From Ancylobacter crimeensis (lineage in GTDB: Bacteria > Pseudomonadota > Alphaproteobacteria > Rhizobiales > Xanthobacteraceae): DNA of 64,000 bases. Positions 1 through 64,000 of the stretch are shown in pieces (positions within the stretch are counted from its first letter, which is position 1; the number at the start of each line of letters is the position of its first letter). Made by a program: the position numbers and the translations under genes. The stretch spans positions 1-64,000 of the forward strand of contig NZ_JALKCH010000007.1 of assembly GCF_023016805.1 (NCBI RefSeq), read 5' to 3'. The notes beneath the pieces are model-generated. The model saw nothing but the letters and a program-made list of their open reading frames with translations. It had not been told where the DNA came from and searched no databases.

Positions 1-19
1 AGAGAGCTGGCTCGGGAAA

Positions 20-699
20 TTTGGACAGGTCGGATAAGTGGAGTTTCTGCCTGAAGGCGGCATGATGGCCGCGACAGGAGAGACCATGGCGAAACGACCG
101 CGGCGGAACCATACGCCGGCCTTCAAGGCGAAGGTGGCCCTTGCAGCCGTGCGGGGCGAGAAGGCGATCGTCGAGCTGGCGCAGCAGTTCGATGTGCATC
201 CGAACCAGATCACGCAATGGCGCAATCAGCTCCTCGATGGGGCAGCGGGCGTGTTCGACGGCGAGGCGAAGGCCGCAGCGCCGGTTCCGACGGTCGACGT
301 GAAGACGCTGCATGCGAAGATCGGGGAGCTGACGCTGGAGAATGATTTTTGTCCGGCGCGCTCGAGAAGGCCGGCCTTCTGAGCGCAAAGCGATGATCGA
401 CCGCCATCATGACCTGCCGCTCAACCGGCAGGCGAAGGTTCTGGGGATCAGTCGAGGCAGTGTTTACTATCTGCCTCGCTCGGTTCCGGCTGCCGATCTG
501 GCCCTGATGCGCCGGATCGACGCCCTGCACCTGGAATATCCCTTCGCCGGCAGCCGCATGTTGCAGGGCCTTCTCAATGCCGAGGGTCATGTCGCAGGGC
601 GCCTGCACGTCGCCACGCTGATGAAGCGCATGGGGGTCGAGGCGCTTTATCGCAGGCCGAGGACCTCGAAACGGATGCCGGGGCACGCGATCTTCCCCT
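20..699 (+). mobile_element. IS3-family insertion sequence remnant (5' part only)
   Basis: The region carries an orfA/orfB pair typical of IS3-family elements. OrfA keeps its helix-turn-helix, and OrfB breaks off before the DDE catalytic core. A possible left terminal repeat begins around position 20, but no matching right end is present: recognisable OrfB similarity stops near 699, where unrelated coding sequence begins. The element therefore lacks a complete transposase. The left-boundary assignment is an inference. Confidence 0.75.
86..382 (+). pseudogene. IS3-family transposase OrfA, frameshifted near its end
   Basis: This encodes the DNA-binding subunit of an IS3-type transposase. The ATG at 86 follows a GACAGGAG ribosome-binding site. 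The N-terminal half is a helix-turn-helix (motif HPNQITQWRNQLL), followed by a leucine-rich helix (LHAKIGELTLEND). In related elements the protein continues in the frame LSGALEKAG and ends on an ATGA overlap with orfB. Here the run of five T at 346-350 is one base short of that frame, so the tail becomes an unrelated CPARSRRPAF. Restoring one T would put the stop at 394-396, overlapping the orfB ATG at 393. This could be a decayed frameshift or, less likely, a programmed slippery site. Confidence 0.7.
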
Positions 700-701
700 G
701 A
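393..701 (+). pseudogene. IS3-family transposase OrfB, N-terminal fragment
   Basis: The fragment begins MIDRHHDLPLNRQAKVLG and includes the HTH_21-type region with the conserved FAGSRMLQGLL segment. It runs up to the RRPRTSK..PGH motif that precedes the integrase core in full-length OrfB. A stop follows at 699-701. The whole DDE domain (about two thirds of a normal ~280-residue OrfB) is missing, so it cannot catalyse transposition. An upstream ATG in the same frame at 342 also exists. The break point coincides with the start of the unrelated fragment at 700. Confidence 0.75.
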
Positions 702-826
702 GCGAGGAGCAGGCCGAAGCGCTGCGGTATTCGACCTACCATCTTCGAACGATCGTCAGGAAGCTGTGCGCCCACTATTTCGCGGAGCACGACGAAGCTA
801 ATCGCCTCTGTCAGGCATCCTCCTGA
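700..826 (+). pseudogene. Orphan C-terminal coding fragment joined to the IS remnant
   Basis: An open frame from the IS break point reads LSEEQAEALRYSTYHLRTIV and continues through KLCAHYFAEHDEANRL to a TGA at 824-826. The composition looks like a real alpha-helical protein end and not random sequence. There is no start codon or ribosome-binding site, so it is probably the tail of a gene whose front was removed by the IS3 element or by a deletion. I do not recognise the family. It converges on and slightly overlaps the end of the minus-strand Arc-like gene (798). Confidence 0.4.
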
Positions 827-1082
827 CTTCCTGCGTAAGCTCCCGCACCTGGTACTCAAGATCCTCGACACGTCCCCACAGCTCGCGAGATTGCTCGACC
901 TCTTCAACCAACTGTTCAAGCGTCTTGAACTGGTCGAGCGACTTCTCCAGCCGCGAAACAATCTCCGCGTTCATGGAGCGGCCATTCTCGCGCGCTGCCT
1001 CGGCAAGGCGGTCCCGCATCCCGTCAGGCAGGCGGAGCATGACCTTGTCGGCAAGGTCGCTTGGGGCAGGTGTTTTAGCCAT
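798..1082 (-). CDS. Arc-type ribbon-helix-helix DNA-binding protein with C-terminal coiled coil
   Basis: A 94-residue protein. After a short N-terminus, residues ~10-45 form an Arc/MetJ-type ribbon-helix-helix: a beta-strand (KVMLRLPDGMRDRLAEAA), then RENGRSMNAEIVSRLEKSL. The remainder (FKTLEQLVEEVEQSRELWGR and on) is a charged heptad-like helix suited to dimerisation. Such proteins are small repressors on phages, plasmids and integrative elements. Start codons at 1121 and 1130 in the same frame are alternatives, but the family N-terminus fits the ATG at 1082. It is divergent from a second ribbon-helix-helix gene at 1190, with palindromic DNA between them, which suggests mutual or auto-regulation. 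Confidence 0.8.
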   Translation of the reverse strand: MAKTPAPSDLADKVMLRLPDGMRDRLAEAARENGRSMNAEIVSRLEKSLDQFKTLEQLVEEVEQSRELWGRVEDLEYQVRELTQEVRRMPDRGD

Positions 1083-1111
1083 GGAATGAGCAATCTCGCG
1101 CGCTTGCAACT

Positions 1112-1174
1112 CGACATACATTGACAGCATGCCGCCATCAGAGGCAATGTTGTCGTGTCGCTTCTAGTCGACAT
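1112..1174. promoter_or_regulatory. Palindromic intergenic region between two divergent ribbon-helix-helix genes
   Basis: CGACATACATTG at 1112-1123 is matched on the opposite strand by CGACAACATTG (1155 back to 1145), an inverted repeat with a one-base indel. A third copy of the CGACAT half-site lies at 1169-1174 inside the palindrome GTCGAC. Arc-family proteins bind paired short half-sites as dimers of dimers, so this is a natural operator candidate for either flanking repressor. Binding is inferred. Confidence 0.5.
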
Positions 1175-1189
1175 ATCGGAGAATTTCGC

Positions 1190-1426
1190 ATGCCTGAGGG
1201 AACTGACCGCAAGGGCCGGCGCGGCCTGTCGCTTCGTCTGCCGCCTGAGATGAAGCGTTGGCTCGACGAGCGTGCTGAACGAAACGGCTCTTCGATTAAC
1301 TCCGAGGTCGCGCGTTGCATCCGGGCCAAGATGGATATGGAGCCCATCGAGCGCGCCGCCGCCGAACGCTTCGTCCGAGATATTGCAGAGATCCGTATTG
1401 CTGCCGAGGATATGGAGCGCATCTGA
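1190..1426 (+). CDS. Arc-type ribbon-helix-helix DNA-binding protein
   Basis: A 78-residue protein starting at the ATG at 1190, which sits behind a CGGAGAA ribosome-binding site. Residues ~10-45 contain the Arc-like fold: GLSLRLPPEMKRWLDERA, then ERNGSSINSEVARCIRAK. The tail is a charged helix. It is a small repressor-type DNA-binding protein, divergent from the Arc-like gene that ends at 798. Its stop codon overlaps the ATG of the next small gene (TGATG at 1424-1428), so the two are translationally coupled. Together with the downstream integrase it forms the control and recombination end of an integrated element. Confidence 0.8.
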   Translation: MPEGTDRKGRRGLSLRLPPEMKRWLDERAERNGSSINSEVARCIRAKMDMEPIERAAAERFVRDIAEIRIAAEDMERI

Positions 1427-1608
1427 TGCCACGCGGTCCCGCCACCTTCCGTCAGCGCGACCTCACTGCCGCGATTCGCGCCGTCAAGGCAGCCGGCGAG
1501 GGCGTCGCGCGCGTGGAGGTGGACCCGGACGGCAAGATCATCATCGTCGCCGGCACGCCGTCTCCGGTCGAACCCGAAACGGGCGCAGTGCCCGACCTCG
1601 TGCTCTAG
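1426..1608 (+). CDS. Small hypothetical protein upstream of integrase (60 aa)
   Basis: The ATG at 1426 overlaps the stop of the ribbon-helix-helix gene, and the stop lies 4 bp before the integrase start, so all three are likely co-transcribed. The protein begins MPRGPATFRQRDLTAAIRAV, with a predicted helix, a short beta segment (ARVEVDPDGKIIIV) and a proline-rich tail. Proteins of this look are common just upstream of tyrosine integrases in rhizobial islands and prophages. A role as excisionase or integrase accessory factor is possible but only inferred from position. Confidence 0.65.
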   Translation: MPRGPATFRQRDLTAAIRAVKAAGEGVARVEVDPDGKIIIVAGTPSPVEPETGAVPDLVL

Positions 1609-1612
1609 CGCC

Positions 1613-2692
1613 ATGCCGCGTCCCCGTCCGCCTCACCTCCACCGGGAGACCACCCGCCACGGCACGACCGTGTGGTATGTGCGAAAAGGGCAGGGGCCTC
1701 GCATCCGCATCCGCGCTGCCTTTGGAACACCTGAGTTCGAGGCGGAATATCAAGCCGCGCTGGTTGGCGCTCCGCGTCAGAAGCGGGGAGAGCCTGAAGC
1801 AGGTACTCTTGCGTGGCTACTGGCGCGCTATCGCGAAACGACGGATTGGTCCGCTCTTTCACCGGCAACGCGACGCCAGCGCGACAACATCTTCGTGCAT
1901 GTGCTCGACAAGTCCGGGCACCATCCGGCATCGAAAGTCACCACCGAGCACATTCTCAACGGTAAGGAGCGCCGTGCGGCTACGCCAGCGCAGGCGCGTA
2001 ACTTCCTTGATGCCATGCGCGGCCTGTTTCGTTGGGCGAAGAAGGCGAGGCTGGTAAAGGTCGATCCGACCGCAGGTGTCGATAATCCTCCGCGCAAGGC
2101 AGGGGAGGGGTTCGTCGCCTGGACGGAGGACGATGTCGCCGCCTTCGAGGCGCATTGGCCGATCGGGACGCGGCAACGGGTTTGGCTCGACGTGCTGCTC
2201 TACTCCGGCCTCCGGCGCGGCGATGCGGTGCGGCTCGGGCGGCAGCATGTGCGGGAGGGCGTCGCCAGCCTCAAGACCGAGAAGAGCGGCGGTACGGTTG
2301 AGGTGATGCTGCCGGTCCTCGATGTGCTTCAGGCGACTTTAGATGCCGGCCCTTGCGGTGACCTGACGTTCATCGTCGGGGCCAATGGCCGGCCGCTCAC
2401 CAAGGAATCATTCGGCAACGAGTTTGCGGCGGCTGCCCGCTCTGCCGGCATCGTCAAGTCCGCGCATGGCGTGCGGAAGATCGCAGCGACCCGCGCGGCC
2501 AATGCAGGTGCGACGGTGGCGCAGCTCGAAGCGATCTTTGGTTGGACCGGAGGAACGATGGCCTCGCTCTACACGCGAAAGGCAGATCGGAAGCGGCTGG
2601 CAAAGGCCGCGATGCATCTTCTGGCGAACGATGCCGGAACATCTATTCCCGCACCTTTGCATCCGGTGCGGGAGAAAGGGGAAAAAGGCTAA
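1613..2692 (+). CDS. Tyrosine-type recombinase/integrase
   Basis: A 359-residue phage/island integrase that would catalyse site-specific strand exchange at an att site. The N-terminal ~160 residues contain the SAM-like core-binding domain (LSPATRRQRDNIF). The catalytic domain carries the tyrosine-recombinase residues: R201 in LLYSGLRRGDAVRLG, K224 in KTEKSGG, H285 and R288 in HGVRK, W311 in the position often held by His, and nucleophile Y320 in ASLYTRKAD. It looks intact and full length. The gene points at tRNA-Leu, whose 3' end lies 25 bp past the stop, the usual geometry of an island integrase beside its attachment site. Confidence 0.92.
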   Translation: MPRPRPPHLHRETTRHGTTVWYVRKGQGPRIRIRAAFGTPEFEAEYQAALVGAPRQKRGEPEAGTLAWLLARYRETTDWSALSPATRRQRDNIFVHVLDKSGHHPASKVTTEHILNGKERRAATPAQARNFLDAMRGLFRWAKKARLVKVDPTAGVDNPPRKAGEGFVAWTEDDVAAFEAHWPIGTRQRVWLDVLLYSGLRRGDAVRLGRQHVREGVASLKTEKSGGTVEVMLPVLDVLQATLDAGPCGDLTFIVGANGRPLTKESFGNEFAAAARSAGIVKSAHGVRKIAATRAANAGATVAQLEAIFGWTGGTMASLYTRKADRKRLAKAAMHLLANDAGTSIPAPLHPVREKGEKG

Positions 2693-2717
2693 TGAAATCA
2701 GCACCAAATCAGAAGAA

Positions 2718-2802
2718 TGGTGCGGTCGAGAGGACTCGAACCTCCACGGTGTTACCCACTGCCACCTCAAGGCAGCGCGTCTACCAATTCCGCCACGACC
2801 GC
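2718..2802 (-). tRNA. tRNA-Leu (anticodon GAG), CCA encoded
   Basis: Read on the minus strand, the sequence folds as a class II (long variable arm) tRNA. The acceptor stem is GCGGTCG/CGACCGC with discriminator A and an encoded CCA. The D-arm contains AATTGGTAGACGC, the anticodon stem is CTGCC/GGCAG with loop TTGAGGT (anticodon GAG), and the T-arm contains GTTCGAGTC. The leucine identity fits the sequence and the long variable region. Its 3' end faces the integrase gene, so the T-arm/acceptor part is the probable attachment core of the element to the left. Confidence 0.95.
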
Positions 2803-2968
2803 ATCATCCGCGCCGGTTTTGCTGAAGCAGCAGTGCCCGGCCGGCGGCGCATCGTCTAACAGATCGGTTTCGCGTCGACAAGGCCCGTCGCGCGCTTCGT
2901 CGGCCGGCGGCGGCGCAGCCTGTGGATCATTCGAGACAGATGGATCTGGAATGATTATGTGAACGCCC

Positions 2969-3751
2969 ATGAGCGAGCCTTCCACCCTTCCGCGATCCGT
3001 CGTCCCCGAGGCCAATGCCGAGGCGCCGCGTCCGCAGACGGCGCGCGGCGAGCTGCCGGCCCGGATGCTGCCCGTCGCTTCGTCGCCCCCGGTTTGCTGG
3101 CGCGTCTCGTCCGGGCTCATAGCCTATCCCGATGCGCTGGTGGAGATGGATCGTCTCGCGGCCGCGATCGCCGAAGGGACCGAGCCTGAAACGGTGTGGC
3201 TGCTGGAACACCCCCCGCTCTACACCGCCGGCACCAGCGCGCAGGCGCGCGATCTGGTCGAGCCGGACCGTTTTCCGGTGTTCGAAAGCGGACGGGGCGG
3301 GCAGTTCACCTATCACGGGCCGGGCCAGCGCATCGCCTATGTGATGCTGGATCTCAAGCGCCGCACGCCGGACATCCGCCGCTATGTCGCCGCGCTGGAG
3401 GCATGGATCATCACGGCGCTCTGGTCCTTCCATGTGCGGGGCGAACGGCGCGAGGACCGAGTGGGGGTTTGGGTGCGCCGCCCGGAAAAGGCCGGCCCGA
3501 CGCCGCAGGAGATGGCGGAAGACAAGATCGCCGCCATCGGCATCCGCGTACGGCGCTGGGTGACGATGCATGGCATCTCGCTCAATGTGGAGCCCGACCT
3601 CTCCCATTTCGGCGGCATCGTGCCCTGCGGGGTAAGCGAGCACGGCGTCACCAGCCTGGTCGATCTCGGCCTGCCGGTCGGCATGGCGGATGCGGACCTC
3701 GCCTTGCGGGCGGCTTTCGAGGACATCTTCGGGCCTACGGCCGAAGAGTAG
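2969..3751 (+). CDS. lipB: Octanoyl-[acyl carrier protein]:protein N-octanoyltransferase LipB
   Basis: LipB transfers octanoate from acyl-ACP to the lipoyl domains of 2-oxoacid dehydrogenases and the glycine cleavage system, the first step of lipoate synthesis in the cytosol. The signature [12 protein letters not shown] is at residues ~109-120, the conserved lysine is K186, and the catalytic cysteine is C220 in [12 protein letters not shown]. The 260-residue length is slightly above the usual ~220 because of a ~35-residue N-terminal extension. A start nearer VCWRVSSG is not excluded, but the ATG at 2969 is the clear in-frame start. It is the first chromosomal gene right of the tRNA/integrase boundary. 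Confidence 0.95.
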
Positions 3752-3951
3752 GGAGGCGGGCCGGCAAAGGGCGCGGTGACGGGCATGCTCCTCGGCCGGC
3801 GCCTGTTTCCTCGGCCGCATGTCGGCAGCCGGCACGGCTCCGCAGCGGGCCATGGATGGACCCTGCGGGGGGATGTTTCGCGCGGGCCCGTTCCGGGCCG
3901 GTCGCCCGCAGGGCGTGCCCGCTTCGACGGGCCGCTGTATCGGCTGGCGGG

Positions 3952-4245
3952 TCACACCGTCGGCAGCACCGCGACGCCGGCATCGTCATGGGCGGGCACC
4001 TCGGTCGCGCTTTCGGCCGGCAGGGTGTCGATGTGCGAGACGCGGGCGGCCAGCGGGCCCTCGCGACACAGTTCGACGATGGCATCGAGCGCCTCGCGCT
4101 GGCCCTCCAGCACGCACTCCACCCCGCCATCGGCGCGGTTGCGCACCCAGCCCGTCAGCTTCTTCGCACGCGCCTGCCCGGCGAGCCAGACGCGATAGCC
4201 GACGCCCTGCACATGCCCGTGAATCATCAGGCGAATCCGTGCCAT
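3952..4245 (-). CDS. acyP: Acylphosphatase
   Basis: A 97-residue cytosolic enzyme that hydrolyses carboxyl-phosphate bonds such as acetyl-phosphate or 1,3-bisphosphoglycerate. The phosphate-binding loop HVQGVGYR holds the catalytic R18. The catalytic N36 sits 18 residues later in GWVRNRADGGVECVLEG, the classical spacing. The ATG at 4245 follows a strong GGAGGAGGT ribosome-binding site. The length matches the family (90-100). A distant secreted relative with the same Arg/Asn spacing lies at 52508-53053. The gene converges with lipB and diverges from mgtE. Confidence 0.93.
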   Translation of the reverse strand: MARIRLMIHGHVQGVGYRVWLAGQARAKKLTGWVRNRADGGVECVLEGQREALDAIVELCREGPLAARVSHIDTLPAESATEVPAHDDAGVAVLPTV

Positions 4246-4513
4246 GGCCGACCTCCTCCGTTGTCGCCTCGACCCGGCCGGCAAAGCGGGGGAGGGCGTG
4301 TGATCCAGCCTCGTGCCCAGCCTACTTGTTGCCGATGCACCGCGCCCCTCGAATAAAGCACTGCGCGGGCCACGGGCGAATTGCCTTGGCGGGCGGCGCT
4401 TCCTAAGGAGGGAACCGTCGCCGGGTATTCTTCCGGCGGCGCCCCTCGACATTCCCCTGCGCACCGGTCCGGTCCCGGCGGCGCGTCGCCCTTCACCCCT
4501 CGCGGGAGAGCCC
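4246..4513. other. Divergent acyP/mgtE intergenic and leader region
   Basis: 268 bases without a convincing gene. It contains a perfect stem CGCCGG (4419-4424)/CCGGCG (4433-4438) just after a purine-rich AAGGAGGG at 4405-4412, which is not followed by a start codon at a usable distance. No known magnesium riboswitch core could be recognised by eye. The mgtE ribosome-binding site is GGGAGAG at 4504-4510. Confidence 0.4.
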
Positions 4514-5914
4514 ATGCGCGACGACCAAGACCTCGCCGCTCCGGTCGCAGCCCGCCTGCAGGAGGGCGTCGATCACGAGTTCGACCCGGCGCTGGTGGAA
4601 CGCGCCCGCGAAGCCGTCGATTCGGGCGACCGCGAAACGCTGCGCGGCCTCGTCGTCGACCTGCACGAAGCCGATCTCGCCGCCCTGCTCGAGGCGCTCG
4701 ACCCGCAGGAACGGCCCCGCCTCATCGAATTGCTGGGCAGCGACTTCGATTTCACCGCGCTGACCGAACTCGACGAGACGGTCCGCGTGCAGATTCTCGA
4801 GGCCCTGTCGGTCGAGACGGTGGCGCAGGGCGTGCGCGACATCGATTCCGACGATGCCGTCTACATCCTCGAAGACCTCGACGACGACGACAAGCAGGAG
4901 ATTCTCGGCCAGCTTCCGATGCCCGAGCGCGCCGCTCTGCAGCGCAGCCTCGACTACCCGGAGGAGAGCGCCGGCCGGCGCATGCAGACCGAGTTCATCG
5001 CGGTGCCGCCGTTCTGGACCGTGGGGCAAACGCTGGACTATGTCGGCGAGACCGAGGGGCTGCCGGAAACCTTCTTCGAGGTCTTCGTGGTCGATCCCAC
5101 CTACCGCCTCACCGGATCGGTGCCGCTCGACCGGCTGCTGCGCACAAAGCGCATGGTGAAGCTCTCCGAGGTGGTGACGCCGGACCGCCATGTGGTGAAG
5201 GCGACCGACGACCAGGAGGACGTCGCCCGCGTCTTCGAGCGCTACAACCTCATCTCGTCGCCGGTGGTGGACGATGTCGGGCGGCTGGTCGGGGTCATGA
5301 CCATCGACGACGTGGTCGACGTCATCCAGGAAGAGGCAGACGAGGACCTGAAGGCGCTCGGCGGCGTCGCCGGCGACGAGGAGCTTTCCGACAGCGTCTG
5401 GGCGATCGCGAAGAGCCGCTTCGCCTGGCTGCTGCTTAACCTCATTGCCGCCAATCTCGCCTCCTTCGTCATCTCGCTGTTCGAGGGCGAACTTCAGAAG
5501 ATGGTGGCGCTCGCGGTGCTGATGCCGATCGTGGCAAGCCAGGGTGGCAATGCCGGCACGCAGACCATGACGGTCGCGGTGCGCGCGCTGGCCACCCGCG
5601 AATTGCGCGGCAGCAACGCCCGCCGGGTGGTGGCGCGCGAGGTGCTGGTCGGCCTGTTCAACGGCGTCGCCTTCGCCGTCATCATGGCGGTGGTGGTGTT
5701 CGCCCGTTTCGGGCTGGCCGATCTCGGCGCGGTCATCGCGCTCGCCATGATCATCAATCTCGTGGCGGCGGCGCTGGGCGGCATCCTCGTGCCGCTGGGA
5801 CTGCAGAAGCTGAAGGTCGATCCCGCGGTCGCCTCGGGACCCTTCGTCACGACCATCACCGATGTGGTGGGCTTCTTCGCCTTTCTTGGTATTGCGGCGC
5901 TGTGGTTCGGATGA
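4514..5914 (+). CDS. mgtE: Magnesium transporter MgtE
   Basis: A 466-residue inner-membrane Mg2+ channel. It has the full domain order: an N-terminal helical MgtE_N superhelix (~35-150), two CBS domains that sense cytosolic Mg2+ (~160-285, for example RLVGVMTIDDVVDVI), a connecting helix, and five transmembrane helices (~300-466). The pore signature is SQGGNAGTQTMTVAVRALA. The start at 4514 is preceded by GGGAGAG. The frame stays open upstream to an ATG at 4313, but that stretch is low-complexity Pro/Arg/Ala and lacks similarity to the family. The protein's Mg2+ gating gives feedback control, and transcriptional control is not visible. Confidence 0.95.
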   Translation: MRDDQDLAAPVAARLQEGVDHEFDPALVERAREAVDSGDRETLRGLVVDLHEADLAALLEALDPQERPRLIELLGSDFDFTALTELDETVRVQILEALSVETVAQGVRDIDSDDAVYILEDLDDDDKQEILGQLPMPERAALQRSLDYPEESAGRRMQTEFIAVPPFWTVGQTLDYVGETEGLPETFFEVFVVDPTYRLTGSVPLDRLLRTKRMVKLSEVVTPDRHVVKATDDQEDVARVFERYNLISSPVVDDVGRLVGVMTIDDVVDVIQEEADEDLKALGGVAGDEELSDSVWAIAKSRFAWLLLNLIAANLASFVISLFEGELQKMVALAVLMPIVASQGGNAGTQTMTVAVRALATRELRGSNARRVVAREVLVGLFNGVAFAVIMAVVVFARFGLADLGAVIALAMIINLVAAALGGILVPLGLQKLKVDPAVASGPFVTTITDVVGFFAFLGIAALWFG

Positions 5915-6012
5915 GATTCGATCGGAATTGCAGGCAGTTCGTCCTGCGATGTTGTGCCGCTGCCTTCCGGCCGTGGTGACATGTTGGGCAAGGTCGTGGA
6001 CATTAAGGAGGA

Positions 6013-6030
6013 GCCCGACTCCCTGTCGGG
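6013..6030 (+). promoter_or_regulatory. Hairpin in the leader of the GGDEF-EAL gene
   Basis: A perfect stem CCCGAC/GTCGGG (6014-6019 and 6025-6030, loop TCCCT) directly follows a strong Shine-Dalgarno-like AAGGAGGAG (6004-6012). The likely ATG is further on at 6056, with its own weaker GAGG. The arrangement could be a leader control element or a translation-initiation structure. Function is inferred. Confidence 0.35.
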
Positions 6031-6055
6031 CTTGGAACCCGTATATCGAGGACAA

Positions 6056-8278
6056 ATGGCGCGCTCGTCCCGCCCGACCGATCGCATGATCCTTGCGGTG
6101 GCGCTCGTCATCATGGCGACGGTCGTCGCCATGGGTGCGTTCTCGCTGGTGGTCGCCGAGCGGATCGACAGCAATGCGCGCGAGCGTTGGGCCGGGGTGG
6201 TGACGGACGCGCTGGCCCGCCATGGCGAGGACATGCGGCGCGATCTCGCCGGCTTCGCGCATTGGGACGAATCGGTGCTGCGCACCGCCTATTTCCTCGA
6301 CGCCGACTGGGTGCACCGCAATTTCGGCAAGTGGCTCTACGACACCCGTCGCCATGACCAGTCCTTCATCGTGATGGAGGACCGCGTGACCTACGCCGCG
6401 GTGGGCGGCGAGCTGGTGCGGCCCGATACGCCGGCCTTCGACGCCGCGGCCATCATGCCGGTCGTGCGCCGGATGCAGCAGGCCTTCGCCACGCAGGCGG
6501 CCAATGGTCCGCACCAGGGCGGGGCCGCCGCGCAGGACACCGTGTTCCGCTCGGCCTATGTGTCGATCGAGGGCAAGCCGGCGCTGGTCGGTGCCATCGG
6601 GATCACGCCCGATTATGGACGGGTGGTCTCGCCCAACCGCGACGGGCCGGTCGCGGTGACGGTGCAGTTTCTCGACCGCGGGTTTCTCGACGAGCTGGTC
6701 GCGGAGCTGCATCTGATCCGGCCGATGATTTCCATGACGCCTCCGGACAAGAACCGTCAGGGCGTGCTCGTTCCCTTCGCCGATCCGGCGACGCCGCCGG
6801 CCTGGCTGACCTGGGTCGCGCAGAAGCCCGGCGAGAAACTGCTGCAGGCCCTGCTGCCCTCGCTCATCGGCGTGGCCCTGCTTCTGCTCGGTGCGGCGGC
6901 GGTGGTGCTTTGGTATGCGCGCCGGGCGACCGCCGATCTCGCCGAGAGCGAGGCGCTGGCGCTGCGCCTCGCCTATGTCGATCCGCTCAGCGGGCTGCCG
7001 AACCGCGCCGGATTCGTGCGCCGGCTCACCTCCCGCCTGCCGCAGGTGGACGAGGACCACCCGCTGCTGGTGCTGTTCGTCGACCTTGATCGCTTCAAGG
7101 ACATCAACGACACGCTCGGCCACCAGCTCGGCGACTTGCTGCTCGCCGCGGTGGGCCATCGCCTGCAGGAGGTGGCCGGCCCGAACGGCATGGCGGCGCG
7201 CTTCGGCGGCGACGAATTCGTGCTCATGAAGCCGCTCGACCGGAGGCCCGATGCGCAGGCCGAGGCCTGCCGTGAGGTGCAGGAGGCCCTTCGTCAGCCC
7301 TTCCGCGTCGCCTCGCATTCGATCATCGTCGGCGGCTCGATCGGCGCGGTGATCGCCCCCATGGACGGCAACGCGGCCGAGGAGCTGATCCGGCTGGCCG
7401 ACATTTCGGTCTACCGCGCCAAGGCGGACGGACGGGGGAGCGTGCGGCTGTTCGAGCCGGCGATGGAGGCGGAGGTGCGCCGCCGCCGCGAGGTGGAGCT
7501 GGAGCTGTCGGCGGCGCTGGAGAATGGCGAGATCCGCGCCTATTTCCAGCCGCAGATGGGCGCTGACGGCACCACGGTCGTAGGCTGCGAGGCGCTGGTG
7601 CGCTGGCTGCACCCGCGCCGCGGCCTTGTTTCTCCCGGCGAGTTCATCCCGGTGGCGGAGCATTCCGGCCTCATCACCCTGCTCGACATGTATGTGCTGC
7701 GCGAGGCGTGCCGGACGGCGCGGGCATGGCCCGGCATCAAGCTCGGCGTCAATCTTTCGCCCGCCGATTTCCTCTCCCACGACCTTGCGGAGCGCATCGC
7801 CGCCATCCTCGCGGAGACCGGGTTCGATCCTTCGCGGCTCGAGGTGGAGATCACCGAGAACCTGCTCGTCGGCAATCAGCCCGAGGCCATCTCGATCCTC
7901 GCCCGGTTGCGAGCCATGGGCATGCGGATCGCGCTCGACGATTTCGGCAGCGGCTATTCCTCGCTCGGCTATATCCGGCGTTTCCGCATCGACAGCCTCA
8001 AGATCGACCGCAGCTTCACCCAGAATATCGGGCAGACCGACGATGCGCCGGCCATCATCGATTGCGTGGTGCGGCTGGCGCGTGCCCTCGGCGTGAGCGT
8101 GACCGCCGAGGGCGTCGAAACCCGCGAGCAGCTTCGCTACCTGAAATCGGTCGGTTGCCACAACATGCAGGGCTTCCTGTTCGGCCCCCCCATGCCCGCG
8201 GCGGATTTCGAGGCCTTCGTGCGCCGGCAGGGCAGCGCCGACGACCGCATCCCGCACCGCACCTTCGCCGGCGCATGA
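6056..8278 (+). CDS. Membrane CHASE4-GGDEF-EAL protein (c-di-GMP turnover)
   Basis: A 740-residue inner-membrane signalling protein. Transmembrane helices at ~11-32 and ~270-288 bracket a periplasmic CHASE4-type sensor (GFAHWDESV, DADWVHRNFGKWL). The GGDEF domain has an intact RFGGDEF at 384-388 but lacks the RxxD inhibitory I-site (GPNG at 375-378). The EAL domain retains CEALVRW (512-514 EAL), N566, E598, D628/D629, K649, E685 and Q705, so phosphodiesterase activity is likely. Whether it makes or degrades c-di-GMP cannot be read from sequence. The start at 6056 is preceded by GAGG; ATGs at 5954 and 5981 in the same frame are weaker choices. Confidence 0.9.
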   Translation: MARSSRPTDRMILAVALVIMATVVAMGAFSLVVAERIDSNARERWAGVVTDALARHGEDMRRDLAGFAHWDESVLRTAYFLDADWVHRNFGKWLYDTRRHDQSFIVMEDRVTYAAVGGELVRPDTPAFDAAAIMPVVRRMQQAFATQAANGPHQGGAAAQDTVFRSAYVSIEGKPALVGAIGITPDYGRVVSPNRDGPVAVTVQFLDRGFLDELVAELHLIRPMISMTPPDKNRQGVLVPFADPATPPAWLTWVAQKPGEKLLQALLPSLIGVALLLLGAAAVVLWYARRATADLAESEALALRLAYVDPLSGLPNRAGFVRRLTSRLPQVDEDHPLLVLFVDLDRFKDINDTLGHQLGDLLLAAVGHRLQEVAGPNGMAARFGGDEFVLMKPLDRRPDAQAEACREVQEALRQPFRVASHSIIVGGSIGAVIAPMDGNAAEELIRLADISVYRAKADGRGSVRLFEPAMEAEVRRRREVELELSAALENGEIRAYFQPQMGADGTTVVGCEALVRWLHPRRGLVSPGEFIPVAEHSGLITLLDMYVLREACRTARAWPGIKLGVNLSPADFLSHDLAERIAAILAETGFDPSRLEVEITENLLVGNQPEAISILARLRAMGMRIALDDFGSGYSSLGYIRRFRIDSLKIDRSFTQNIGQTDDAPAIIDCVVRLARALGVSVTAEGVETREQLRYLKSVGCHNMQGFLFGPPMPAADFEAFVRRQGSADDRIPHRTFAGA

Positions 8279-8381
8279 ACGCGCCGTGAGCGGCCCCGTC
8301 GGCCGGCCGGCCCGCGTGCCGGCACCCAGATCCTGCCCCCTCCATCCGACGATCCGGCAGGCCGAATGAGGTGAAGCCAGC

Positions 8382-9179
8382 GTGTTCTTTCCGATCTCCA
8401 AGCTTGCCTGGTTCCTGCTCGTGCCGTCCACCTTCGTCCTCGTGCTGGTCGCGTTCGGCCTCCTCGTCGCGCTGCGCTGGCGGCGCTCGGGGTTGGGCAT
8501 TGCCGCTGCCGGCAGCGTGCTGGCGCTTCTGGCGGCTTTCAGCCCGGCGGCCACGCTGCTGCTGCGCCCGCTGGAGGATCGCTTCCCCGCCTTTCACGGC
8601 GACGGCCGGCCGGTCGACGGCGTGATCATGCTGGGCGGGGGCGAGGAGACGCTGATCTCGGCCTATCGCGAGCAGCCGGCGTTCAGCGGGGCAGGGGAGC
8701 GCATCATGGCGCTGTCGCTGCTGGCACGCACCTATCCGCAGGCGCGTCTCGTCTTCTCAGGCGGCAGCGCGCGCCTTGCGATGCCCCCTCCGGGCGAGCG
8801 GGAGGCGGATGTGGTGAAGCGCACCTTGCCCTGGCTCGGCATTCCGGTGGACCGGGTTGCGCTGGAGGGACGCTCGCGCAACACGCGGGAGAACGCGCTC
8901 TTCACCAAGGACCTGATGCAACCGAAGCCGGGCGAGCGCTGGCTGCTGGTGACCTCGGCCGTCCACATGCCGCGCGCGGTCGGCTGTTTCCGCGCCGCGG
9001 GCTTTCCGGTTGAGGCGTTCCCGGTCGATTACCAGACGGGCGGGCCGGGCGCTCCGTGGACGGGTCCGCGCACCGCGGCGGAGGGGTTGCAGACGTTCGA
9101 CACCGCGCTTCGCGAATGGGTGGGGCTCGCGGTCTATTACTTCACCGGCCGCATCCCGAACCTGTTTCCCGCCCCCTGA
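8382..9179 (+). CDS. DUF218 (YdcF/ElyC-type) membrane protein
   Basis: A 265-residue protein with a GTG start at 8382 behind GAGGTGA. Two N-terminal transmembrane segments (~5-28 and ~38-60) are followed by a DUF218 domain starting at VDGVIMLGGG, with the conserved GRSRNTRENA segment and a HMPRAVGCFRAAGF motif. ElyC and related DUF218 proteins affect peptidoglycan and undecaprenyl-phosphate metabolism at the envelope in enterobacteria. For this homologue only a membrane-anchored DUF218 role is supported. It follows the GGDEF-EAL gene by about 100 bp on the same strand. Confidence 0.88.
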   Translation: MFFPISKLAWFLLVPSTFVLVLVAFGLLVALRWRRSGLGIAAAGSVLALLAAFSPAATLLLRPLEDRFPAFHGDGRPVDGVIMLGGGEETLISAYREQPAFSGAGERIMALSLLARTYPQARLVFSGGSARLAMPPPGEREADVVKRTLPWLGIPVDRVALEGRSRNTRENALFTKDLMQPKPGERWLLVTSAVHMPRAVGCFRAAGFPVEAFPVDYQTGGPGAPWTGPRTAAEGLQTFDTALREWVGLAVYYFTGRIPNLFPAP

Positions 9180-9225
9180 GCAGGGTACCGGCGTCAGGTT
9201 GGCCAGGCTTCCGCCGGGCTTCACA

Positions 9226-9591
9226 TCATCCCTCGCCGGTTTCCGCCGGTTTGCCGAGCCGGTAGACACCGCGAAAGCCGGAAGGATCCACGGGCTTGCC
9301 CTTCCGGTAGATGGCGATGCGCCCTTCTCCCGCAAGCCGCACCGCCGCGCGGCGCACCAGCGGCAAATGGCGCTGCCAGTGGTCGCCGGCTGGCGTGCCG
9401 GCCCCCTGCGCAGCGGCGTCGCCGGCTTTCGCGCCGATCTCCCGCGCGGCATCGGCGGGGTCGATGGAGCGCCCCTTGGGCGCCGCGGCGATCAAGGCGA
9501 GGATGATGCGCGCGGCATCGTTCTCGGCCGCGTCCGTGGCGGTGTCGGCGCGTGTGCGGGCGGCGTCGGTCATGTCGGCGGCGTCGGTCAT
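9226..9591 (-). CDS. DUF3253 domain protein
   Basis: A 121-residue protein with the DUF3253 fold (winged-helix-like): ARIILALIAAAPKGRSIDPA, then HWQRHLPLVRRAAVRLAGEG and IAIYRKGKPVDP. The ATG at 9591 overlaps the stop of the upstream DUF599 gene (ATGA), so the two are translationally coupled. The first twelve codons contain a near-duplication (MTDAADMTDAA, DNA repeat at 9571-9597), and the second Met at 9573 is an alternative start. Function is unknown. The conserved tail suggests a small nucleic-acid-binding protein, but that is a guess. Confidence 0.8.
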   Translation of the reverse strand: MTDAADMTDAARTRADTATDAAENDAARIILALIAAAPKGRSIDPADAAREIGAKAGDAAAQGAGTPAGDHWQRHLPLVRRAAVRLAGEGRIAIYRKGKPVDPSGFRGVYRLGKPAETGEG

Positions 9592-10286
9592 GTCGGTTCG
9601 TCTTCCTCGTCGAGCACCCAGTGCGAATCCGGGCCGAACTGGCGGTTCATCATCACCAGGAACAGCGCGAGGGTGGTGGCGATGAACACCCAGCCGTTCA
9701 CATACCAGCCGAGATAGCCGAGCGCGAAGAAGAAGGCACGCTGCCCCCGGTTGAAATGCCGGCCGGCCAGCGTCGCCATGCGCGCGGCCTTGACCACGTG
9801 GCGCTGCGCGGCCGGGGTGTCGGCCTCCTGCGGCGGCGGCGTCGATCCGAGCAGGATGGTGGTGTAGTTGAAAAGCCGGTAGGCCCAGGCGAACTTGAAG
9901 AAGGCGTAGGAGAAGATCACGGTGATGCCGAAGGTCTTGAGCTCCCACCCCTCCCGCGTGCCGTTCGCCAGCATCGGCAGGTGGGAGAAGATCGCCATCA
10001 CGTCTTCCGACGCCCGCAGGATGGTGAGGGAGGCGCCGATCGCCAGCAGCGAGGTGGAGGCGAAGAACGCCGTGCCGTTTTGCAGCGCCGCGATGATCTG
10101 GGCGTCCACGATGCGATTTTCGCGCTGCACCATGTTCCGCATCCATTGCATGCGGAACACGTCCATCCGGCGGTTGAGCGAACGCCGCTCCGACCACCCG
10201 CCTTCCATCAGACGATGATAGGCCAGCCACGCGACGACGAAGAAGCCGAGCGCGATGCAATCAAGAAGGGAGAAGCCGAGACTCAT
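9588..10286 (-). CDS. DUF599 family membrane protein
   Basis: A 232-residue integral membrane protein with four predicted helices: an N-terminal one (FSLLDCIALGFFVVAWLAYH), two central ones (NGTAFFASTSLLAIGASLTI; FGITVIFSYAFFKFAWAYRL) and a C-terminal one (WVFIATTLALFLVMM). The conserved FNRGQRAFFFALGYLGWYVN segment is typical of DUF599. Start chosen at 10286 (MSLGFSLL), just before the first membrane helix. An in-frame ATG at 10349 would add 21 unlikely residues. Function is unknown. It forms a two-gene operon with DUF3253. Confidence 0.85.
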   Translation of the reverse strand: MSLGFSLLDCIALGFFVVAWLAYHRLMEGGWSERRSLNRRMDVFRMQWMRNMVQRENRIVDAQIIAALQNGTAFFASTSLLAIGASLTILRASEDVMAIFSHLPMLANGTREGWELKTFGITVIFSYAFFKFAWAYRLFNYTTILLGSTPPPQEADTPAAQRHVVKAARMATLAGRHFNRGQRAFFFALGYLGWYVNGWVFIATTLALFLVMMNRQFGPDSHWVLDEEDEPT

Positions 10287-10509
10287 GGTGCGCCCGACAT
10301 GCCTGTGGGTCAGTTCCGCGTCTTGCGCATCGCGCAAGCCGTGAGCCACGCGCTGAGTGCATGACAGGGTTGCGGCGCCAGAAGGAAATATGACGTTTTT
10401 GCAATTGCGAGCGTGTTCACGTTTTATTAGCCTTGATAACAGTTGGCGCCGGCCCGGGGATGGCGCGCCACATGGGCGGACTTCATCCTAATCATTCCGG
10501 AACCTCATT

Positions 10510-10635
10510 ATGAATTCCCTTACCGAGCGCTCCTGCTGGGGCGTTGCCCGATGGGCCGTGGTCCTCTTTCTGGTGATCGTCGGCCTCGTCTATCTCTTTG
10601 GCGGCTTCGAGGCGACCACCGTCGCAAGCCTGTAA
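10510..10635 (+). CDS. Small single-span membrane protein (41 aa)
   Basis: The ATG at 10510 opens a 41-codon frame with a short polar N-terminus (MNSLTERSCWGVARW), a 17-residue hydrophobic helix (AVVLFLVIVGLVYLFGG) and a short C-terminus. An AT-rich stretch at 10390-10445 upstream, unusual for this GC-rich DNA, could hold its promoter. The ribosome-binding site is weak. A clean one-helix layout in an intergenic region and the non-repetitive coding pattern argue for a real small gene, but nothing identifies it. Confidence 0.5.
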   Translation: MNSLTERSCWGVARWAVVLFLVIVGLVYLFGGFEATTVASL

Positions 10636-10826
10636 ACATTGGGGGCGTTCCCCTCTGTCCCTGCCGGCGGGCCCGGCGGGACGGGCACAAGCACCGGATT
10701 CCAGGCCCGGATTTCACACGCCGGCTTCCAAGTGCCAGCTTCGTTGATGGGGATCATCAACGCTCTGCATTTGCCCTGGCTGCCCCGCGCCGGACATGAT
10801 GCCGGCCTCACAGGCGGGAGAGGGCC

Positions 10827-11501
10827 ATGGCGCTGACGCTCATCATCGGCAACAAGAATTACTCCTCGTGGTCGATGCGGCCATGGCTCGCCATGACCGC
10901 CGCCGGCATTCCCTTCGAGGAGGAGGTCGTGTGGCTCGATACGCCGGAGTTCAGCGCCCGGCTTGCCGGGATCTCCCCGGCCGGCCGCGTGCCGGTGCTG
11001 ATCGACGGCGATGCGGTGGTGTGGGAAACGCTCGCCATCCTTGAGCATCTGGCCGAACGTTTTCCCGATTCCGGCCTGTGGCCGCAGGAGAAGGTCGCCC
11101 GGGCCCATGCCCGCGCGCAGGCCGCGGAGATGCATGCCGGATTTACCGGGCTGCGCCGGGATGCGCCGATGAATCTGTGGCGCCCGGTCGAGCCGTTGGC
11201 CCTCAGCGAGCGGGGCATGAAGGATCTCGCCGACATCACCAAGGGCTGGCGGACCGCGCGGGAGCGTTTCGGCGCCGGCGGGGATTTCCTGTTCGGTGCC
11301 TTCAGCGCGGCAGACGCCATGTATGCTCCCGTCGCCAGCCGCATCCGCACCTATGCCCTTCCGGTTGACCCGGTGAGCGCGGCCTATGTCGAGGCGATCC
11401 ACGCCCATCCGGCTTTCCGTGCGTGGCATGACGCCGCGCTGAAGGAGACGCGAACGGTCGAGGCCGACGAGGTCGACTGGCCGGTGGTGAAGCGGGTCTG
11501 A
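10827..11501 (+). CDS. Glutathione S-transferase family protein
   Basis: A 224-residue cytosolic GST-fold protein. The thioredoxin-like N-terminal domain begins LTLIIGNKNYSSWSMRPWL, with the Ser-rich site typical of the GST_N_4 subgroup, then the cis-Pro segment GRVPVLIDGD and the glutathione-binding WETLAI. The helical C-terminal domain contains FSAADAMYAPV. It probably catalyses glutathione conjugation or thiol exchange on unknown substrates. The ATG at 10827 has GGGAGAGGGCC upstream. DUF1489 follows about 55 bp later on the same strand. Confidence 0.9.
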   Translation: MALTLIIGNKNYSSWSMRPWLAMTAAGIPFEEEVVWLDTPEFSARLAGISPAGRVPVLIDGDAVVWETLAILEHLAERFPDSGLWPQEKVARAHARAQAAEMHAGFTGLRRDAPMNLWRPVEPLALSERGMKDLADITKGWRTARERFGAGGDFLFGAFSAADAMYAPVASRIRTYALPVDPVSAAYVEAIHAHPAFRAWHDAALKETRTVEADEVDWPVVKRV

Positions 11502-11555
11502 CCGCAGCGGGCCGACGGCACTGGCGGTCCACCCTTCCCCATGTTAGCGAGCGCC

Positions 11556-11993
11556 ATGGCTCTCCATCTGCTCAAGCTCTGCGTCGGCGCCGAATCGATC
11601 CAGGATCTCGAGGACTGGATCGCGGAACGGCTCGCCGAGCAGGCCGCGAGCGGGCAGCCGGTACAGCAGACCCATACCACCCGCATGGTGCCGACCCGGA
11701 TCGACGAGCTGCTCGACGGCGGCTCGCTCTATTGGGTGGTGAAGGGAGAGGTCGCCTGCCGGCAGAAACTGCTGGGTGTGACGCCCTTCGTCGATGGCGA
11801 CGGCATCCGGCGCTGCCACCTCGTGCTGGAGCCGGTGGTGTACCGCGTCGAGCCGCGCCCGAATCGTCCCTTCCAGGGCTGGCGCTATCTCCAGCCGAAG
11901 GATGCGCCCGGCGATCTGTCGGGGGATGCCGGCGGCGGAGAGGCGATGCCCGAGACGCTGCGTCGCGAACTGCGCTCGCTCGGCCTGATCTGA
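11556..11993 (+). CDS. DUF1489 family protein
   Basis: A 145-residue protein whose N-terminus MALHLLKLCVGAESIQDLED is the hallmark of DUF1489, a family restricted mainly to Alphaproteobacteria. Further conserved blocks are HTTRMVPTRIDELLDGGSLY, WVVKGEVACRQ, and RPFQGWRYL near the end. Function is unknown, and it is probably soluble. An ATG at 11541 would add five residues and fits the family start less well. It usually occurs as a single housekeeping-type gene, as here. Confidence 0.9.
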   Translation: MALHLLKLCVGAESIQDLEDWIAERLAEQAASGQPVQQTHTTRMVPTRIDELLDGGSLYWVVKGEVACRQKLLGVTPFVDGDGIRRCHLVLEPVVYRVEPRPNRPFQGWRYLQPKDAPGDLSGDAGGGEAMPETLRRELRSLGLI

Positions 11994-12081
11994 CGCATTT
12001 TCGGACTCATTACCCACCTCATCGGACCCATCGGCCACTCTCGTGCGTTGTCCCTGCGGAAACCCGCGGAGGGATGAAGCG

Positions 12082-12312
12082 ATGGTTCAGAATCTGGAAA
12101 TGGAACGCCGTGTCGACAGCCGCCCCGACGGCATCGCGGTGAATGCCGATGGCACGAGCCGCGAGCGCGTGGTGGTCGAGGACGGTGAGGTCGGTGTCGA
12201 ATCCGCCCCGGCTGCCCGGCAGAGCGTCGAGGTGCGCCCGATGCGCTACGTGCTCGGCATCGGGTTGCTCCTGGTGATCATCGGAATGGTGGTCGCCTAT
12301 CTCAGTATCTAG
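12082..12312 (+). CDS. Small tail-anchored membrane protein (76 aa)
   Basis: The ATG at 12082 has a good ribosome-binding site (GGAGGGATGAAGCG). The first ~50 residues are charged and soluble (VNADGTSRERVVVEDGEVGV), and the last 20 are a membrane helix (YVLGIGLLLVIIGMVVAYLS) reaching the C-terminus. This layout predicts a tail-anchored protein with its N-terminus in the cytosol. I do not recognise the family. Confidence 0.65.
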   Translation: MVQNLEMERRVDSRPDGIAVNADGTSRERVVVEDGEVGVESAPAARQSVEVRPMRYVLGIGLLLVIIGMVVAYLSI

Positions 12313-12351
12313 ATGAGAAAGCGTCCATATATTGTTGCTGGAGAACGTCTT

Positions 12352-13224
12352 TCAGTGTGACGATACCGGAATGTTGTCGATCAGCCGCGTGCGGCCCAGC
12401 TTTGCGGCTGCCAGCAAGCGGATCGGCTCGATCTCGCCGACGCCCAGCGGTGCGAGAGTCTCGGCGTTCCGGGCTTCGATATAATCCACGACGAAACCTG
12501 CTTCCGCGACCACGTCCCGGGCACGAGACGTGGCGATGGCGGGCGTGATGCCGCTCGCAATGTCGGCGGCGGCCTGCAGCAGGGCGCGGTGGAGCGCCGG
12601 TGCTACCACCCGCTCCTCGGTGCTCAGATAGACGTTGCGCGAGGACAAAGCGAGGCCGTCCGCCTCCCGGATCGTCGGCACGCCGACCACCTCGACCGGC
12701 AGGTCGAGATCGCGCGCCATGCGCTTAACCACTTGAAGTTGCTGGTAGTCTTTCTCGCCGAAGAAGGCGACATCCGGTGCCGTCTGCGTGAAGAGCTTGC
12801 ACACCACGGTCGCGACGCCGGCGAAATGGGTGGCACGGAAATCCGTCTCCAGACCAAGCGCCGGGCCCCCGACGGTGATGGTGGTGGCGAAGCCGTCCGC
12901 GTACATCCCGGCGACATCGGGCGTATAGACGGCATCGGCACCGGCGGCAGCCAGCTTTTCCATGTCGGCCTCCAGCGTGCGCGGATAGCGGCTGAAGTCC
13001 TCATTCGGCCCGAACTGGGTCGGGTTGACGAAAACCGAGGCGATCACACGGTCTGCCCGGGCCCGAGCGGCCTCGACGAGGGCGATGTGACCGGCGTGGA
13101 GCGCGCCCATCGTGGGAACAAGGCCGATGCGCTCGCCCGCCAGCCGCCATGCCTTCACCTGTTCGCGAAGAGCCGCGACCGTTCGAATCCGCTTCAATCC
13201 GTCATACATTGCCGGCACCGCCAT
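12352..13224 (-). CDS. panC: Pantothenate synthetase PanC
   Basis: This ATP-dependent enzyme condenses pantoate with beta-alanine to pantothenate in coenzyme A biosynthesis. The 290-residue protein has the nucleotidyl-transferase motifs PTMGALHAGH, VNPTQFGPNEDFSRYPRT, FFGEKDYQQL and the KMSKS-like LSSRNVYL, which bind ATP and pantoate. The start at 13224 (MAVPAMYDG) is chosen because the frame upstream is unrelated; 13209 is an alternative. No panB is adjacent. The gene is divergent from the VWA/J-domain pair. Confidence 0.95.
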   Translation of the reverse strand: MAVPAMYDGLKRIRTVAALREQVKAWRLAGERIGLVPTMGALHAGHIALVEAARARADRVIASVFVNPTQFGPNEDFSRYPRTLEADMEKLAAAGADAVYTPDVAGMYADGFATTITVGGPALGLETDFRATHFAGVATVVCKLFTQTAPDVAFFGEKDYQQLQVVKRMARDLDLPVEVVGVPTIREADGLALSSRNVYLSTEERVVAPALHRALLQAAADIASGITPAIATSRARDVVAEAGFVVDYIEARNAETLAPLGVGEIEPIRLLAAAKLGRTRLIDNIPVSSH

Positions 13225-13320
13225 TTTGGCCCGCAGGTTGAGCGGGCGGCGGAACCTAGCAAAGGCGGCACTCGGGTCAACCGCGGTGCCGCCTGCGGGC
13301 AGGCAGGTGCAAGGGCTTTC

Positions 13321-14043
13321 ATGGTGTCGTCGAAGATCACGAGAGGCAGCAGAGCGGTTACCGGCGAAGGCGCACTCGATGCCTTTCTGCAGGCGGTCGG
13401 CCGGCATGTTCCGATGCCCGGCAGAGACACGCGCCGCAGGCTTATCTTCGGGCTCGATGCGACCATGAGCCGCCAACCGACCTGGGATCTTGCCTGCTCG
13501 CTCCAGGCCGGGATGTTCGAGGAAGCCGAGGCGTTGGGCGGACTCGATATCCAGCTCGTCTATTACCGCGGCCTTGATGAATGCCGGGTCTCCGGATGGA
13601 GCGGCAGCGCGGAGCATCTCGGCCGGCTGATGGCGCGGATCGATTGCAGGGGAGGCCGCACCCAGATCGGCCGGATGATCCGGCATGTAGGCCGCGAGGC
13701 GACGAAAGGACCCGTGAAGGCATTCGTCTTCGTGGGCGACGCGCTGGAGGAGCCGGTCGACGCCCTTTGCGCCGAAGCGGGAGAACTGGCGCTGTTGGGC
13801 GTGCCGGCCTTCCTATTTCAGGAGGGGCACGACCGTGCCGTCACCCGAGCATTTCGAGAGGTGGCTCGCATGACGGGCGGTGCCTGGAGCCGTTTCGACG
13901 CGGGATCGGCACACCAGCTGCGCGACTTGCTGCGCGCCGTTGCCGCCTATGCTGCAGGCGGGGAGGAGGCGTTGCTCGCCCTTGCCGCCGCAGGCACGGG
14001 CAGCGCACGGGCGCTCATCGGCGAGATGCGATCACGCTCATGA
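13321..14043 (+). CDS. VWA-like domain protein paired with a J-domain membrane protein
   Basis: A 240-residue protein. The central part resembles a von Willebrand A fold: RRLIFGLDATMSRQPTWDLA would supply the first metal-site strand, with D-A-T-x-S instead of D-x-S-x-S. It is followed by GGRTQIGRMIRHV (Thr of the metal site) and AFVFVGDALEE (third acidic position). A metal-binding role is plausible but degenerate. Its stop overlaps the ATG of the J-domain gene (ATGA at 14040-14043), so the two are translationally coupled. This suggests the J protein and the VWA-like protein act on the same client. Function is unknown. Confidence 0.75.
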   Translation: MVSSKITRGSRAVTGEGALDAFLQAVGRHVPMPGRDTRRRLIFGLDATMSRQPTWDLACSLQAGMFEEAEALGGLDIQLVYYRGLDECRVSGWSGSAEHLGRLMARIDCRGGRTQIGRMIRHVGREATKGPVKAFVFVGDALEEPVDALCAEAGELALLGVPAFLFQEGHDRAVTRAFREVARMTGGAWSRFDAGSAHQLRDLLRAVAAYAAGGEEALLALAAAGTGSARALIGEMRSRS

Positions 14044-14750
14044 TCAGTCTTCTGGCCGGTGCGCTCGTCCTGCTGGGCGGCGTCTATCTTCTGAAGCTGA
14101 TCTCGCGATCGAATCCAGAGCGGCTGGCAAGGTTGCTGCGACGTATCGGCGGCTGGTTGCTGCTCGCCGTTGCGGCCCTGCTCATCTTCCGCGGACACAT
14201 CGAGGTTGCGATCCCGCTCGGCGTGTTCGCGCTGTCGCTCATCGGGTGGCGGGCGATCAAGGGGCCGGGAGCCTTGGGCGGCACGCGTTCGGCGCAGGAC
14301 CGACGGTTTAGCCGGATGCAGACGAGCCTGCTCGACATGAAGCTCGACCGGGTGAACGCCCGCATCGAGGGAAGGGTGCTGGCAGGCCCCTTTGCCGGGC
14401 GCGCGCTCGACAGCCTGGCGCGCCCGGAACTGCTGCAGCTCTATCGGGATGCGGACGTGGAGAGCCGACGGCTACTCGAAGCTTATCTTGACCGCCGCGC
14501 GCCCGGATGGCGTGAAGACACGCAGCGCGACGCGGGCCGGCGGTCCGCCGACCGGCCGGAGCGCGGTGGATCGATGACGGAAGAGGAGGCCTACCAGATC
14601 CTGGGGCTTCAGCCGGCGGCGGATGTGGCCAGCATCACGCGGGCTCACCGCAGCCTGATGAAGAAACTGCATCCCGACCAGGGGGGGTCGAACTACCTCG
14701 CGGCGCGGGTCAATGAAGCCAAGGACATCCTGATGCGTCGTCATCGGTGA
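14040..14750 (+). CDS. Membrane-anchored DnaJ-like (J-domain) protein
   Basis: A 236-residue protein with two N-terminal transmembrane helices (~2-20 and ~38-75, for example WLLLAVAALLIFRG), a cytosolic linker, and a C-terminal J domain (TEEEAYQILGL to the end). The invariant HPD triad is present in MKKLHPDQGGSNYLAARVNE, so it should stimulate DnaK ATP hydrolysis. The C-terminal position of the J domain behind a membrane anchor resembles Tim14/Pam18- and DjlA-like proteins. It is coupled to the VWA-like gene and converges tightly with the carboxypeptidase gene (8 bp gap). Confidence 0.88.
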   Translation: MISLLAGALVLLGGVYLLKLISRSNPERLARLLRRIGGWLLLAVAALLIFRGHIEVAIPLGVFALSLIGWRAIKGPGALGGTRSAQDRRFSRMQTSLLDMKLDRVNARIEGRVLAGPFAGRALDSLARPELLQLYRDADVESRRLLEAYLDRRAPGWREDTQRDAGRRSADRPERGGSMTEEEAYQILGLQPAADVASITRAHRSLMKKLHPDQGGSNYLAARVNEAKDILMRRHR

Positions 14751-14758
14751 CACCGTTC

Positions 14759-16507
14759 TCAGTTCCGGAACACCATGCAGGAAATGGCGCCGCGCTTTAG
14801 CGACTTGCAGGCGCCACGGGCGGAAGATTCGGCGTCGAAGCCGGCAAAGCGGGCGCGGACCATGCCGTTCTGCGTGGTTTCAGTGTAAGGCTCGGCCTTC
14901 TTCAGCGCCGCACCGCCCAACGACTTGGCCTTGCTCATATGCGCACGGGCATCCTCCTCCGAGCCGAAGGCGCCGATCTGGATGCCCCAACCCGTGCGGG
15001 CGACGGCAGCCTGGATAGCGGCCTGCCGGGCGGTCGACTTGGCCGGCGGCAGTGTGGAGGCGGAGGCAGGCAGGGTGATCGGCCCCGCACTCGCCACCTG
15101 AACCGGAGCGCGAGCCGGGCGGGCGACGGGCTGGAGGCTGCCGCCCATGCTGGCGGCGGCGAAGGTGAGGGTGCCGAGCGTGCCAGGCGCGCCGCCCATG
15201 GTGGCGACCGGCCGGCTCGGACGCGGTACGGCGACCGTCTTCACGGGAGTGGGAACGATGGGGGCGGCCGATCCTGCTTCCGGCAGGGGCTTGGACGGCG
15301 CGACATACATTACGCGGGTCGCGGCGGCGGTCGGGGCCGGAGCCGCGGCCTGAACCTGTGCGGCCGGAGCGGCGTCGTCCTCGGACTCGCCTTCATCCGT
15401 AGCGTCGTCGGTCTGTGCGCTGGCAACCCGGGTCGGGGGTAGGGTCGCCGTGACGGAGGGCTCGCGCTCGGCGACGGCCGGGGCGGGAAGCGGCGCGACC
15501 TCAGCGGCGCGTGCCATCGGCAACGGCATCTGGGTCGTGCTGTTCTCGGCGATCGGCGCGACGGTCTGCCGCCCGGCATAGGCGCGCGGCAGATAGGAGG
15601 CGACAAGCTGTGTCATCTTCTGGTCGCGGGAAACCGCCGTGGCGCCACCCAGCACCACCGCGACCAGATGCCGGCCATCGCGGCGCACATTGGTCAGCAG
15701 GTTGAAGCCGGAGGCATTGGTGTAGCCGGTCTTGATGCCGTCCACGCCTTCGACCTTGCCGAGCAGGCGATTATGGTTCCCGATCGCTGCGCCGCGGTAA
15801 TAGAAGGTCTTGGTCGCGAAATAGGGGTAATAGCGCGGGAAACGCTCCTGGATGGAGCGCCCGAGGATCGCGAGGTCGTGCGCCGTGGTCACCTGCTGCG
15901 GGTCGGGCAAGCCATTCGGGTTGCGGAACACGGTGCGGCTCATACCGAGCGAGCGCGCCTTGCGGGTCATCATCGCCGCGAAGGTTTCGGAATCGCCGGC
16001 AAGATTCTCGGCGATCACCATTGCGGCGTCGTTGGCCGAACGGGTGACGATGCCCTTGATGGCATCCTCGACACTGATGGTGGTGCCGGGGCGCAAGCCG
16101 AGCTTGGTCGGGCTCTGGGCCGCGGCACGCTGCGAGACGGTGAGTTCGCTGTCCAGGCGCACCTTGCCGGCGCCCAACTGCTCGAACAGCATGTAGAGGG
16201 TCATGACCTTGGTCAGCGACGCGGGATGGCGCAGCGCGTCGGCATTCTCCGCGTGCAACACCTCGCCGGTATTGGCGTCGACCACGATGTCCGCATAGCC
16301 GCGCTGCCAGACGCGGGTGTCGACGACTGCCGGGCGAGAGGCGGTCGCGCGCGGGGTCGCCGCCACGTGCCGGGTCACGGCGGGGTGGGATACCGCCTTC
16401 CGCTTCTTGGTCTTTGCCTCGGCGACACCGGTGCCAGCCACTGCCAGCGCCATCAGAACCGCACCGGCACGCAGGCAATACGTGCCGAATTTCGCCGGAA
16501 CCCGCAT
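14759..16507 (-). CDS. D-alanyl-D-alanine carboxypeptidase (PBP5/6 type) with SPOR domain
   Basis: This 582-residue exported enzyme removes the terminal D-Ala from peptidoglycan pentapeptides. An N-terminal signal segment (CLRAGAVLMALAVAGTGVAEA) is followed by the S11 peptidase domain with its three motifs: S97-L-T-K100, S157-A-N159 and K259-T-G261. A long Pro/Ala-rich linker (~330-490) leads to a C-terminal SPOR domain (WGIQIGAFGSEEDARAHMSK), which binds denuded septal glycan and would direct the enzyme to the division site. The start at 16507 gives a standard signal peptide; the upstream extension of the frame does not. Confidence 0.93.
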   Translation of the reverse strand: MRVPAKFGTYCLRAGAVLMALAVAGTGVAEAKTKKRKAVSHPAVTRHVAATPRATASRPAVVDTRVWQRGYADIVVDANTGEVLHAENADALRHPASLTKVMTLYMLFEQLGAGKVRLDSELTVSQRAAAQSPTKLGLRPGTTISVEDAIKGIVTRSANDAAMVIAENLAGDSETFAAMMTRKARSLGMSRTVFRNPNGLPDPQQVTTAHDLAILGRSIQERFPRYYPYFATKTFYYRGAAIGNHNRLLGKVEGVDGIKTGYTNASGFNLLTNVRRDGRHLVAVVLGGATAVSRDQKMTQLVASYLPRAYAGRQTVAPIAENSTTQMPLPMARAAEVAPLPAPAVAEREPSVTATLPPTRVASAQTDDATDEGESEDDAAPAAQVQAAAPAPTAAATRVMYVAPSKPLPEAGSAAPIVPTPVKTVAVPRPSRPVATMGGAPGTLGTLTFAAASMGGSLQPVARPARAPVQVASAGPITLPASASTLPPAKSTARQAAIQAAVARTGWGIQIGAFGSEEDARAHMSKAKSLGGAALKKAEPYTETTQNGMVRARFAGFDAESSARGACKSLKRGAISCMVFRN

Positions 16508-16833
16508 GAAACCGTCCCGCTCCGTGCGCCGCAATGCAGCGCCCCACTGTCCACGGCTGACGTTCAGCCGCCTATTCTGGATTGTCCGGGCCAACGCGAC
16601 GTTGCGCGCCAGCCACAATCCCGATGTTACGGAGAGCGCGGTTACGGAGTCGTAAATCGGGCGGCACTGCGGCAGGACATGGTGGATAAAACCGCCCGGC
16701 CTCTTGCGATTTTGCGTCGCACAATTTTGTTGACGGTGATGGTGCGTTGCAGTAATTTAACCGTGCGTTGACCGGGGGTCGGCAACGCGGTGCCGCGCAG
16801 GCGGCCGGGAAACGCAATCAGGGAGATACCCCA
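16508..16833. other. Divergent carboxypeptidase/phasin intergenic region
   Basis: 326 bases with no gene. The right half holds the phasin promoter and ribosome-binding site. The left half is the upstream region of the carboxypeptidase gene. It is locally AT-rich (16690-16760) compared with its surroundings. Confidence 0.6.
16730..16758 (+). promoter_or_regulatory. Probable sigma-70 promoter of the phasin gene
   Basis: TTGACG (16730-16735) and TAATTT (16753-16758) are separated by 17 bases in an AT-rich patch about 75 bp upstream of the phasin start. Phasins are highly expressed, which fits a near-consensus promoter. Confidence 0.55.
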
Positions 16834-17169
16834 ATGCTGCAGAACATCGAAGAGATGCAGAAGCTCGGGAAAGAGAACGTCGATCTCGCCATGAAGAGCT
16901 TCGGCACCGTGTCGAAGGGCGTGCAGGCCATCGCGGTCGAGTTCGCCGATTATTCCAAGAAGTCCTTCGAGGAAGGCACCGCCGCTGCCGAGCAGCTTTT
17001 CGGCGCGCGCACCCTCGACAAGGCCGTCGAGATCCAGTCCGCCTACTTCAAGAGCGCCTATGAGGGCTTCGTCGCCGAGGCGACCAAGATCGGCGAACTG
17101 TATGCCGATCTCGCCAAGGAGACCTACAAGCCGTATGAAGGCATCATCGGCCGTTTCTCGGCGAAGTGA
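16834..17169 (+). CDS. Phasin family protein
   Basis: A 111-residue amphipathic helical protein of the Phasin_2 family, which coats polyhydroxyalkanoate granules and limits their size. Typical segments are [20 protein letters not shown], then [20 protein letters not shown], then [20 protein letters not shown]. The ATG at 16834 follows CAGGGAGATACCCC, and an intrinsic terminator lies 50 bp past the stop, so it is a monocistronic unit. An ATG at 16768 in frame would add 22 unrelated residues. No PHA synthase is in the window. Confidence 0.9.
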
Positions 17170-17215
17170 TCCTTTCCGGTCGAGCGACTGCTGAAGTCGT
17201 TCCCGTATGTGACGA

Positions 17216-17242
17216 GGGCTCGGCCGCTGGCCGGGCCCTTTT
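17216..17242 (+). terminator. Intrinsic terminator after phasin
   Basis: The inverted repeat GGGCTCGGCC/GGCCGGGCCC with loop GCT is followed by TTTT at 17239-17242. It lies 47 bp downstream of the phasin stop, in the same orientation. Confidence 0.8.
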
Positions 17243-17480
17243 CGTTTGGCGGTTGTCACGTGCCGCGAGGGGCGGCGGATCAGCGCAGGCGGCGTGCCGT
17301 GAGCTGCGGATCGGGGCGGATGCGTCTGATCACGCTGAGGTGAGGCCGCGTCCTTTGGCGACCTCCACGGCCTTTTGCGCCGCGTCATTCGCATCGCCCG
17401 GTCTGGCGAAAGCGGCACGTCGACCATATTATATCTGTCATCAATCCCACCCCTCCGGTCGGGATGAGGATAGGAACGCG

Positions 17481-17852
17481 ATGCCCGCTGACGTGCCCAC
17501 CAGCCCATTCAGCGTCATGATGGCCGATGAAGAGCGGCGCCGGCGTGGAGACAACACGCCCGGCACGGCGGTCATCACGCGCACCAAGCCGCAGGTGAAG
17601 CGGCCCAGCCTGTATCGCGTGCTGCTCATCAACGACGACTACACGCCAATGGAGTTCGTCGTGCATGTCCTCGAGCAGTTCTTCAACAAGAACAGGGAGG
17701 AAGCGACCACCATCATGCTCCATGTGCATAAGCATGGGGTCGGGGAATGCGGCGTCTTCACCTATGAGGTGGCCGAAACCAAGGTCACGCAGGTGATGGA
17801 CTTCGCGAGAAAACACCAACATCCTTTGCAGTGCGTCATGGAGAAGAAGTGA
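17481..17852 (+). CDS. clpS: ATP-dependent Clp protease adaptor ClpS
   Basis: A 123-residue adaptor that binds N-degron substrates and delivers them to ClpAP. The unstructured N-terminal ~40 residues precede the core [20 protein letters not shown]. Hydrophobic-pocket residues lie in NDDYTPMEF and [20 protein letters not shown], and the family ends [13 protein letters not shown]. The ATG at 17481 has GAGGATAGGAA upstream; an internal Met near 17517 is possible. clpA starts 31 bp downstream on the same strand, the usual clpS-clpA operon. Confidence 0.95.
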
Positions 17853-17883
17853 CGCATAGCGGCGGTTAAACGAAGAGGTCCCG

Positions 17884-20307
17884 ATGCCCACCTTCTCCCG
17901 CAGCCTCGAGCAGTCGCTTCACCGGGCCCTCGCGCTCGCCAACGAACGGCACCACGAATACGCCACCCTTGAGCACCTGTTGCTCTCGCTGGTCGATGAT
18001 CAGGACGCCGCCGCCGTCATGCGGGCCTGCAATGTCGACCTCGAAAAACTCCGTCGGAATCTCGTCGAGTATATCGATACCGAACTCGACAATCTGGTGC
18101 AGGACGCCGGCGACGATTCCAAGCCTACGGCTGGTTTCCAGCGCGTCATCCAGCGCGCCGTTATCCATGTGCAGTCCTCCGGCCGCGAAGAAGTGACCGG
18201 CGCCAACGTGCTCGTCGCTATTTTTGCCGAGCGGGAGAGCCATGCGGCCTATTTCCTGCAAGAGCAGGACATGACCCGCTACGATGCGGTCAATTACATC
18301 AGTCACGGCATCGCCAAGCGCGCTGGCCTGTCGGAAAGTCGTCCCGTCCGTGGCGCGGAGGAGGAAACGGAGACGAAGACCGGGGAGGACAGCAAGAAGA
18401 AGGCTGATGCGCTCGATGCCTATTGCGTGAACCTGAACAAGAAGGCACGCGAAGGCAAGATCGACCCGCTGATCGGCCGCGATGGCGAGATCCAGCGCAC
18501 CATCCAGGTGCTCTGCCGCCGTTCCAAGAACAATCCGCTGTTCGTCGGCGATCCCGGCGTCGGCAAGACCGCGATTGCGGAAGGCCTTGCACGGCGCATC
18601 GTCAATGACGAAGTGCCGGAAGTGCTGCGCGGTGCCACCGTCTTCTCGCTCGATATGGGCGCGCTGCTCGCCGGAACCCGCTATCGCGGCGATTTCGAAG
18701 AGCGGCTCAAGCAGGTGGTGAAGGAGATCGAGGCTTATCCCAACGCCATCATGTTCATCGACGAGATCCACACCGTCATCGGAGCGGGCGCGACCTCGGG
18801 CGGTGCGATGGATGCCTCCAACCTGCTGAAGCCGGCCTTGGCCTCGGGCACTCTGCGCTGCATCGGTTCGACCACCTACAAGGAGTACCGTCAGTACTTC
18901 GAGAAGGATCGCGCCCTCGTGCGCCGCTTCCAGAAGATCGACGTGCCGGAACCGACCGTGCCGGATGCGATCGAGATCCTGAAGGGGCTCAAGCCTTATT
19001 TCGAGGACTATCACCGCCTGCGCTACACCAACGATGCCATCAAGGCCGCGGTCGAGCTGTCGGCACGCTACATCCATGACCGCAAGCTGCCCGACAAGGC
19101 GATCGATATTATCGACGAGTCGGGTGCGGCCCAGATGCTGCTGCCCGAGGCCAAGCGCAAGAAGACCATCGGTGTGAAGGAGATCGAGGCCACCGTCGCC
19201 TCCATCGCCCGCATCCCGCCGAAGACGGTCTCCAAGGACGACGCCGAGACGCTTGCCAATCTGGAGACGACGCTCAAGCGTGTCGTCTACGGCCAGGACA
19301 AGGCGATCGAAGCGCTCGCCGCCTCGATCAAGCTGGCGCGCGCCGGCCTGCGCGAACCGGAGAAGCCGATCGGCTCCTACCTGTTCTCCGGTCCGACCGG
19401 CGTCGGCAAGACCGAGGTCGCCAAGCAGCTCGCCTCCACTCTCGGCGTGCAGCTCCTGCGTTTCGACATGTCGGAATATATGGAGCGGCACACCGTCTCC
19501 CGCCTCATCGGCGCGCCTCCCGGGTATGTCGGCTTCGATCAGGGCGGTCTGCTGACGGACGGTATAGACCAGCATCCGCATTGCGTGCTGCTGCTGGACG
19601 AGATCGAGAAAGCGCACCCCGACCTGTTCAACATCCTGCTGCAGGTGATGGACCATGGGAAGCTGACCGACCACAACGGCAAGCAGGTCGATTTCCGCAA
19701 CGTGATCCTCATCATGACCACGAATGCGGGGGCGGCCGATCTGTCGAAGTCGGCCTTCGGCTTCACCCGCTCCAAGCGGGAGGGTGACGACGTGGAGGCG
19801 ATCAACCGCATCTTCGCGCCGGAGTTCCGCAACCGGCTCGACGCGATCATTCCCTTCGCGCATCTCACGCCCGAGATCATCGGGCTGGTGGTCGAGAAGT
19901 TCGTGCTTCAGCTCGAGGCGCAGCTCGCCGACCGCAACGTCACGATCGAGCTTTCCGACGAGGCGACGGCTTGGCTGGTGGAGCGCGGTTACGACCAGCA
20001 GATGGGTGCGCGTCCCATGGGCCGCGTGATTCAGGAGCACATCAAGAAGCCTCTGGCGGATGAAGTGCTGTTCGGCCGTCTCAAGAATGGCGGGCATGTG
20101 CGCGTCGTGTTGCAGGAAGAGGATGGCGAGACCACCCTCGGCTTCGAATTCCCGGACGGGCCGGTTACGCCCAAGCCGGAGAAGATCGACCCTGTCGCCA
20201 AGGCGCCGCGCCGCAAGGTCGCCGGGGCTGCGGCGGGCAAGGCCAAGCCGCGTAAGGCGGGTGGCGCGTCGCGCGGCAGTGCCAAGCCGCCGCTGATCAA
20301 GGCTTAA
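17884..20307 (+). CDS. clpA: ATP-dependent Clp protease ATP-binding subunit ClpA
   Basis: An 807-residue Hsp100 unfoldase that feeds ClpP. The N-terminal repeat domain ([20 protein letters not shown]), which contacts ClpS, is followed by AAA+ domain 1 with Walker A GDPGVGKT and Walker [10 protein letters not shown], and AAA+ domain 2 with GPTGVGKT and [12 protein letters not shown]. The ClpP-contact loop region is near [16 protein letters not shown]. The C-terminal ~50 residues are a Lys/Ala/Pro-rich extension ([20 protein letters not shown]) beyond the E. coli length. AAGAGG precedes the start. The gene is followed by a strong intrinsic terminator. Confidence 0.97.
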
Positions 20308-20335
20308 GGACCGGACAGAGCGACTGAAGACGTCG

Positions 20336-20371
20336 GCAGCCGGCATCCCACGATGCCGGCTGCTTCTTTTT
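20336..20371 (+). terminator. Intrinsic terminator after clpA
   Basis: A perfect 11-bp stem, GCAGCCGGCAT (20336-20346)/ATGCCGGCTGC (20353-20363) with loop CCCACG, is followed by TTCTTTTT. It ends the clpS-clpA unit. Confidence 0.9.
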
Positions 20372-20421
20372 GCGCTTGATCCGGCGGCGTTGCGGGCCCA
20401 TCAACGGCCCGGAAGCAGAGC

Positions 20422-21174
20422 ATGTCGCATTTGTCCCGACCGATTTCCGATGGCGGCGCATCCACGATGCGCTGGTTCTTTGCCGGCACACGTGGGGCGA
20501 CCGCAGTGCCTGGGCTCGTGCTGATCGCGTCCTATGCCGGTTTTGGCGGCCTTGCTCATGGCGTGGGACTGCCGGCGATCGCGACGGTTCTTTCCACCAT
20601 TTTTATCTGGGCACTGCCGGCTCAGGTGATTCTCGTGGGCGGAATCGGTGCGGGAGCGTCGTTGCCGGCGCTCGCGCTGGCGGTCTGCCTTTCCGGCGTG
20701 CGCCTGCTGCCCATGGTGGTATCGCTGCTCCCGCTGATGCGTGGGCGACGCCCGAATCTCATGCGGGAGCTGATCTGCGCGCATTTTGTCGCCGTCACCA
20801 TGTGGGCGGAGGCGATGCGGCAATTGCCGGGCGTGGCGCCGGAGGGCCGCACGGCCTATGCGATGGGGCTTGGCTGCGGGCTGGTATCATTGAGCGTCGG
20901 CGGCACGCTCTTCGGTTATTTCCTCATGGGCGCGCTACCGCCGCCGCTCGCCGTCGCCCTGCTGATGCTTACGCCGCTGTCCTTCACAATCCTTCTGGTC
21001 CGCAATGCGCAATTGCCGATGGATTGGCTTGCGATCGCCTTCGGTGCCGTGCTGGCGCCCTTCGTCGCCAATGCCCCGGGGGGGCTCGACCTGTTCTGGA
21101 GCGGGGTCGGCGGGGGAACGCTGGCCTTCCTTGCCGCCGAGATGATCCGGCGGATGAAGGGCGCTCAGGCGTGA
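20422..21174 (+). CDS. azlC: AzlC family permease, large subunit of a branched-chain amino acid exporter
   Basis: A 250-residue inner-membrane protein with about seven hydrophobic helices. The early GFGGLAHGVGLP and the following IWALPAQVILVGG and CLSGVRLLPMVVSLLPLM segments are characteristic of AzlC/YgaZ. AzlC pairs with small AzlD to export branched-chain amino acids or analogues. The following azlD-like gene overlaps this one by four bases (GTGA at 21171-21174), as expected for a two-subunit exporter. Substrate is not determined by the sequence. Confidence 0.9.
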   Translation: MSHLSRPISDGGASTMRWFFAGTRGATAVPGLVLIASYAGFGGLAHGVGLPAIATVLSTIFIWALPAQVILVGGIGAGASLPALALAVCLSGVRLLPMVVSLLPLMRGRRPNLMRELICAHFVAVTMWAEAMRQLPGVAPEGRTAYAMGLGCGLVSLSVGGTLFGYFLMGALPPPLAVALLMLTPLSFTILLVRNAQLPMDWLAIAFGAVLAPFVANAPGGLDLFWSGVGGGTLAFLAAEMIRRMKGAQA

Positions 21175-21518
21175 GCGTCGTCGACGGCGAATGGGCCGCC
21201 ATCTTCATTGTGCTGGTCGTCGGCTTCCTTCCCAATGAGATGTGGCGCGTGCTCGGCGTGCTGCTCGGGCGGGGCATGGACGAGAATGGTGCGCTGATGC
21301 GCTGGGTCCGGGCGGTCGCGACGGCTTTGCTTGCCGCCGTCGTCGCCCGGCTCGTGCTCGTTCCCTCGGGCGATCTGGCCAAGCTGCCGCTGGCTCTCCG
21401 CCTTGGCTCGCTGGCGCTCGCCGTTGCGGCCTTCCTGCTCGTGCGCCGGTCGGTCCTCGCGGGTGTGCTCGCGGCGCAGGCGCTGCTCATCGGCGGCGCC
21501 TGGTGGCTGGGCCTCTGA
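21171..21518 (+). CDS. azlD: AzlD family small permease subunit
   Basis: A 115-residue protein, GTG start overlapping the azlC stop (GTGA), with four predicted membrane helices. Segments IFIVLVVGFLPNEMWRVLGV, AVATALLAAVVARLVLVPSG and SLALAVAAFLLVRRSVLAGV fit AzlD (YgaH-like). It is the partner of the AzlC subunit in branched-chain amino acid export. Length and topology are standard for the family. Confidence 0.85.
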   Translation: MSVVDGEWAAIFIVLVVGFLPNEMWRVLGVLLGRGMDENGALMRWVRAVATALLAAVVARLVLVPSGDLAKLPLALRLGSLALAVAAFLLVRRSVLAGVLAAQALLIGGAWWLGL

Positions 21519-21527
21519 ACGGTTCAT

Positions 21528-21953
21528 TCAGCCGGCGAGAGCGGCGCGCAGGCGTTCGGCGTGCTCGGCGAGAATTTCCGGCTTCTCCATATCGGACTGC
21601 GGCGGCTTCAGCGCCACGCCCTCATGGCGTGGAATGATGTGCATATGCAGATGGAACACCACCTGCCCACCCGCCGTCTCGTTGAACTGCTGGACGGTGA
21701 TGCCGTCGGCCGCAAACACCTTCATCTGCGCCCTGGCGATCCGCTGCGCGACCTGCACGACATAGGCGAGGTCATCCGTCTCGATGTCGAGAATGTTGCG
21801 CGCGGGCGCCTTGGGAATGACGAGAGCGTGGCCGGGGGCGCGAGGCATGATGTCCATGAAGGCCAGCGCGCGGCCGTCCTCATAGATGCGATGGGCGGGC
21901 AGTTCGCCGCGCAGGATCTTGGCGAAGATGTTGCTCGGATCGTAATGCGGCAT
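21528..21953 (-). CDS. HIT family protein (nucleotide phosphoramidase-like)
   Basis: A 141-residue histidine-triad protein. The signature HLHMHIIPR is intact, and the N-terminal IFAKILRGELPAHRIYEDGR and GHALVIPKAPARN segments are those of the Hint branch. Hint proteins hydrolyse purine nucleoside phosphoramidates such as AMP-lysine. The ATG at 21953 follows GTGTGAGGAG. It converges with azlD (9 bp gap) and lies just downstream of the FemAB-like gene on the same strand. Confidence 0.93.
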   Translation of the reverse strand: MPHYDPSNIFAKILRGELPAHRIYEDGRALAFMDIMPRAPGHALVIPKAPARNILDIETDDLAYVVQVAQRIARAQMKVFAADGITVQQFNETAGGQVVFHLHMHIIPRHEGVALKPPQSDMEKPEILAEHAERLRAALAG

Positions 21954-22017
21954 GGCAGGACTCCTCACACAGGCTCCTGCTTCGATGGCAACGAACGGTG
22001 CGAAGGTCAAGCGCCGC

Positions 22018-23259
22018 TCACGGTTCTTCCTCGATCGGCTGGCTGCCACGCCGGAAGGGACCGAGTTCGGCAAGTTCGGCATTAGCCTGCGCGACATAGG
22101 CGCGTTCGCGCACGAGATAGTCGGCAAAAGCGCGCCTGAGACCGGGATCCGCGATCCAGTGCGCGGAATGGGTCGTCACCGGCAGATAGCCGCGTGCCAG
22201 CTTGTGCTCACCCTGCGCGCCCGCCTCGACGGTCTTCAGGCCGTGAGCGATCGCATAGTCTATGGCCTGATGGTAGCAGACCTCGAAATGCAGGAAGGGA
22301 TGATGCTCGATCGCCCCCCAATGACGGCCGAAGAGCGTATTCGCGCCGATGAAATTGATGGCACCGGCGATCCAGCGCCCCGCCCGCCGCGCCATGACGA
22401 AGAGAATCTGCTCCGGCATGGCTTCGGCAACCAGAGAGTAGAACGAGCGCGTAAGATAGGGGCGGCCCCATTTGCGCGAGCCGGTCTCCATGTAGAAGCC
22501 GAAAAAGGCGTCGAGGATCTCCTCGGTGATGTCGGATCCGGTGATCCAGCGAATTTCGATGCCGCTTTCGAGTGCTTCGCGTCGCTCGCGGCGGATCACC
22601 TTGCGCTTGCGCGAGGCGAGGGCGGCCAGAAATTCCTCGAAGGAAGCATATCCGGCGTTGTGCCAATGAAATTGCTGGTCGGTTCTCGAAAGATAGCCGG
22701 CTTCCAAAAAGCTCCTGGCATCCGTTTCGGTGAGGAAGGTCGCGTGAACCGAGGAAGCCTCGCGGTGTCCCGCAAGCTGGGTCAGTCCTTGCGCGAGCGC
22801 GGGGCGGGCGAAGTCGGCATAAGGACCATTGCGCACCAGCAGGCGTGGGCCAGTGGCCGGAGTGAAGGGAATGGCGACCTGTAACTTGGGATAATACTCG
22901 CCCCCGGCCCGCTCATAGGCCTCGGCCCAACCCTGATCGAAGACGTATTCGCCACGTGAATGACTCTTCAGAAAGGCTGGACAGGCGGCATGGATGATGC
23001 CGTTTTCGTCTTCCAGCAGCAGGTGCTGGGGCAGCCATCCCGTCTGCGCCGTCGCCGAACCGGACTCCTCCACTGCCCGGAGGAAAGCATGGGAGAGGAA
23101 GGGATCAGGGGACGCCGAATTGATCGTGTTGTCGAGCGAGCTTAATTGCTTACCGGCCGTGGTTGATATCTGGCTTCCGCGCGCGCAGCTATCCCAGATA
23201 TCGGCCGGAATGTCCGCGATGCGGCTTTCGACGCGGATGCGCAGGGCAGCTTCAGGCAT
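22018..23259 (-). CDS. FemAB-like GNAT family N-acetyltransferase (DUF482)
   Basis: A 413-residue protein of the DUF482/FemAB_like family. Characteristic segments are DPFLSHAFLRAVEESGSA near residue 50, RKRKVIRRERREALESGIEI in the centre, and TLFGRHWGAIEHHPFLHFEV followed by CYHQAIDYAI towards the end, which form the double-GNAT core. The C-terminal QGEHKLARGYLPV motif is highly conserved. Family members are thought to add an amino acid or acyl group, but the substrate is unknown. Some annotation sets also call it a peptidoglycan-type aminoacyltransferase. Start and length are typical. Confidence 0.9.
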   Translation of the reverse strand: MPEAALRIRVESRIADIPADIWDSCARGSQISTTAGKQLSSLDNTINSASPDPFLSHAFLRAVEESGSATAQTGWLPQHLLLEDENGIIHAACPAFLKSHSRGEYVFDQGWAEAYERAGGEYYPKLQVAIPFTPATGPRLLVRNGPYADFARPALAQGLTQLAGHREASSVHATFLTETDARSFLEAGYLSRTDQQFHWHNAGYASFEEFLAALASRKRKVIRRERREALESGIEIRWITGSDITEEILDAFFGFYMETGSRKWGRPYLTRSFYSLVAEAMPEQILFVMARRAGRWIAGAINFIGANTLFGRHWGAIEHHPFLHFEVCYHQAIDYAIAHGLKTVEAGAQGEHKLARGYLPVTTHSAHWIADPGLRRAFADYLVRERAYVAQANAELAELGPFRRGSQPIEEEP

Positions 23260-23386
23260 GAAGGCATGATCTTCGTCGGCTGGCCGCGACGGGCGAGGGC
23301 CCGGACGCAGGAAGAAGCGGGTCTTCAGTGTGGCGCGCCAAGGCGCGTCATGAAAGCCCGTTCACGTGCTTGCGAAGGCCGTCGTC

Positions 23387-24142
23387 TCAGGGGCGGAAGC
23401 CTTCGAAGATGATCTGGTCGGCGTGGCGCCGCGCCATCTGGCGGTCCTGGTCGGTGCGCACGGTCCAGGTCAGCACCGGCATGCCGCTCACCGCACGCGC
23501 CATGGTGGCGACGGGCGAATCAAGTTCCTTCACGTAGTGCGCCAGGAAATGCGGGCGCGTTTCCGGCGCATGGCGCAACTGGCCCCAGGCGAACTTCGTC
23601 TCCGGACTGAGGAAGTCCCATTCGGGATCCTCGTAGTGGTGTTCCATGGTGATGCCGCGGGGCATGTGCGGCGCGATGCGGCGCAGGGCGGCAACCAGTA
23701 CCGGATCGAACGACATCATCGCTACCGGGCCGCGATAACCGGCGAGCCGGGTGCAGGCGCGCTCGACAACGCTGATGTCGCCGTCGAACCCGCTCTTCAG
23801 CTCGATAAGCAGCGGGACGCGTCCCTCCACCCGCGTCAGCAGGTCGGAGAGCGTCATCATCGTCTCCGTCGTGCCACGAAAGGTGAGGCTCTGGAGCTGG
23901 CGCCCGGTGAGTGCCTTCACGGGGCCCGTCGCGGTCGTGAGCCGATCGAGGTTGTCGTCGTGAAAGACCACGACCTCGCCATCGGCGGCGAGCTGCACGT
24001 CGACCTCGATGCCGTAATTGCCCTCGATGGCGGCATCGACCGCCGAGGGCATGTTCTCGATCCGGCCCGCCGCGACGTCGTGCAGGGCGCGATGAGCAAT
24101 CGGGCGGGCCAGCAGCCAGCCGAGCGAGGGCGTGCGTTCCAT
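23387..24142 (-). CDS. Glycerophosphodiester phosphodiesterase family protein
   Basis: A 251-residue GDPD TIM-barrel enzyme that releases glycerol-3-phosphate from deacylated phospholipids. Motifs: IAHRALHDVAAGRIENMPSA (catalytic His and the E-N pair), GIEVDVQLAADGEVVVFHDD with the H-D pair of the metal site, LLIELKSGF, and LTWTVRT. Start at 24142 (MERTPSLGWLL), since upstream codons in this frame overlap the RidA gene in another frame and look non-coding. It follows the RidA gene by 31 bp and is probably co-transcribed with it. Confidence 0.9.
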   Translation of the reverse strand: MERTPSLGWLLARPIAHRALHDVAAGRIENMPSAVDAAIEGNYGIEVDVQLAADGEVVVFHDDNLDRLTTATGPVKALTGRQLQSLTFRGTTETMMTLSDLLTRVEGRVPLLIELKSGFDGDISVVERACTRLAGYRGPVAMMSFDPVLVAALRRIAPHMPRGITMEHHYEDPEWDFLSPETKFAWGQLRHAPETRPHFLAHYVKELDSPVATMARAVSGMPVLTWTVRTDQDRQMARRHADQIIFEGFRP

Positions 24143-24173
24143 GGTTGCGAGGGCCGCCTTGGGGTATGTGGCG

Positions 24174-24635
24174 TCAGGCGATTTCGACGATCGCCTCGAT
24201 CTCGACGCTGACATTGAAGGGCAGGGCGGCGACGCCGACGGCAGAGCGTGCGTGGCGTCCGGCATCGCCGAACACCTCCACGAACAGGTCGGAACAGCCG
24301 TTCACGACCTTAGGCTGGTCGGTGAAGTCCGGCGTCGAGTTCACGAAGGCGACCAGCTTCACCACCCGCTTCACGCGATCCAGATCCCCGATGGCGGCCT
24401 TGATCTGGGCGATGAGATTGATGCCGCACTGGCGCGCCGCGGCGCGGCCGGCTTCGAGATCGACGTCAGCCCCGAGCTTGCCGGTCAGGAGCGTGCCGTC
24501 AGCGATGGAAATCTGGCCGGAGATGAAGAGCAGGTTGCCGGATTGCACGCTCGGCACATAATTGGCGGCCGGGGCGGTCGGGGTCGGGATGATGAGTCCC
24601 AGGGTGGCGAGCCTTGCATCCACGGAACCGGACAT
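24174..24635 (-). CDS. RidA/YjgF family protein
   Basis: A 153-residue protein of the RidA superfamily, subgroup with an N-terminal extension (LATLGLIIPTPTAPAANYVP). It contains GNLLFISGQISIADG, AARQCGINLIAQIKAAIGDL and the conserved VKRVVKLVAFVNSTPDF stretch, but has C/N positions that differ from classical RidA, whose key Arg is not obvious here. RidA enzymes deaminate reactive enamine/imine intermediates. Related subgroups have unknown substrates. The ATG at 24635 follows CAGGAGATC. First gene of a two-gene unit with the GDPD. Confidence 0.88.
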   Translation of the reverse strand: MSGSVDARLATLGLIIPTPTAPAANYVPSVQSGNLLFISGQISIADGTLLTGKLGADVDLEAGRAAARQCGINLIAQIKAAIGDLDRVKRVVKLVAFVNSTPDFTDQPKVVNGCSDLFVEVFGDAGRHARSAVGVAALPFNVSVEIEAIVEIA

Positions 24636-24791
24636 CTTTGATCTCCTGTGGGCCGGGAACGCGACCGTTCCGAATTTTGCCCTTGTTGTCGCCTGTGTTC
24701 GGGCGGGATGTTTGGACGATCGTCCGCCGGCTGGCAAGCGGTGTCCGATGTCGGATCGACTTGCCAGTGTCAGATGAGGGAGTTCGTGCCC

Positions 24792-25619
24792 ATGACCGCT
24801 GCCAGCCGCCTCTTGCGCCACGCTCACCTGTCCCTGGCAGGGGGCCTGCTGCTGGCGTCGCCGATCACTGCGCAAGCCGCCGATCTGATTCCCCATCGCG
24901 CGGTCTACGCCCTGTCGCTGGACGGCTCGAAAGCCGCCAAGCGAGTGACCGATGCCGATGGCGAGATCGTGTACGAGATTCGCGGCAGTGCCTGCGCGGG
25001 CTATTCGGTAAAGCTGCGCCAGCGCACCGATCTCGATACCGACGGCGACGGCGACATGTCCAACGACCTCACTACGACGACCTGGGAAGACGCACAGGCG
25101 AATACCTATCGATTCCGCATCACCAACAGCGTCGGCGACGACAAGAGCGACGACACGGACGGTGTTGCCGAGCGCAAGGGCAACACGCTTGCGGTCAAGC
25201 TTAGCAAGCCGGATGTAGCCTCCTTCAATGCCGGCTCGGATATTGTCCTGCCGACGCAGCACATTGCGAAGATGCTGGCCGCCGCCCAGCAGGGCGACGC
25301 GACGCTGGAGGCGCGGGTCTTCGACGGCTCGCCGGATGGGCGCAAGGTCTATGACACACTGAGCATCATCGGAAAGGGCACACGTGACCAGAACGGGGTC
25401 GAGGCGCCGTTGGCAGGCCTCGCCGCGCATGCGCGCTATCCGGTGACGGTGAGCTATTTCGAGCATGGGGGGAAGACGGATACCCCTGATTACATCATCA
25501 GCTTCGATCTCTACGACAATGGCGTGAGCCGGGCGCTGAAACTCGATTACGGCGATTTCGTCCTGCGCGGCACTCTTACCGCGTACGAGGAACTGCCGGC
25601 GGAGCCTTGTCCGAAATAG
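24792..25619 (+). CDS. eipB: EipB-type cell-envelope integrity protein (DUF1849)
   Basis: A 275-residue periplasmic protein. A signal peptide ([18 protein letters not shown]) ends near residue 30, followed by the DUF1849 beta-spiral domain starting [14 protein letters not shown]. Two cysteines, C68 in [10 protein letters not shown] and C273 in the terminal AEPCPK, match the conserved disulfide described for Brucella EipB, which is needed for envelope integrity. The ATG at 24792 has GAGGGAG upstream. The last 44 bases overlap the end of the convergent dinB gene. Confidence 0.9.
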
Positions 25620-26910
25620 GAGTTTCCGGCTTTGCCGCGTTCCGGCGCCCGTCGAGGAGAATGCCGGGCGTGATGGCATCGCCGCCGAACTTGCTGCGCA
25701 ACGCGTCCATGGCGCGTTCCGCGGCGCTGCGCTTGGCCTGGCCGGGGTCGATCAGATCCGGCGGATCGGCCAGCGCCGGGTCGCAGAGTTCGGACAGGCC
25801 GACACCGATGAGGCGGTAGCGGGTCACGCCCGTCGCCTCGCGGATGAGAAGATCGCGTGCCGCTGCGAAGATGCGATGGGCGAGTTGGGTCGGGTCCTCC
25901 AGTGAGCGCGCGCGCGTCAGCAGGCGAAAATCGGAGGTCTTCAACTTGAGCGTGACGGTGCGGCCCGCAAAGCCCGCTTTCTTCATGCGGCCGGAAACCT
26001 TCTGCGCAAGGGCGAACAGATGCTGCTCCAATGCGCGGAAATCGACGACGTCGCTGTCGAACGTGGTCTCCGACGATATGCTCTTGGTCTCCCGTTCCGG
26101 GTTGACCCGCCGGCTGTCGTCGCCTCGCGCGAGACGGGCAAGGCGCAGGCCCTCGGCGCCATAGCGGCGGGCCAGTTCCGCCTCGTCGGCCGACTGAAGA
26201 TCGGCGATCAGCCGGTAGCCGTCCCGACCGAGCCGCTCCTGTGTCGCGCGTCCCACGCCCCAGATCGTGCCGACCGGGCGAGGGCCCAGGAAAGCGCGCG
26301 CCTCCGCCTGGCCAATCACGGCGAAGCCACGGGGTTTGTCGAGGTCGGAAGCGATTTTTGCAAGGAACTTGTTGGGCGCGAGGCCGACGGACAGCGTAAT
26401 GCCGATCTCCCGTTCGACTTCGCCGGCGAGACGGGCGAGGGCGATGGCGGGCGGCTCGCCATGCAGCCGCTCCGTGCCGGCAAGGTCGAGGAAAGCCTCA
26501 TCGATGGAGAGCGGCTCTACCAGCGGGGTGAGGTGCAGCATGCGCTCGCGCACCTCCCGCCCGACGGCGGCGTATTTCGCCATATTGGGTCGGATCACCA
26601 CGGCGTCCGGGCACAGTTGGAGCGCCTTGAACATCGGCATGGCCGAGCGCACGCCGTAGATGCGCGCAATGTAGCAGGCGGTCGAGACGACGCCCCGCCG
26701 GCCGCCGCCGATGATCAGCGGCTTGTCCCGCAGCGAGGGATCGTCCCGTTTCTCGACGGCGGCATAGAAGGCGTCGCAGTCGATATGGGCGATGTGGAGA
26801 TCGAACAGTTCGTCGTGCTGCACCGCCCGCGGGCTTCCGCACGCTGCGCAGCGCCCGTTCCGGATGGAGCGGGCGAGGCAGTCACGGCAGAAGCCCGGCT
26901 GGCCCGCCAT
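25576..26910 (-). CDS. dinB: DNA polymerase IV (DinB), with N-terminal tetra-cysteine module
   Basis: A 444-residue Y-family translesion polymerase. The palm/fingers begin [20 protein letters not shown], and the catalytic acidic pair is in [10 protein letters not shown]. The helix-hairpin-helix is [19 protein letters not shown], and the little-finger domain is in [15 protein letters not shown] and on. The first ~35 residues add four cysteines (C8, C11, C21, C24) that resemble a small zinc ribbon, which E. coli DinB lacks. GAGGATC precedes the start. The upstream DUF3572 gene ends 9 bp before it, so the two are likely one operon. The 3' end overlaps eipB by 44 bp. Confidence 0.93.
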
Positions 26911-26919
26911 CGTTGATCC

Positions 26920-27237
26920 TCAGGATTCGCGCCGTCCGGCGCTCTGGTTGGCGAGAATTTCGCGCGCCGCGACGACATGGCCGGGATCGATGCCGGCGTG
27001 GCCGGCATATTCGATCAGCAGGTCCTGCCGGGTGATGAGATAGTCGAGCACGCCGACCTGGAATGCCGGCGAACTCACCGCGCCACGCAGATCGCCCGGC
27101 GAAAGACCGCTTTCGGCGAGCATGGGGCCGATTCGCTCGGGATCCGAGATCAGGAAGGTGATGGCGCCGATCGCCACCTCACGCGCGGCGAGCGCAGTGG
27201 AGATGGGCTTTCGGCCGGTTGGACGTCCAAGGGCCAT
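26920..27237 (-). CDS. DUF3572 family protein
   Basis: A 105-residue soluble protein of DUF3572, an alphaproteobacterial family that commonly sits beside divK. Segments typical of it are EVAIGAITFLISDPERIGPM, LAESGLSPGDLRGAVSSPAF and QVGVLDYLITRQDLLIEYAG. The protein ends in a charged tail. Function is unknown. It is divergent from divK and upstream of dinB. Confidence 0.88.
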   Translation of the reverse strand: MALGRPTGRKPISTALAAREVAIGAITFLISDPERIGPMLAESGLSPGDLRGAVSSPAFQVGVLDYLITRQDLLIEYAGHAGIDPGHVVAAREILANQSAGRRES

Positions 27238-27361
27238 TTGCGGTTCCGTAAGGAATGGCAGGTAAGGTTGTCATGCTGAAAAAGCTCGCGCAGGCGTGGC
27301 TTTCCCGGCAAGTCTTATAGCAGCCGGGCGCCATTGCGGCGAACGGCCGGGGGCGGGCGCC

Positions 27362-27733
27362 ATGCCGAAAACCGTGATGATCGTGGAAGACAACGAGCTT
27401 AATATGAAGCTCTTCCATGACCTGTTGGAGGCCCACGGCTATGCGACGGTGGAAACGCGTAGCGGAGTCGAGGCCGTGGAGCTGGCGCGCCGGCACCGCC
27501 CGGACCTGATTCTCATGGACATCCAGCTTCCCGAGCGTTCCGGCCTGGAAGTGACGCGCGAACTGAAGGCCGATCCCGAGCTGAGGGCTATCCCGGTGGT
27601 CGCCGTCACTGCCTTTGCGATGAAGGGTGACGAAGAGCGAATCCGCGAGGGCGGCTGCGAGGCCTATCTCTCAAAGCCGATCTCGGTAGCGAAGTTTCTG
27701 GAGACCGTGCGCCATTTCGTGAACGAAACGTGA
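27362..27733 (+). CDS. divK: Cell-cycle response regulator DivK
   Basis: A 123-residue single-domain receiver. The acidic pocket is in [11 protein letters not shown], the phosphoacceptor is D53 in [13 protein letters not shown], the switch Thr is in [14 protein letters not shown], and K is in [11 protein letters not shown]. These segments match DivK, which acts through DivJ/PleC and DivL to control CtrA in the alphaproteobacterial cell cycle. The neighbouring DUF3572 and rpmG support orthology. pleD, which often follows divK in this order, is absent here; the next feature is a 327-bp gap and rpmG on the other strand. Confidence 0.93.
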
Positions 27734-28060
27734 TCCTGCACGGTATCGCGCCACGGCCCACGAATCGCCACCGCCCTCCGAAAAGCCCGGTTTTCCGTTG
27801 CATTCGCTGCAGGTTGGATTAGCGTTGCCCCTGATCGCTAGCCCTGCGGAGTGCTCAGGTCCGCCGCATCTCCTGGGTCCGTAGGGTCTGATCGGCGGAC
27901 GGCGTCCCGGGTGGCCTCCCTGTGGCGTCGTCCGCCGATCGCCTCATCCCATCCATAGACATCCGACACGGACTGACGGTGTCGCCGCAGCGCCGTTCTG
28001 CAGGCAATAAAAAAGGCGCCCTTGCGGGCGCCTTCGATGAGCAGGCCTGAAAGGCTCAGC
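27734..28060. other. divK/rpmG intergenic region with a large hairpin
   Basis: 327 bases with no gene. A 17-bp inverted repeat (GATCGGCGGACGGCGTC at 27890-27906 against 27924-27940; 15 of 17 positions Watson-Crick, 2 G-U) encloses a 17-nt loop. The right end is the rpmG terminator (28009-28032). The middle holds no convincing start codon or ribosome-binding site. Confidence 0.6.
28009..28032 (-). terminator. Intrinsic terminator of rpmG
   Basis: On the minus strand, GGCGCCC (28032-28026) and GGGCGCC (28021-28015) form a stem with loop GCAA, followed by TTTTTT (28014-28009). It lies 28 bp past the rpmG stop. Confidence 0.92.
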
Positions 28061-28228
28061 TCACTTGATCTTGCCTTCGCGGAACTCGACATGCTTCTTC
28101 GCGACCGGGTCGTACTTCTTGACGACCAGCTTGTCGGTCATGGTGCGCGAGTTCTTTTTGGTCACGTAGAAAAAGCCGGTGTCGGCGCTCGACACGAGCC
28201 GGATCTTGATGGTCGCCGCCTTGGCCAT
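28061..28228 (-). CDS. rpmG: 50S ribosomal protein L33
   Basis: A 55-residue L33: begins [20 protein letters not shown] and contains [20 protein letters not shown] and the conserved [12 protein letters not shown] end. It lacks the zinc-binding cysteines, so it is the zinc-independent (C-) form. The start at 28228 has a GGAGAC ribosome-binding site upstream, and an intrinsic terminator follows. It lies at the end of the minus-strand rnr-DUF983-NUDIX block, the order seen in many relatives, but an MFS gene separates it from NUDIX here. Confidence 0.95.
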
Positions 28229-28338
28229 GGCCGGTCTCCTTGATGGCGAGGGGGACGTCCCACGCCGATATACAACGGATCGCGCGACCAGTCAGAGGCC
28301 GCTCGTTGCGGCTCGTATCGGGGATCGCGCGGCAATTG

Positions 28339-29499
28339 TCAAGGAACACGCGCGACACGCCACGCCACGACGCCCACATAAAACAGGAAGAACGCCGCCA
28401 GCGTATAGGCGAAGCCATGCGGATCAATGGCGTCCATGCCGATCCCGACGAGCGGCGGGCCAATGGTGAGGCCGATCGCATAGAGCATGACGAAGACCGA
28501 ATTCGCCGCGGCGAGCTCCGCGCCATGGAATCGGGCACCCAGATGCGCGAGCCCGACGGTGTACAGGCCTGCGACGACACCGATCGACACGAACAGCACG
28601 CCTCGGATCGTCCAGCCGTCGATGGAAAGGAAGGGCAAAGCAAGCACCCCGGCAAGGCCGGTGAGGCCGCAGGCGAGAAGCAATTTGCGTCGGTTCATGC
28701 GGTCGCTGAGCAGGCCCAACGGCAACTGGAACATCACGCCGCCCAGCAGGGCCAGGGTCATGAGCAGCGCCGCCTCCGGTTCGCCGAGGCCGCGGCGCAT
28801 GCCGTATATCGCAAGGAAGCTCATCTCGCCGGTCTCGACCGCGCCGAAGATGAAGCCGGCGAGGCTCGCACTCGGGGCGATGCGCAGAAGGGCGAAGATG
28901 CTGAGGCGGCTCTTCTCATGTACCTCGGGAGCGCCTGCCGCACCGAAAAACACAGGCAGGGTACCGAGAGAGAACACGACGGCGCCCGCCAGATAGGGTG
29001 CCCAGCCGTCTATGCCGACAACGCCCAGTATGGCCGGGCCCGCTGCGACCGCGATCGACATGGCCGTGGCATAGATGCCCATAACCAGCCCGCGTCGCTC
29101 CGGCGGTGCGGCCGCGTTGATCCAGAATTCACTGACCACGAACAGGACGCAGAAGGCGGACCCGGCGATCGCCCGGAGCAGGCACCAGACCAGATAATTG
29201 TCCGTGAGAGGGAAGGCGAGCAGCGTCAGAACGGTGAGGGCAAGGGCGCCATGCAGCATGGTACCCACTCCGAACCGCCGGACCAGCCCCGTTATGAAAG
29301 GGGCCGTCACGATGTTCGCAATCCCGGCGACGGCGGTGTTGACGCCGATGAGCGTGCGCGAGACGCCCCGCCGTTCCATCTCGATCGCAAGCAGCGGCAC
29401 CGTCAGGCCGAGACCGATGCCGACGACGGAAATGGTGCCGATGGCGGCCGCGATGGACGCGGCCCGCGATTGCCGGGATGTTTCGGAAGGGGCGAGCAT
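28339..29499 (-). CDS. MFS transporter
   Basis: A 386-residue transporter with 12 predicted helices in two six-helix halves and the loop 2-3 region FITGLVRRFGVGTMLHGALA resembling the A-motif. The second-half counterpart is LGLLSDRMNRRKLLLACGLT. It resembles YcaD-like/CynX-type MFS carriers (AIGTISVVGIGLGLTVPLLA at the start). Substrate cannot be inferred. It lies between the NUDIX gene and rpmG on the same strand, and a degenerate TAGAGC repeat sits just upstream. Confidence 0.88.
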   Translation of the reverse strand: MLAPSETSRQSRAASIAAAIGTISVVGIGLGLTVPLLAIEMERRGVSRTLIGVNTAVAGIANIVTAPFITGLVRRFGVGTMLHGALALTVLTLLAFPLTDNYLVWCLLRAIAGSAFCVLFVVSEFWINAAAPPERRGLVMGIYATAMSIAVAAGPAILGVVGIDGWAPYLAGAVVFSLGTLPVFFGAAGAPEVHEKSRLSIFALLRIAPSASLAGFIFGAVETGEMSFLAIYGMRRGLGEPEAALLMTLALLGGVMFQLPLGLLSDRMNRRKLLLACGLTGLAGVLALPFLSIDGWTIRGVLFVSIGVVAGLYTVGLAHLGARFHGAELAAANSVFVMLYAIGLTIGPPLVGIGMDAIDPHGFAYTLAAFFLFYVGVVAWRVARVP

Positions 29500-29512
29500 G
29501 ATGCCCGCCTTC

Positions 29513-29550
29513 TAGAGCATGGGTCGCGAAAACTGAATGACTTTCGCGCG
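29513..29550. repeat. Degenerate TAGAGCATG-type intergenic palindrome
   Basis: TAGAGCATGGGTCGCGAAAA begins at 29513; CGCGAAA (29525-29531) and TTTCGCG (29542-29548) form an inverted repeat. It resembles the TAGAGCATGATC-type intergenic repeats widespread in Hyphomicrobiales. It lies directly upstream of the MFS gene. Confidence 0.45.
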
Positions 29551-29645
29551 CCCCGCATGCCTCGCCGTCCAGGGAAGGTGCAGGATCGAAACCGGGAGTC
29601 TTTCCGTTGCACAGAAAGGAGGCGCGGGCCGCGGCACGCCCACGG

Positions 29646-30401
29646 TCAGTCGAGGACCTCGCGATAGAACCGGCTTCCACGCATGTAATAGAACGGCACG
29701 CCGCGCCGGGCGTAAGGTGGAGCGGACAGGCTGGCCTCGACGTCGTCCAGCACCGCCTGCGTAATGGCGAGAAGGTCCAGCCTGCGTGCCTCGGCGAAGC
29801 TCACCCACGCCAGTTCGGTCAGTTCCGCCTCAGGCCCGACGATGCCTTCGATGCGATGGGCGACGGAAGACGCCTCCGCCATGAAGAAGCGGGTGTCGAA
29901 GCGGCGCGAGAGGCGCGGTGGTGTGATGGCGCGGGCGACGAAACGCACGGCCTCGAGGTCGGGATAGAGCCCGGCCTCGGCGAAGGACTTCCAGCCCGGC
30001 GGCGCCTGTTCCGGGGAGCCGGCGTCGCGGGTGCCGATCAGCAGGCCGGTTTCCTCGCAGGTCTCGCGGATTGCGGCGAGCGCGAGGGCTCGCGACCGCG
30101 CCATGCTCGGACGAACCATGCGCGCGGCCAGGCGCCGCTCGCTATCGGCATCCAACATGCCGTAGACAGCCATGCGCCGGTCGCCGGGATCGACACGCCC
30201 GCCCGGAAAGACGAACTTTCCCGGCAGGAACACCGTGCGCTCGTGGCGCCGTCCCAGCAGCACGCGCGGCACGCTGCGTCCACGATCGACAAGGATCAGC
30301 GTGGCGGCGTCGACCGGACGGCGGTTCGGATGTTCGCCGATGAGCCTTATGTCGGACAGTCGTTCCGCGAGGGTACGTTCGGGCAAGGCGGGACCATTCA
30401 T
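29646..30401 (-). CDS. NUDIX hydrolase
   Basis: A 251-residue protein of the long NUDIX group. The box is split: FVFPGGRVDPGD supplies the first glycines and the AAIRETCEETGLLIG helix the REUXEEXGU part, with an insert in between. The substrate, probably a nucleoside diphosphate linked to another moiety, is unknown. The ATG at 30401 lies within or just past the end of the upstream DUF983 gene. In relatives the order rnr-DUF983-NUDIX is conserved, so it is probably co-transcribed with rnr. Confidence 0.9.
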   Translation of the reverse strand: MNGPALPERTLAERLSDIRLIGEHPNRRPVDAATLILVDRGRSVPRVLLGRRHERTVFLPGKFVFPGGRVDPGDRRMAVYGMLDADSERRLAARMVRPSMARSRALALAAIRETCEETGLLIGTRDAGSPEQAPPGWKSFAEAGLYPDLEAVRFVARAITPPRLSRRFDTRFFMAEASSVAHRIEGIVGPEAELTELAWVSFAEARRLDLLAITQAVLDDVEASLSAPPYARRGVPFYYMRGSRFYREVLD

Positions 30402-30912
30402 GCGGTGGACGCGTCCGTCGAGAGAGATGCCGGCTGGGCGGCACGGGATCGTATTCGTCGCTGTGCTTGTCGAAGCCGTGCATGTAGACGGCCCACTGGT
30501 AGCCGATCAGCGCGCCCTTCAGAGGCGGCAGCAGGACAAGACTGAGAATGAGCGTCAGGGGCAGCCACACCACGAGATGCAGCCATATCGGCGGGTGCCA
30601 GGCCATCTCGACCGCCAGCAACGCCGGCACGACGATGTGGCCAACCACGGTGATCGTTGCATAGGGCGGCGCGTCGTCGGCGCGATGATGCCAGAGCTCT
30701 TCACCGCATTCGGGGCAATATTCGTTGATCTTGAGATAGCTGTGGAACAGTGCACCCTTGCCGCAGGCGGGACAGCGCATGCGAAAGCCGCGCGACACCG
30801 CCTCGCCGACGGCGCGCGGCGGCAGCCCGGCGCGCCTTGCAGCCATCGCCCCGGCCGGCACGGGGTGGGGCGGCAGGGCAGCCGTTTTCTCGGTATTCGG
30901 CAATTCGGTCAT
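30398..30912 (-). CDS. DUF983 membrane protein (3' end uncertain, possible frameshift)
   Basis: The first ~150 residues are a clear DUF983 protein: a zinc-ribbon-like pair FRMRCPACGKGALFHSYL and EYCPECGEELWHH, then two membrane helices (ITVVGHIVVPALLAVEMAWH; LHLVVWLPLTLILSLVLLP) and the conserved GYQWAVYMHGFDKHSDEY. In its own frame the gene reads on ~100 residues over the NUDIX gene to 30142, giving an Arg/Pro-rich tail unlike the family. A one-base shift near 30440-30460 would instead end it at 30398 on an ATGA overlap with NUDIX, the coordinate used here. The start at 30912 overlaps the rnr stop (ATGA). Confidence 0.75.
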
Positions 30913-33263
30913 CGGCGTTTCCCCGGACGAGGCGGCCCGCGGCGGGTGGGGGCCGGGCCACGGCCCTTGCGACCACGTGGAGGGCGCCCGCCTCCCGCTA
31001 CATAGTGGCCATCCGACAGAAGCTCAAACCGCAACGCGCCGGCGACGGGCGCGGCTTCGACAAGCCGCACCTCGACCCTGTCGCCCAACTGATGGGTTTC
31101 GCCCGTGCGCTCGCCGATCAGGGCGTGGCGGGCCTCATCAAAGCGGAAATAATCCAGTCCCAGCGTTGCCGCGGGCACGAACCCGTCCGCGCCGGTATCA
31201 TCCAGCGCGACGAAAAGGCCGACTTTGGTGACGCCCGCGATGCGGCCCTTGAACACCGCACCGATCTGCTCGGCGAGATGGTGGGCGATCAGCCTGTCGA
31301 TTGTCTCCCGCTCTGCCGTCATTGCGCGGCGCTCGGCTGCCGAAATGCGCGCGGCGATCTCTGCGAGCTGCTCCGGATTGGCGTTTTCGGGCAGGCCGTC
31401 GGGGCCGAGATGCAGCGCACGGATCAGGGCGCGATGCACGATCAGATCGGCATAGCGTCGGATCGGTGAGGTGAAATGCGCGTAGCGGCGTAGGTGCAGG
31501 CCGAAATGGCCGTAATTCTCATGCGCATATTCGGCCTGCGCCTGCGAACGCAGGATCACCTGGTTCACCAAGGGGGCAAATTCGGTCTCGGCGAATTTCG
31601 CAAGGATGGTGTTGAAGTGGGCCGGGCGCACGACATCCACCTTCGGCAGCTTCATGTCGAGCGTCTGCAAGAACTCGCGAAGCGCCGAAACCTTCTCCAG
31701 AGAGGGCGCGTCATGGACGCGGTAGAGCAGGGGCGTGCGCTTTTCCTCCAGCGTCTCCGCCGCGGCGACATTGGCGAGGATCATGCACTCCTCGATCAGC
31801 CTGTGGGCGTCGAGGCGGTCCGGCACGATGATGCGGTCGACCGTGCCGTTGGCCTTCAGCAGCACCTTGCGCTCCGGCAGGTCCAGCTCCAGCGGCTCGC
31901 GGGCGTCGCGCGCCTTTTTGATCAGCGCGTAGGCGGTGTAGAGCGGACGGATCACCTCGTCCAGCAAAGGCGCGGTGGTTTCGTCCGTGCGGCCCTCGAT
32001 GGCGGCCTGCGCCTGCGCGTAGGCAAGCTTCGCGGCTGAGCGCATCATGATGCGGTGAAAGCTGTGGCTCTTCTTGCGCCCATTGGCGCCGATGACCATG
32101 CGTACGGCCAGCGCCGGCCGGTCTTCCAGCGGGCGGAGCGAACACAGATCGTTCGAGATGCGTTCCGGCAGCATCGGCACGACGCGGTCAGGGAAATAGA
32201 CCGAATTGCCGCGCACCAGCGCTTCCCGGTCCAGCGCGGTGCCCGGACGCACATAATAGGCGACGTCGGCGATGGCGACGGTGACGATGTAGCCGCCCTC
32301 ATTGGACGGATCCTCGTCGGCCACGGCATGGACCGCGTCGTCATGGTCCTTGGCGTCGGGCGGGTCGATGGTGATGAGGGGCAGCGCCCGCCAGTCCTCG
32401 CGATGGGCCATGCTCGCCGGCCGCGCCACCTCGGCCTCGGCCAGCGCCTCGCGGCGGAAGACGTGGGGAATGCCGTGGGCGTGCAGGGCGATCAGGCTCA
32501 GCGCCTTTTCGGTGGAGACGGAGCCGAGCCGCTCGCGCACCTTGGCTGTGGGAAGCCCATAGGCATGGTGGCGCATGATCTCCGCCGAGACCAGATCGCC
32601 GTCCTGCGCGCCGTTTTCCTGGTCCGGTGGAATGGCCAGTTCGCGGCCCATATTGCGCTTGTCGACCGGCACGAGCCGGCCGTCCTGTCCGTCCGCAGCC
32701 TTGCGATAGATCCCGAGCACCTGACTCTTGGACTTCTCGATGAGCTTCAGCACGCGGCCGCTGTGAAGAACCTCGCCCTCCGCATCGGCTATTTCTTCCG
32801 TACGCAGCAGCACGCGATCCCCGATCGTCGGCGCAGGGCCCGCAGGACGTCCGCCGATCCGCGTGCTGCGGGCCAGCTTGACGAGGATCTTGGGGGCCTC
32901 GCCGTGGGTTTCACTGTCCCAATCGATCGGCTGGGCAATGAGTTCGCCGTCCTCGTCGCGCTCGACGATCTCGGCGAGCACCGCAGCGGGCAGGGCGCCG
33001 GGAACGTGCAGCCTGCGCCGCTTGCGATTGACGATTCCCTCGTCGGCCAGTTCGCGCAGCATGGCCTTCAGCGCAATGCGGTCCTGTCCATCCAGCCCGA
33101 AGGCGCGTGAAATCTCGCGCTTGCCGACATCCCCCCCATGAGCGGCGACGAAGGCGGTCAGTTCCTCCTTGGTCGGAAGGCCGCGCGGAAGACGGGGTGT
33201 TGCGGGAGCCTTTGGCCGGAAAGGCGCCTTGGGCTTGGAAGGCTTGCGCACGGGTGGGAACAT
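30909..33263 (-). CDS. rnr: Ribonuclease R
   Basis: A 784-residue processive 3'-5' exoribonuclease. An N-terminal helical/winged region (GLPTKEELTAFVAAHGGDVG) is followed by cold-shock domains and the RNB catalytic domain, with the metal-binding aspartates in ITIDPPDAKDHDDAVHAV. A C-terminal S1 domain begins GAVFKGRIAGVTKVGLFVAL, and a basic tail ends the protein. Start at 33263 gives a usual length; 33302 is an alternative with no better ribosome-binding site. The next gene, DUF983, overlaps the stop. In relatives topA lies directly upstream; here a divergent MFS gene separates them. Confidence 0.93.
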   Translation of the reverse strand: MFPPVRKPSKPKAPFRPKAPATPRLPRGLPTKEELTAFVAAHGGDVGKREISRAFGLDGQDRIALKAMLRELADEGIVNRKRRRLHVPGALPAAVLAEIVERDEDGELIAQPIDWDSETHGEAPKILVKLARSTRIGGRPAGPAPTIGDRVLLRTEEIADAEGEVLHSGRVLKLIEKSKSQVLGIYRKAADGQDGRLVPVDKRNMGRELAIPPDQENGAQDGDLVSAEIMRHHAYGLPTAKVRERLGSVSTEKALSLIALHAHGIPHVFRREALAEAEVARPASMAHREDWRALPLITIDPPDAKDHDDAVHAVADEDPSNEGGYIVTVAIADVAYYVRPGTALDREALVRGNSVYFPDRVVPMLPERISNDLCSLRPLEDRPALAVRMVIGANGRKKSHSFHRIMMRSAAKLAYAQAQAAIEGRTDETTAPLLDEVIRPLYTAYALIKKARDAREPLELDLPERKVLLKANGTVDRIIVPDRLDAHRLIEECMILANVAAAETLEEKRTPLLYRVHDAPSLEKVSALREFLQTLDMKLPKVDVVRPAHFNTILAKFAETEFAPLVNQVILRSQAQAEYAHENYGHFGLHLRRYAHFTSPIRRYADLIVHRALIRALHLGPDGLPENANPEQLAEIAARISAAERRAMTAERETIDRLIAHHLAEQIGAVFKGRIAGVTKVGLFVALDDTGADGFVPAATLGLDYFRFDEARHALIGERTGETHQLGDRVEVRLVEAAPVAGALRFELLSDGHYVAGGGRPPRGRKGRGPAPTRRGPPRPGKRR

Positions 33264-33482
33264 CCTCGGGAACGATGGATTGACGCTAGCCGAGAGCGTC
33301 ATCCGCGTCGACCGGGCGACGCATCGGCGAAAGCGGTGGCGACCATCGGATTGCGTGATGGATGTGCGCTTTCCATCGATGAAGCGCAAGTTTTTGATCG
33401 CAGCGCCCTTGCATTCACACATGCGACAAGCATGGTGCGCGGGTCGTGGCGGACGACGCTCAAAATCCCAACGGACAAGAAA

Positions 33483-34991
33483 ATGGACGCCCGCACTCCT
33501 CCCGAGCCTTTCGCCGATCCCGCTTCTACCGCCGATGGTCGGCCGCAGCTCGATCACAGCGAGATTCGCACCATCCTGATCGGCGTCATGCTGGCGATGC
33601 TGCTGAGCGCGCTCGACCAGACCATTGTGGCGACGGCGCTGCCGACCATCGGCCTCGCCTTTGGCGACGTGGCGAACCTGCCCTGGATCGTGACGGCCTA
33701 TCTGCTGACGGCAACTGCGGTGACGCCGCTCACCGGCAAACTCGCCGATATCTACGGACCGCGCCCCGTGCTGCTGGCCGGCATCGGGTTGTTCCTTGTC
33801 GGCTCGGTTGCCTGCGCGCTGGCACCCGGCATGTTCTGGCTGGTGCTGGCGCGGGCGCTGCAGGGAATCGGCGGTGGCGGGCTCATCTCGCTGGCTCAAA
33901 CCATCGTCGGCGTCATGATCGCACCGCGGGAGCGCGGTCGCTATCAGGGTTATTTTGCAGCGGTCTTCATTTCCTCCTCCATCGCCGGGCCTGTGCTAGG
34001 CGGCTTTTTTGCCGAACATCTGCACTGGTCCCTGATCTTCTGGATCAATGTGCCGCTCGGCATCCTTGCCGCCCTCATGAGCGAACGGGCGCTGCGCCGC
34101 CTGCCACCGCATCACCACAAGCATCGGATCGACCTTCTGGGTGCGCTGCTGATGGCAAGCGCGACGGTCGCGCTGCTGCTGGCGCTAAGCTGGGGCGGCG
34201 CGCGATTCGCGTGGCTGTCCATGCCGGTGATCTCGCTGATCGGTGCGTCGGTGCTGCTGTGGTCGCTCTTCGGCGTGCGTGTCGCGACGGCCGAGGAGCC
34301 GCTGCTGCCGCTCTCCGTGCTCGGCAACCAGGTCGTGCGCACCGGCGTGGTGGCAGCCGCCTTCGCCATGGGCACGCTGATCGGCCTTTCCATCGAGATT
34401 CCGCTTTATCTCGAAGGCGTCATGCATTTGACCGCGAGCCAGTCAGGTCTCGCGCTCATTCCGCTGATGGCCGGCGTCGTGGTCGGAGCGACGGGCACGG
34501 GGCGCGCCATGGCCCGCGTGATCCACTACAAGCGCATCCCGATCTTCGGTCTGAGCATCAGCATCATCGCGCTCGGTGTGCTGACGCTGGTGGCGACGGG
34601 GCTGCATGTCGGCGTGCTGGTGGTGCTGCTGGGCGTGGCCGGCATCGGGCTTGGCACCGTGCTCCCCGTCTCCACCGTCGCGATCCAGAATGCGGTGCCG
34701 CTTGCGCAGATCGGCACGGCGACGGCGGCGATGAACTTCTTCCGCTCGCTGGGCGGGGCGGTGCTGACAGCGGGTTTCGGCGCGCTCGTCATCGGGATGG
34801 CCGGCGGGCAAAGCGGGGGGCTCGGCGAGCGCCTGCTGCTGCATCATGGCGACGACCGGATGCTGGCCACGGCCTTCCAATGGGTGTTCGGCGCCGCGGC
34901 ACTGGCGCTTGTCGGCGCGTTGATCGCGGTCCTGATCATGGAAGAGCGTCCGCTACGCACGAGCGTTCATGCCACACCGGTGATGGACTGA
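33483..34991 (+). CDS. MFS drug-efflux transporter, DHA2 (14-helix, EmrB-like) family
   Basis: A 502-residue inner-membrane proton antiporter with ~14 predicted helices. Motif C-like and D-type signatures of DHA2 are visible: LSALDQTIVATALPTIGLAF, then the A-motif GKLADIYGPRPVLLAGIGLF and ARALQGIGGGGLISLAQTIV. Such pumps export hydrophobic toxins or drugs. It sits on the plus strand between topA and rnr, both minus strand, and so interrupts a block that is usually continuous. No regulator gene is adjacent, so its control is unclear. The ribosome-binding site is weak. Confidence 0.9.
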   Translation: MDARTPPEPFADPASTADGRPQLDHSEIRTILIGVMLAMLLSALDQTIVATALPTIGLAFGDVANLPWIVTAYLLTATAVTPLTGKLADIYGPRPVLLAGIGLFLVGSVACALAPGMFWLVLARALQGIGGGGLISLAQTIVGVMIAPRERGRYQGYFAAVFISSSIAGPVLGGFFAEHLHWSLIFWINVPLGILAALMSERALRRLPPHHHKHRIDLLGALLMASATVALLLALSWGGARFAWLSMPVISLIGASVLLWSLFGVRVATAEEPLLPLSVLGNQVVRTGVVAAAFAMGTLIGLSIEIPLYLEGVMHLTASQSGLALIPLMAGVVVGATGTGRAMARVIHYKRIPIFGLSISIIALGVLTLVATGLHVGVLVVLLGVAGIGLGTVLPVSTVAIQNAVPLAQIGTATAAMNFFRSLGGAVLTAGFGALVIGMAGGQSGGLGERLLLHHGDDRMLATAFQWVFGAAALALVGALIAVLIMEERPLRTSVHATPVMD

Positions 34992-35062
34992 CGCGAGGGG
35001 TAAAAACCTTCCCCCGTGGGAACAAGGCGTTCCCGCGCGGATGAGGCTTCGCCGCGCAGGTC

Positions 35063-35091
35063 TAGTCCGCCGCCGTCGACGCGGCGGACTA
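35063..35091. terminator. Strong hairpin at the end of topA, possible bidirectional terminator
   Basis: A perfect 11-bp stem, TAGTCCGCCGC (35063-35073)/GCGGCGGACTA (35081-35091) with loop CGTCGAC, includes the topA stop codon and lies 72 bp past the end of the convergent MFS gene. There is no long U-run, so termination is only inferred. Confidence 0.45.
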
Positions 35092-37809
35092 CGGCCTCCA
35101 GCCTTCAGCCGCCTTCCGCGCGCGCGGCTTGGCTGCGGTCTTTGCAGTGCCGCTCTTGGATGCGGGCTTGGCCTTGGCGGCCGCCGGCTTCTTGGCCGTG
35201 CTCGCCTTCTTGGCCTCCCCAGTGCCATCGCTCGTCTTCGCCGCGGCCTTACTGGCGCGCGTGCGTGTGGGCCGCGCAGGTGCCGAACCGGCTTTCGCGG
35301 CGAGCAGGGGAAGCGCCTGTTCGAGCGTTACGGTCTCGGCCGGCATGTCTTTCGGCAGTGTCGCATTGACCTTGCCGTGATTCACATAGGGTCCGAAGCG
35401 TCCGGGCCGAACCGTGACCATACCGCCCAGCGTCGGATGCTCGCCGATCTCGCGCCCCGCCGGCGTGCCGCGACGACCCGGACCGCGATTCTGCTTATCC
35501 GCGATCAGCGCCACCGCACGGTTGAGGCCGATGGTGAGCACGTCGTCATTGGCGTCGAGATTGGCGTAGGTCTTGCCGCTCTGCACATAAGGGCCAAACC
35601 GGCCGATGCCGGCGAGAATAGGGTCGCCGCTGTCCGGATTACGACCGATCTCGCGCGGCAGGGACAGCAGTGCCAGCGCGGTTTCGAGGTCGACATCGGT
35701 TGGCGCAAGGCCCTTTGGCAAGCTGGAGCGCTTGGGCTTTTCGCCATCCTTGGCCTCGCCGAGCTGCAGATAGGTGCCGAAGCGCCCGTCGCGCAGCGAA
35801 ACCTCCAGCCCCGTCTCGGGATCCGTGCCAAGCATCCGGGTACCCCCGGCGCCCTGCGCATCTCCGTCGCCGCCCTCGTTCTGCATGGCGAGTGGGCGGG
35901 TGTATTTGCATTCGGGGTAGTTCGAGCAGCCAATGAAGGCGCCGAACTTGCCCATCTTGAGCGACAAACGCCCGGTGCCACAGGTCGGGCAGATCCGCGG
36001 GTCGGCGCCGTCCTCGCGCGGCGGGAAGACGTGGGCGGTCAGCATCTCGTCGAGAGCCGAGAGCACCTCGGAGACACGCAGATCCTTGATCTCGCCGACT
36101 GCTGCTGCGAAGTCGCGCCAGAAATCGCGCAGCACGTCCTTCCAGTCGAGCTCGGCGGCGGAGATGCGGTCGAGCTTCTCTTCGAGGTCTGCGGTGAAGT
36201 CATATTCGACGTAGCGGTCGAAAAAACTCTCGAGGAAAGCCGTGACGAGCCGGCCCTTGTCCTCGGGTACCAGACGGCGCTTGTCGAGCCGGACATATTC
36301 ACGGTCGCGCAGCACGCCGATGACGGAGGCGTAGGTCGAGGGCCGCCCGATGCCCAGCTCTTCCATGCGCTTGACGAGCGAGGCTTCCGAATAGCGCGGA
36401 GGCGGCTCGGTGAAATGCTGGTCGGTCTTGATGCCCCTGTTCGCCAGCGCCTCACCGGCCTCCATCGCGGGCAGGCGGCGGTTTTCCTCGTCGTCTCCCT
36501 CGGCGGCGTCGTCCCGGCCTTCACGGTAGAGGGTGAGGAAGCCGTCAAACTTCACAACCGAACCGGTCGCGCGCAATTCGAGGTTGCGTCCGCCGGCGTG
36601 GGCCGAGATGTCGACCGTGGTGCGCTCGATTTCGGCCGATTCCATCTGGCTTGCGATGGTGCGCAACCAGATGAGCTCATAGAGCTTCGCCTGGTCCGGT
36701 TCGAGCTGCCGAGCGACATCCTTCGGCCGACGCGTGAGGTCGGTCGGGCGCACGGCTTCGTGGGCCTCCTGCGCGTTCTTCGCTTTTGCGGTGTATTTGC
36801 GCGGAGCGGACGGCACGTAGCGTGGGCCGTAGTCACGGCCGATCACCGAACGCGCGGCGGATACCGCCTCGGGTGCCATGTCCACGCCGTCGGTACGCAT
36901 ATAGGTGATGAGACCCACCGTCTCGCCGCCGATATCGATGCCCTCGTAGAGGCGCTGGGCGACGCGCATGGTGGTCGCCGGGGCGAGGCCCAGCTTACGG
37001 CTCGCTTCCTGCTGCAGCGTGGAGGTGGTGAAGGGCGGGTAGGGGTGCCGGCGGCCGGGCTTGGCCTCCACGCTCTCCACCTTGAAATTCGCCGCTTCAA
37101 GCGCCTGTCGGAAAGCGGCGGCTTCCTCCGCCGTGCCAACATCCAGCCGGCCGATTTTCTTGCCGTCGGCGCCGACGAGCCGAGCCTCGAAGGTTTCCTG
37201 ACGGGGCGTGGCGAGGGCGGCGGCAATGGACCAGTATTCGCGGGTAACGAAGGTTTCGATCTCGCGCTCGCGGTCGCACACGAGGCGAAGTGACACCGAT
37301 TGCACGCGGCCGGCCGAACGCGCGCCCGGCAGCTTGCGCCACAGCACGGGAGAGAGCGTGAAGCCCACGAGATAATCGAGCGCTCGGCGCGCGAGATAGG
37401 CGTCGACCAGCGCCGCGTCGATCATGCGCGGGTTCTTCATCGCTTCGGTCACCGCCTGCTTGGTGATGGCGTTGAACACCACGCGGGAGATGGGCTGGTC
37501 CTTGAGCGCGCGCTTTTCCTTCAGGATCTCCAGCACGTGCCAGGAGATGGCCTCGCCCTCGCGGTCAGGGTCGGTGGCGAGGATCAGGCCGTCGGCGGCC
37601 TTCACGGCGCGGGCGATGTCGGCAAGGCGCTTCTGCGCCTTGGGATCGACATCCCAGAGCATGCGGAAATCCTGCTCGGGGTCGACCGAGCCATCCTTGG
37701 CCGGCAGGTCGCGCACATGGCCATATGAGGCGATCACCTCATAGTCCGGGCCGAGATACTTGTTGATCGTCTTCGCCTTGGCAGGCGATTCGACGATGAC
37801 GACCTGCAT
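35089..37809 (-). CDS. topA: DNA topoisomerase I (type IA)
   Basis: A 906-residue enzyme that relaxes negative supercoils. The TOPRIM domain opens MQVVIVESPAKAKTINKYLG and carries the acidic site ATDPDREGEA. The nucleophile is Y303 in LITYMRTDGVD. A C-terminal zinc finger (CPTCGTGRLSLKMGKFG then IGCSNYPECKYT) and several topo-C repeats (GRFGPYVNHGKVN) follow, ending in a Lys/Ala-rich tail (KKASTAKKPAAAKAKPASKS). It is part of the conserved plsY-dprA-topA group. Start and length are standard. Confidence 0.97.
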   Translation of the reverse strand: MQVVIVESPAKAKTINKYLGPDYEVIASYGHVRDLPAKDGSVDPEQDFRMLWDVDPKAQKRLADIARAVKAADGLILATDPDREGEAISWHVLEILKEKRALKDQPISRVVFNAITKQAVTEAMKNPRMIDAALVDAYLARRALDYLVGFTLSPVLWRKLPGARSAGRVQSVSLRLVCDREREIETFVTREYWSIAAALATPRQETFEARLVGADGKKIGRLDVGTAEEAAAFRQALEAANFKVESVEAKPGRRHPYPPFTTSTLQQEASRKLGLAPATTMRVAQRLYEGIDIGGETVGLITYMRTDGVDMAPEAVSAARSVIGRDYGPRYVPSAPRKYTAKAKNAQEAHEAVRPTDLTRRPKDVARQLEPDQAKLYELIWLRTIASQMESAEIERTTVDISAHAGGRNLELRATGSVVKFDGFLTLYREGRDDAAEGDDEENRRLPAMEAGEALANRGIKTDQHFTEPPPRYSEASLVKRMEELGIGRPSTYASVIGVLRDREYVRLDKRRLVPEDKGRLVTAFLESFFDRYVEYDFTADLEEKLDRISAAELDWKDVLRDFWRDFAAAVGEIKDLRVSEVLSALDEMLTAHVFPPREDGADPRICPTCGTGRLSLKMGKFGAFIGCSNYPECKYTRPLAMQNEGGDGDAQGAGGTRMLGTDPETGLEVSLRDGRFGTYLQLGEAKDGEKPKRSSLPKGLAPTDVDLETALALLSLPREIGRNPDSGDPILAGIGRFGPYVQSGKTYANLDANDDVLTIGLNRAVALIADKQNRGPGRRGTPAGREIGEHPTLGGMVTVRPGRFGPYVNHGKVNATLPKDMPAETVTLEQALPLLAAKAGSAPARPTRTRASKAAAKTSDGTGEAKKASTAKKPAAAKAKPASKSGTAKTAAKPRARKAAEGWRP

Positions 37810-38060
37810 GCGCGTCCGCCATGTCCAGTGATTGGGAATGGATCCCGTGAGAAGGCCGGGAAAATGGGGGACCGCTTGGCCCGTGTCAAATGGCCGACCT
37901 CATTTGTGCGCGGCCTGGCGACATCCGGGCAACACCACCCGTCGGTTTGTGTCGTGCATAAAACTAATGGTTGTGTTTATTCATATTTGATCGCTAAGGT
38001 AGCGCGACAGGGATCGAAATGGTATGGTCCCGCATCTGAGTATGGTCGGGTTGAAGGCGA

Positions 38061-38267
38061 ATGACGGGACAGGTCGAGGATCGATACGCGACGGCCCAGT
38101 ACATTGCGAGCCTCGTCAGCGAACTCTCTCAGATCGCGAAGAAGCAGCGGTTCGACATGCTGCATTACCTGCTGCAGATGGCATGGCAGGAAGCGCGTGG
38201 CCTCACCGAGACGCCGGCGGTGGAGGATCGGTTGCATGGCGGCCCGGCAGAGCGTCGCTCGCGCTGA
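38061..38267 (+). CDS. Small conserved-type hypothetical protein (68 aa)
   Basis: The ATG at 38061 follows GAAGG and an AT-rich patch (37955-38000) that could hold the promoter. The protein is helical: YIASLVSELSQIAKKQRFDM, then LHYLLQMAWQEARGLTE, a pattern I associate with small rhizobial proteins of unknown function. It stands divergent from topA and convergent with dprA. No function can be given. Confidence 0.65.
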   Translation: MTGQVEDRYATAQYIASLVSELSQIAKKQRFDMLHYLLQMAWQEARGLTETPAVEDRLHGGPAERRSR

Positions 38268-38309
38268 CGCCGGGCGACCGGGCGATCTCCCTTGCCGCGC
38301 AACGCGGGT

Positions 38310-39443
38310 TCACGCCTTCAGCGCCACGCGCCCGGCCTGCCGCTCCAGCCGTCCGGCCAGTTCGAGCTCCAGCAGGATGACCTGAACGTCCGCGGTACGA
38401 GCTCCCGACAGGGCCACGAGATCATCCACCGGCACCGGCGTCGGGCCGAGAAGCTGGAGGATGCGCAGCCGCGCATCCTCGCTCGGCTCGCTGTCGTCGA
38501 TCCCGATATCGGGCTCATCCATGTCCTTCGGCGCCGGCGGACGCTCCAGCATGGGCAGCAGTTCCTCGATCACGTCCTCAGCGCTGCGTGTGAGCGTCGC
38601 GCCCTCCCGAATCAACCGGTTGGCTCCCGCCGCACGAGGATCGAGCGGAGAGCCCGGCACGGCGAAGACGAGGCGCCCCTGTTCACCCGCAAGCCGCGCA
38701 GTGATCAGGGAGCCCGAGCGTTCCGCCGCTTCCACGATGACCGTGCCCAGTGCCACACCGGACACCAGCCGGTTGCGGCGGGGAAAATCCTGCGATCGTG
38801 GCGTCCACCCCATCGGCATCTCGGTGACGACCACGCCATCGGCGAGGATCCGTTCGAGGAGCGGCAGGTTCTCGGGTGGATAGGGCTTGTCATGACCACC
38901 GGCCAGCACGGCGAGCGTACCGGTGGCAAGGCTGGCGTCATGCGCCGCCGCGTCGATGCCGCGGGCAAGACCCGAGGCAATGACCCAGCCGGCGAGGCCG
39001 AGGTCGCGGGCGATCCGGGCCGTCATGGTTCGCCCCGCAGCGGAGGCGTTGCGTGAACCGACGATAGCGACCATGGGTCGGCGCAGGAGATTGATCCGCC
39101 CGCGCACCGCGAGGAGGGGCGGGGCATCGTCGGGTTCGCGCAGCGCGGCGGGATAGTCCGCCTCGCCCAGTGCGACGAAGCGTCCACCCAGCCGGTCGAG
39201 CGTCGTCATTTCGCGCTCCACCTCGTCGATGGATGGAATGCGCGGGGGCACCAGCCTTCCGCCACGACGGGCGAGATTCGGCAGGGCCTCAAGCGCCGCC
39301 GCGGCGCCGCCGAAGCGGTTGATCAGGCTACGAAAGGTGCGTGGGCCGACATTCTCGGTGCGGATCAGGCGCAGCCAGTCGCGGCGCTGGATATCGTCGA
39401 GCCGCACGCCGGAAGCCGGGGATGGCGGAAGCGCTGTGGACAT
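38310..39443 (-). CDS. dprA: DNA-processing protein DprA
   Basis: A 377-residue protein that loads RecA on incoming single-stranded DNA. An N-terminal helical domain ([20 protein letters not shown]) precedes the Rossmann-like core: [35 protein letters not shown], and the [20 protein letters not shown] motif. A C-terminal winged-helix domain ([20 protein letters not shown]) completes it. It lies 16 bp downstream of plsY and is probably co-transcribed with it. Present in many bacteria without proven natural competence. Confidence 0.95.
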
Positions 39444-39459
39444 GCGGCGACCCGTCCCG

Positions 39460-40062
39460 TCACTTCTTTCCGATCTTGCCTTCAGTACCCGCCAGGAGAC
39501 GCCGGATGTTGGCGGCGTGCTTCATCCACAGCATCCCGGTGAGGATGGCGAGCAGCAGCCCGGTCTGCGTCCCGGCGAAGAAGGCCCCGGCGGCTACGGT
39601 TGCTACGCTGGCGGTCAGTGCCGAGAGCGAGGAATAGCGCAGCGCATAGGCGAGGGCGAGCCACACCACGGCGAAGACCAGTGCCGCCGGCCATGCGAGG
39701 GCGATGGTGACGCCGAGAAAGGTCGCGACGCCCTTGCCGCCGCGAAAGCCCAGCCAGACAGGGTAGAGATGGCCGAGAAAGGCGCCCAGCGCAGCCACCA
39801 GTGCAGCCTGCTCGCCATAAAGGTAGCGCGCCAGAAGCACGGCGAACGTCCCTTTCAGCGCATCGCCCAACAGCGTCGCTGCAGCGAGCCCCTTGCGGCC
39901 CGTGCGCAGCACGTTGGTGGCGCCGATATTGCCGGAACCGATGCTGCGGATGTCCTCGGTACCTGCCGCCCGCGTCAGCAGCAGGCCGAAGGGGATGGAG
40001 CCAAGGAGATAGCCGATCGCCAGTGCGATGAAGCCCGGGACCAGCGGCAGCGACCAGTTCAT
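39460..40062 (-). CDS. plsY: Glycerol-3-phosphate acyltransferase PlsY
   Basis: This 200-residue inner-membrane enzyme acylates glycerol-3-phosphate from acyl-phosphate, the first step of phospholipid synthesis. Seven hydrophobic segments carry three conserved cytosolic-side motifs: [29 protein letters not shown] (G3P binding) and a C-terminal [19 protein letters not shown]. Upstream lies the PyrC-like gene (30 bp gap) and downstream dprA (16 bp gap), all on the minus strand. Confidence 0.95.
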
Positions 40063-40092
40063 AGAAAGCCTTCCATCGGCGCCGTCGGGCGA

Positions 40093-41391
40093 TCAAACGT
40101 ATTCATACACCGTCCGCCCGGCAACCAGCGTGCGCACTACCCGACCTTCGAAGCGGGCCTCGTCGAACGGCGTGTTGCGGCAGCGCGATTTCAGCAGGGC
40201 GGCATCGAGAACCCAGGCCTCGTCGGGCGCGATCACGGCGATGTCCGCCACCGCACCGGGACGCAGGGTTCCCGCATCGAGGCCGAGGAGCTGCGCGGGA
40301 CGCGTCGACATGGCGCGTATCAGCGTCATCAGGCTCACCGTGCCGCTTCCGACGAGTCGCAGGCCGGCGGCGAGCATCGTTTCCAGCCCGATGGCACCGA
40401 AGGCGGCCTCGGAGAAAGGCAGGCGCTTGACCTCGACGTCTTGCGGGTTGTGATCGGAGACGACGACGTCGATCAGGCCTTCGGCCAGCGCGCGCACCAG
40501 CACCTCGCGATCGGGCTCGCTGCGGAGCGGCGGGGCAACCTTGAAAAAGGTCCGGTAGCCGACCACATCGCGCTCGTTCAGGCAGAGATGGTTGATCGAG
40601 GCGGAGGCAGTCACCGCATGGCCCTCATCCTTCGCCCGCCTCAGCACGTCGAGTGATTCGGGGCAGGTAAGGGAGGCCGCGTGGTAGCGTCCGCCGGTGA
40701 TCGCCGCGAGACGCACATCGCGTTCGAAGACGATGGTTTCCGCCGCTTTCGGCGTGCCGCCGAGACCGAGGCGCGAGGCGAGTTCGCCTTCGTTCATCAC
40801 CCCGCTGCCGGTCAGAGTCGCGTCTTCGGTGTGGTGGACGATCAGCGCATCGAAGTCGCGGCCATAGGTCAGCGCCCGGCGCAGCACCTGCGCGGAGGCG
40901 ATGGAATGGGCGGCGTCGGTGAAGGCGACCGCGCCGGCCGAGGCCAGGAGGCCGATCTGCGTCATCTCGCGGCCTTCGAGCCCCTTGGTGAGCGCGGCCA
41001 TCGGGTGCACATGGACGATGGCCGTGTCGCGGGCGCGGCGCTTCACGAAATCGACAATGGCGGGATCGTCGATTACCGGATCGGTGTCGGGCTGGCAGAC
41101 GATCGTCGTGACACCGCCGGCGGCAGCGGCCTGGCTGGCGGAGGCCAGCGTTTCGCGATGCTCGGCGCCGGGTTCGCCGATAAAGGCACGCATGTCGACG
41201 AGGCCGGGAACCACCATGAGGCCCGAGCAATCGACGATCTCGGTGCCGTCCGGCAGGCCGGTATTGCCGAGATTGGCGGCGATGTCCTTCACCACGCCAT
41301 CGGCCACCAGCACGTCGGCAGGACGGTCGAGATCACGCGAGGGATCGAGGACGCGCCCACGGGCGAGCAGGATCGGGCGATCGTCACGCAT
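40093..41391 (-). CDS. pyrC: Dihydroorotase-like protein PyrC, likely non-catalytic
   Basis: A 432-residue amidohydrolase-fold protein of the class I dihydroorotase family. It lacks the zinc ligands: the D-x-H-V-H-x-R motif is replaced by [10 protein letters not shown], so R68 and F70 take the two His positions and G72 the substrate Arg. Later family segments remain ([35 protein letters not shown]). Such proteins partner PyrB as inactive PyrC' (PyrX) subunits in some bacteria, while a true dihydroorotase is encoded elsewhere. The start at 41391 overlaps the pyrB stop by 8 bases. An upstream in-frame Met at 41442 is unlikely. Confidence 0.88.
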
Positions 41392-42337
41392 TGGGCAGGT
41401 TCCTCGACAGCGCGTCCAGCACCGCCATGCGCACGGCGACACCCATCTCCACCTGTTCGCGGATCAGCGACTGGGCACCGTCCGCGACCGCCGAATCGAT
41501 CTCGACCCCGCGATTCATCGGGCCCGGATGCATCACCAGCGCATCCGGCTTCGCGAGGCGCAGCTTGGCCTCGTCGAGGCCCCAGTAGTGGAAATATTCC
41601 TTCACCGACGGCACGAACGAGCCGCTCATCCGCTCGCGCTGGAGACGCAGCATCATCACGATGTCCACGTCCTCGAGCCCGGCGCGCATGTCGCGATACA
41701 CATCGACGCCGAAGCGCTCGATCTCCTTGGGCAGCAGGGTCGAGGGGCCGATCACCCGCACCCGCGCACCCATGGTGTGCAGCAGCAGGATGTTGGAGCG
41801 CGCGACGCGGGAATGCAGGATGTCGCCGCAGATCGCGACGGTCAGTCCCTCGATCCGGCCCTTATTGCGGCGGATGGTGAGCGCGTCGAGCAGCGCCTGT
41901 GTGGGGTGCTCATGCGCGCCATCGCCCGCATTCACCACGGCGCAGTCGACCTTGCGGGCGAGGAGTTCCACGGCGCCCGAGGCACTGTGCCGCACGATCA
42001 GCATGTCGGGATGCATCGCGTTCAGCGTCGCCGCGGTGTCGATCAGGGTCTCGCCCTTCTTCACCGAGGAATTGCCGATCGACATATTCATCACATCCGC
42101 CCCGAGTCGCTTGCCGGCGAGCTCGAAGGAGGATTGCGTCCGTGTGGACGCTTCGAAGAACAGGTTGATCTGGGTACGGCCCCTGAGGGTCGCCCGCTTC
42201 TTCTCCACCTGCCGGTTGAGCGTTACGAACTCCTCGGCAAGGTCGAGAAGTCCGGTGATCTCTTCGGCGGACAGGCCCTCGATGCCGAGCAGGTGCCGGC
42301 GCGAAAGGCTGAAGGATGCTGTCGGGTTCGATGTCAT
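41384..42337 (-). CDS. pyrB: Aspartate carbamoyltransferase catalytic subunit PyrB
   Basis: A 317-residue enzyme that joins carbamoyl phosphate to aspartate in pyrimidine synthesis. The carbamoyl-phosphate loop is [12 protein letters not shown], the second site is [14 protein letters not shown] and [18 protein letters not shown], and the aspartate-binding residues are in [11 protein letters not shown]. No regulatory pyrI follows. The overlapping PyrC-like gene supports a PyrB-PyrC' complex. The region upstream (42338-42602) is shared with a divergent secreted-protein gene and holds the promoter. Confidence 0.96.
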
Positions 42338-42602
42338 ATCGAAGTCGGCTGGTTAGACGCTGCACGGCCGCGGCGCAAGCCATTAGGCTTCATCGAGATG
42401 CCTTTCCGCCTTGCGGCATGTGGAAAGGGAACCACGCGGGACATGCCGCGTTTCCCAACGTCAATTCGGCGCCCGACCAGTAGCGGATTTCGCCGAATAT
42501 GGGCCATGAAAGAGTCACGGTCTATTCAGACGGCGTTCACCCGATCCGGCACAGGATTGTATCCAGTCAGGTCCAGACGGCGCTGATGAAGGAGTAGTTC
42601 CC

Positions 42603-42986
42603 ATGATGAATTCGCGTTTCGGCAAGGCGCTTGCCGGTGCCGGCGTTGCTGCCGTCCTTGTCGGCGCGCTTGCCGCGCCGGCCTCGGCCGGTCCGCTCGG
42701 GGCGGTGAATATCGGGGCGGCCCCGATGGTCCCCGCCCAGCTCGATCAGGTGCGCTGCAATGGCTGCGCGGTTGCCGGCGGTCTTGCCGCCGGACTGCTG
42801 GCGGGTGGTCTCATCGCAGGCGCAGCCGCGGCCGACCCCTACGGTCCGCCCCCGCCGGCCTATTATCCCCCGCCTCCGCCGCCGCCGGCCTATTACGCTC
42901 CGCCCCCGCCGCGCGCCTATGCCTATGGCCGCTGCTGGGTCCAGACCGGCCCGTATCAGGGCGATGGTTATTACGGCCGTTGCTGA
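42603..42986 (+). CDS. Secreted proline/tyrosine-rich hypothetical protein
   Basis: A 127-residue protein. An N-terminal signal peptide (ALAGAGVAAVLVGALAAPASA) ends near residue 29. A hydrophobic glycine/alanine segment (GGLAAGLLAGGLIAGAAAA) follows, then a run of PPPPAYY repeats, and two cysteines occur in RCWVQTGPYQGDG and the final YYGRC. GATGAAGGAGTAG precedes the start. It resembles small Pro-rich exported proteins of rhizobia whose function is unknown; it may be lipid- or cell-wall-associated, which is a guess. An AT-rich hairpin (CCATTTT/AAAATGG at 42996-43015) follows the stop. Confidence 0.75.
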   Translation: MMNSRFGKALAGAGVAAVLVGALAAPASAGPLGAVNIGAAPMVPAQLDQVRCNGCAVAGGLAAGLLAGGLIAGAAAADPYGPPPPAYYPPPPPPPAYYAPPPPRAYAYGRCWVQTGPYQGDGYYGRC

Positions 42987-43030
42987 CGACCGAATCCATT
43001 TTTCTGAGAAAATGGCCATAGTCCGTTGAT

Positions 43031-43975
43031 TTATAGATAAGACTGGATGCGCTCTACCGCCGCGATGACCATAGGCATGGTGATCGCGGCGGAAAGTGTT
43101 TGCAGCGTCAGCATCTCGGCGAGCAATGGTGCGTCTCCGCCCATCTGTCGCGCCAGCACATAGCCATTCGGCGCCGAAGGAACGGAGGCCGCAACGGCGA
43201 CGACGGTAAGGTCCACGCCGCTCAGACCACAGGCGAGCCCAAGTGCCACGGCAAGAATCGGCAGCACCACAAGCTTGAGCGCGCAGGAGACGAACGTCGC
43301 GCGATGCGGGTGCCGAAGGCTGCGCAAATCGAGCCCCGCGCCCACCACCAGAAGCCCCAGCGCCAGGGACGAGCGACCGAGGATGTCACCGAAGGTCATC
43401 AGCACCGGTGGGATCGGCAGGTGAATGGCATTGATGATGGCCCCTGCCGCGCAGGACCAGATGAACGGATTGCGGAGAACCTGCGCCATCATGTTGGTCC
43501 ATCCGGGGGCGGCATTGCGGCCGTGACGGGCCAGCACCATGACGCTCATCGTGTTCAGCGTCGGAATCATCACGGTCAGCGCGACCGCTGCGACCGCAAG
43601 TCCCGCCGGTCCCGCGAGGCTGCCGGAGACGGCGAGGCCGACATAGGTGTTCCAGCGCAGGGCGCCCTGGAACAGCGAGGTGTAGCTCGGGCCCGACAGC
43701 CGCAGCCGTCGACACCACCAATCGCGCGTGAAAATCAGCGCCGTACCCATGAGCGCGATGGCGCCGAGCAGGGCGATGCACACGCCCAGAACCGCAACGC
43801 CGCCGAGATCGGCGCGCGCGATGCTGATGACTAAAAGTGCAGGAAAAAGAATGTAGTAGCTCAGTCGCTCAAGCGCCGCCCAGTGGACATCGTCGGGCAG
43901 GAGACTGCGGCGCAGTACGGCGCCGAGCCCGATGATGAGGAAGACCGGGAGCAGCGCCGACAGCACGTTCCCCAT
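43031..43975 (-). CDS. AEC family transporter (auxin efflux carrier superfamily)
   Basis: A 314-residue membrane protein with about ten helices in two repeats, starting VLSALLPVFLIIGLGAVLRR. The unwound NT-N motif region near the centre (TLNTMSVMVLARHG) and the closing MGGDAPLLAEMLTLQTLSA are typical of the family. Bacterial members export or import small organic acids such as malonate. The substrate here is unknown. It starts 12 bp past the stop of ruvX on the same strand. Confidence 0.88.
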   Translation of the reverse strand: MGNVLSALLPVFLIIGLGAVLRRSLLPDDVHWAALERLSYYILFPALLVISIARADLGGVAVLGVCIALLGAIALMGTALIFTRDWWCRRLRLSGPSYTSLFQGALRWNTYVGLAVSGSLAGPAGLAVAAVALTVMIPTLNTMSVMVLARHGRNAAPGWTNMMAQVLRNPFIWSCAAGAIINAIHLPIPPVLMTFGDILGRSSLALGLLVVGAGLDLRSLRHPHRATFVSCALKLVVLPILAVALGLACGLSGVDLTVVAVAASVPSAPNGYVLARQMGGDAPLLAEMLTLQTLSAAITMPMVIAAVERIQSYL

Positions 43976-43987
43976 GATGCGTCGCCT

Positions 43988-44482
43988 TCAGCGGGCCGCC
44001 GCGAGATGGCGCAGCCGATCGATCGCGCCTTGCAGGATGAAGGCGGCGGCGTGCAGGTCGATCACCGCGGCGCGCTTGGTGCGGCTGACGTCGGCGCCGA
44101 TCAGGTCGCGCTCCACGGCGGCGGTGGAAAGCCTTTCATCCCAAAGACATATCGGCAGAACGGTCAGCTTGGCGAGATTGCGCGCGAAGGCGCGGGTGGC
44201 CTGGGCGCGGGGGCCTTCGGTGCCGTCCATGTTCAGCGGCAGGCCGAGCACCAGCCCGACGGCATTGCGGGCCTGCGCCAGCGCCAGCAGCTTGCCGGCA
44301 TCGGGCGTAAACTGTTTGCGGGCAATGGTTTCCACACCCGTCGCGATCGTCCGGTCGGGATCGCAGCTCGCCACGCCGATGGTCTTGGTGCCGAGGTCGA
44401 GGCCGATCAGCGTGCCGCGCGCGGGGAGTATGCCGAGGGCGTCGGCGAGCGGCAGGACGGGGGCGGGGGGCGTGGCTGTCAT
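43988..44482 (-). CDS. ruvX: Putative pre-16S rRNA nuclease / Holliday junction resolvase RuvX (YqgF)
   Basis: A 164-residue RNase H-fold protein. Motifs: IGLDLGTKTIGVASCDPDRT (first catalytic Asp), VLGLPLNMDGTEGPRAQATR, CLWDERLSTAAVERDLI (catalytic Glu), and AVIDLHAAAFILQGAIDRL (final Asp). YqgF matures the 16S rRNA 5' end and is essential in many bacteria. The family is also annotated as a Holliday resolvase. Length is slightly above average. Confidence 0.93.
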   Translation of the reverse strand: MTATPPAPVLPLADALGILPARGTLIGLDLGTKTIGVASCDPDRTIATGVETIARKQFTPDAGKLLALAQARNAVGLVLGLPLNMDGTEGPRAQATRAFARNLAKLTVLPICLWDERLSTAAVERDLIGADVSRTKRAAVIDLHAAAFILQGAIDRLRHLAAAR

Positions 44483-44678
44483 GCGCCTGCGCTAGCACGG
44501 ACGCGGGCGGCGCGCCATCGCCGCGGAATGCCGCGTAAGGCGCGGTCCGATGAGTGCAGTGTGGTGGATGATGAGTCCAGCCACGCGGCCCGCGCTCCGT
44601 GGATGGTGAGCGACGTCTCCCTTGTGTCGCGAACGGCGCGCCCTATTGTCGCCCTCCGAACCCGCAACGGAGATGCCG

Positions 44679-45383
44679 ATGAAGATCACCTGGTACGGTC
44701 ATGCCGCCTTTCGGCTCGATTTCGCGGACAAGGTCGTGCTCATCGACCCGTTCCTGTCCGGCAACCCCGGCTTCAAGTCGAGCCGCGACGTCGCCATTCT
44801 CGGCACCACCCACATCCTGCTCACCCACGGCCATGGCGACCATGTCGGGGACACCGTCTCCATCGCCGAGGCGACGGGGGCCGCGGTTGTTGCCAATGCC
44901 GACCTTGCGAACTGGCTCGGCGCGCAGGGCGTGAAGAGCCTGCAGCCGATGAACACCGGCGGCACCATCGAACTCGACGGCTTCACCGTCACCATGGTCC
45001 GCGCCGACCATTCCTCCGGTCAGCTGGTGGATGGCGCCTCGGTCTATCTCGGCAACCCGAACGGGCTCATCGTCCATGCCCCCGGGGAGCCGACCGTGTG
45101 GCACATGGGCGATACCGACATCTTCTCCGACATGGGGCTGATCGCGGAGATCCACCAGCCGGAGATCGCGCTGGTGCCGATCGGAGACCGGTTCACCATG
45201 GGGCCCCGCACCGCGGCGCTTGCGGTGCGGCGCTATCTGCCGGGCCTCACCATCGTCCCGTGCCACTACGCCTCCTTCCCGCCGCTGGTGAAGGATCCGG
45301 CCGGCTTCGTCGATCTCGTCGGCGGGGAAGCCACCGTCAAGGTGCTGGAGAGCGGCACGCCGGTCGATTTCGCCAAGCCCTGA
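44679..45383 (+). CDS. Metal-dependent hydrolase, UPF0173 (metallo-beta-lactamase fold)
   Basis: A 234-residue protein starting [20 protein letters not shown], the usual family N-terminus. ACGGAG lies 6 bp before the ATG at 44679 and touches the alternative Met at 44673. The metal-binding motif is [13 protein letters not shown], with later ligands in VRADHSSGQ and [12 protein letters not shown]. Substrate is unknown. A strong terminator follows, shared with the convergent regulator gene. Confidence 0.92.
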
Positions 45384-45396
45384 GCGGGTCGTGAAG

Positions 45397-45437
45397 ATTC
45401 CCGGCCCTGCTTCGAACGGGGCCGGGAATGTCCTTTT
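45397..45437 (+). terminator. Intrinsic terminator after the UPF0173 hydrolase
   Basis: An 11-bp stem ATTCCCGGCCC (45397-45407)/GGGCCGGGAAT (45419-45429), loop TGCTTCGAACG, is followed by GTCCTTTTT. It lies 14 bp past the hydrolase stop and directly at the end of the convergent gene (45438). Confidence 0.9.
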
Positions 45438-46400
45438 TCAGAACGGGTTGGCGCCGATTCCTGCCATGCGGTCTTCGCTGCCGGCGCCATGCAGGTCCTG
45501 CCGCGCGGCTGCGATCTGGCGGGCCATCAGCGCGGCGATGAAGCCGTGGGATGCCCGGACCAGAGCCGGCGTGGCGATGAAACCCAGTCGCGGATCGGGC
45601 CGGACGACCAGCCCGGCGTCTTCGGCGGTTTCCAGCAGCTTCTGCACATGCGAGCGCGAGACCCCGAAGGAGCGTGCCAGCCCCGCCACGCTCATCGGCG
45701 CCGCCCCATAGGCCGTCTCCAGCAGAGCGAGCGGGATGATGGCGCCCATGTTGCGATCCGTGAGTGCCGACAATTCGGGGGTGGCATCGGCGGCGCGCCA
45801 GCCCTGATAGATCGGCGCCAGCAGAGCGCGGACATAGGCGGCGGCGAAGCGCGAATCGTGAAAACGGCGTGAGGCGCCGCGCAGGTCCGGCGCGATCTCG
45901 GCCAGGACCGCGAACAGCGCCTCCCAGCGGGTGCGGTGAAGCGCCATCAGCTTTTCCGTGACCATGAGGCGACGCCGCCGCCGGTCGTCATCTGGCACGG
46001 GCGCAAGTAGCCCGAACAGCCGCAGCGTGGCGAGAAAGGCATCGACGCGGCCGGCGCTGCACAGCCCGAGCCTGGCGGCCTCCGCCTTCATTTCGGTCGA
46101 GGTGAAACCGATCGGCGCGTTTTCGCGATGGGTGAAGTCGACGACGAGCAGGCCGAGGCAGAAGCGGCCGCGATCGCTGATGATCTGGTTGACGATGAAC
46201 CGCCCGCGATAGCTGTCCGCGATCACCGTCGCGGCCTGGCGGGCGGTGGCGCAGAACCGCGGATGGGCCATGATCTCGCTGCGCAACGCCGCATCGACGG
46301 AAACGCTGTCCGGCAACGCCGGACGGATGTCCGATCCCGCTTCCCAAGCGTGCGCCGGCAGAAGCGCGACGGGCAGCGCAGGCTGGAATGGGGCGGTCAC
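45438..46400 (-). CDS. Putative transcriptional regulator with two helix-turn-helix regions
   Basis: A 320-residue protein with a GTG start at 46400 behind GGAAGGAGAATGCG. Residues ~85-150 look like a MarR/winged-helix region (GFTSTEMKAEAARLGLCSAG, then LRLFGLLAPVPDDDRRRR). Residues ~236-265 are a second, clear HTH (MSVAGLARSFGVSRSHVQKL). No ligand-binding domain is recognised. Closest in look to unannotated alphaproteobacterial regulators. It converges with the UPF0173 gene and no target gene is apparent. Confidence 0.65.
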   Translation of the reverse strand: MTAPFQPALPVALLPAHAWEAGSDIRPALPDSVSVDAALRSEIMAHPRFCATARQAATVIADSYRGRFIVNQIISDRGRFCLGLLVVDFTHRENAPIGFTSTEMKAEAARLGLCSAGRVDAFLATLRLFGLLAPVPDDDRRRRRLMVTEKLMALHRTRWEALFAVLAEIAPDLRGASRRFHDSRFAAAYVRALLAPIYQGWRAADATPELSALTDRNMGAIIPLALLETAYGAAPMSVAGLARSFGVSRSHVQKLLETAEDAGLVVRPDPRLGFIATPALVRASHGFIAALMARQIAAARQDLHGAGSEDRMAGIGANPF

Positions 46401-46758
46401 CGCATTCTCCTTCCGTATGTCAGGCTATCCAAAAGAATCGTGTTCATGCTTCAAAAGGATAATACCCGCAGCACTTATGGGTGGCGTCTCGCATGGGCGG
46501 CCGGAACAAGCAAGCGTGCGCGGGAGGCCGTTTGACAGGAGCCTGTCGCAGCGGGGCGTGCGTTCGGCGGGAGGTGCCGCGTCGGGGCGTCGCCTTCACC
46601 CATGCGGGTGCGACGATGGCGGTGATGCCATGTCGGGGGGCAGCCCGGACGGTCTCGATGGCGTCCCATTTCGGCGGATGGTAAGCTGCTCCCGTATCCG
46701 CCCGGCCCTGCGCGCCTCTTGCGCCGTTCCGGGCTCCGTCCTGCGTCGGGAGAAACCG
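46401..46758. other. Intergenic region between regulator and secreted-protein genes
   Basis: 358 bases with no convincing gene. The left end (46401-46480) is AT-rich and contains the regulator's ribosome-binding site and probable promoter, including the inverted pair TATCC/GGATA around 46427-46462. The rest is GC-rich with no start codon that has a fitting ribosome-binding site until the GTG at 46759. Confidence 0.5.
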
Positions 46759-47064
46759 GTGTCCGCTCGCCTGATGTTCACACGCCGCCTCGCGGCCGGG
46801 TTCGCCGTCCTGACGCTGACCGGCCTTGCCGCCGCTCCGGCCCTTGCCGACCGCAAGGGGGCCGATGCCTGCGCCGGGAAGCTCTCCGGCGACGGACGCA
46901 TGATCTACGACCAGTCGGTGGACAGGATCGCCGCGGGTGCGGATGTCGAGGATGTGGTGACCGAGGTCACCAAATCGCTGGCCTATGGCGGCAAGATCGG
47001 CCGCCTCAGCGCCCGCAGCAATGCGGAGGCCGCGGGCGCCTGCCTGGTGAAGATCGGGCCCTGA
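46759..47064 (+). CDS. Small secreted hypothetical protein
   Basis: A 101-residue protein. The GTG at 46759 has GGGAGAA at a good distance; the ATG at 46774 does not. A signal peptide (RRLAAGFAVLTLTGLAAAPALA) is followed by a ~70-residue mature part with two cysteines, in ADACAGKLSGDGRMIYDQSV and NAEAAGACLVKIGP, spaced to form a disulfide. I have seen similar small exported proteins in Hyphomicrobiales with no assigned function. Confidence 0.7.
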   Translation: MSARLMFTRRLAAGFAVLTLTGLAAAPALADRKGADACAGKLSGDGRMIYDQSVDRIAAGADVEDVVTEVTKSLAYGGKIGRLSARSNAEAAGACLVKIGP

Positions 47065-47397
47065 CGGACATTGACCGAGGCCCGGACGTTTTCGGGCACG
47101 ATGGCCTTCCGGTTCCCTGTGCCTTTGCCGTCATTCTGGACACGCCGCAGGCGCGATCCGAAGATCGCGCGCGGTCGCGAGGGCCCTATGCGCGAGCAGC
47201 GTCGCCCCGGGTGCGGGCGATCCCGGCTCTGCCGCTGCGCCTCCGGCCGGGAGGACGAGGCAGCGAGCGCTTGCCTCCGGCTGGAGTGGTGGCCGGCGCC
47301 GCCTTTCCTGCACCCGATCCCGCCCTCGCGCGTTGCGGTGCGGCGCGCGGCCCTGCTATAGGGCGCGCGATTGGTTTCATGTTTTCAGGATGTCGGG
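47065..47397. other. Intergenic region upstream of gatC
   Basis: 333 bases without a gene that I can support. The right end carries a possible promoter for the gat operon (TTGCGG at 47333-47338 and TATAGG at 47357-47362, 18-base spacing). The remainder is GC-rich with no ribosome-binding site in front of a reasonable frame. Confidence 0.45.
47333..47362 (+). promoter_or_regulatory. Possible promoter of gatC-gatA
   Basis: TTGCGG and TATAGG separated by 18 bases, 36 bp upstream of the gatC start. The -10 is good and the -35 weak. No other candidate is visible nearby. Confidence 0.4.
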
Positions 47398-47685
47398 ATG
47401 TCGGTCGATCAGGCGACGGTTCGGCGCGTGGCGCATCTGGCGCGTATCGCGGTGACGGACGACGAGGTGGCCCATCTGCAGGGTGAGCTGAACGCCATCC
47501 TCGCCTTCGTGGACGAGCTGGCGCAGGTGAACGTGGACGGCGTCGAGCCGATGACCAGCGTAACCCCGATGCAGCTTCCGCTGCGGGCGGACGTCGTGAA
47601 TGACGGCGACTGCGCCGCCAAGGTGCTCGCCAATGCCCCGCTGGCCGAGGACGGCTTCTACGCGGTGCCCAAGGTGGTGGAGTGA
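47398..47685 (+). CDS. gatC: Asp/Glu-tRNA amidotransferase subunit C
   Basis: A 95-residue subunit of GatCAB, which converts misacylated Glu-tRNA(Gln) and Asp-tRNA(Asn) to the amides. It begins [20 protein letters not shown] and contains the conserved [19 protein letters not shown] stretch. It stabilises GatA-GatB. The stop overlaps a GTG four bases upstream of the gatA start region. gatB is not in this operon but at 54957. Confidence 0.95.
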
Positions 47686-47690
47686 TCCCG

Positions 47691-49175
47691 ATGTCGAACG
47701 AACTCACCCGCCTGACGCTGACCGCCGCCCGCGAAGGCCTCGCGCAGGGCCGCTTCTCCGCCGTGGAGCTGACCGAGGCCTATCTCGGCGCCATCGATTC
47801 CTCGGCCGCGCTCAACGCCTATGTGCTGGCGACGCACGACAAGGCGCGCGCCATGGCGCAGACGAGCGACGAGCGCCGCGCGCAGGGCGATGTCGGACCG
47901 CTGGAGGGCATCCCGCTCGGCGTGAAGGACAACTACGCCACCGACACCGTGCGCACGACCGCGGGTTCGAAGATCCTCGGCAATTTCGTGCCGCCTTATG
48001 AATCGACCGTCACCGGCAAGCTCTGGGCGGACGGCGCGGTGCTGCTCGGCAAACTGAACCAGGACGAGTTCGCCATGGGCTCCTCCACCGAATCGAGCGC
48101 CTTCGGCCCGACGGTGAACCCCTGGCGCAAGACCGGCTCGACCACGAAGCTGGTACCCGGCGGCTCTTCCGGCGGCTCGGCGGCGGCGGTCGCGGCGCAG
48201 CTCTGCGCCGGCGCGGCGGGCACCGACACCGGCGGCTCGATCCGCCAGCCGGCGGCCTTCACCGGCACCGTCGGAATCAAGCCGACCTATGGCCGCTGCT
48301 CGCGCTGGGGCATCATTGCCTATGCCTCCTCGCTGGACCAGGCTGGCCCGCTCGCCCGCTCGGTGAACGATGCGGCGATCCTGCTGCGCTCCATGGCCGG
48401 GCACGACCCGAAGGATTCGACGTCAGCCCCGATCGCGGTGCCGGACTACGAGGCCGCGGTCGGCGCCTCTGTGAGGGGCAAGCGCATCGGCATCCCGGTT
48501 GAGTACCGGGTGGACGGCATGTCATCCGAGATCGCCATGCTGTGGGATCGCGGCGCGCAGATGCTGCGCGACGCCGGCGCCGAGGTTGTCGAGATCAGCC
48601 TGCCGCACACGAAATATGCGCTGCCGGCCTATTACATCGTGGCGCTGGCGGAGGCCTCCTCCAATCTCGCCCGTTATGACGGCGTGCGCTATGGCGAGCG
48701 CGTCGCGGGGCGGGACATCGTCGAGATGTACGAGAAGACCCGCGCCGCCGGCTTCGGCCCGGAGGTGCGCCGGCGCATCATGATCGGCACCTATGTGCTC
48801 TCCGCCGGCTATTACGACGCCTATTACGTGCGCGCGCAGAAGGTGCGCACCCTGATCAAGCGCGACTTCGAGAACGCCTTCGCCGAGGGCATCGACGCGG
48901 TGCTGGCCCCGGCGACGCCGTCCCCGGCCTTCGGCATCGGCGAGAAGTCGGGCGCCGATCCGGTCGAGATGTATCTGCAGGACGTATTCACCGTGACGCT
49001 GAACATGGCCGGCCTGCCGGGCATCTCGGTGCCGGCGGGGCTGTCCTCGGAAGGGCTGCCGCTCGGCCTGCAGCTCATCGGCCGGCCCTTCGGCGAGGAA
49101 GGCCTGTTCTCGCTGGCGCAGGTGATCGAGGAAGCCGCCGGCCGCTTCCCCGTTCCCGAGGCGTGGTGGGCGTGA
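47691..49175 (+). CDS. gatA: Asp/Glu-tRNA amidotransferase subunit A
   Basis: A 494-residue glutaminase subunit with the amidase-signature triad Lys-cisSer-Ser: [12 protein letters not shown] (Lys), [16 protein letters not shown], and the nucleophile in [14 protein letters not shown]. The ATG at 47691 has GGAG upstream. A GTG at 47682 overlapping the gatC stop is an alternative start that would add three residues. The TGA overlaps the ATG of the chorismate mutase gene (TGATG), so those are coupled. Confidence 0.95.
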
Positions 49176-49471
49176 TGGTACGGCCGCTGCCCGAGGAGGA
49201 GCGGCCGCTGGCGCCGTTCCGCGCCGAGATCGACGCCATCGACGCCGAGATCGTCACCCTGCTGGCCCGCCGCTTCGAGGTGGTGCAGCAGGTGGTGGAA
49301 GTGAAGAAGGCGGAGGGCCTCGCCGCCCTGCTGCCCGAGCGCGTCGAGGACGTGGTCGAGAAGGTGCGCGCCGAGGCCGAGACCAAGGGCGTGCCGCCCG
49401 AGCTGGCCGAGACGCTGTGGCGGCACATGATCGCCTTCGTCATCGCCTATGAGGAGGAGCGGCTGGGCTGA
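49175..49471 (+). CDS. Chorismate mutase (AroQ-type)
   Basis: A 98-residue all-helical protein of the AroQ/PchB fold. It includes FRAEIDAIDAEIVTLLARRF and VVQQVVEVKKAEGLAALLPE, then RVEDVVEKVRAEAETKGVPP and ETLWRHMIAFVIAYEEERL. The key Arg/Lys positions of the monofunctional family (R in ARRF, K in VKKAEG) are present. It catalyses chorismate to prephenate or acts as an isochorismate pyruvate lyase, which cannot be told apart here. The start overlaps the gatA stop, an unusual operon partner. Confidence 0.88.
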   Translation: MVRPLPEEERPLAPFRAEIDAIDAEIVTLLARRFEVVQQVVEVKKAEGLAALLPERVEDVVEKVRAEAETKGVPPELAETLWRHMIAFVIAYEEERLG

Positions 49472-49522
49472 GGCTCGCCGCGTCCTCCCAACGCCGCATG
49501 GACGGCGCTGCGGCGGCGTGCT

Positions 49523-49555
49523 TTAGAGCGCGCGTTTTCTTTCAAGGCGCTTTCC
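49523..49555. repeat. TAGAGCG-type intergenic repeat
   Basis: TTAGAGCGCGCGTTTTC followed by an AGGCGC tail lies just before the EamA start. It shares the TAGAGC(G) head and the GCG(T)TTT run with the repeats at 29513 and 57073. Identity between copies is limited. Confidence 0.35.
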
Positions 49556-49556
49556 C

Positions 49557-50474
49557 GTGTTCCTGCCCGAGATCATGGCCGTCGGCGCGGCCGCCTGCAT
49601 CGCGCTCAGCGCCATGTTCATCAGCGAGCTGAACGGAAGGGTGGGGCTGTTCCGGCTCACCCGCTGGCAGATGAGCGCGGCCTTCCTGATGACCAGCGCG
49701 CTCGCCTCCCTGCTGGGAGGATGGGGCAGCATCAGCCTGCACGGCTTGGGGCTGCTGGCGGCGTCCAGCGTGTTCGGCATCATGATCGCCACGACGGCCT
49801 ATTTCGCCACGATCTATGCTGCCGGCCCGCGCGTGACGGCGCTGCTGTTCTCGCTGACCTCGCCCTTTGCGCTGGCGTTGGGCTATGTGGTGTTCGGCGA
49901 GACCGTGACATTGCGCCAAAGCGTGGGCGTCGTGCTGGTGTTGAGCGGGGTGGCGCTGGCGATTCGTGCGCGCAGCCCTGCGCCGGCGGTCGCCGCGGCG
50001 GCGGCGGATGCGCCGCCCGTGCCGGCCCCGGCGCGCGCGCGGGTGAACTGGACCGGCATCGGGCTCGGCGTGCTCACGGCCTTCGGGCAGGCGCTGGGCA
50101 ATCTGTTCGCGCGCCCGGCCATGGCGGCGGGGGTGGAGCCCTTCGCGGCGATGGCGGTGCGCTCGGGGCTCGCGGCAGCCTTTTTTCTGGCGCTGGCGGT
50201 GTTTCCCTTCGCCCGTACCGACCGCTCGCCGGTCAAGGCGCGCAATGTGGGCCTGGCGGTGACCTCCGCGCTGTTCGGCACCGTGCTCGGCATGTCGCTG
50301 CTGATGGCGGCGCTGCGCGAGGGCGATGTCGGGGTGATCTCGACACTGTCCTCCATGGCACCTGTCGTGATCCTGCCGATGGTGTGGATCCGCACGCGCA
50401 CCGCCCCGCGGCCGATGGCCTGGCTGGGGGCGGGCGTGGCGATCCTTGGCACGGCGTTCATCAGTATCGGGTGA
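49557..50474 (+). CDS. EamA/DMT family transporter
   Basis: A 305-residue membrane protein with ten helices in two EamA repeats: MFLPEIMAVGAAACIALSAM first, then RVTALLFSLTSPFALALGYV and VLVLSGVALAIRA at the end of the first half, and GIGLGVLTAFGQALGNLFAR with VISTLSSMAPVVILPMVWIR in the second. A GTG start at 49557. Members export amino acids or other metabolites; substrate unknown. It is the first of several accessory genes between gatA and gatB. Confidence 0.88.
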   Translation: MFLPEIMAVGAAACIALSAMFISELNGRVGLFRLTRWQMSAAFLMTSALASLLGGWGSISLHGLGLLAASSVFGIMIATTAYFATIYAAGPRVTALLFSLTSPFALALGYVVFGETVTLRQSVGVVLVLSGVALAIRARSPAPAVAAAAADAPPVPAPARARVNWTGIGLGVLTAFGQALGNLFARPAMAAGVEPFAAMAVRSGLAAAFFLALAVFPFARTDRSPVKARNVGLAVTSALFGTVLGMSLLMAALREGDVGVISTLSSMAPVVILPMVWIRTRTAPRPMAWLGAGVAILGTAFISIG

Positions 50475-50483
50475 GGCGGCGCC

Positions 50484-51050
50484 TCAGCCGCCGTGACGCT
50501 GCTCGCAGAAGCGGATGCGGTTGGCGAAGGGGTCGGTGACCTCCATCTGGATGCCCCAGTCCAAGCGGTCGAGCCCGGGACGCATCTGCGGGTTATCCTT
50601 CGCCGTCAGTTCGGCGTGGAACAGGGCGATCTGCTCCATGCCGACGAACACGGTCGCGCCCGGGGTGGCGTCGCCGTGATGGGCGGACAGATGCAGCAGC
50701 AGTCCGGCCCGCGAGACCTGCGCATAGAGCGGCGCATCGGGGGCGAAGCGATGCTCCCAGTCCAGCCGGAAGCCGAGAAAATCCAGATAGAAGGCACGGG
50801 CCTTCGCCTCGTCGAAGATGCGCAGCACCGGGCAGGTGCGCAGGAAGCGCGGGGCGCCGGGCGGTACTTGCTCCGGCACCAGTGCGGCGAGGTGGTTCCA
50901 GTCCCGGCAGCCGAACTGGCGGGCGACGAGATCGAGGGCCTGGCCGTGGGCGATGGCGATGCCGCGCTCGGCCAGCGTGCCGCGCAGAACGGCGGCGAGG
51001 GCCTTGGCGTCGTCGCGCGAGGCGACATGGGTGTTCAGGGGTGGCGGCAT
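50484..51050 (-). CDS. Glyoxalase-superfamily (VOC) protein with N-terminal DNA-binding-like region
   Basis: A 188-residue protein. The N-terminal ~60 residues (DDAKALAAVLRGTLAERGIA, then LDLVARQFGCRDWNHLAALV) match a small conserved domain seen ahead of VOC folds. The C-terminal VOC/glyoxalase domain has CPVLRIFDEAKARAFYLDFL, AGLLLHLSAHHGDATPGATV and MEVTDPFANRIRFCEQ. Often annotated as bleomycin-resistance-like. The metal ligands are not obvious enough to assign an activity. Start at 51050 is preferred over 51107. Confidence 0.85.
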   Translation of the reverse strand: MPPPLNTHVASRDDAKALAAVLRGTLAERGIAIAHGQALDLVARQFGCRDWNHLAALVPEQVPPGAPRFLRTCPVLRIFDEAKARAFYLDFLGFRLDWEHRFAPDAPLYAQVSRAGLLLHLSAHHGDATPGATVFVGMEQIALFHAELTAKDNPQMRPGLDRLDWGIQMEVTDPFANRIRFCEQRHGG

Positions 51051-51241
51051 GGTGCGTTCCGCGTCTGCGGCGGTGCGGGAGGTCAGTGCTCGCATTGCTG
51101 ACGGCATCGCCGGTGGGACGGGGACGACGACTGGGGGAATGTGGTGCGTTCACCATGCCCGGAAGGGCGCGAGCGGCCGGCCGCACCAGCCAAGCCTGAC
51201 GGTAGGCAGGGCTGGCGGGAGGGTCAAGCGCGGCGCACGGT

Positions 51242-51289
51242 CGTGGCCGGCGATGCCGGCACGTTTCGTCTCCGTGGCCGGCGATGCCG
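51242..51289 (+). repeat. Short direct repeat
   Basis: CGTGGCCGGCGATGCC occurs at 51242-51257 and 51273-51288, a 31-bp period. A related TATGCCGGCACCC lies at the end of the downstream gene. It may be part of a local GC-rich palindrome cluster. Confidence 0.35.
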
Positions 51290-51337
51290 CGGGTTGCGCC
51301 GTGATCGGGCCGGCCTGTGCCGCGCGGTCTTTACCGG

Positions 51338-52291
51338 CTATGCCGGCACCCAGTCGCGGAACGTCGCGAGGTCGATATTGCCGCCGGAGAGCATCACCCC
51401 GGCGCGCCGGCCCCGAAGCGTCGCCCTGTCCTGAAGCAGCGCGGCGAGCGCGGCGGCGCCGGCCCCTTCCGCGAGATTGTGGGTGTCGGTCCAATAGATG
51501 CGGATCGCCTGCGCGATCGCTTCCTCGCTCACCGTCACCACCCGCTCGGCGCCCTCGAGCATGATGGCGAGCGCGTCGGGCGAGGGCACACGGACGGCGA
51601 GGCCGTCGGCCCGGGTGTCGGCGTGCGCGCTCTCGACCGGGCGGCCGGCGGCGAAGGACAACGCATAGGCCGGTGCACCCTCGGCCTGCACCCCGACGAT
51701 GCGGGTGGGCAGCCCCAGCAGGTCGCGCACCAGGATCGCCGCGCAGATGCCCGAGCCGAGGCCGATCGGCACATAGAGCACGTCGAGCGGCGGGGCGCCG
51801 CGGAACAGTTCCAGCGCCGCGGTGGCGACGCCGAGAACGAGATCGCGGTGGAAGGAGGGGGCGAAGGTCAGGCCGTCGCTCCGCGCCAGCGCCATGGCGT
51901 GGGAGCGCGCGGCGTCGAAATCCGCGCCGTGCTCGATGAGCCGGGCGCCGAGGGCGGCCATGGCGGCATTCTTCTCGGCGCTGTTGCCCTGTGGCACGAC
52001 GATGGTGACCGGGATGCCGACCCGCCGCCCGGCATAGGCGAGCGACTGGCCGTGATTGCCGCGGGTGGCGGAGATGATGCCGGCCTCCGCCCCGCCCTGC
52101 CGGGCCAGCCGATCCAGATGCACCAGCCCGCCGCGCACCTTGAAGGCGCCGGTCGGGGTGTGGTTCTCGTGCTTTACCCAAACCTCCGTCCCGGCGCGGG
52201 CGCCGAGCAGCGGCCACGCATAATGCGGGGTGCCGGGAAAGGCGGCGCGGACGAGGGCGTGGGCGGCTTCGAGCTCGGCAAGCGTGAACAT
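51338..52291 (-). CDS. PLP-dependent threonine/serine dehydratase family protein
   Basis: A 317-residue fold-type II PLP enzyme. The Schiff-base lysine is in NHTPTGAFKVRGGLVHLDRL, the cofactor phosphate loop is LGSGICAAILVRDL, and substrate contacts are in SATRGNHGQSLAYAG. It resembles threonine dehydratase and the EutB-like dehydratases of ectoine breakdown, but no other ectoine-degradation genes are near, so a substrate cannot be named. Start at 52291 (MFTLAELEAAH) fits the family; upstream codons in frame are Pro/Arg-rich. Confidence 0.88.
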   Translation of the reverse strand: MFTLAELEAAHALVRAAFPGTPHYAWPLLGARAGTEVWVKHENHTPTGAFKVRGGLVHLDRLARQGGAEAGIISATRGNHGQSLAYAGRRVGIPVTIVVPQGNSAEKNAAMAALGARLIEHGADFDAARSHAMALARSDGLTFAPSFHRDLVLGVATAALELFRGAPPLDVLYVPIGLGSGICAAILVRDLLGLPTRIVGVQAEGAPAYALSFAAGRPVESAHADTRADGLAVRVPSPDALAIMLEGAERVVTVSEEAIAQAIRIYWTDTHNLAEGAGAAALAALLQDRATLRGRRAGVMLSGGNIDLATFRDWVPA

Positions 52292-52507
52292 GCGGGGGTC
52301 CGTGAGATGCGGGGCAGGCGAGGGGTCATCCTGCCGCGCCGGGCCACGACGAGCGCCCCGGAACGGCACGGGCGAGCGGGAGGGTGCCGGCGCCTTCACA
52401 GAACCGTCAAGGAAGGCTCCTAGCTTCCCGGGCCGTCCGTCGGGTCTGCCCCTTCGGGAAGCGGGCTTGTCGGCGCGTCATTGCGGAGGATTTCATCTGT
52501 GAGGCGA

Positions 52508-53053
52508 TCAATCGTCCGGCCCGAGCTTGCGGAGGTCGTCATCCGCCAGCGTGGTCCTGAGGATCGCGTGCCAGGCGTTCCTTGCCTGCGCCATCGGGAT
52601 GGTTTCGTCCACGCTCCTGACCGTGAAGACGAGTGTGTAGGGTTGCGTGATGTTCCGGCTCGTCGACGTCCAGTCGAAGACCGTGAACGTGCCGAGCGCC
52701 GGGTCGACGGCGGTCGGTTCCGTCGCGACCTTCACATCGGACGATGTCCGCGTGCCATCGCGGATGGTTTCGAGCGCCTTATCGATCCGGCCCGGCCGGC
52801 CCTGAAGCGTGAATTCCACACTGCTGTCCGGGTGGTTCCGGGCCGTGCCCGCGAGATTGTGCTTGATGGCCTGCTTCATCACCATCGCCCGGAAGCCGAC
52901 CTTCTGGACATTGCCGGTGACGATGCCGCGTACCGCGACGATGCCGGGCGGCGCGGCAATGCCGATCGGAGCGGTCTGCGCCGGCGCGCCCGCGGACAGG
53001 ATGGCGATGGCGGACAGGGCCGCCCGGCAGAGAGGCGAGGGGATGCGCGCCAT
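52508..53053 (-). CDS. Exported acylphosphatase-fold protein with C-terminal extension
   Basis: A 181-residue protein. A signal peptide (RAALSAIAILSAGAPAQTAP) is followed by an acylphosphatase-like domain (~38-112). The phosphate loop is GNVQKVGFRAM with catalytic R55, and N73 in TARNHPDSSVEF keeps the classical 18-residue spacing found in the cytosolic acylphosphatase at 3952. The last ~70 residues (FDWTSTSRNITQPYTLVFTV and on) are an extension of unknown role. Catalytic residues are intact, so activity in the periplasm is possible. It is divergent from the phytase-like esterase gene and shares an intergenic region with it. Confidence 0.75.
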   Translation of the reverse strand: MARIPSPLCRAALSAIAILSAGAPAQTAPIGIAAPPGIVAVRGIVTGNVQKVGFRAMVMKQAIKHNLAGTARNHPDSSVEFTLQGRPGRIDKALETIRDGTRTSSDVKVATEPTAVDPALGTFTVFDWTSTSRNITQPYTLVFTVRSVDETIPMAQARNAWHAILRTTLADDDLRKLGPDD

Positions 53054-53303
53054 GGCGGCCGGTCCTCGGTGAAGGCATTGCGAATGCTACGCAGCGGAAA
53101 GAGAAGGTGCTGCTGCGCGGAGATCTTCCCGAGCAAACCGGCCGAATTGTGGGCTTTCGCACGAACACGGCAGGTTGATGGGAAGAACGGCTGAAGATGA
53201 CGTCGGGCGCCTCCGGCGGTCGATCGGGCTGGCAGCGTCCTGACAGTGTTCTGCGCGGTGTCTCGGCGCCGCCCCTATTTGTTCCTGCTGGAGATCACAC
53301 CTC

Positions 53304-54770
53304 ATGAAAATGCTGCCGCTCCTGCGTGCGCGTGCCGCCCGCCGCCCCTCTGCCACATGCCGAATCTTGGTGGCCGGCACTGCCGCGCTGCTGCTCGCCG
53401 GGGGCCTCGTGCCCGCCGCGCAGGCGCAGTCGCTGCCGGTCAATAAGGGGCTTGTCGCCATGGGCCGCCTGCCCGGCAGCCTGCGCGACAGCTTCGGCGA
53501 GACCTTCGGCTCCGGCTCCGGCATGGCGACGATCGACTGGCAGAAGACCCCGACCGGATATGCCGGCTCGTTCCTGCTGCTGCCGGACCGCGGCTACAAT
53601 GTCGAGGGCACGACCGACTACAGCACGCGCGTCAACACCCTCTCCGTCGCCTTCGACATGCCGGAGGACGGCACGGCGGCCCAGGCGGCGCTGAAGCTGG
53701 ACGGCACCTTCCTTTTGACCGACACCACCGGCAAGCCGCTGACCGGGCTGGACCCGGTGACCATCAACACCGCCAACGGCACGCCGCAGGGCGGCCCCGG
53801 CCTGCCCGGCGCGGTGACCGGCGCGGTGAGCCTCGATCCCGAGGCGATCGTGCGCCTGCCCGACGGCTCGCTGATGATCTCGGATGAATACGGCCCGGCG
53901 ATCTACCATTTCTCCGCTGAGGGCAAGATGCTCTCGGCGACCCTGCCGCCGCAGGCCTTCCTGCCGATGCGCAAGGGCAAGCTCGACTTCTCCTCCGACA
54001 ATCCCGGCCCCGGCGCGCCGCATCCCGACCCGAAGGATCCCGACACCGGGCGGCAGAACAATCAGGGTTTCGAGGGCATGGCCTATGACCCGGCCACGAA
54101 GCAGTTGACCGTCGTGCTGCAGAGCGCGACCCGGCAGGACGGCGGCGACAGGAAGTCCACCCGGCAGGACAGCCGCGCGCTCGTCTATGACGCCGCCGAT
54201 CCCGACCATCTGAAGCTCACGGCCGAATATGTCGTGCCGCTGCCGGTGTTCAAGGACGACGACAAGACGCTGGTCGCGGCGCAGAGCGAACTGACCGCGC
54301 TGGGCGACGGCCGCTTCCTGCTGCTCTCGCGCGACAGCAACAATGGCTGGGGCGTGAAGGGCGCGACGTCGCTCTATCGCCGGGTCGACCTGCTCGATCT
54401 CAACGGCGCCACCAACATCGCCGGCACCCGCTTCGACGGCCTAGAGCCGGTCGCGCCCAAGGGCGTGCTCGACGCCGCCGTGACCCCGGCCCGCCTCGCC
54501 GGGCCGGTGGTGGACATCAACGACAATGCCCAGCTCGCCCGGGTCGGCCTGCACAATGGCGAGCCCCACGACCCCACCGACCTGCCGGAGAAGTGGGAAT
54601 CCATGGCCATCGTGCCCGCGCTCGACCCCGCCAACCCGAAGGACGTGTTCCTGCTGGTGGCGAACGACAACGACTTCCTGACGAAGACCGGCCATCAGGC
54701 CGGGGCCGACTACGACGCCGGCGCGGATGTCGACACCCTCGTGCTGGTGTATCGCCTGACGCTGCCGTGA
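53304..54770 (+). CDS. Secreted esterase-like activity of phytase family protein
   Basis: A 488-residue exported protein. A long signal region (GTAALLLAGGLVPAAQAQ) precedes the esterase-like phytase domain (PF13449 type): FLLLPDRGYNVEGTTDYS, VRLPDGSLMISDEYGPAIYH, and NNQGFEGMAYDPATKQLTVV. A late MAIVPALDPANPKDVFLLVA segment precedes the C-terminus. The beta-propeller fold is used by phytases and related esterases. Phosphate-ester hydrolysis is likely but substrate unproven. CTGGAGATC lies before the ATG at 53304. Confidence 0.88.
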   Translation: MKMLPLLRARAARRPSATCRILVAGTAALLLAGGLVPAAQAQSLPVNKGLVAMGRLPGSLRDSFGETFGSGSGMATIDWQKTPTGYAGSFLLLPDRGYNVEGTTDYSTRVNTLSVAFDMPEDGTAAQAALKLDGTFLLTDTTGKPLTGLDPVTINTANGTPQGGPGLPGAVTGAVSLDPEAIVRLPDGSLMISDEYGPAIYHFSAEGKMLSATLPPQAFLPMRKGKLDFSSDNPGPGAPHPDPKDPDTGRQNNQGFEGMAYDPATKQLTVVLQSATRQDGGDRKSTRQDSRALVYDAADPDHLKLTAEYVVPLPVFKDDDKTLVAAQSELTALGDGRFLLLSRDSNNGWGVKGATSLYRRVDLLDLNGATNIAGTRFDGLEPVAPKGVLDAAVTPARLAGPVVDINDNAQLARVGLHNGEPHDPTDLPEKWESMAIVPALDPANPKDVFLLVANDNDFLTKTGHQAGADYDAGADVDTLVLVYRLTLP

Positions 54771-54956
54771 GAGGCGGGGAGGCCGGGCGACATCCCGTTT
54801 CGCCACGTCATGCCCGGTGAAGGCCGCGCCAAGCCCGGCCATGACGCCGTGCGGGCGGGGCGGTTTGCCTTTGCCGTTTACCTCATCCCAAAAACGGGAT
54901 AACCCGCCTGCGATAGAGACGGCCCGTCCGTTCCGACCCTGCCGAGAGACCGCGCC

Positions 54957-56432
54957 ATGAACATGCATGCCCGCCCCGCCGACCCGAAGAAGCTCATCAA
55001 GGGAGCGACCGGCGACTGGGAGGTGGTGATCGGCATGGAGATCCATGCGCAGGTCACCTCCAACGCCAAGCTCTTCTCCGGCGCCTCCACGGCCTTCGGC
55101 GGCGAGCCGAACAGCCATGTCTCGCTGGTCGACGCGGCAATGCCGGGCATGCTGCCGGTGATCAACGAGGAATGCGTGAAGCAGGCGGTGCGCACCGGGC
55201 TCGGACTCAAGGCCGAGATCCACCTGCGCTCGGTGTTCGACCGCAAGAACTATTTCTACCCGGACCTGCCGCAGGGCTACCAGATCAGCCAGTACAAGAG
55301 CCCCATCGTCGGCGAGGGAGTGGTGCTGGTCGACACCGCGGACGGCACCATCGAGGTGGGCATCGAGCGGCTGCATCTGGAGCAGGACGCCGGCAAGTCG
55401 ATCCACGACCAGAACCCGACCATGTCGCTGGTGGACCTCAACCGGTCCGGCGTGGCGCTGATGGAGATCGTCTCCAAGCCCGATCTGCGCTCCTCGGAGG
55501 AGGCGAAGGCCTACGTGACCAAGCTGCGCACCATCCTGCGCTATCTCGGCACCTGCGACGGCGACATGGAGAAGGGCAATCTGCGGGCGGATGTCAACGT
55601 GTCGGTGCGCAAGCCGGGCGATGATTTCGGCACGCGCTGCGAGATCAAGAACGTCAACTCCATCCGCTTCATCGGCCAGGCCATCGAGATCGAGGCCCGC
55701 CGCCAGATCGGCATCATCGAGGATGGCGGGGTGATCGAGCAGGAGACCCGGCTGTTCGATCCGGGCCGCGGCGAGACGCGTTCCATGCGCTCCAAGGAAG
55801 AAGCGCACGACTACCGCTATTTCCCCGACCCGGACCTGCTGCCGCTGGAATTCGACCAGGCCTTCGTCGACGCGCTCGCCGCGCATCTGCCGGAGCTGCC
55901 GGACGAGAAGAAGGCCCGCTTCGTGAAGGTCTACGGCCTCTCCGCCTATGACGCCGACGTGCTGGTGGCGGAGAAGGAGACGGCGGCCTATTACGAGGAG
56001 GTGGCAGCCGGGCGCGATGCGAAGGCGGCCGCGAACTTCGTCATCAACGAGCTGTTCGGCCGGCTGAACAAGGAAGGCAAGGACATCGCCTCCTCGCCGG
56101 TCTCGGCGGCCCAGATCGGCGCCATCGTCGATCTGATCGCGGACGGCACCATCTCCGGCAAGATCGCCAAGGATTTGTTCGAGATCGTGTTCACCGAGGG
56201 GGGCGATCCGCGCCAGATCGTGGAAGCGCGCGGCATGAAGCAGGTGACCGACACCGGCGCCATCGAGGCGGCGGTGGACGCGATCATCGCCGCCAATCCC
56301 GACAAGGTGGAGCAGGTGAAGGCGAAGCCCACCATGCTCGGCTGGTTCGTCGGGCAGGTGATGAAGCAGACCGGCGGCAAGGCCAATCCGCAGGCGGTGA
56401 ACGACCTGCTGAAGGGCAAGCTCGGCATCTGA
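54957..56432 (+). CDS. gatB: Asp/Glu-tRNA amidotransferase subunit B
   Basis: A 491-residue GatB, which phosphorylates the misacylated tRNA and transfers ammonia. Motifs: [60 protein letters not shown], and [14 protein letters not shown]. The C-terminal YqeY-like tail ([11 protein letters not shown]) contacts the tRNA. gatC and gatA are about 5.8 kb upstream on the same strand rather than adjacent, so gatB must have its own promoter (54771-54956). Confidence 0.96.
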
Positions 56433-56577
56433 GCCGGACGGGTTCTTTGCCGGTGAGGGGCGCGCATTCCTTGCCGGCAGGGTGGGCGCGAGGCGCCCTT
56501 GCGCCTAATCTGGGGTGAGGGGGCGCGCAGACCGCGCCCTCACCGGACGCTTCCCTACCCATGAGGTGCCGCCTTTC

Positions 56578-57075
56578 ATGAGCTCGACCCCGGAAAATGC
56601 CGCTGCCTCCTCCACGGATGCGCTCCGTTTCGAGCGGGCCAGCCGGGCCGATGTGCCGGGCATCGTCGCGATCCTCGCTACCGACCGGGTGTTCGGCGAG
56701 CGGGACAGCGACGACCCGGCTTATGCCCATCATTACGAGGCGGCCTATGACGCGATCGTGGAAAACGGTGCGACCACGCTCTATGTGGCGCGGCTCGGCG
56801 AGCGGATCGTCGGTACGTTCGAATTGATCGTGGTGCACGCATTGTTGCGCCATGGCCGCTGCCTCGCCATCGCGGAGGCGGTGCACGTGGCCCCCGACAT
56901 GCGCGGGCGAGGGGTCGGCAAGGCGATGATGGAGTTCGCCAAGGCGGAGGCAAAGCGGCTGGGGGCCGGCTCGCTGCAGCTCACCACCCATCTCCAGCGC
57001 TACGATGCCCACCGCTTCTATGAGGCGGCGGGCTTCGAGCGGCGCCATCTCGGCTTCAAGGTCGAGCTGATATAG
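56578..57075 (+). CDS. GNAT family N-acetyltransferase
   Basis: A 165-residue GNAT protein. It contains RASRADVPGIVAILATDRVF, LYVARLGERIVGTFELIVV, VHVAPDMRGRGVGKAMMEFA (acetyl-CoA loop), and FYEAAGFERRHLGFKVEL at the end. GAGGTG precedes the ATG at 56578, and an in-frame ATG at 56515 is less likely. The acceptor substrate is unknown. A palindrome-rich convergent region follows. Confidence 0.9.
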   Translation: MSSTPENAAASSTDALRFERASRADVPGIVAILATDRVFGERDSDDPAYAHHYEAAYDAIVENGATTLYVARLGERIVGTFELIVVHALLRHGRCLAIAEAVHVAPDMRGRGVGKAMMEFAKAEAKRLGAGSLQLTTHLQRYDAHRFYEAAGFERRHLGFKVELI

Positions 57076-57199
57076 AGCGTTTAGAAAACGCTACAATTCC
57101 TTGAATTGAAAGACTTTTCCTGTCAGCCAGGTGATGTCGCCTGGTCGAAATGGCTCTCTGAGGGGCGGGCGGGCGCCCGCCCGCCTCGCAACCGTTTCC
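57073..57199. repeat. Palindrome-rich convergent intergenic region
   Basis: Four inverted repeats lie within about 110 bp: AGCGTTT/AAACGCT (57076-57092), CAATTC/GAATTG (57094-57108), CCAGG/CCTGG (57127-57144), and a perfect 22-bp palindrome at 57164-57185 (GGCGGGCGGGC and its complement). The head TAGAGCGTTT resembles the TAGAGC repeats elsewhere in the window. The region lies between two converging genes, so a bidirectional terminator is plausible. Confidence 0.6.
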
Positions 57200-57673
57200 T
57201 TACGGCAGGCATTTGGCCATGAAGACGTGCCAGGCCTTGGCGCCCTTCAGGTCGTTGGCGGCCTTGTAGGCCTTCCACTGCTCGTTGCAGGCCTTGGTGG
57301 CCTGCCGGTCGGCGGCCACCTCAGCGCGGGGCATGCGCGTCGTCTTCTTCGGCGCATCGGAATCGGCGGTGGCGGGCTTGGCCGGCGTCGGCGCGGCGTC
57401 GGCCGGCTTTGCTGCGGGAGCTGTGGTGCTCGTCGAGGTGGAGGTCGAAGCCTTGCCCTCGGAAAGGCACTGTTTCGAGAAATCGCGATAGACCATGTCG
57501 CCGGTCTGATTCTTCGCCTTCATGTCGTTCCAGCGCGTCGCGCATTCCTGAATCGTGGCGGCTTTGGCCGGGGTGGCGGCAAAGGCCGCGGCGGCGAGAA
57601 GGACGGCGAGGGCGGGTGTGCGCCAGGCCCGAAGATCGGGGCGAATCTCGGCTCGAAGAATGCTGTTCGTCAT
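57200..57673 (-). CDS. Secreted protein with two Cys-Trp-Phe-Cys repeats (PsiF-like)
   Basis: A 157-residue exported protein. A signal peptide (TPALAVLLAAAAFAATPAKA) leads to repeat 1 (C44-x3-W ... C69: CATRWNDMKAKNQTGDM then VYRDFSKQCL). A Ser/Thr/Ala/Pro linker (SEGKASTSTSTSTTAPAAKP and on) separates it from repeat 2 at the C-terminus (CNEQWKAYKAANDLKGAKAW then HVFMAKCL). The two repeats share the pattern C-x3-W, an internal Asn/Lys segment, F-x3-C. Each pair probably forms a disulfide hairpin. The next gene has a third copy. Function unknown. Confidence 0.75.
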   Translation of the reverse strand: MTNSILRAEIRPDLRAWRTPALAVLLAAAAFAATPAKAATIQECATRWNDMKAKNQTGDMVYRDFSKQCLSEGKASTSTSTSTTAPAAKPADAAPTPAKPATADSDAPKKTTRMPRAEVAADRQATKACNEQWKAYKAANDLKGAKAWHVFMAKCLP

Positions 57674-57684
57674 GTGACCTCTCA

Positions 57685-58122
57685 TCATCGCATGCAACTC
57701 ATCATGAACTGATGCCATTTCTTGGCGGCCTTGCTGTTGCCGCCGTTCTCCGCGATCTTGGCGCGCCATTGCGCCGTGCAGGCCTGCTCCTTTGCCGGAT
57801 CGAGGCCGGACACGCTGCCGGGCGCCACGGCGAGCGAAGCCGGCGCGAGCGGCGCGCCGTTGCCGTCGGGATCGCTGCTGTCCTTGCCGGAGCGGCCCGA
57901 TTTGCCACCGCCCCCACCGTGACCGCCCCCGCCTCCACCACCCTTGGCAAGCAGGATGGGCGCGGCGGTTGGCGCGGCCGGCGCCTGATCGACGATCTTC
58001 AGGGATGCGGGAGGTTCCGGCGCCACGGCGACGGCGGCGGAAAAGGCCGGCGCAGCGGCGAGCAAAAGAAACGCCAGCGCGGCGGAAGCGCGGCACGGGC
58101 GCAAGCCAACATTCCCCAGCAT
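57685..58122 (-). CDS. Secreted glycine-rich protein with one Cys-Trp-Phe-Cys repeat
   Basis: A 145-residue exported protein. A signal peptide (SAALAFLLLAAAPAFSAAVA) is followed by a Pro/Ala stretch, a glycine run (GGGGGGGHGGGGGKSGRSGK), and a C-terminal CTAQWRAKIAENGGNSKAAK plus KWHQFMMSCM module like the repeats in its downstream neighbour. It starts 11 bp upstream of that gene's start region on the same strand, so the two form a unit. Start at 58122 is chosen because the signal peptide begins there. Function unknown. Confidence 0.7.
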   Translation of the reverse strand: MLGNVGLRPCRASAALAFLLLAAAPAFSAAVAVAPEPPASLKIVDQAPAAPTAAPILLAKGGGGGGGHGGGGGKSGRSGKDSSDPDGNGAPLAPASLAVAPGSVSGLDPAKEQACTAQWRAKIAENGGNSKAAKKWHQFMMSCMR

Positions 58123-58440
58123 GGAAGCGAACCTTTGCGGCTGTCCCGCGGCCTGGGAAGCGCACGGCCTTCCGTCGCCCCGCGAGGCAACGTTCCGACC
58201 CTGCTGCCGCCCCCCGCGTGCAGAGATCTGCCAAAAACATCCGCCCGGCACGGGGAGGCTGTCAATAGGCACGGAATGGGCCGCACGGGTGCCTGCGCCG
58301 TCGTGTGGAAGGGGATCGGCCCCGGCTCTCCGCCGCTTCCGGCGCGGGGCGTGGCTTGCCAGCCGCCCCGCCGCGGCCTACCTCTTGTCACCAGGGTGCC
58401 GCGGTGCACCGGACCGAGGCGATTTGAAGGCTAGAACAGC
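58123..58440. other. Divergent intergenic region between secreted-protein genes and a GST
   Basis: 318 bases. No gene and no recognisable structured element apart from the GST ribosome-binding site region (GAAGG at 58426-58430). The two secreted-protein genes and the GST share this upstream space. Confidence 0.5.
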
Positions 58441-59151
58441 ATGGCCCAGCCCCAGACCCAGCCGATCGAGCTTCACTACTGGCCGACTCCCAATGGCTGG
58501 AAGATCACCATCATGCTGGAGGAGTGCGGCCTGCCCTACACCGTGCATTCGGTGAATATCGGCAAGGGCGAGCAGTTCAAACCGGACTTTCTCGCCATTT
58601 CGCCCAACAACAAGATGCCGGCGATCATCGATCCCGAGGGGCCGGACGGGGCGCCGATCTCGATCTTCGAATCGGGGGCCATCCTGCAATATCTCGGGCG
58701 CAAGACGGGGCAGTTCTATCCCCGCGACGAGCGCGGCCGGGTGGAGGTGGACCAGTGGCTGTTCTGGCAGATGGCCGGCCTCGGCCCCATGGCCGGGCAG
58801 GCGCACCATTTCCGCATCTATGCGCCGGAGAAGATTCCCTACGCCATCGACCGCTACACCAATGAGGTGCACCGGCTCTACGGGGTGATGAACACCCGGC
58901 TGAAGGACCACGAATATCTGGCCGGCGCCTACTCCATCGCCGACATCGCCTGCGTCGGCTGGGCGAAGCTGTGGCAGCGGCAGGGGCAGGACATCGCCGA
59001 ATTCCCCCATTTCGCCCGCTGGCTGGAGGCGGTTCTGGCCCGCCCGGCGGTGAAGCGCGGCCTTGCCGTGAATGCCGAGGATCGCGGCAAGCTGGACCTC
59101 GCCACCGACAAGGACGCCCAGAAGGTGCTGTTCGGCCAGCGCGCGCGCTGA
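58441..59151 (+). CDS. Glutathione S-transferase family protein (YfcG/nu-type)
   Basis: A 236-residue GST. The N-terminal thioredoxin-like domain has IELHYWPTPNGWKITIMLEE, with an Asn-Gly active-site pair in the PTPNGWK loop typical of nu-class (YfcG/YghU) enzymes that bind two glutathiones. Then ISPNNKMPAIIDPEG (cis-Pro) and ISIFESGAILQYLGRK. The C-terminal helical domain includes DQWLFWQMAGLGPMAGQAHH. Disulfide reductase activity is the best-known role of this class. Confidence 0.9.
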   Translation: MAQPQTQPIELHYWPTPNGWKITIMLEECGLPYTVHSVNIGKGEQFKPDFLAISPNNKMPAIIDPEGPDGAPISIFESGAILQYLGRKTGQFYPRDERGRVEVDQWLFWQMAGLGPMAGQAHHFRIYAPEKIPYAIDRYTNEVHRLYGVMNTRLKDHEYLAGAYSIADIACVGWAKLWQRQGQDIAEFPHFARWLEAVLARPAVKRGLAVNAEDRGKLDLATDKDAQKVLFGQRAR

Positions 59152-59155
59152 AGGC

Positions 59156-60400
59156 TCACGCTGCGGGCAGGTTCGCTTCCGCGGGGTTCGCTTCCGCCGG
59201 CTTCGCTTCCGGCTGGGCGAGCCCCAGCGGCGGCAGCATCATGCGGAAGGTGAAGCGCGTCTCGCGGGAATCCGAAGCGACATCGAGCGTGCCGCCATGG
59301 GCCTTCGCCACCTGCGTGGCGATATAAAGGCCGAGGCCGAGCCCGTGATTCGTGGTGCGGCTGCCGCGATAGAAGGGCTGGAACAGCCGGCCGAGGGCTT
59401 CCGGCGGGATGGGTTCGCCGCCATTGGAGACGCTGAGTTCGAACACCCCGTTCGTCGCCTGTGCGCCAACGCGGATCGGCTGGTCCGGCGCGCCATGGGT
59501 TGCGGCATTGGCGAGGAGGTTCGCCAGCATCTGTGCGATCCGCTGGTGATCGACCGGCACCGGCCGGTCGATCCGGCATGTCGTCTCGATGACCCGCTCG
59601 GGATGGGCGGCACGGACTTCGGCGACCACCTGCTCCAGCGTGTCGGTGATGTCCCGCGAGCCGTCCGGGTCCACCGTAATCCCGCCGGCAAGGCGGCCAC
59701 GGGCGAGGTCGAGCAGATTGTCCACCAGCGCGGCCATGCGTCCGGTAGTCTGGCGCATGGCATCGAGGATGGAGGCCGACTTCGCTCCCACCTGCTCGCG
59801 CGCAAGAAGCCGGATCCCGCCCTGCAGCGCCGCGATCGGATTGCGCAGATCATGGCCGAGCACGGCGATGAACTGTTCGCGCAGCTCCGTCGCCTCGCGG
59901 GAGGCGGCGAGCTGGGCGTGGCTCTCATGCAGGAGCAGCCGATCCTCGACATGGCGGGCGACGAGCTGGGCAAAGAGGCGGAACATCGCCACGGTGGGCG
60001 TGTCCTTCAGCGCCGTCGGCCGCGTGTCGAGCGCGCAGAGCGTGCCGAAGAAGCTGCCGTCCGAAAGCACCACCGGCACCGAGAGGTAGCTGGTGATGTT
60101 GTAGAGCTTGGGAATCGGGTCGTCGGCATAAGCGGGGTCGGCGGCCGCATCGTCGAACACCACCTCGCGGCGCGTGGCGCGCACCCGGTCGCAGAAAGTG
60201 GTCTCGATCGGGATCTCGTCGCCGGCGACCATGCCGAAGCCAAGCTCGTCGCGCGTGGCGCAGGCGACCCAGCGGGTATCGGTGACGCACGCTACCGCGG
60301 CAAAGCGCATGCCTGTCGTCGCGCAGGCCACTTCAAGAATGGAAGGGATGGCCGAGATGGTCGCGACCGCCGCCACCTGAGCGTCGACGTCCAGCGTCAC
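59156..60400 (-). CDS. GAF-domain sensor histidine kinase
   Basis: A 414-residue soluble kinase with a GTG start at 60400. Residues ~20-155 form a GAF sensor (FFGTLCALDTRPTALKDTPT). HisKA has the phospho-acceptor H183 in VLGHDLRNPIAAL. The HATPase domain has N294/N298 in ANLLANAATHG and G-boxes in NHGLGLGLYIA. There is no membrane segment and no adjacent response regulator, so it is an orphan. The C-terminus ends in a short repetitive PAEAN/PAEAK run from a 15-bp tandem DNA repeat (59171-59210). The N-terminal boundary of GAF is approximate. Confidence 0.9.
   Translation of the reverse strand: MTLDVDAQVAAVATISAIPSILEVACATTGMRFAAVACVTDTRWVACATRDELGFGMVAGDEIPIETTFCDRVRATRREVVFDDAAADPAYADDPIPKLYNITSYLSVPVVLSDGSFFGTLCALDTRPTALKDTPTVAMFRLFAQLVARHVEDRLLLHESHAQLAASREATELREQFIAVLGHDLRNPIAALQGGIRLLAREQVGAKSASILDAMRQTTGRMAALVDNLLDLARGRLAGGITVDPDGSRDITDTLEQVVAEVRAAHPERVIETTCRIDRPVPVDHQRIAQMLANLLANAATHGAPDQPIRVGAQATNGVFELSVSNGGEPIPPEALGRLFQPFYRGSRTTNHGLGLGLYIATQVAKAHGGTLDVASDSRETRFTFRMMLPPLGLAQPEAKPAEANPAEANLPAA
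59171..59210 (-). repeat. 15-bp tandem repeat in the 3' end of the kinase gene
   Basis: About 2.7 units of GTTCGCTTCCGCSGG (59171-59185, 59186-59200, and a partial at 59201-59210) encode the PAEAN/PAEAK tail. Repeat number could vary between strains. Confidence 0.6.
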
Positions 60401-60523
60401 CGCATCGCTCCTGCTAAAGGGCGATCACTCTAGCGATGACGCGGCGCAATAGCCAGCCTTCCCTCGCGACGGCGTAGACAGCGCAACCTCGCGGCGTGGA
60501 CCGCGAGGCCGGGACGGCGAAGG

Positions 60524-60730
60524 TCAGGCCGCCGAAGCAAGGCGCAGCGCCGGCGCGGCGCGTTCGACCTCGGCAGCCTTCGCCGCCTCGCGGGCGAGCG
60601 GCTCGATGTCGTAGCGGCCGAGGCCCAGCTCGCTCAGCTCGCGATCGTTCAGCGAGGTCAGCTCGCGGCGGATCTGCTCATAGCGGCGATAACGGGCGAC
60701 AAAGGTGTTGAAGCTGTCGATGATGCGCAT
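60524..60730 (-). CDS. DUF1127 small protein
   Basis: A 68-residue protein. The central RRYEQIRRELTSLNDRELSE and LGLGRYDIEPLARE are the DUF1127 core, an alphaproteobacterial family of small RNA-interacting/regulatory proteins linked to phosphate or stress responses in some species. The ATG at 60730 follows GAGGAGA. The upstream region carries two TGCA-based palindromes, which are candidate operator sites. Confidence 0.85.
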   Translation of the reverse strand: MRIIDSFNTFVARYRRYEQIRRELTSLNDRELSELGLGRYDIEPLAREAAKAAEVERAAPALRLASAA

Positions 60731-60795
60731 GGCACGGGTCTCCTCGATCGACGGCAGCCCGCGGGCCGCCGCCTCATGTCGAGGGGAAAGTTAGT

Positions 60796-60869
60796 GTGCA
60801 TTGCACCATAACAGAAGTGCATACGCTGCACAGCAGCAATGCGCCACGCGAGACATGCGTTTAACGCAT
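60796..60869. promoter_or_regulatory. Palindromes between DUF1127 and the sugar-transporter operon
   Basis: GTGCA-T-TGCAC (60796-60806) and GTGCA-TACGC-TGCAC (60817-60831) lie upstream of the DUF1127 start and share half-sites. A third palindrome, ATGCGTT-T-AACGCAT (60855-60869), lies 17 bp past the stop of the ATPase gene. The first pair could be an operator, the third a weak terminator. Confidence 0.45.
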
Positions 60870-60885
60870 TGTCATCCGATCCGTA

Positions 60886-61712
<827 letters not shown>

Positions 61713-61716
<4 letters not shown>

Positions 61717-62813
61717 GCCGACACCTTGCGGATCCACTGGTCGAGGGCGACCGCCACGATGATGAGAATGCCGACGGTGAATTCCTGCCACAGCACATCC
61801 ACGCCGGAGAGCGCGAGGCCGTTGCGGAACACGCCGACGATGAGAGCGCCGATCAGCGTGCCGACGATGGATCCGCGGCCGCCGAACAGGCTGGCGCCGC
61901 CGATCACCACCGCGGTGATGCTGTCGAGATTGGCGGTCTGCCCCGCCTGCGGGGAGATGGAGCCGATGCGCCCGATCAGCGCCCAGGCGCCCAGCGCGCA
62001 GACGATGCCCGCCGCAACATAGACCTTGAACAGCACCCGCTGGGTACGGATGCCGGAGAGCTCCGCCGCCGCCGGATCGTCGCCCACCGCATAGATGTGG
62101 CGGCCAAGCGCGGTGCGGTTCAGCACGTACCACACCACTGCGATGAGAAGCAGCATGAAGAACGAGCCATAAGTGAAGCGCGCGCCAAGGATATCGACCG
62201 GCGTTCCGAGCACCTGCAGGAACGGCGCAGCCTTGGCGACATCCTGGGAACGCAGCGTCTCGGACCCCGAATACCAGAGGTTCAGGGCGAAGAAGATCGA
62301 CCAGGTGCCAAGCGTCACGATGAAGGGCGGCAGCCGCAGCCGCGTCACCAGCAGGCCGTTGATAGCGCCGCAGCCGCCGCCGACCGTGAGCCCGGCGAGG
62401 AAGGCGAGGGGGGCCGGCACGCCGAGCGTGACCGCCAGCTTGCCCATGACCACCGAGCACAGCACCATGATGGCGCCGACCGACAGGTCGATGCCGGCGG
62501 TGATGACGATCAGCGTCTGGGCGATGCCGATGATGCCGATGATCGTGACCTGCTGGATGATCAGCGACAGGTTGAAGGACGACAGGAAGCGTCCGCCGAC
62601 GATAAAGCTGAAGCCGATCACGCCCAGCGCCAGAACGATGGCGGGCACGGCGGTCGGGTTTGCGTGCAGCAGGTGCTGGAGTCGTCGAAGCGGTGATTTC
62701 GGCGTGCTGTCGAATTCCGCGACGCGGCTCTCGCGCTTCTCGAGAACCTGTTCGAAGCTCTGGATCGGCGGCCGGCCTTCGGCTGGCGCGGATGAGCTGG
62801 TGGTGTCGGTCAT
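61713..62813 (-). CDS. frcC: Sugar ABC transporter permease (FrcC-like)
   Basis: A 366-residue inner-membrane permease of the BPD_transp_2 (ribose/xylose) family with about ten helices: AIVLALGVIGFSFIVGGRFL, then NLSLIIQQVTIIGIIGIAQT and LIVITAGIDLSVGAIMVLC. The cytosolic coupling helix region is in AVGDDPAAAELSGIRTQRVL. GGGAGGAC lies 8 bp before the ATG at 62813; the one at 62819 is too close to it. FrcC partner of the adjacent binding protein and ATPase. Confidence 0.92.
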
Positions 62814-62924
62814 CGCCATGTCCTCCCGCAAGCCGGCTGCGTACTGGCGTGGCGCGCGCAGCCGGGAGGGCGCAGCACGCCCTCGCAACGGATCACGTTA
62901 CGGCTCGGATGAGGATGCGGGGGC

Positions 62925-63962
62925 TCAGCCCCAGCACTTCTTGAGGCCTGCGACCGACGGGGTGGAGGGCAGGCCCTCGACCGGCTTGTCGGTGATCAGC
63001 TCGACGCCGGTGTTCACGAAGTCGAGGCCTTCGCTGGGCTTCGGCTTGGCGCCGCTATCGGCGAAGGCCTTCACTGCCTCGACGCCCTTGGCGGCCATCA
63101 GCAGGGGAAACTGCATCGAGGTCGCGCCGATCACGCCGTCCTGCACGTTGCGCACGCCGGGGCAGCCGCCGTCGATCGAGACGAGCAGCACGTCCTTCTC
63201 GCGTCCGACCGAGCGCAGCGCCTCATAGGCGCCTGCGGCGGCGGGCTCATTGATGGTGTAGACCACCGAGATCTCGGGGTCCTTCTGCAGCAGGTTCTCC
63301 ATCGCCTTGCGACCGCCCTCCTCATTGCCGAGGGTGACGTCGTGGCCGACGATCCGGGGATCCTTCTCGTCGCCGATGGCGGCAGGGTTGCCGAGATCTA
63401 CGCCGAAGCCCTTCAGGAAGCCCTGGTCCCGCTGCACGTCGACCGAGATCTGGTTCACGTTGAGGTCGAGCAGGGCGATCTTGGCGGAGCCGGCCTTCTC
63501 GCCGAGCGTCTTCGCCGCCCACTGGCCGACCATCTCGCCGGCGAGGAAGTTGTCGGTGGCGAAGGTGGCGTCGGCGGCGCTGGCCGGGTCGAGCGACGTA
63601 TCGAGCGCGATCACCAGGATGCCGGCGGCGCGGGCCTTGTCGATCGACGGCACGATGGCGCGGGAATCGCTTGGCGTGATGAGTATGCCCTTGGCCCCGG
63701 CGGCGATCAGGTTCTCGACCGCGGCGACCTGGGAATCATTGTCGCCATCCAGCTTGCCGGCGAAGGAGCGCAGCTCCATGCCGAGCTCCGCGGCCTTGGC
63801 CTCGGCGCCTTCGCGCATCTTCACGAAATAGGGGTTGGTGTTGGTTTTGGTGATGAGGCCGACGATCGGCTTGTCGGCGGCGGAGCCGATGCCGATGCCG
63901 GCCATGGTGGCGATGCCGAGCGCAAGCGCGGACACGGCCGCGCGACGGAAAGTGCGACGCAT
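62925..63962 (-). CDS. frcB: Sugar ABC transporter substrate-binding protein (FrcB-like)
   Basis: A 345-residue periplasmic protein of the RbsB/peripla_BP_4 class. A signal peptide ([20 protein letters not shown]) precedes the mature start [20 protein letters not shown]. The conserved [39 protein letters not shown] and [15 protein letters not shown] segments closely match what I recall of Sinorhizobium FrcB, so fructose, mannose or ribose are the expected ligands. GGGAGG precedes the ATG. It is the first gene of a three-gene importer operon whose promoter lies at or beyond the window edge. A downstream frcK kinase gene, found in Sinorhizobium, is absent. Confidence 0.93.
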
Positions 63963-64000
63963 TCTTCCCTCCCTTGGGGACTGTTGAGGAGCGCACGGTT

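Follow-up and report, generated by a model that had tools for sequence, protein, structure and literature searches.

The 64,000 nt stretch of Ancylobacter crimeensis DNA analyzed here (positions 1 to 64,000 of contig NZ_JALKCH010000007.1, hereafter the window) carries a gene for a 181 residue protein that is a real, rare and probably exported variant of the acylphosphatase fold. The reading that we favor, at a probability of roughly 0.4, is that this protein represents an uncommon, exported branch of the acylphosphatase family, a periplasmic hydrolase whose pocket would be altered by its C-terminal tail and whose substrate is probably not the usual acyl phosphate. What acylphosphatase does in bacterial physiology is poorly defined. 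The gene was taken as real because four other genomes encode proteins that are 51-56% identical to its product over the alignment (54, 51, 56 and 53%). All five proteins align over both the domain and the tail. The coordinates of the gene, its parts and its surroundings are given in Table 1.

Table 1. Features of the acylphosphatase-fold gene and its surroundings in the window
Feature	Window position	Strand	Basis
Gene for 181 residue acylphosphatase-fold protein, putatively exported	52508..53053	(-)	Open reading frame, Pfam match, homologues
N-terminus resembling a signal peptide, about residues 1-25	52979..53053	(-)	Hydropathy test; cleavage site placed by eye behind APA
Acylphosphatase fold, residues about 37-127 (Pfam match 42-113)	52673..52945	(-)	Pfam and predicted structure
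Phosphate cradle Q50-K-V-G-F-R55, including catalytic Arg55; Lys replaces the usual Gly after Gln	52889..52906	(-)	Sequence; cradle as described in an excerpt of PMC8147672
Asn73, water-orienting residue of acylphosphatases, 18 after Arg55	52835..52837	(-)	Sequence; role from an excerpt of PMC8147672
C-terminal extension, residues 128-181: W-T-S-[TS]-S-R, further strand, helix, short end helix	52511..52672	(-)	Alignment and model
Ordinary cytosolic acylphosphatase of the same genome (comparison)	3952..4245	(-)	PF00708 match, tree
Divergent phytase-like esterase (PF13449), a neighbor here, not a conserved partner	53304..54770	(+)	Pfam and flank comparison
Interval missing between the same neighbors in two congeners (G015, G018), with genes for an EamA transporter, a glyoxalase-like protein, a PALP enzyme and the acylphosphatase-fold protein	49472..53303		

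The acylphosphatase family, PF00708, matched residues 42-113 of the protein with an E value of 6.5e-18 and 65.2 bits against a cut-off of 22.5, and was the only Pfam family to match at E 0.001. The genome has two PF00708 matches, this protein and the plain cytosolic acylphosphatase near position 4000, whose flanking genes we take to resemble lipB and mgtE. None of the NCBIfam acylphosphatase models exceeded its cut-off among the best 25 of 29 matched models, the top score among those listed being 60 bits against a cut-off of 97 (PRK14445.1). The best AlphaFold2 model, calculated from an input alignment of four sequences and the sole confident one of five, had a mean pLDDT of 84.0 and a pTM of 0.79, while the other four had mean pLDDT values of 55.1-65.9. 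In this model the strands and helices are predicted to follow the order found in acylphosphatase, and then come an extra strand (model residues 109-118) and two helices (128-142 and 145-149; 26 is added to a model residue number to give the protein residue number). Fold alignment of the model to solved acylphosphatases gave Z scores of up to 10.6, with the top three at an rmsd of 2.1-2.4 over 87-89 residues; for the E. coli acylphosphatase 9sv1, VIA-align gave Z 10.6 and an rmsd of 2.4 over 89 residues. A Foldseek search of the PDB returned an acylphosphatase match at E 6.6e-7, and its first 38 matches were acylphosphatases or HypF, apart from one designed protein (6cbu); the name of one match, 1ulr, came from a separate search. 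A fold search of BFVD gave nothing at E up to 0.001. An earlier note on this DNA, made from the sequence, had proposed an acylphosphatase fold, and the Pfam match together with the structure prediction (Z 10.6) bears this out.

A scan for close relatives in a collection with one genome per species (84,980 species) returned three loci, one in Lichenifustis flavocetrariae (L033) and two in Hyphomicrobiales metagenome genomes (L034 and L035), and a profile search added a fourth, L036 in genome G233. At an E cut-off of 1e-10, two of the 397 genomes searched in the order had full-length copies, one of the two being the window's own, and four further genomes of the 397 had domain-only matches; no full-length copy was found elsewhere in 385 genomes of the class or 299 of the phylum (cut-off 1e-12 for both). 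With the protein itself as query, the 29 other genomes of the window's genus yielded no clear full-length match; the lone long congener alignment (G025, residues 14-174, 29%) crosses a stop and sits on an ordinary acylphosphatase. At one further locus, L030 of G030, tblastn matched residues 29-147 at 32% identity (E 8.1e-5) and the acylphosphatase profile found no domain. Both in Lichenifustis flavocetrariae (L042, G432) and in G233 (L145), the leader-bearing protein was the sole PF00708 match found in the genome. Twelve plasmid records matched, none over 80% of the protein, one phage record matched over the domain only, and the 57 pattern matches among IMG/VR viral contigs included no relative; as none of these three sources held a full-length match, a phage or plasmid origin of the gene was rejected. 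The cytosolic acylphosphatase likewise had no relative among the viral contigs.

A tree was built from 120 domains over 76 columns, with a bootstrap that had not settled and many forks without resolution. The five members fell into one clade, with support of 100/100 and a very long stem of 1.79 changes per column. The cytosolic acylphosphatase of the window genome grouped with those of its congeners, in a different clade, and a recent duplication of the cytosolic gene was therefore rejected as the source of the 181 residue protein. Near the five-member clade lay HypF domains and L004, an ordinary acylphosphatase from a different genus of the family, a nearness that may be due to long branches. 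The N-terminal domain of HypF has the same fold (3vth_A: Z 10.4, rmsd 2.6 over 95 residues) and has the Arg and the Asn at +18 in all four cases; however, solved HypF chains are about 750 residues long, whereas the protein described here has 181 residues and matches PF00708 only, and its clade stands apart from the four HypF rows. Eight other loci of the order, L136-L143 (in G183, G060, G150, G115, G180, G076, G169 and G122), encode acylphosphatase-domain proteins of the GDVNKPDFLHWICHR type that lack the Arg and the cradle. The seven distinct proteins among them group on a supported branch of their own, the stem of which measures 2.3 changes per column.

The active site was compared with those of a survey set drawn from 150 genomes of the order, 100 of which had a PF00708 match; 30 loci and 59 further stretches were taken. 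Open frames of more than 500 residues (mostly HypF, as judged by length), one 22-position match and duplicates of rows already included were left out, and L144 from a congener and loci from other searches were added, so that congeners are over-represented. Loci repeating another's gene were dropped before the count (L062, for example, is the same gene as L039). Of 130 loci, 129 gave a domain (L030 gave none), and removal of 8 repeats among identical pairs left 121; HypF was recognized by a crude sequence rule, and some HypF-type rows may be misfiled.

GNVQKVGFR occupies residues 47-55, and Arg55 and Asn73 are 18 residues apart, confirming the motif and spacing that had been described for this minus-strand frame. 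The same description had singled out the cytosolic protein as sharing this spacing. It does, at 18 residues likewise; the spacing is not distinctive, however, since an Asn at +18 is found in 104 of 104 non-HypF proteins with the motif outside the group, as it is in 4/4 HypF-type proteins and 5/5 group members. Its occurrence in both window proteins reflects a rule of the whole family and no special tie between them. The remaining 8 of the 121 surveyed domains are without the motif, seven being degenerate and one (L043) having a match that begins inside it.

The catalytic residues had been called intact, and this holds in part: the Arg and the Asn are present, and the changes in the cradle, read from the sequence, speak against the label, as does the failure of the 25 listed NCBIfam models to pass their cut-offs. 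Outside the group, VQG occurs in 103 of the 104 non-HypF proteins of the survey that carry the motif, and VQS in the other, versus none of the five members, which have VQK (the window protein), DQG, DQK, DQQ and DQQ; the VGFR half of the cradle is invariant among them. A GW ahead of the Asn, found in 102 of 112 non-HypF proteins outside the group, is also absent from all five. An Asp just ahead of the cradle, together with loss of the cradle Gly, could make for weaker phosphate binding. In the P. horikoshii enzyme, according to an excerpt of PMC8147672, the cradle consists of Gln15-Arg20 with main-chain nitrogens directed at its center. Because the phosphate is held by main-chain nitrogens, the changes need not abolish binding.

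These data bear on a different reading that we take seriously, namely that the protein is a non-enzymatic scaffold binding phosphate or another anion, with a cradle that no longer gives useful hydrolysis and a tail that binds a partner or covers the pocket. It would fit with the change of the cradle motif in all five members (an Asp in four), with the very long stem of the clade and with the NCBIfam result, and loss of catalysis has a precedent within the same order in the degenerate, Arg-less domains of L136-L143. Those proteins match PF00708 over the cut-off just as the window protein does, but they have lost the Arg and the cradle, while the five-member group keeps the Arg and half of the cradle, VGFR, unchanged. 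Because the Arg and Asn are kept in 5/5 members and the degenerate relatives lose the Arg, we put a hydrolase of altered specificity slightly ahead of a scaffold.

The N-terminus of the window protein, MARIPSPLCRAALSAIAILSAGAPA, is signal-like, with a best 10-residue mean hydropathy of 2.22 in a home-made test that considered starts 18-45 residues ahead of the domain; this is consistent with the signal peptide that had been predicted for it. Four of the five members passed the test (the window protein, L033, L034 and L036), as did two of 112 non-HypF proteins outside the group. One of these two, L004, passed by way of an unlikely TTG start and has an ATG nearer the domain, and the other, L013 (the same gene as L066), has a better-placed internal ATG behind GGGCGAGGG. 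The fifth member, L035, is without a leader and begins directly at the domain, with an ATG preceded by GGGAGGA, a good ribosome site, and a frame above the ATG that is not hydrophobic. Export is therefore not fixed in the group. Acyl phosphates are not known to occur in the periplasm. In a literature search of titles and abstract openings we recognized no account of an exported bacterial acylphosphatase.

The tail extends 68 residues past the Pfam match and about 54 past the end of the predicted acylphosphatase fold, and is present in all five clade members. Mean pairwise identity among the five is 59% in the tail, 66% in the domain and, over its alignable part, 17% in the leader; the tail thus appears to be under constraint. 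With E values of up to 10 allowed, Pfam gave nothing for the tails of all five, and a sequence search of PDB chains with the tail gave nothing either. The tail can accordingly be called novel, as had been suggested, since five genomes conserve it and it has neither a Pfam family nor a PDB sequence match. A profile of the tail run over 297 genomes of the order found only the window protein, the G233 protein and, in G095, a weak match over 33 positions (E 0.0036). Predicted alone, the tail gave a pLDDT of 64.2 and a pTM of 0.42, and because this model is poor the PDB fold search made with it (8 matches within E 10, of which none reached 0.001) is uninformative; matches in the fold search with the whole model scarcely reach the tail. 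The idea that the tail is an independent known domain was rejected on the lack of Pfam and PDB sequence matches, and we make no claim of a novel fold.

As described in an excerpt of PMC3057955, P. horikoshii acylphosphatase ends at Gly91, where its terminal carboxylate bridges the catalytic Arg20; according to the same paper, this bridge is absent from the mesophilic enzymes, though there too the chain ends with strand 5. The range of the model aligned with the P. horikoshii enzyme (1w2i, 2w4d) ends at model residue 101, or about Asp127, an approximate placement based on the range ends. This end point and the Gly91 chain end beside the Arg together suggest that the extension sets out close to the active-site rim. 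The Asp127 position is Asp in four of the five members and Gly in L035, and W-T-S-[TS]-S-R follows in all five. The tail may cap or reshape the pocket.

An improbable alternative is that the protein is an ordinary acylphosphatase, carrying out the usual reaction in whichever compartment it occupies, and that the leader and tail matter little. The full predicted fold, the Arg and Asn, the leaderless L035 and the occurrence of the protein as the sole PF00708 match found in Lichenifustis and G233 would all be consistent with it, but the tail is conserved among proteins 51-56% identical to that of the window, and the clade is separate from the genome's own cytosolic copy. In addition, none of the four other genomes of G233's genus has a full-length copy, and three of these four have no PF00708 match of any kind, so that the usual enzyme seems to be dispensable there.

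In the exported hydrolase that we favor, removal of the signal peptide would allow the protein to fold in the periplasm as an acylphosphatase plus a strand and a helix. Gln50-Arg55 would then bind a small ligand by its phosphate group, and Asn73 would position a water, so that the compound would be hydrolyzed as in acylphosphatase. The tail, leaving from the pocket rim beside the catalytic Arg, would narrow or re-shape the pocket, and the substrate would then probably be something other than the usual cytosolic acyl phosphate. A more specific proposal, which we regard as unlikely, is a periplasmic enzyme class in which a tail lid (Asp127 replacing the C-terminal carboxylate, followed by W-T-S-[TS]-S-R) and the changed cradle together confer a new substrate specificity.

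The gene lies divergent to that of the phytase-like esterase, with 250 bp between the two starts, and both N-termini look signal-like by eye. The earlier note had seen in this pair a hint of periplasmic phosphate metabolism and had suggested a survey for co-occurrence. Joint work of the two proteins in periplasmic phosphate scavenging is very improbable in light of that survey, as the divergent arrangement was found only here, beside the 3.8 kb interval. The esterase gene of congeners G015 and G018 comes close behind the small gene after gatA, where the window has 3.8 kb between them, and none of the four window interval proteins matched the G015 and G018 loci at E 1e-5. The esterase of these two congeners is 77% identical and lies next to the same genes, and genome-wide searches, made with just the acylphosphatase-fold protein of the four, showed no acylphosphatase of the exported kind in either. 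Among 40 other related genomes the esterase was found, at an E cut-off of 1e-20, in two, neither of which has the 181 residue protein; the genus commonly carries other PF13449 proteins, with 3-4 in each of the 5 congeners searched. The flanking stretches compared for the four other members (L033, L034, L035 and L054) held no relative of the esterase. PF13449 was present in two of the four other member genomes, far away or on another contig and in neither case adjacent; the two without a match are both metagenome genomes, which may be incomplete. Since the pair was seen only in this genome and the interval is missing in G015 and G018, the arrangement points to one insertion here, or to losses in the others, and not to a conserved module. 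A foreign composition of the interval was rejected, its GC and GC3 resembling those of its neighbors. Elsewhere in the window, two adjacent minus-strand open reading frames at 57200-58272 have similar Cys/Trp motifs at their ends (CNEQWKAYKAAND...KAWHVFMAKC and CTAQWRAKIAEN...KKWHQFMMSC) and look like tandem paralogues.

Compared with acylphosphatase as known from E. coli and P. horikoshii (EC 3.6.1.7, PF00708), the 181 residue protein has in common the predicted fold, the Arg with an Asn at +18 and the V-G-F-R sequence; its group differs in the signal-like N-terminus of four of its five members, the changed VQG, the lost GW and the conserved extension of about 54 residues. The rarity of the group limits the reach of the finding. 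Within that reach, a clade in which four of five members carry a signal-like leader, and in which the Arg and Asn are kept, the cradle is changed and a seemingly constrained tail is added at the pocket rim, offers a simple test of what the acylphosphatase fold may be used for beyond the hydrolysis of acyl phosphates.
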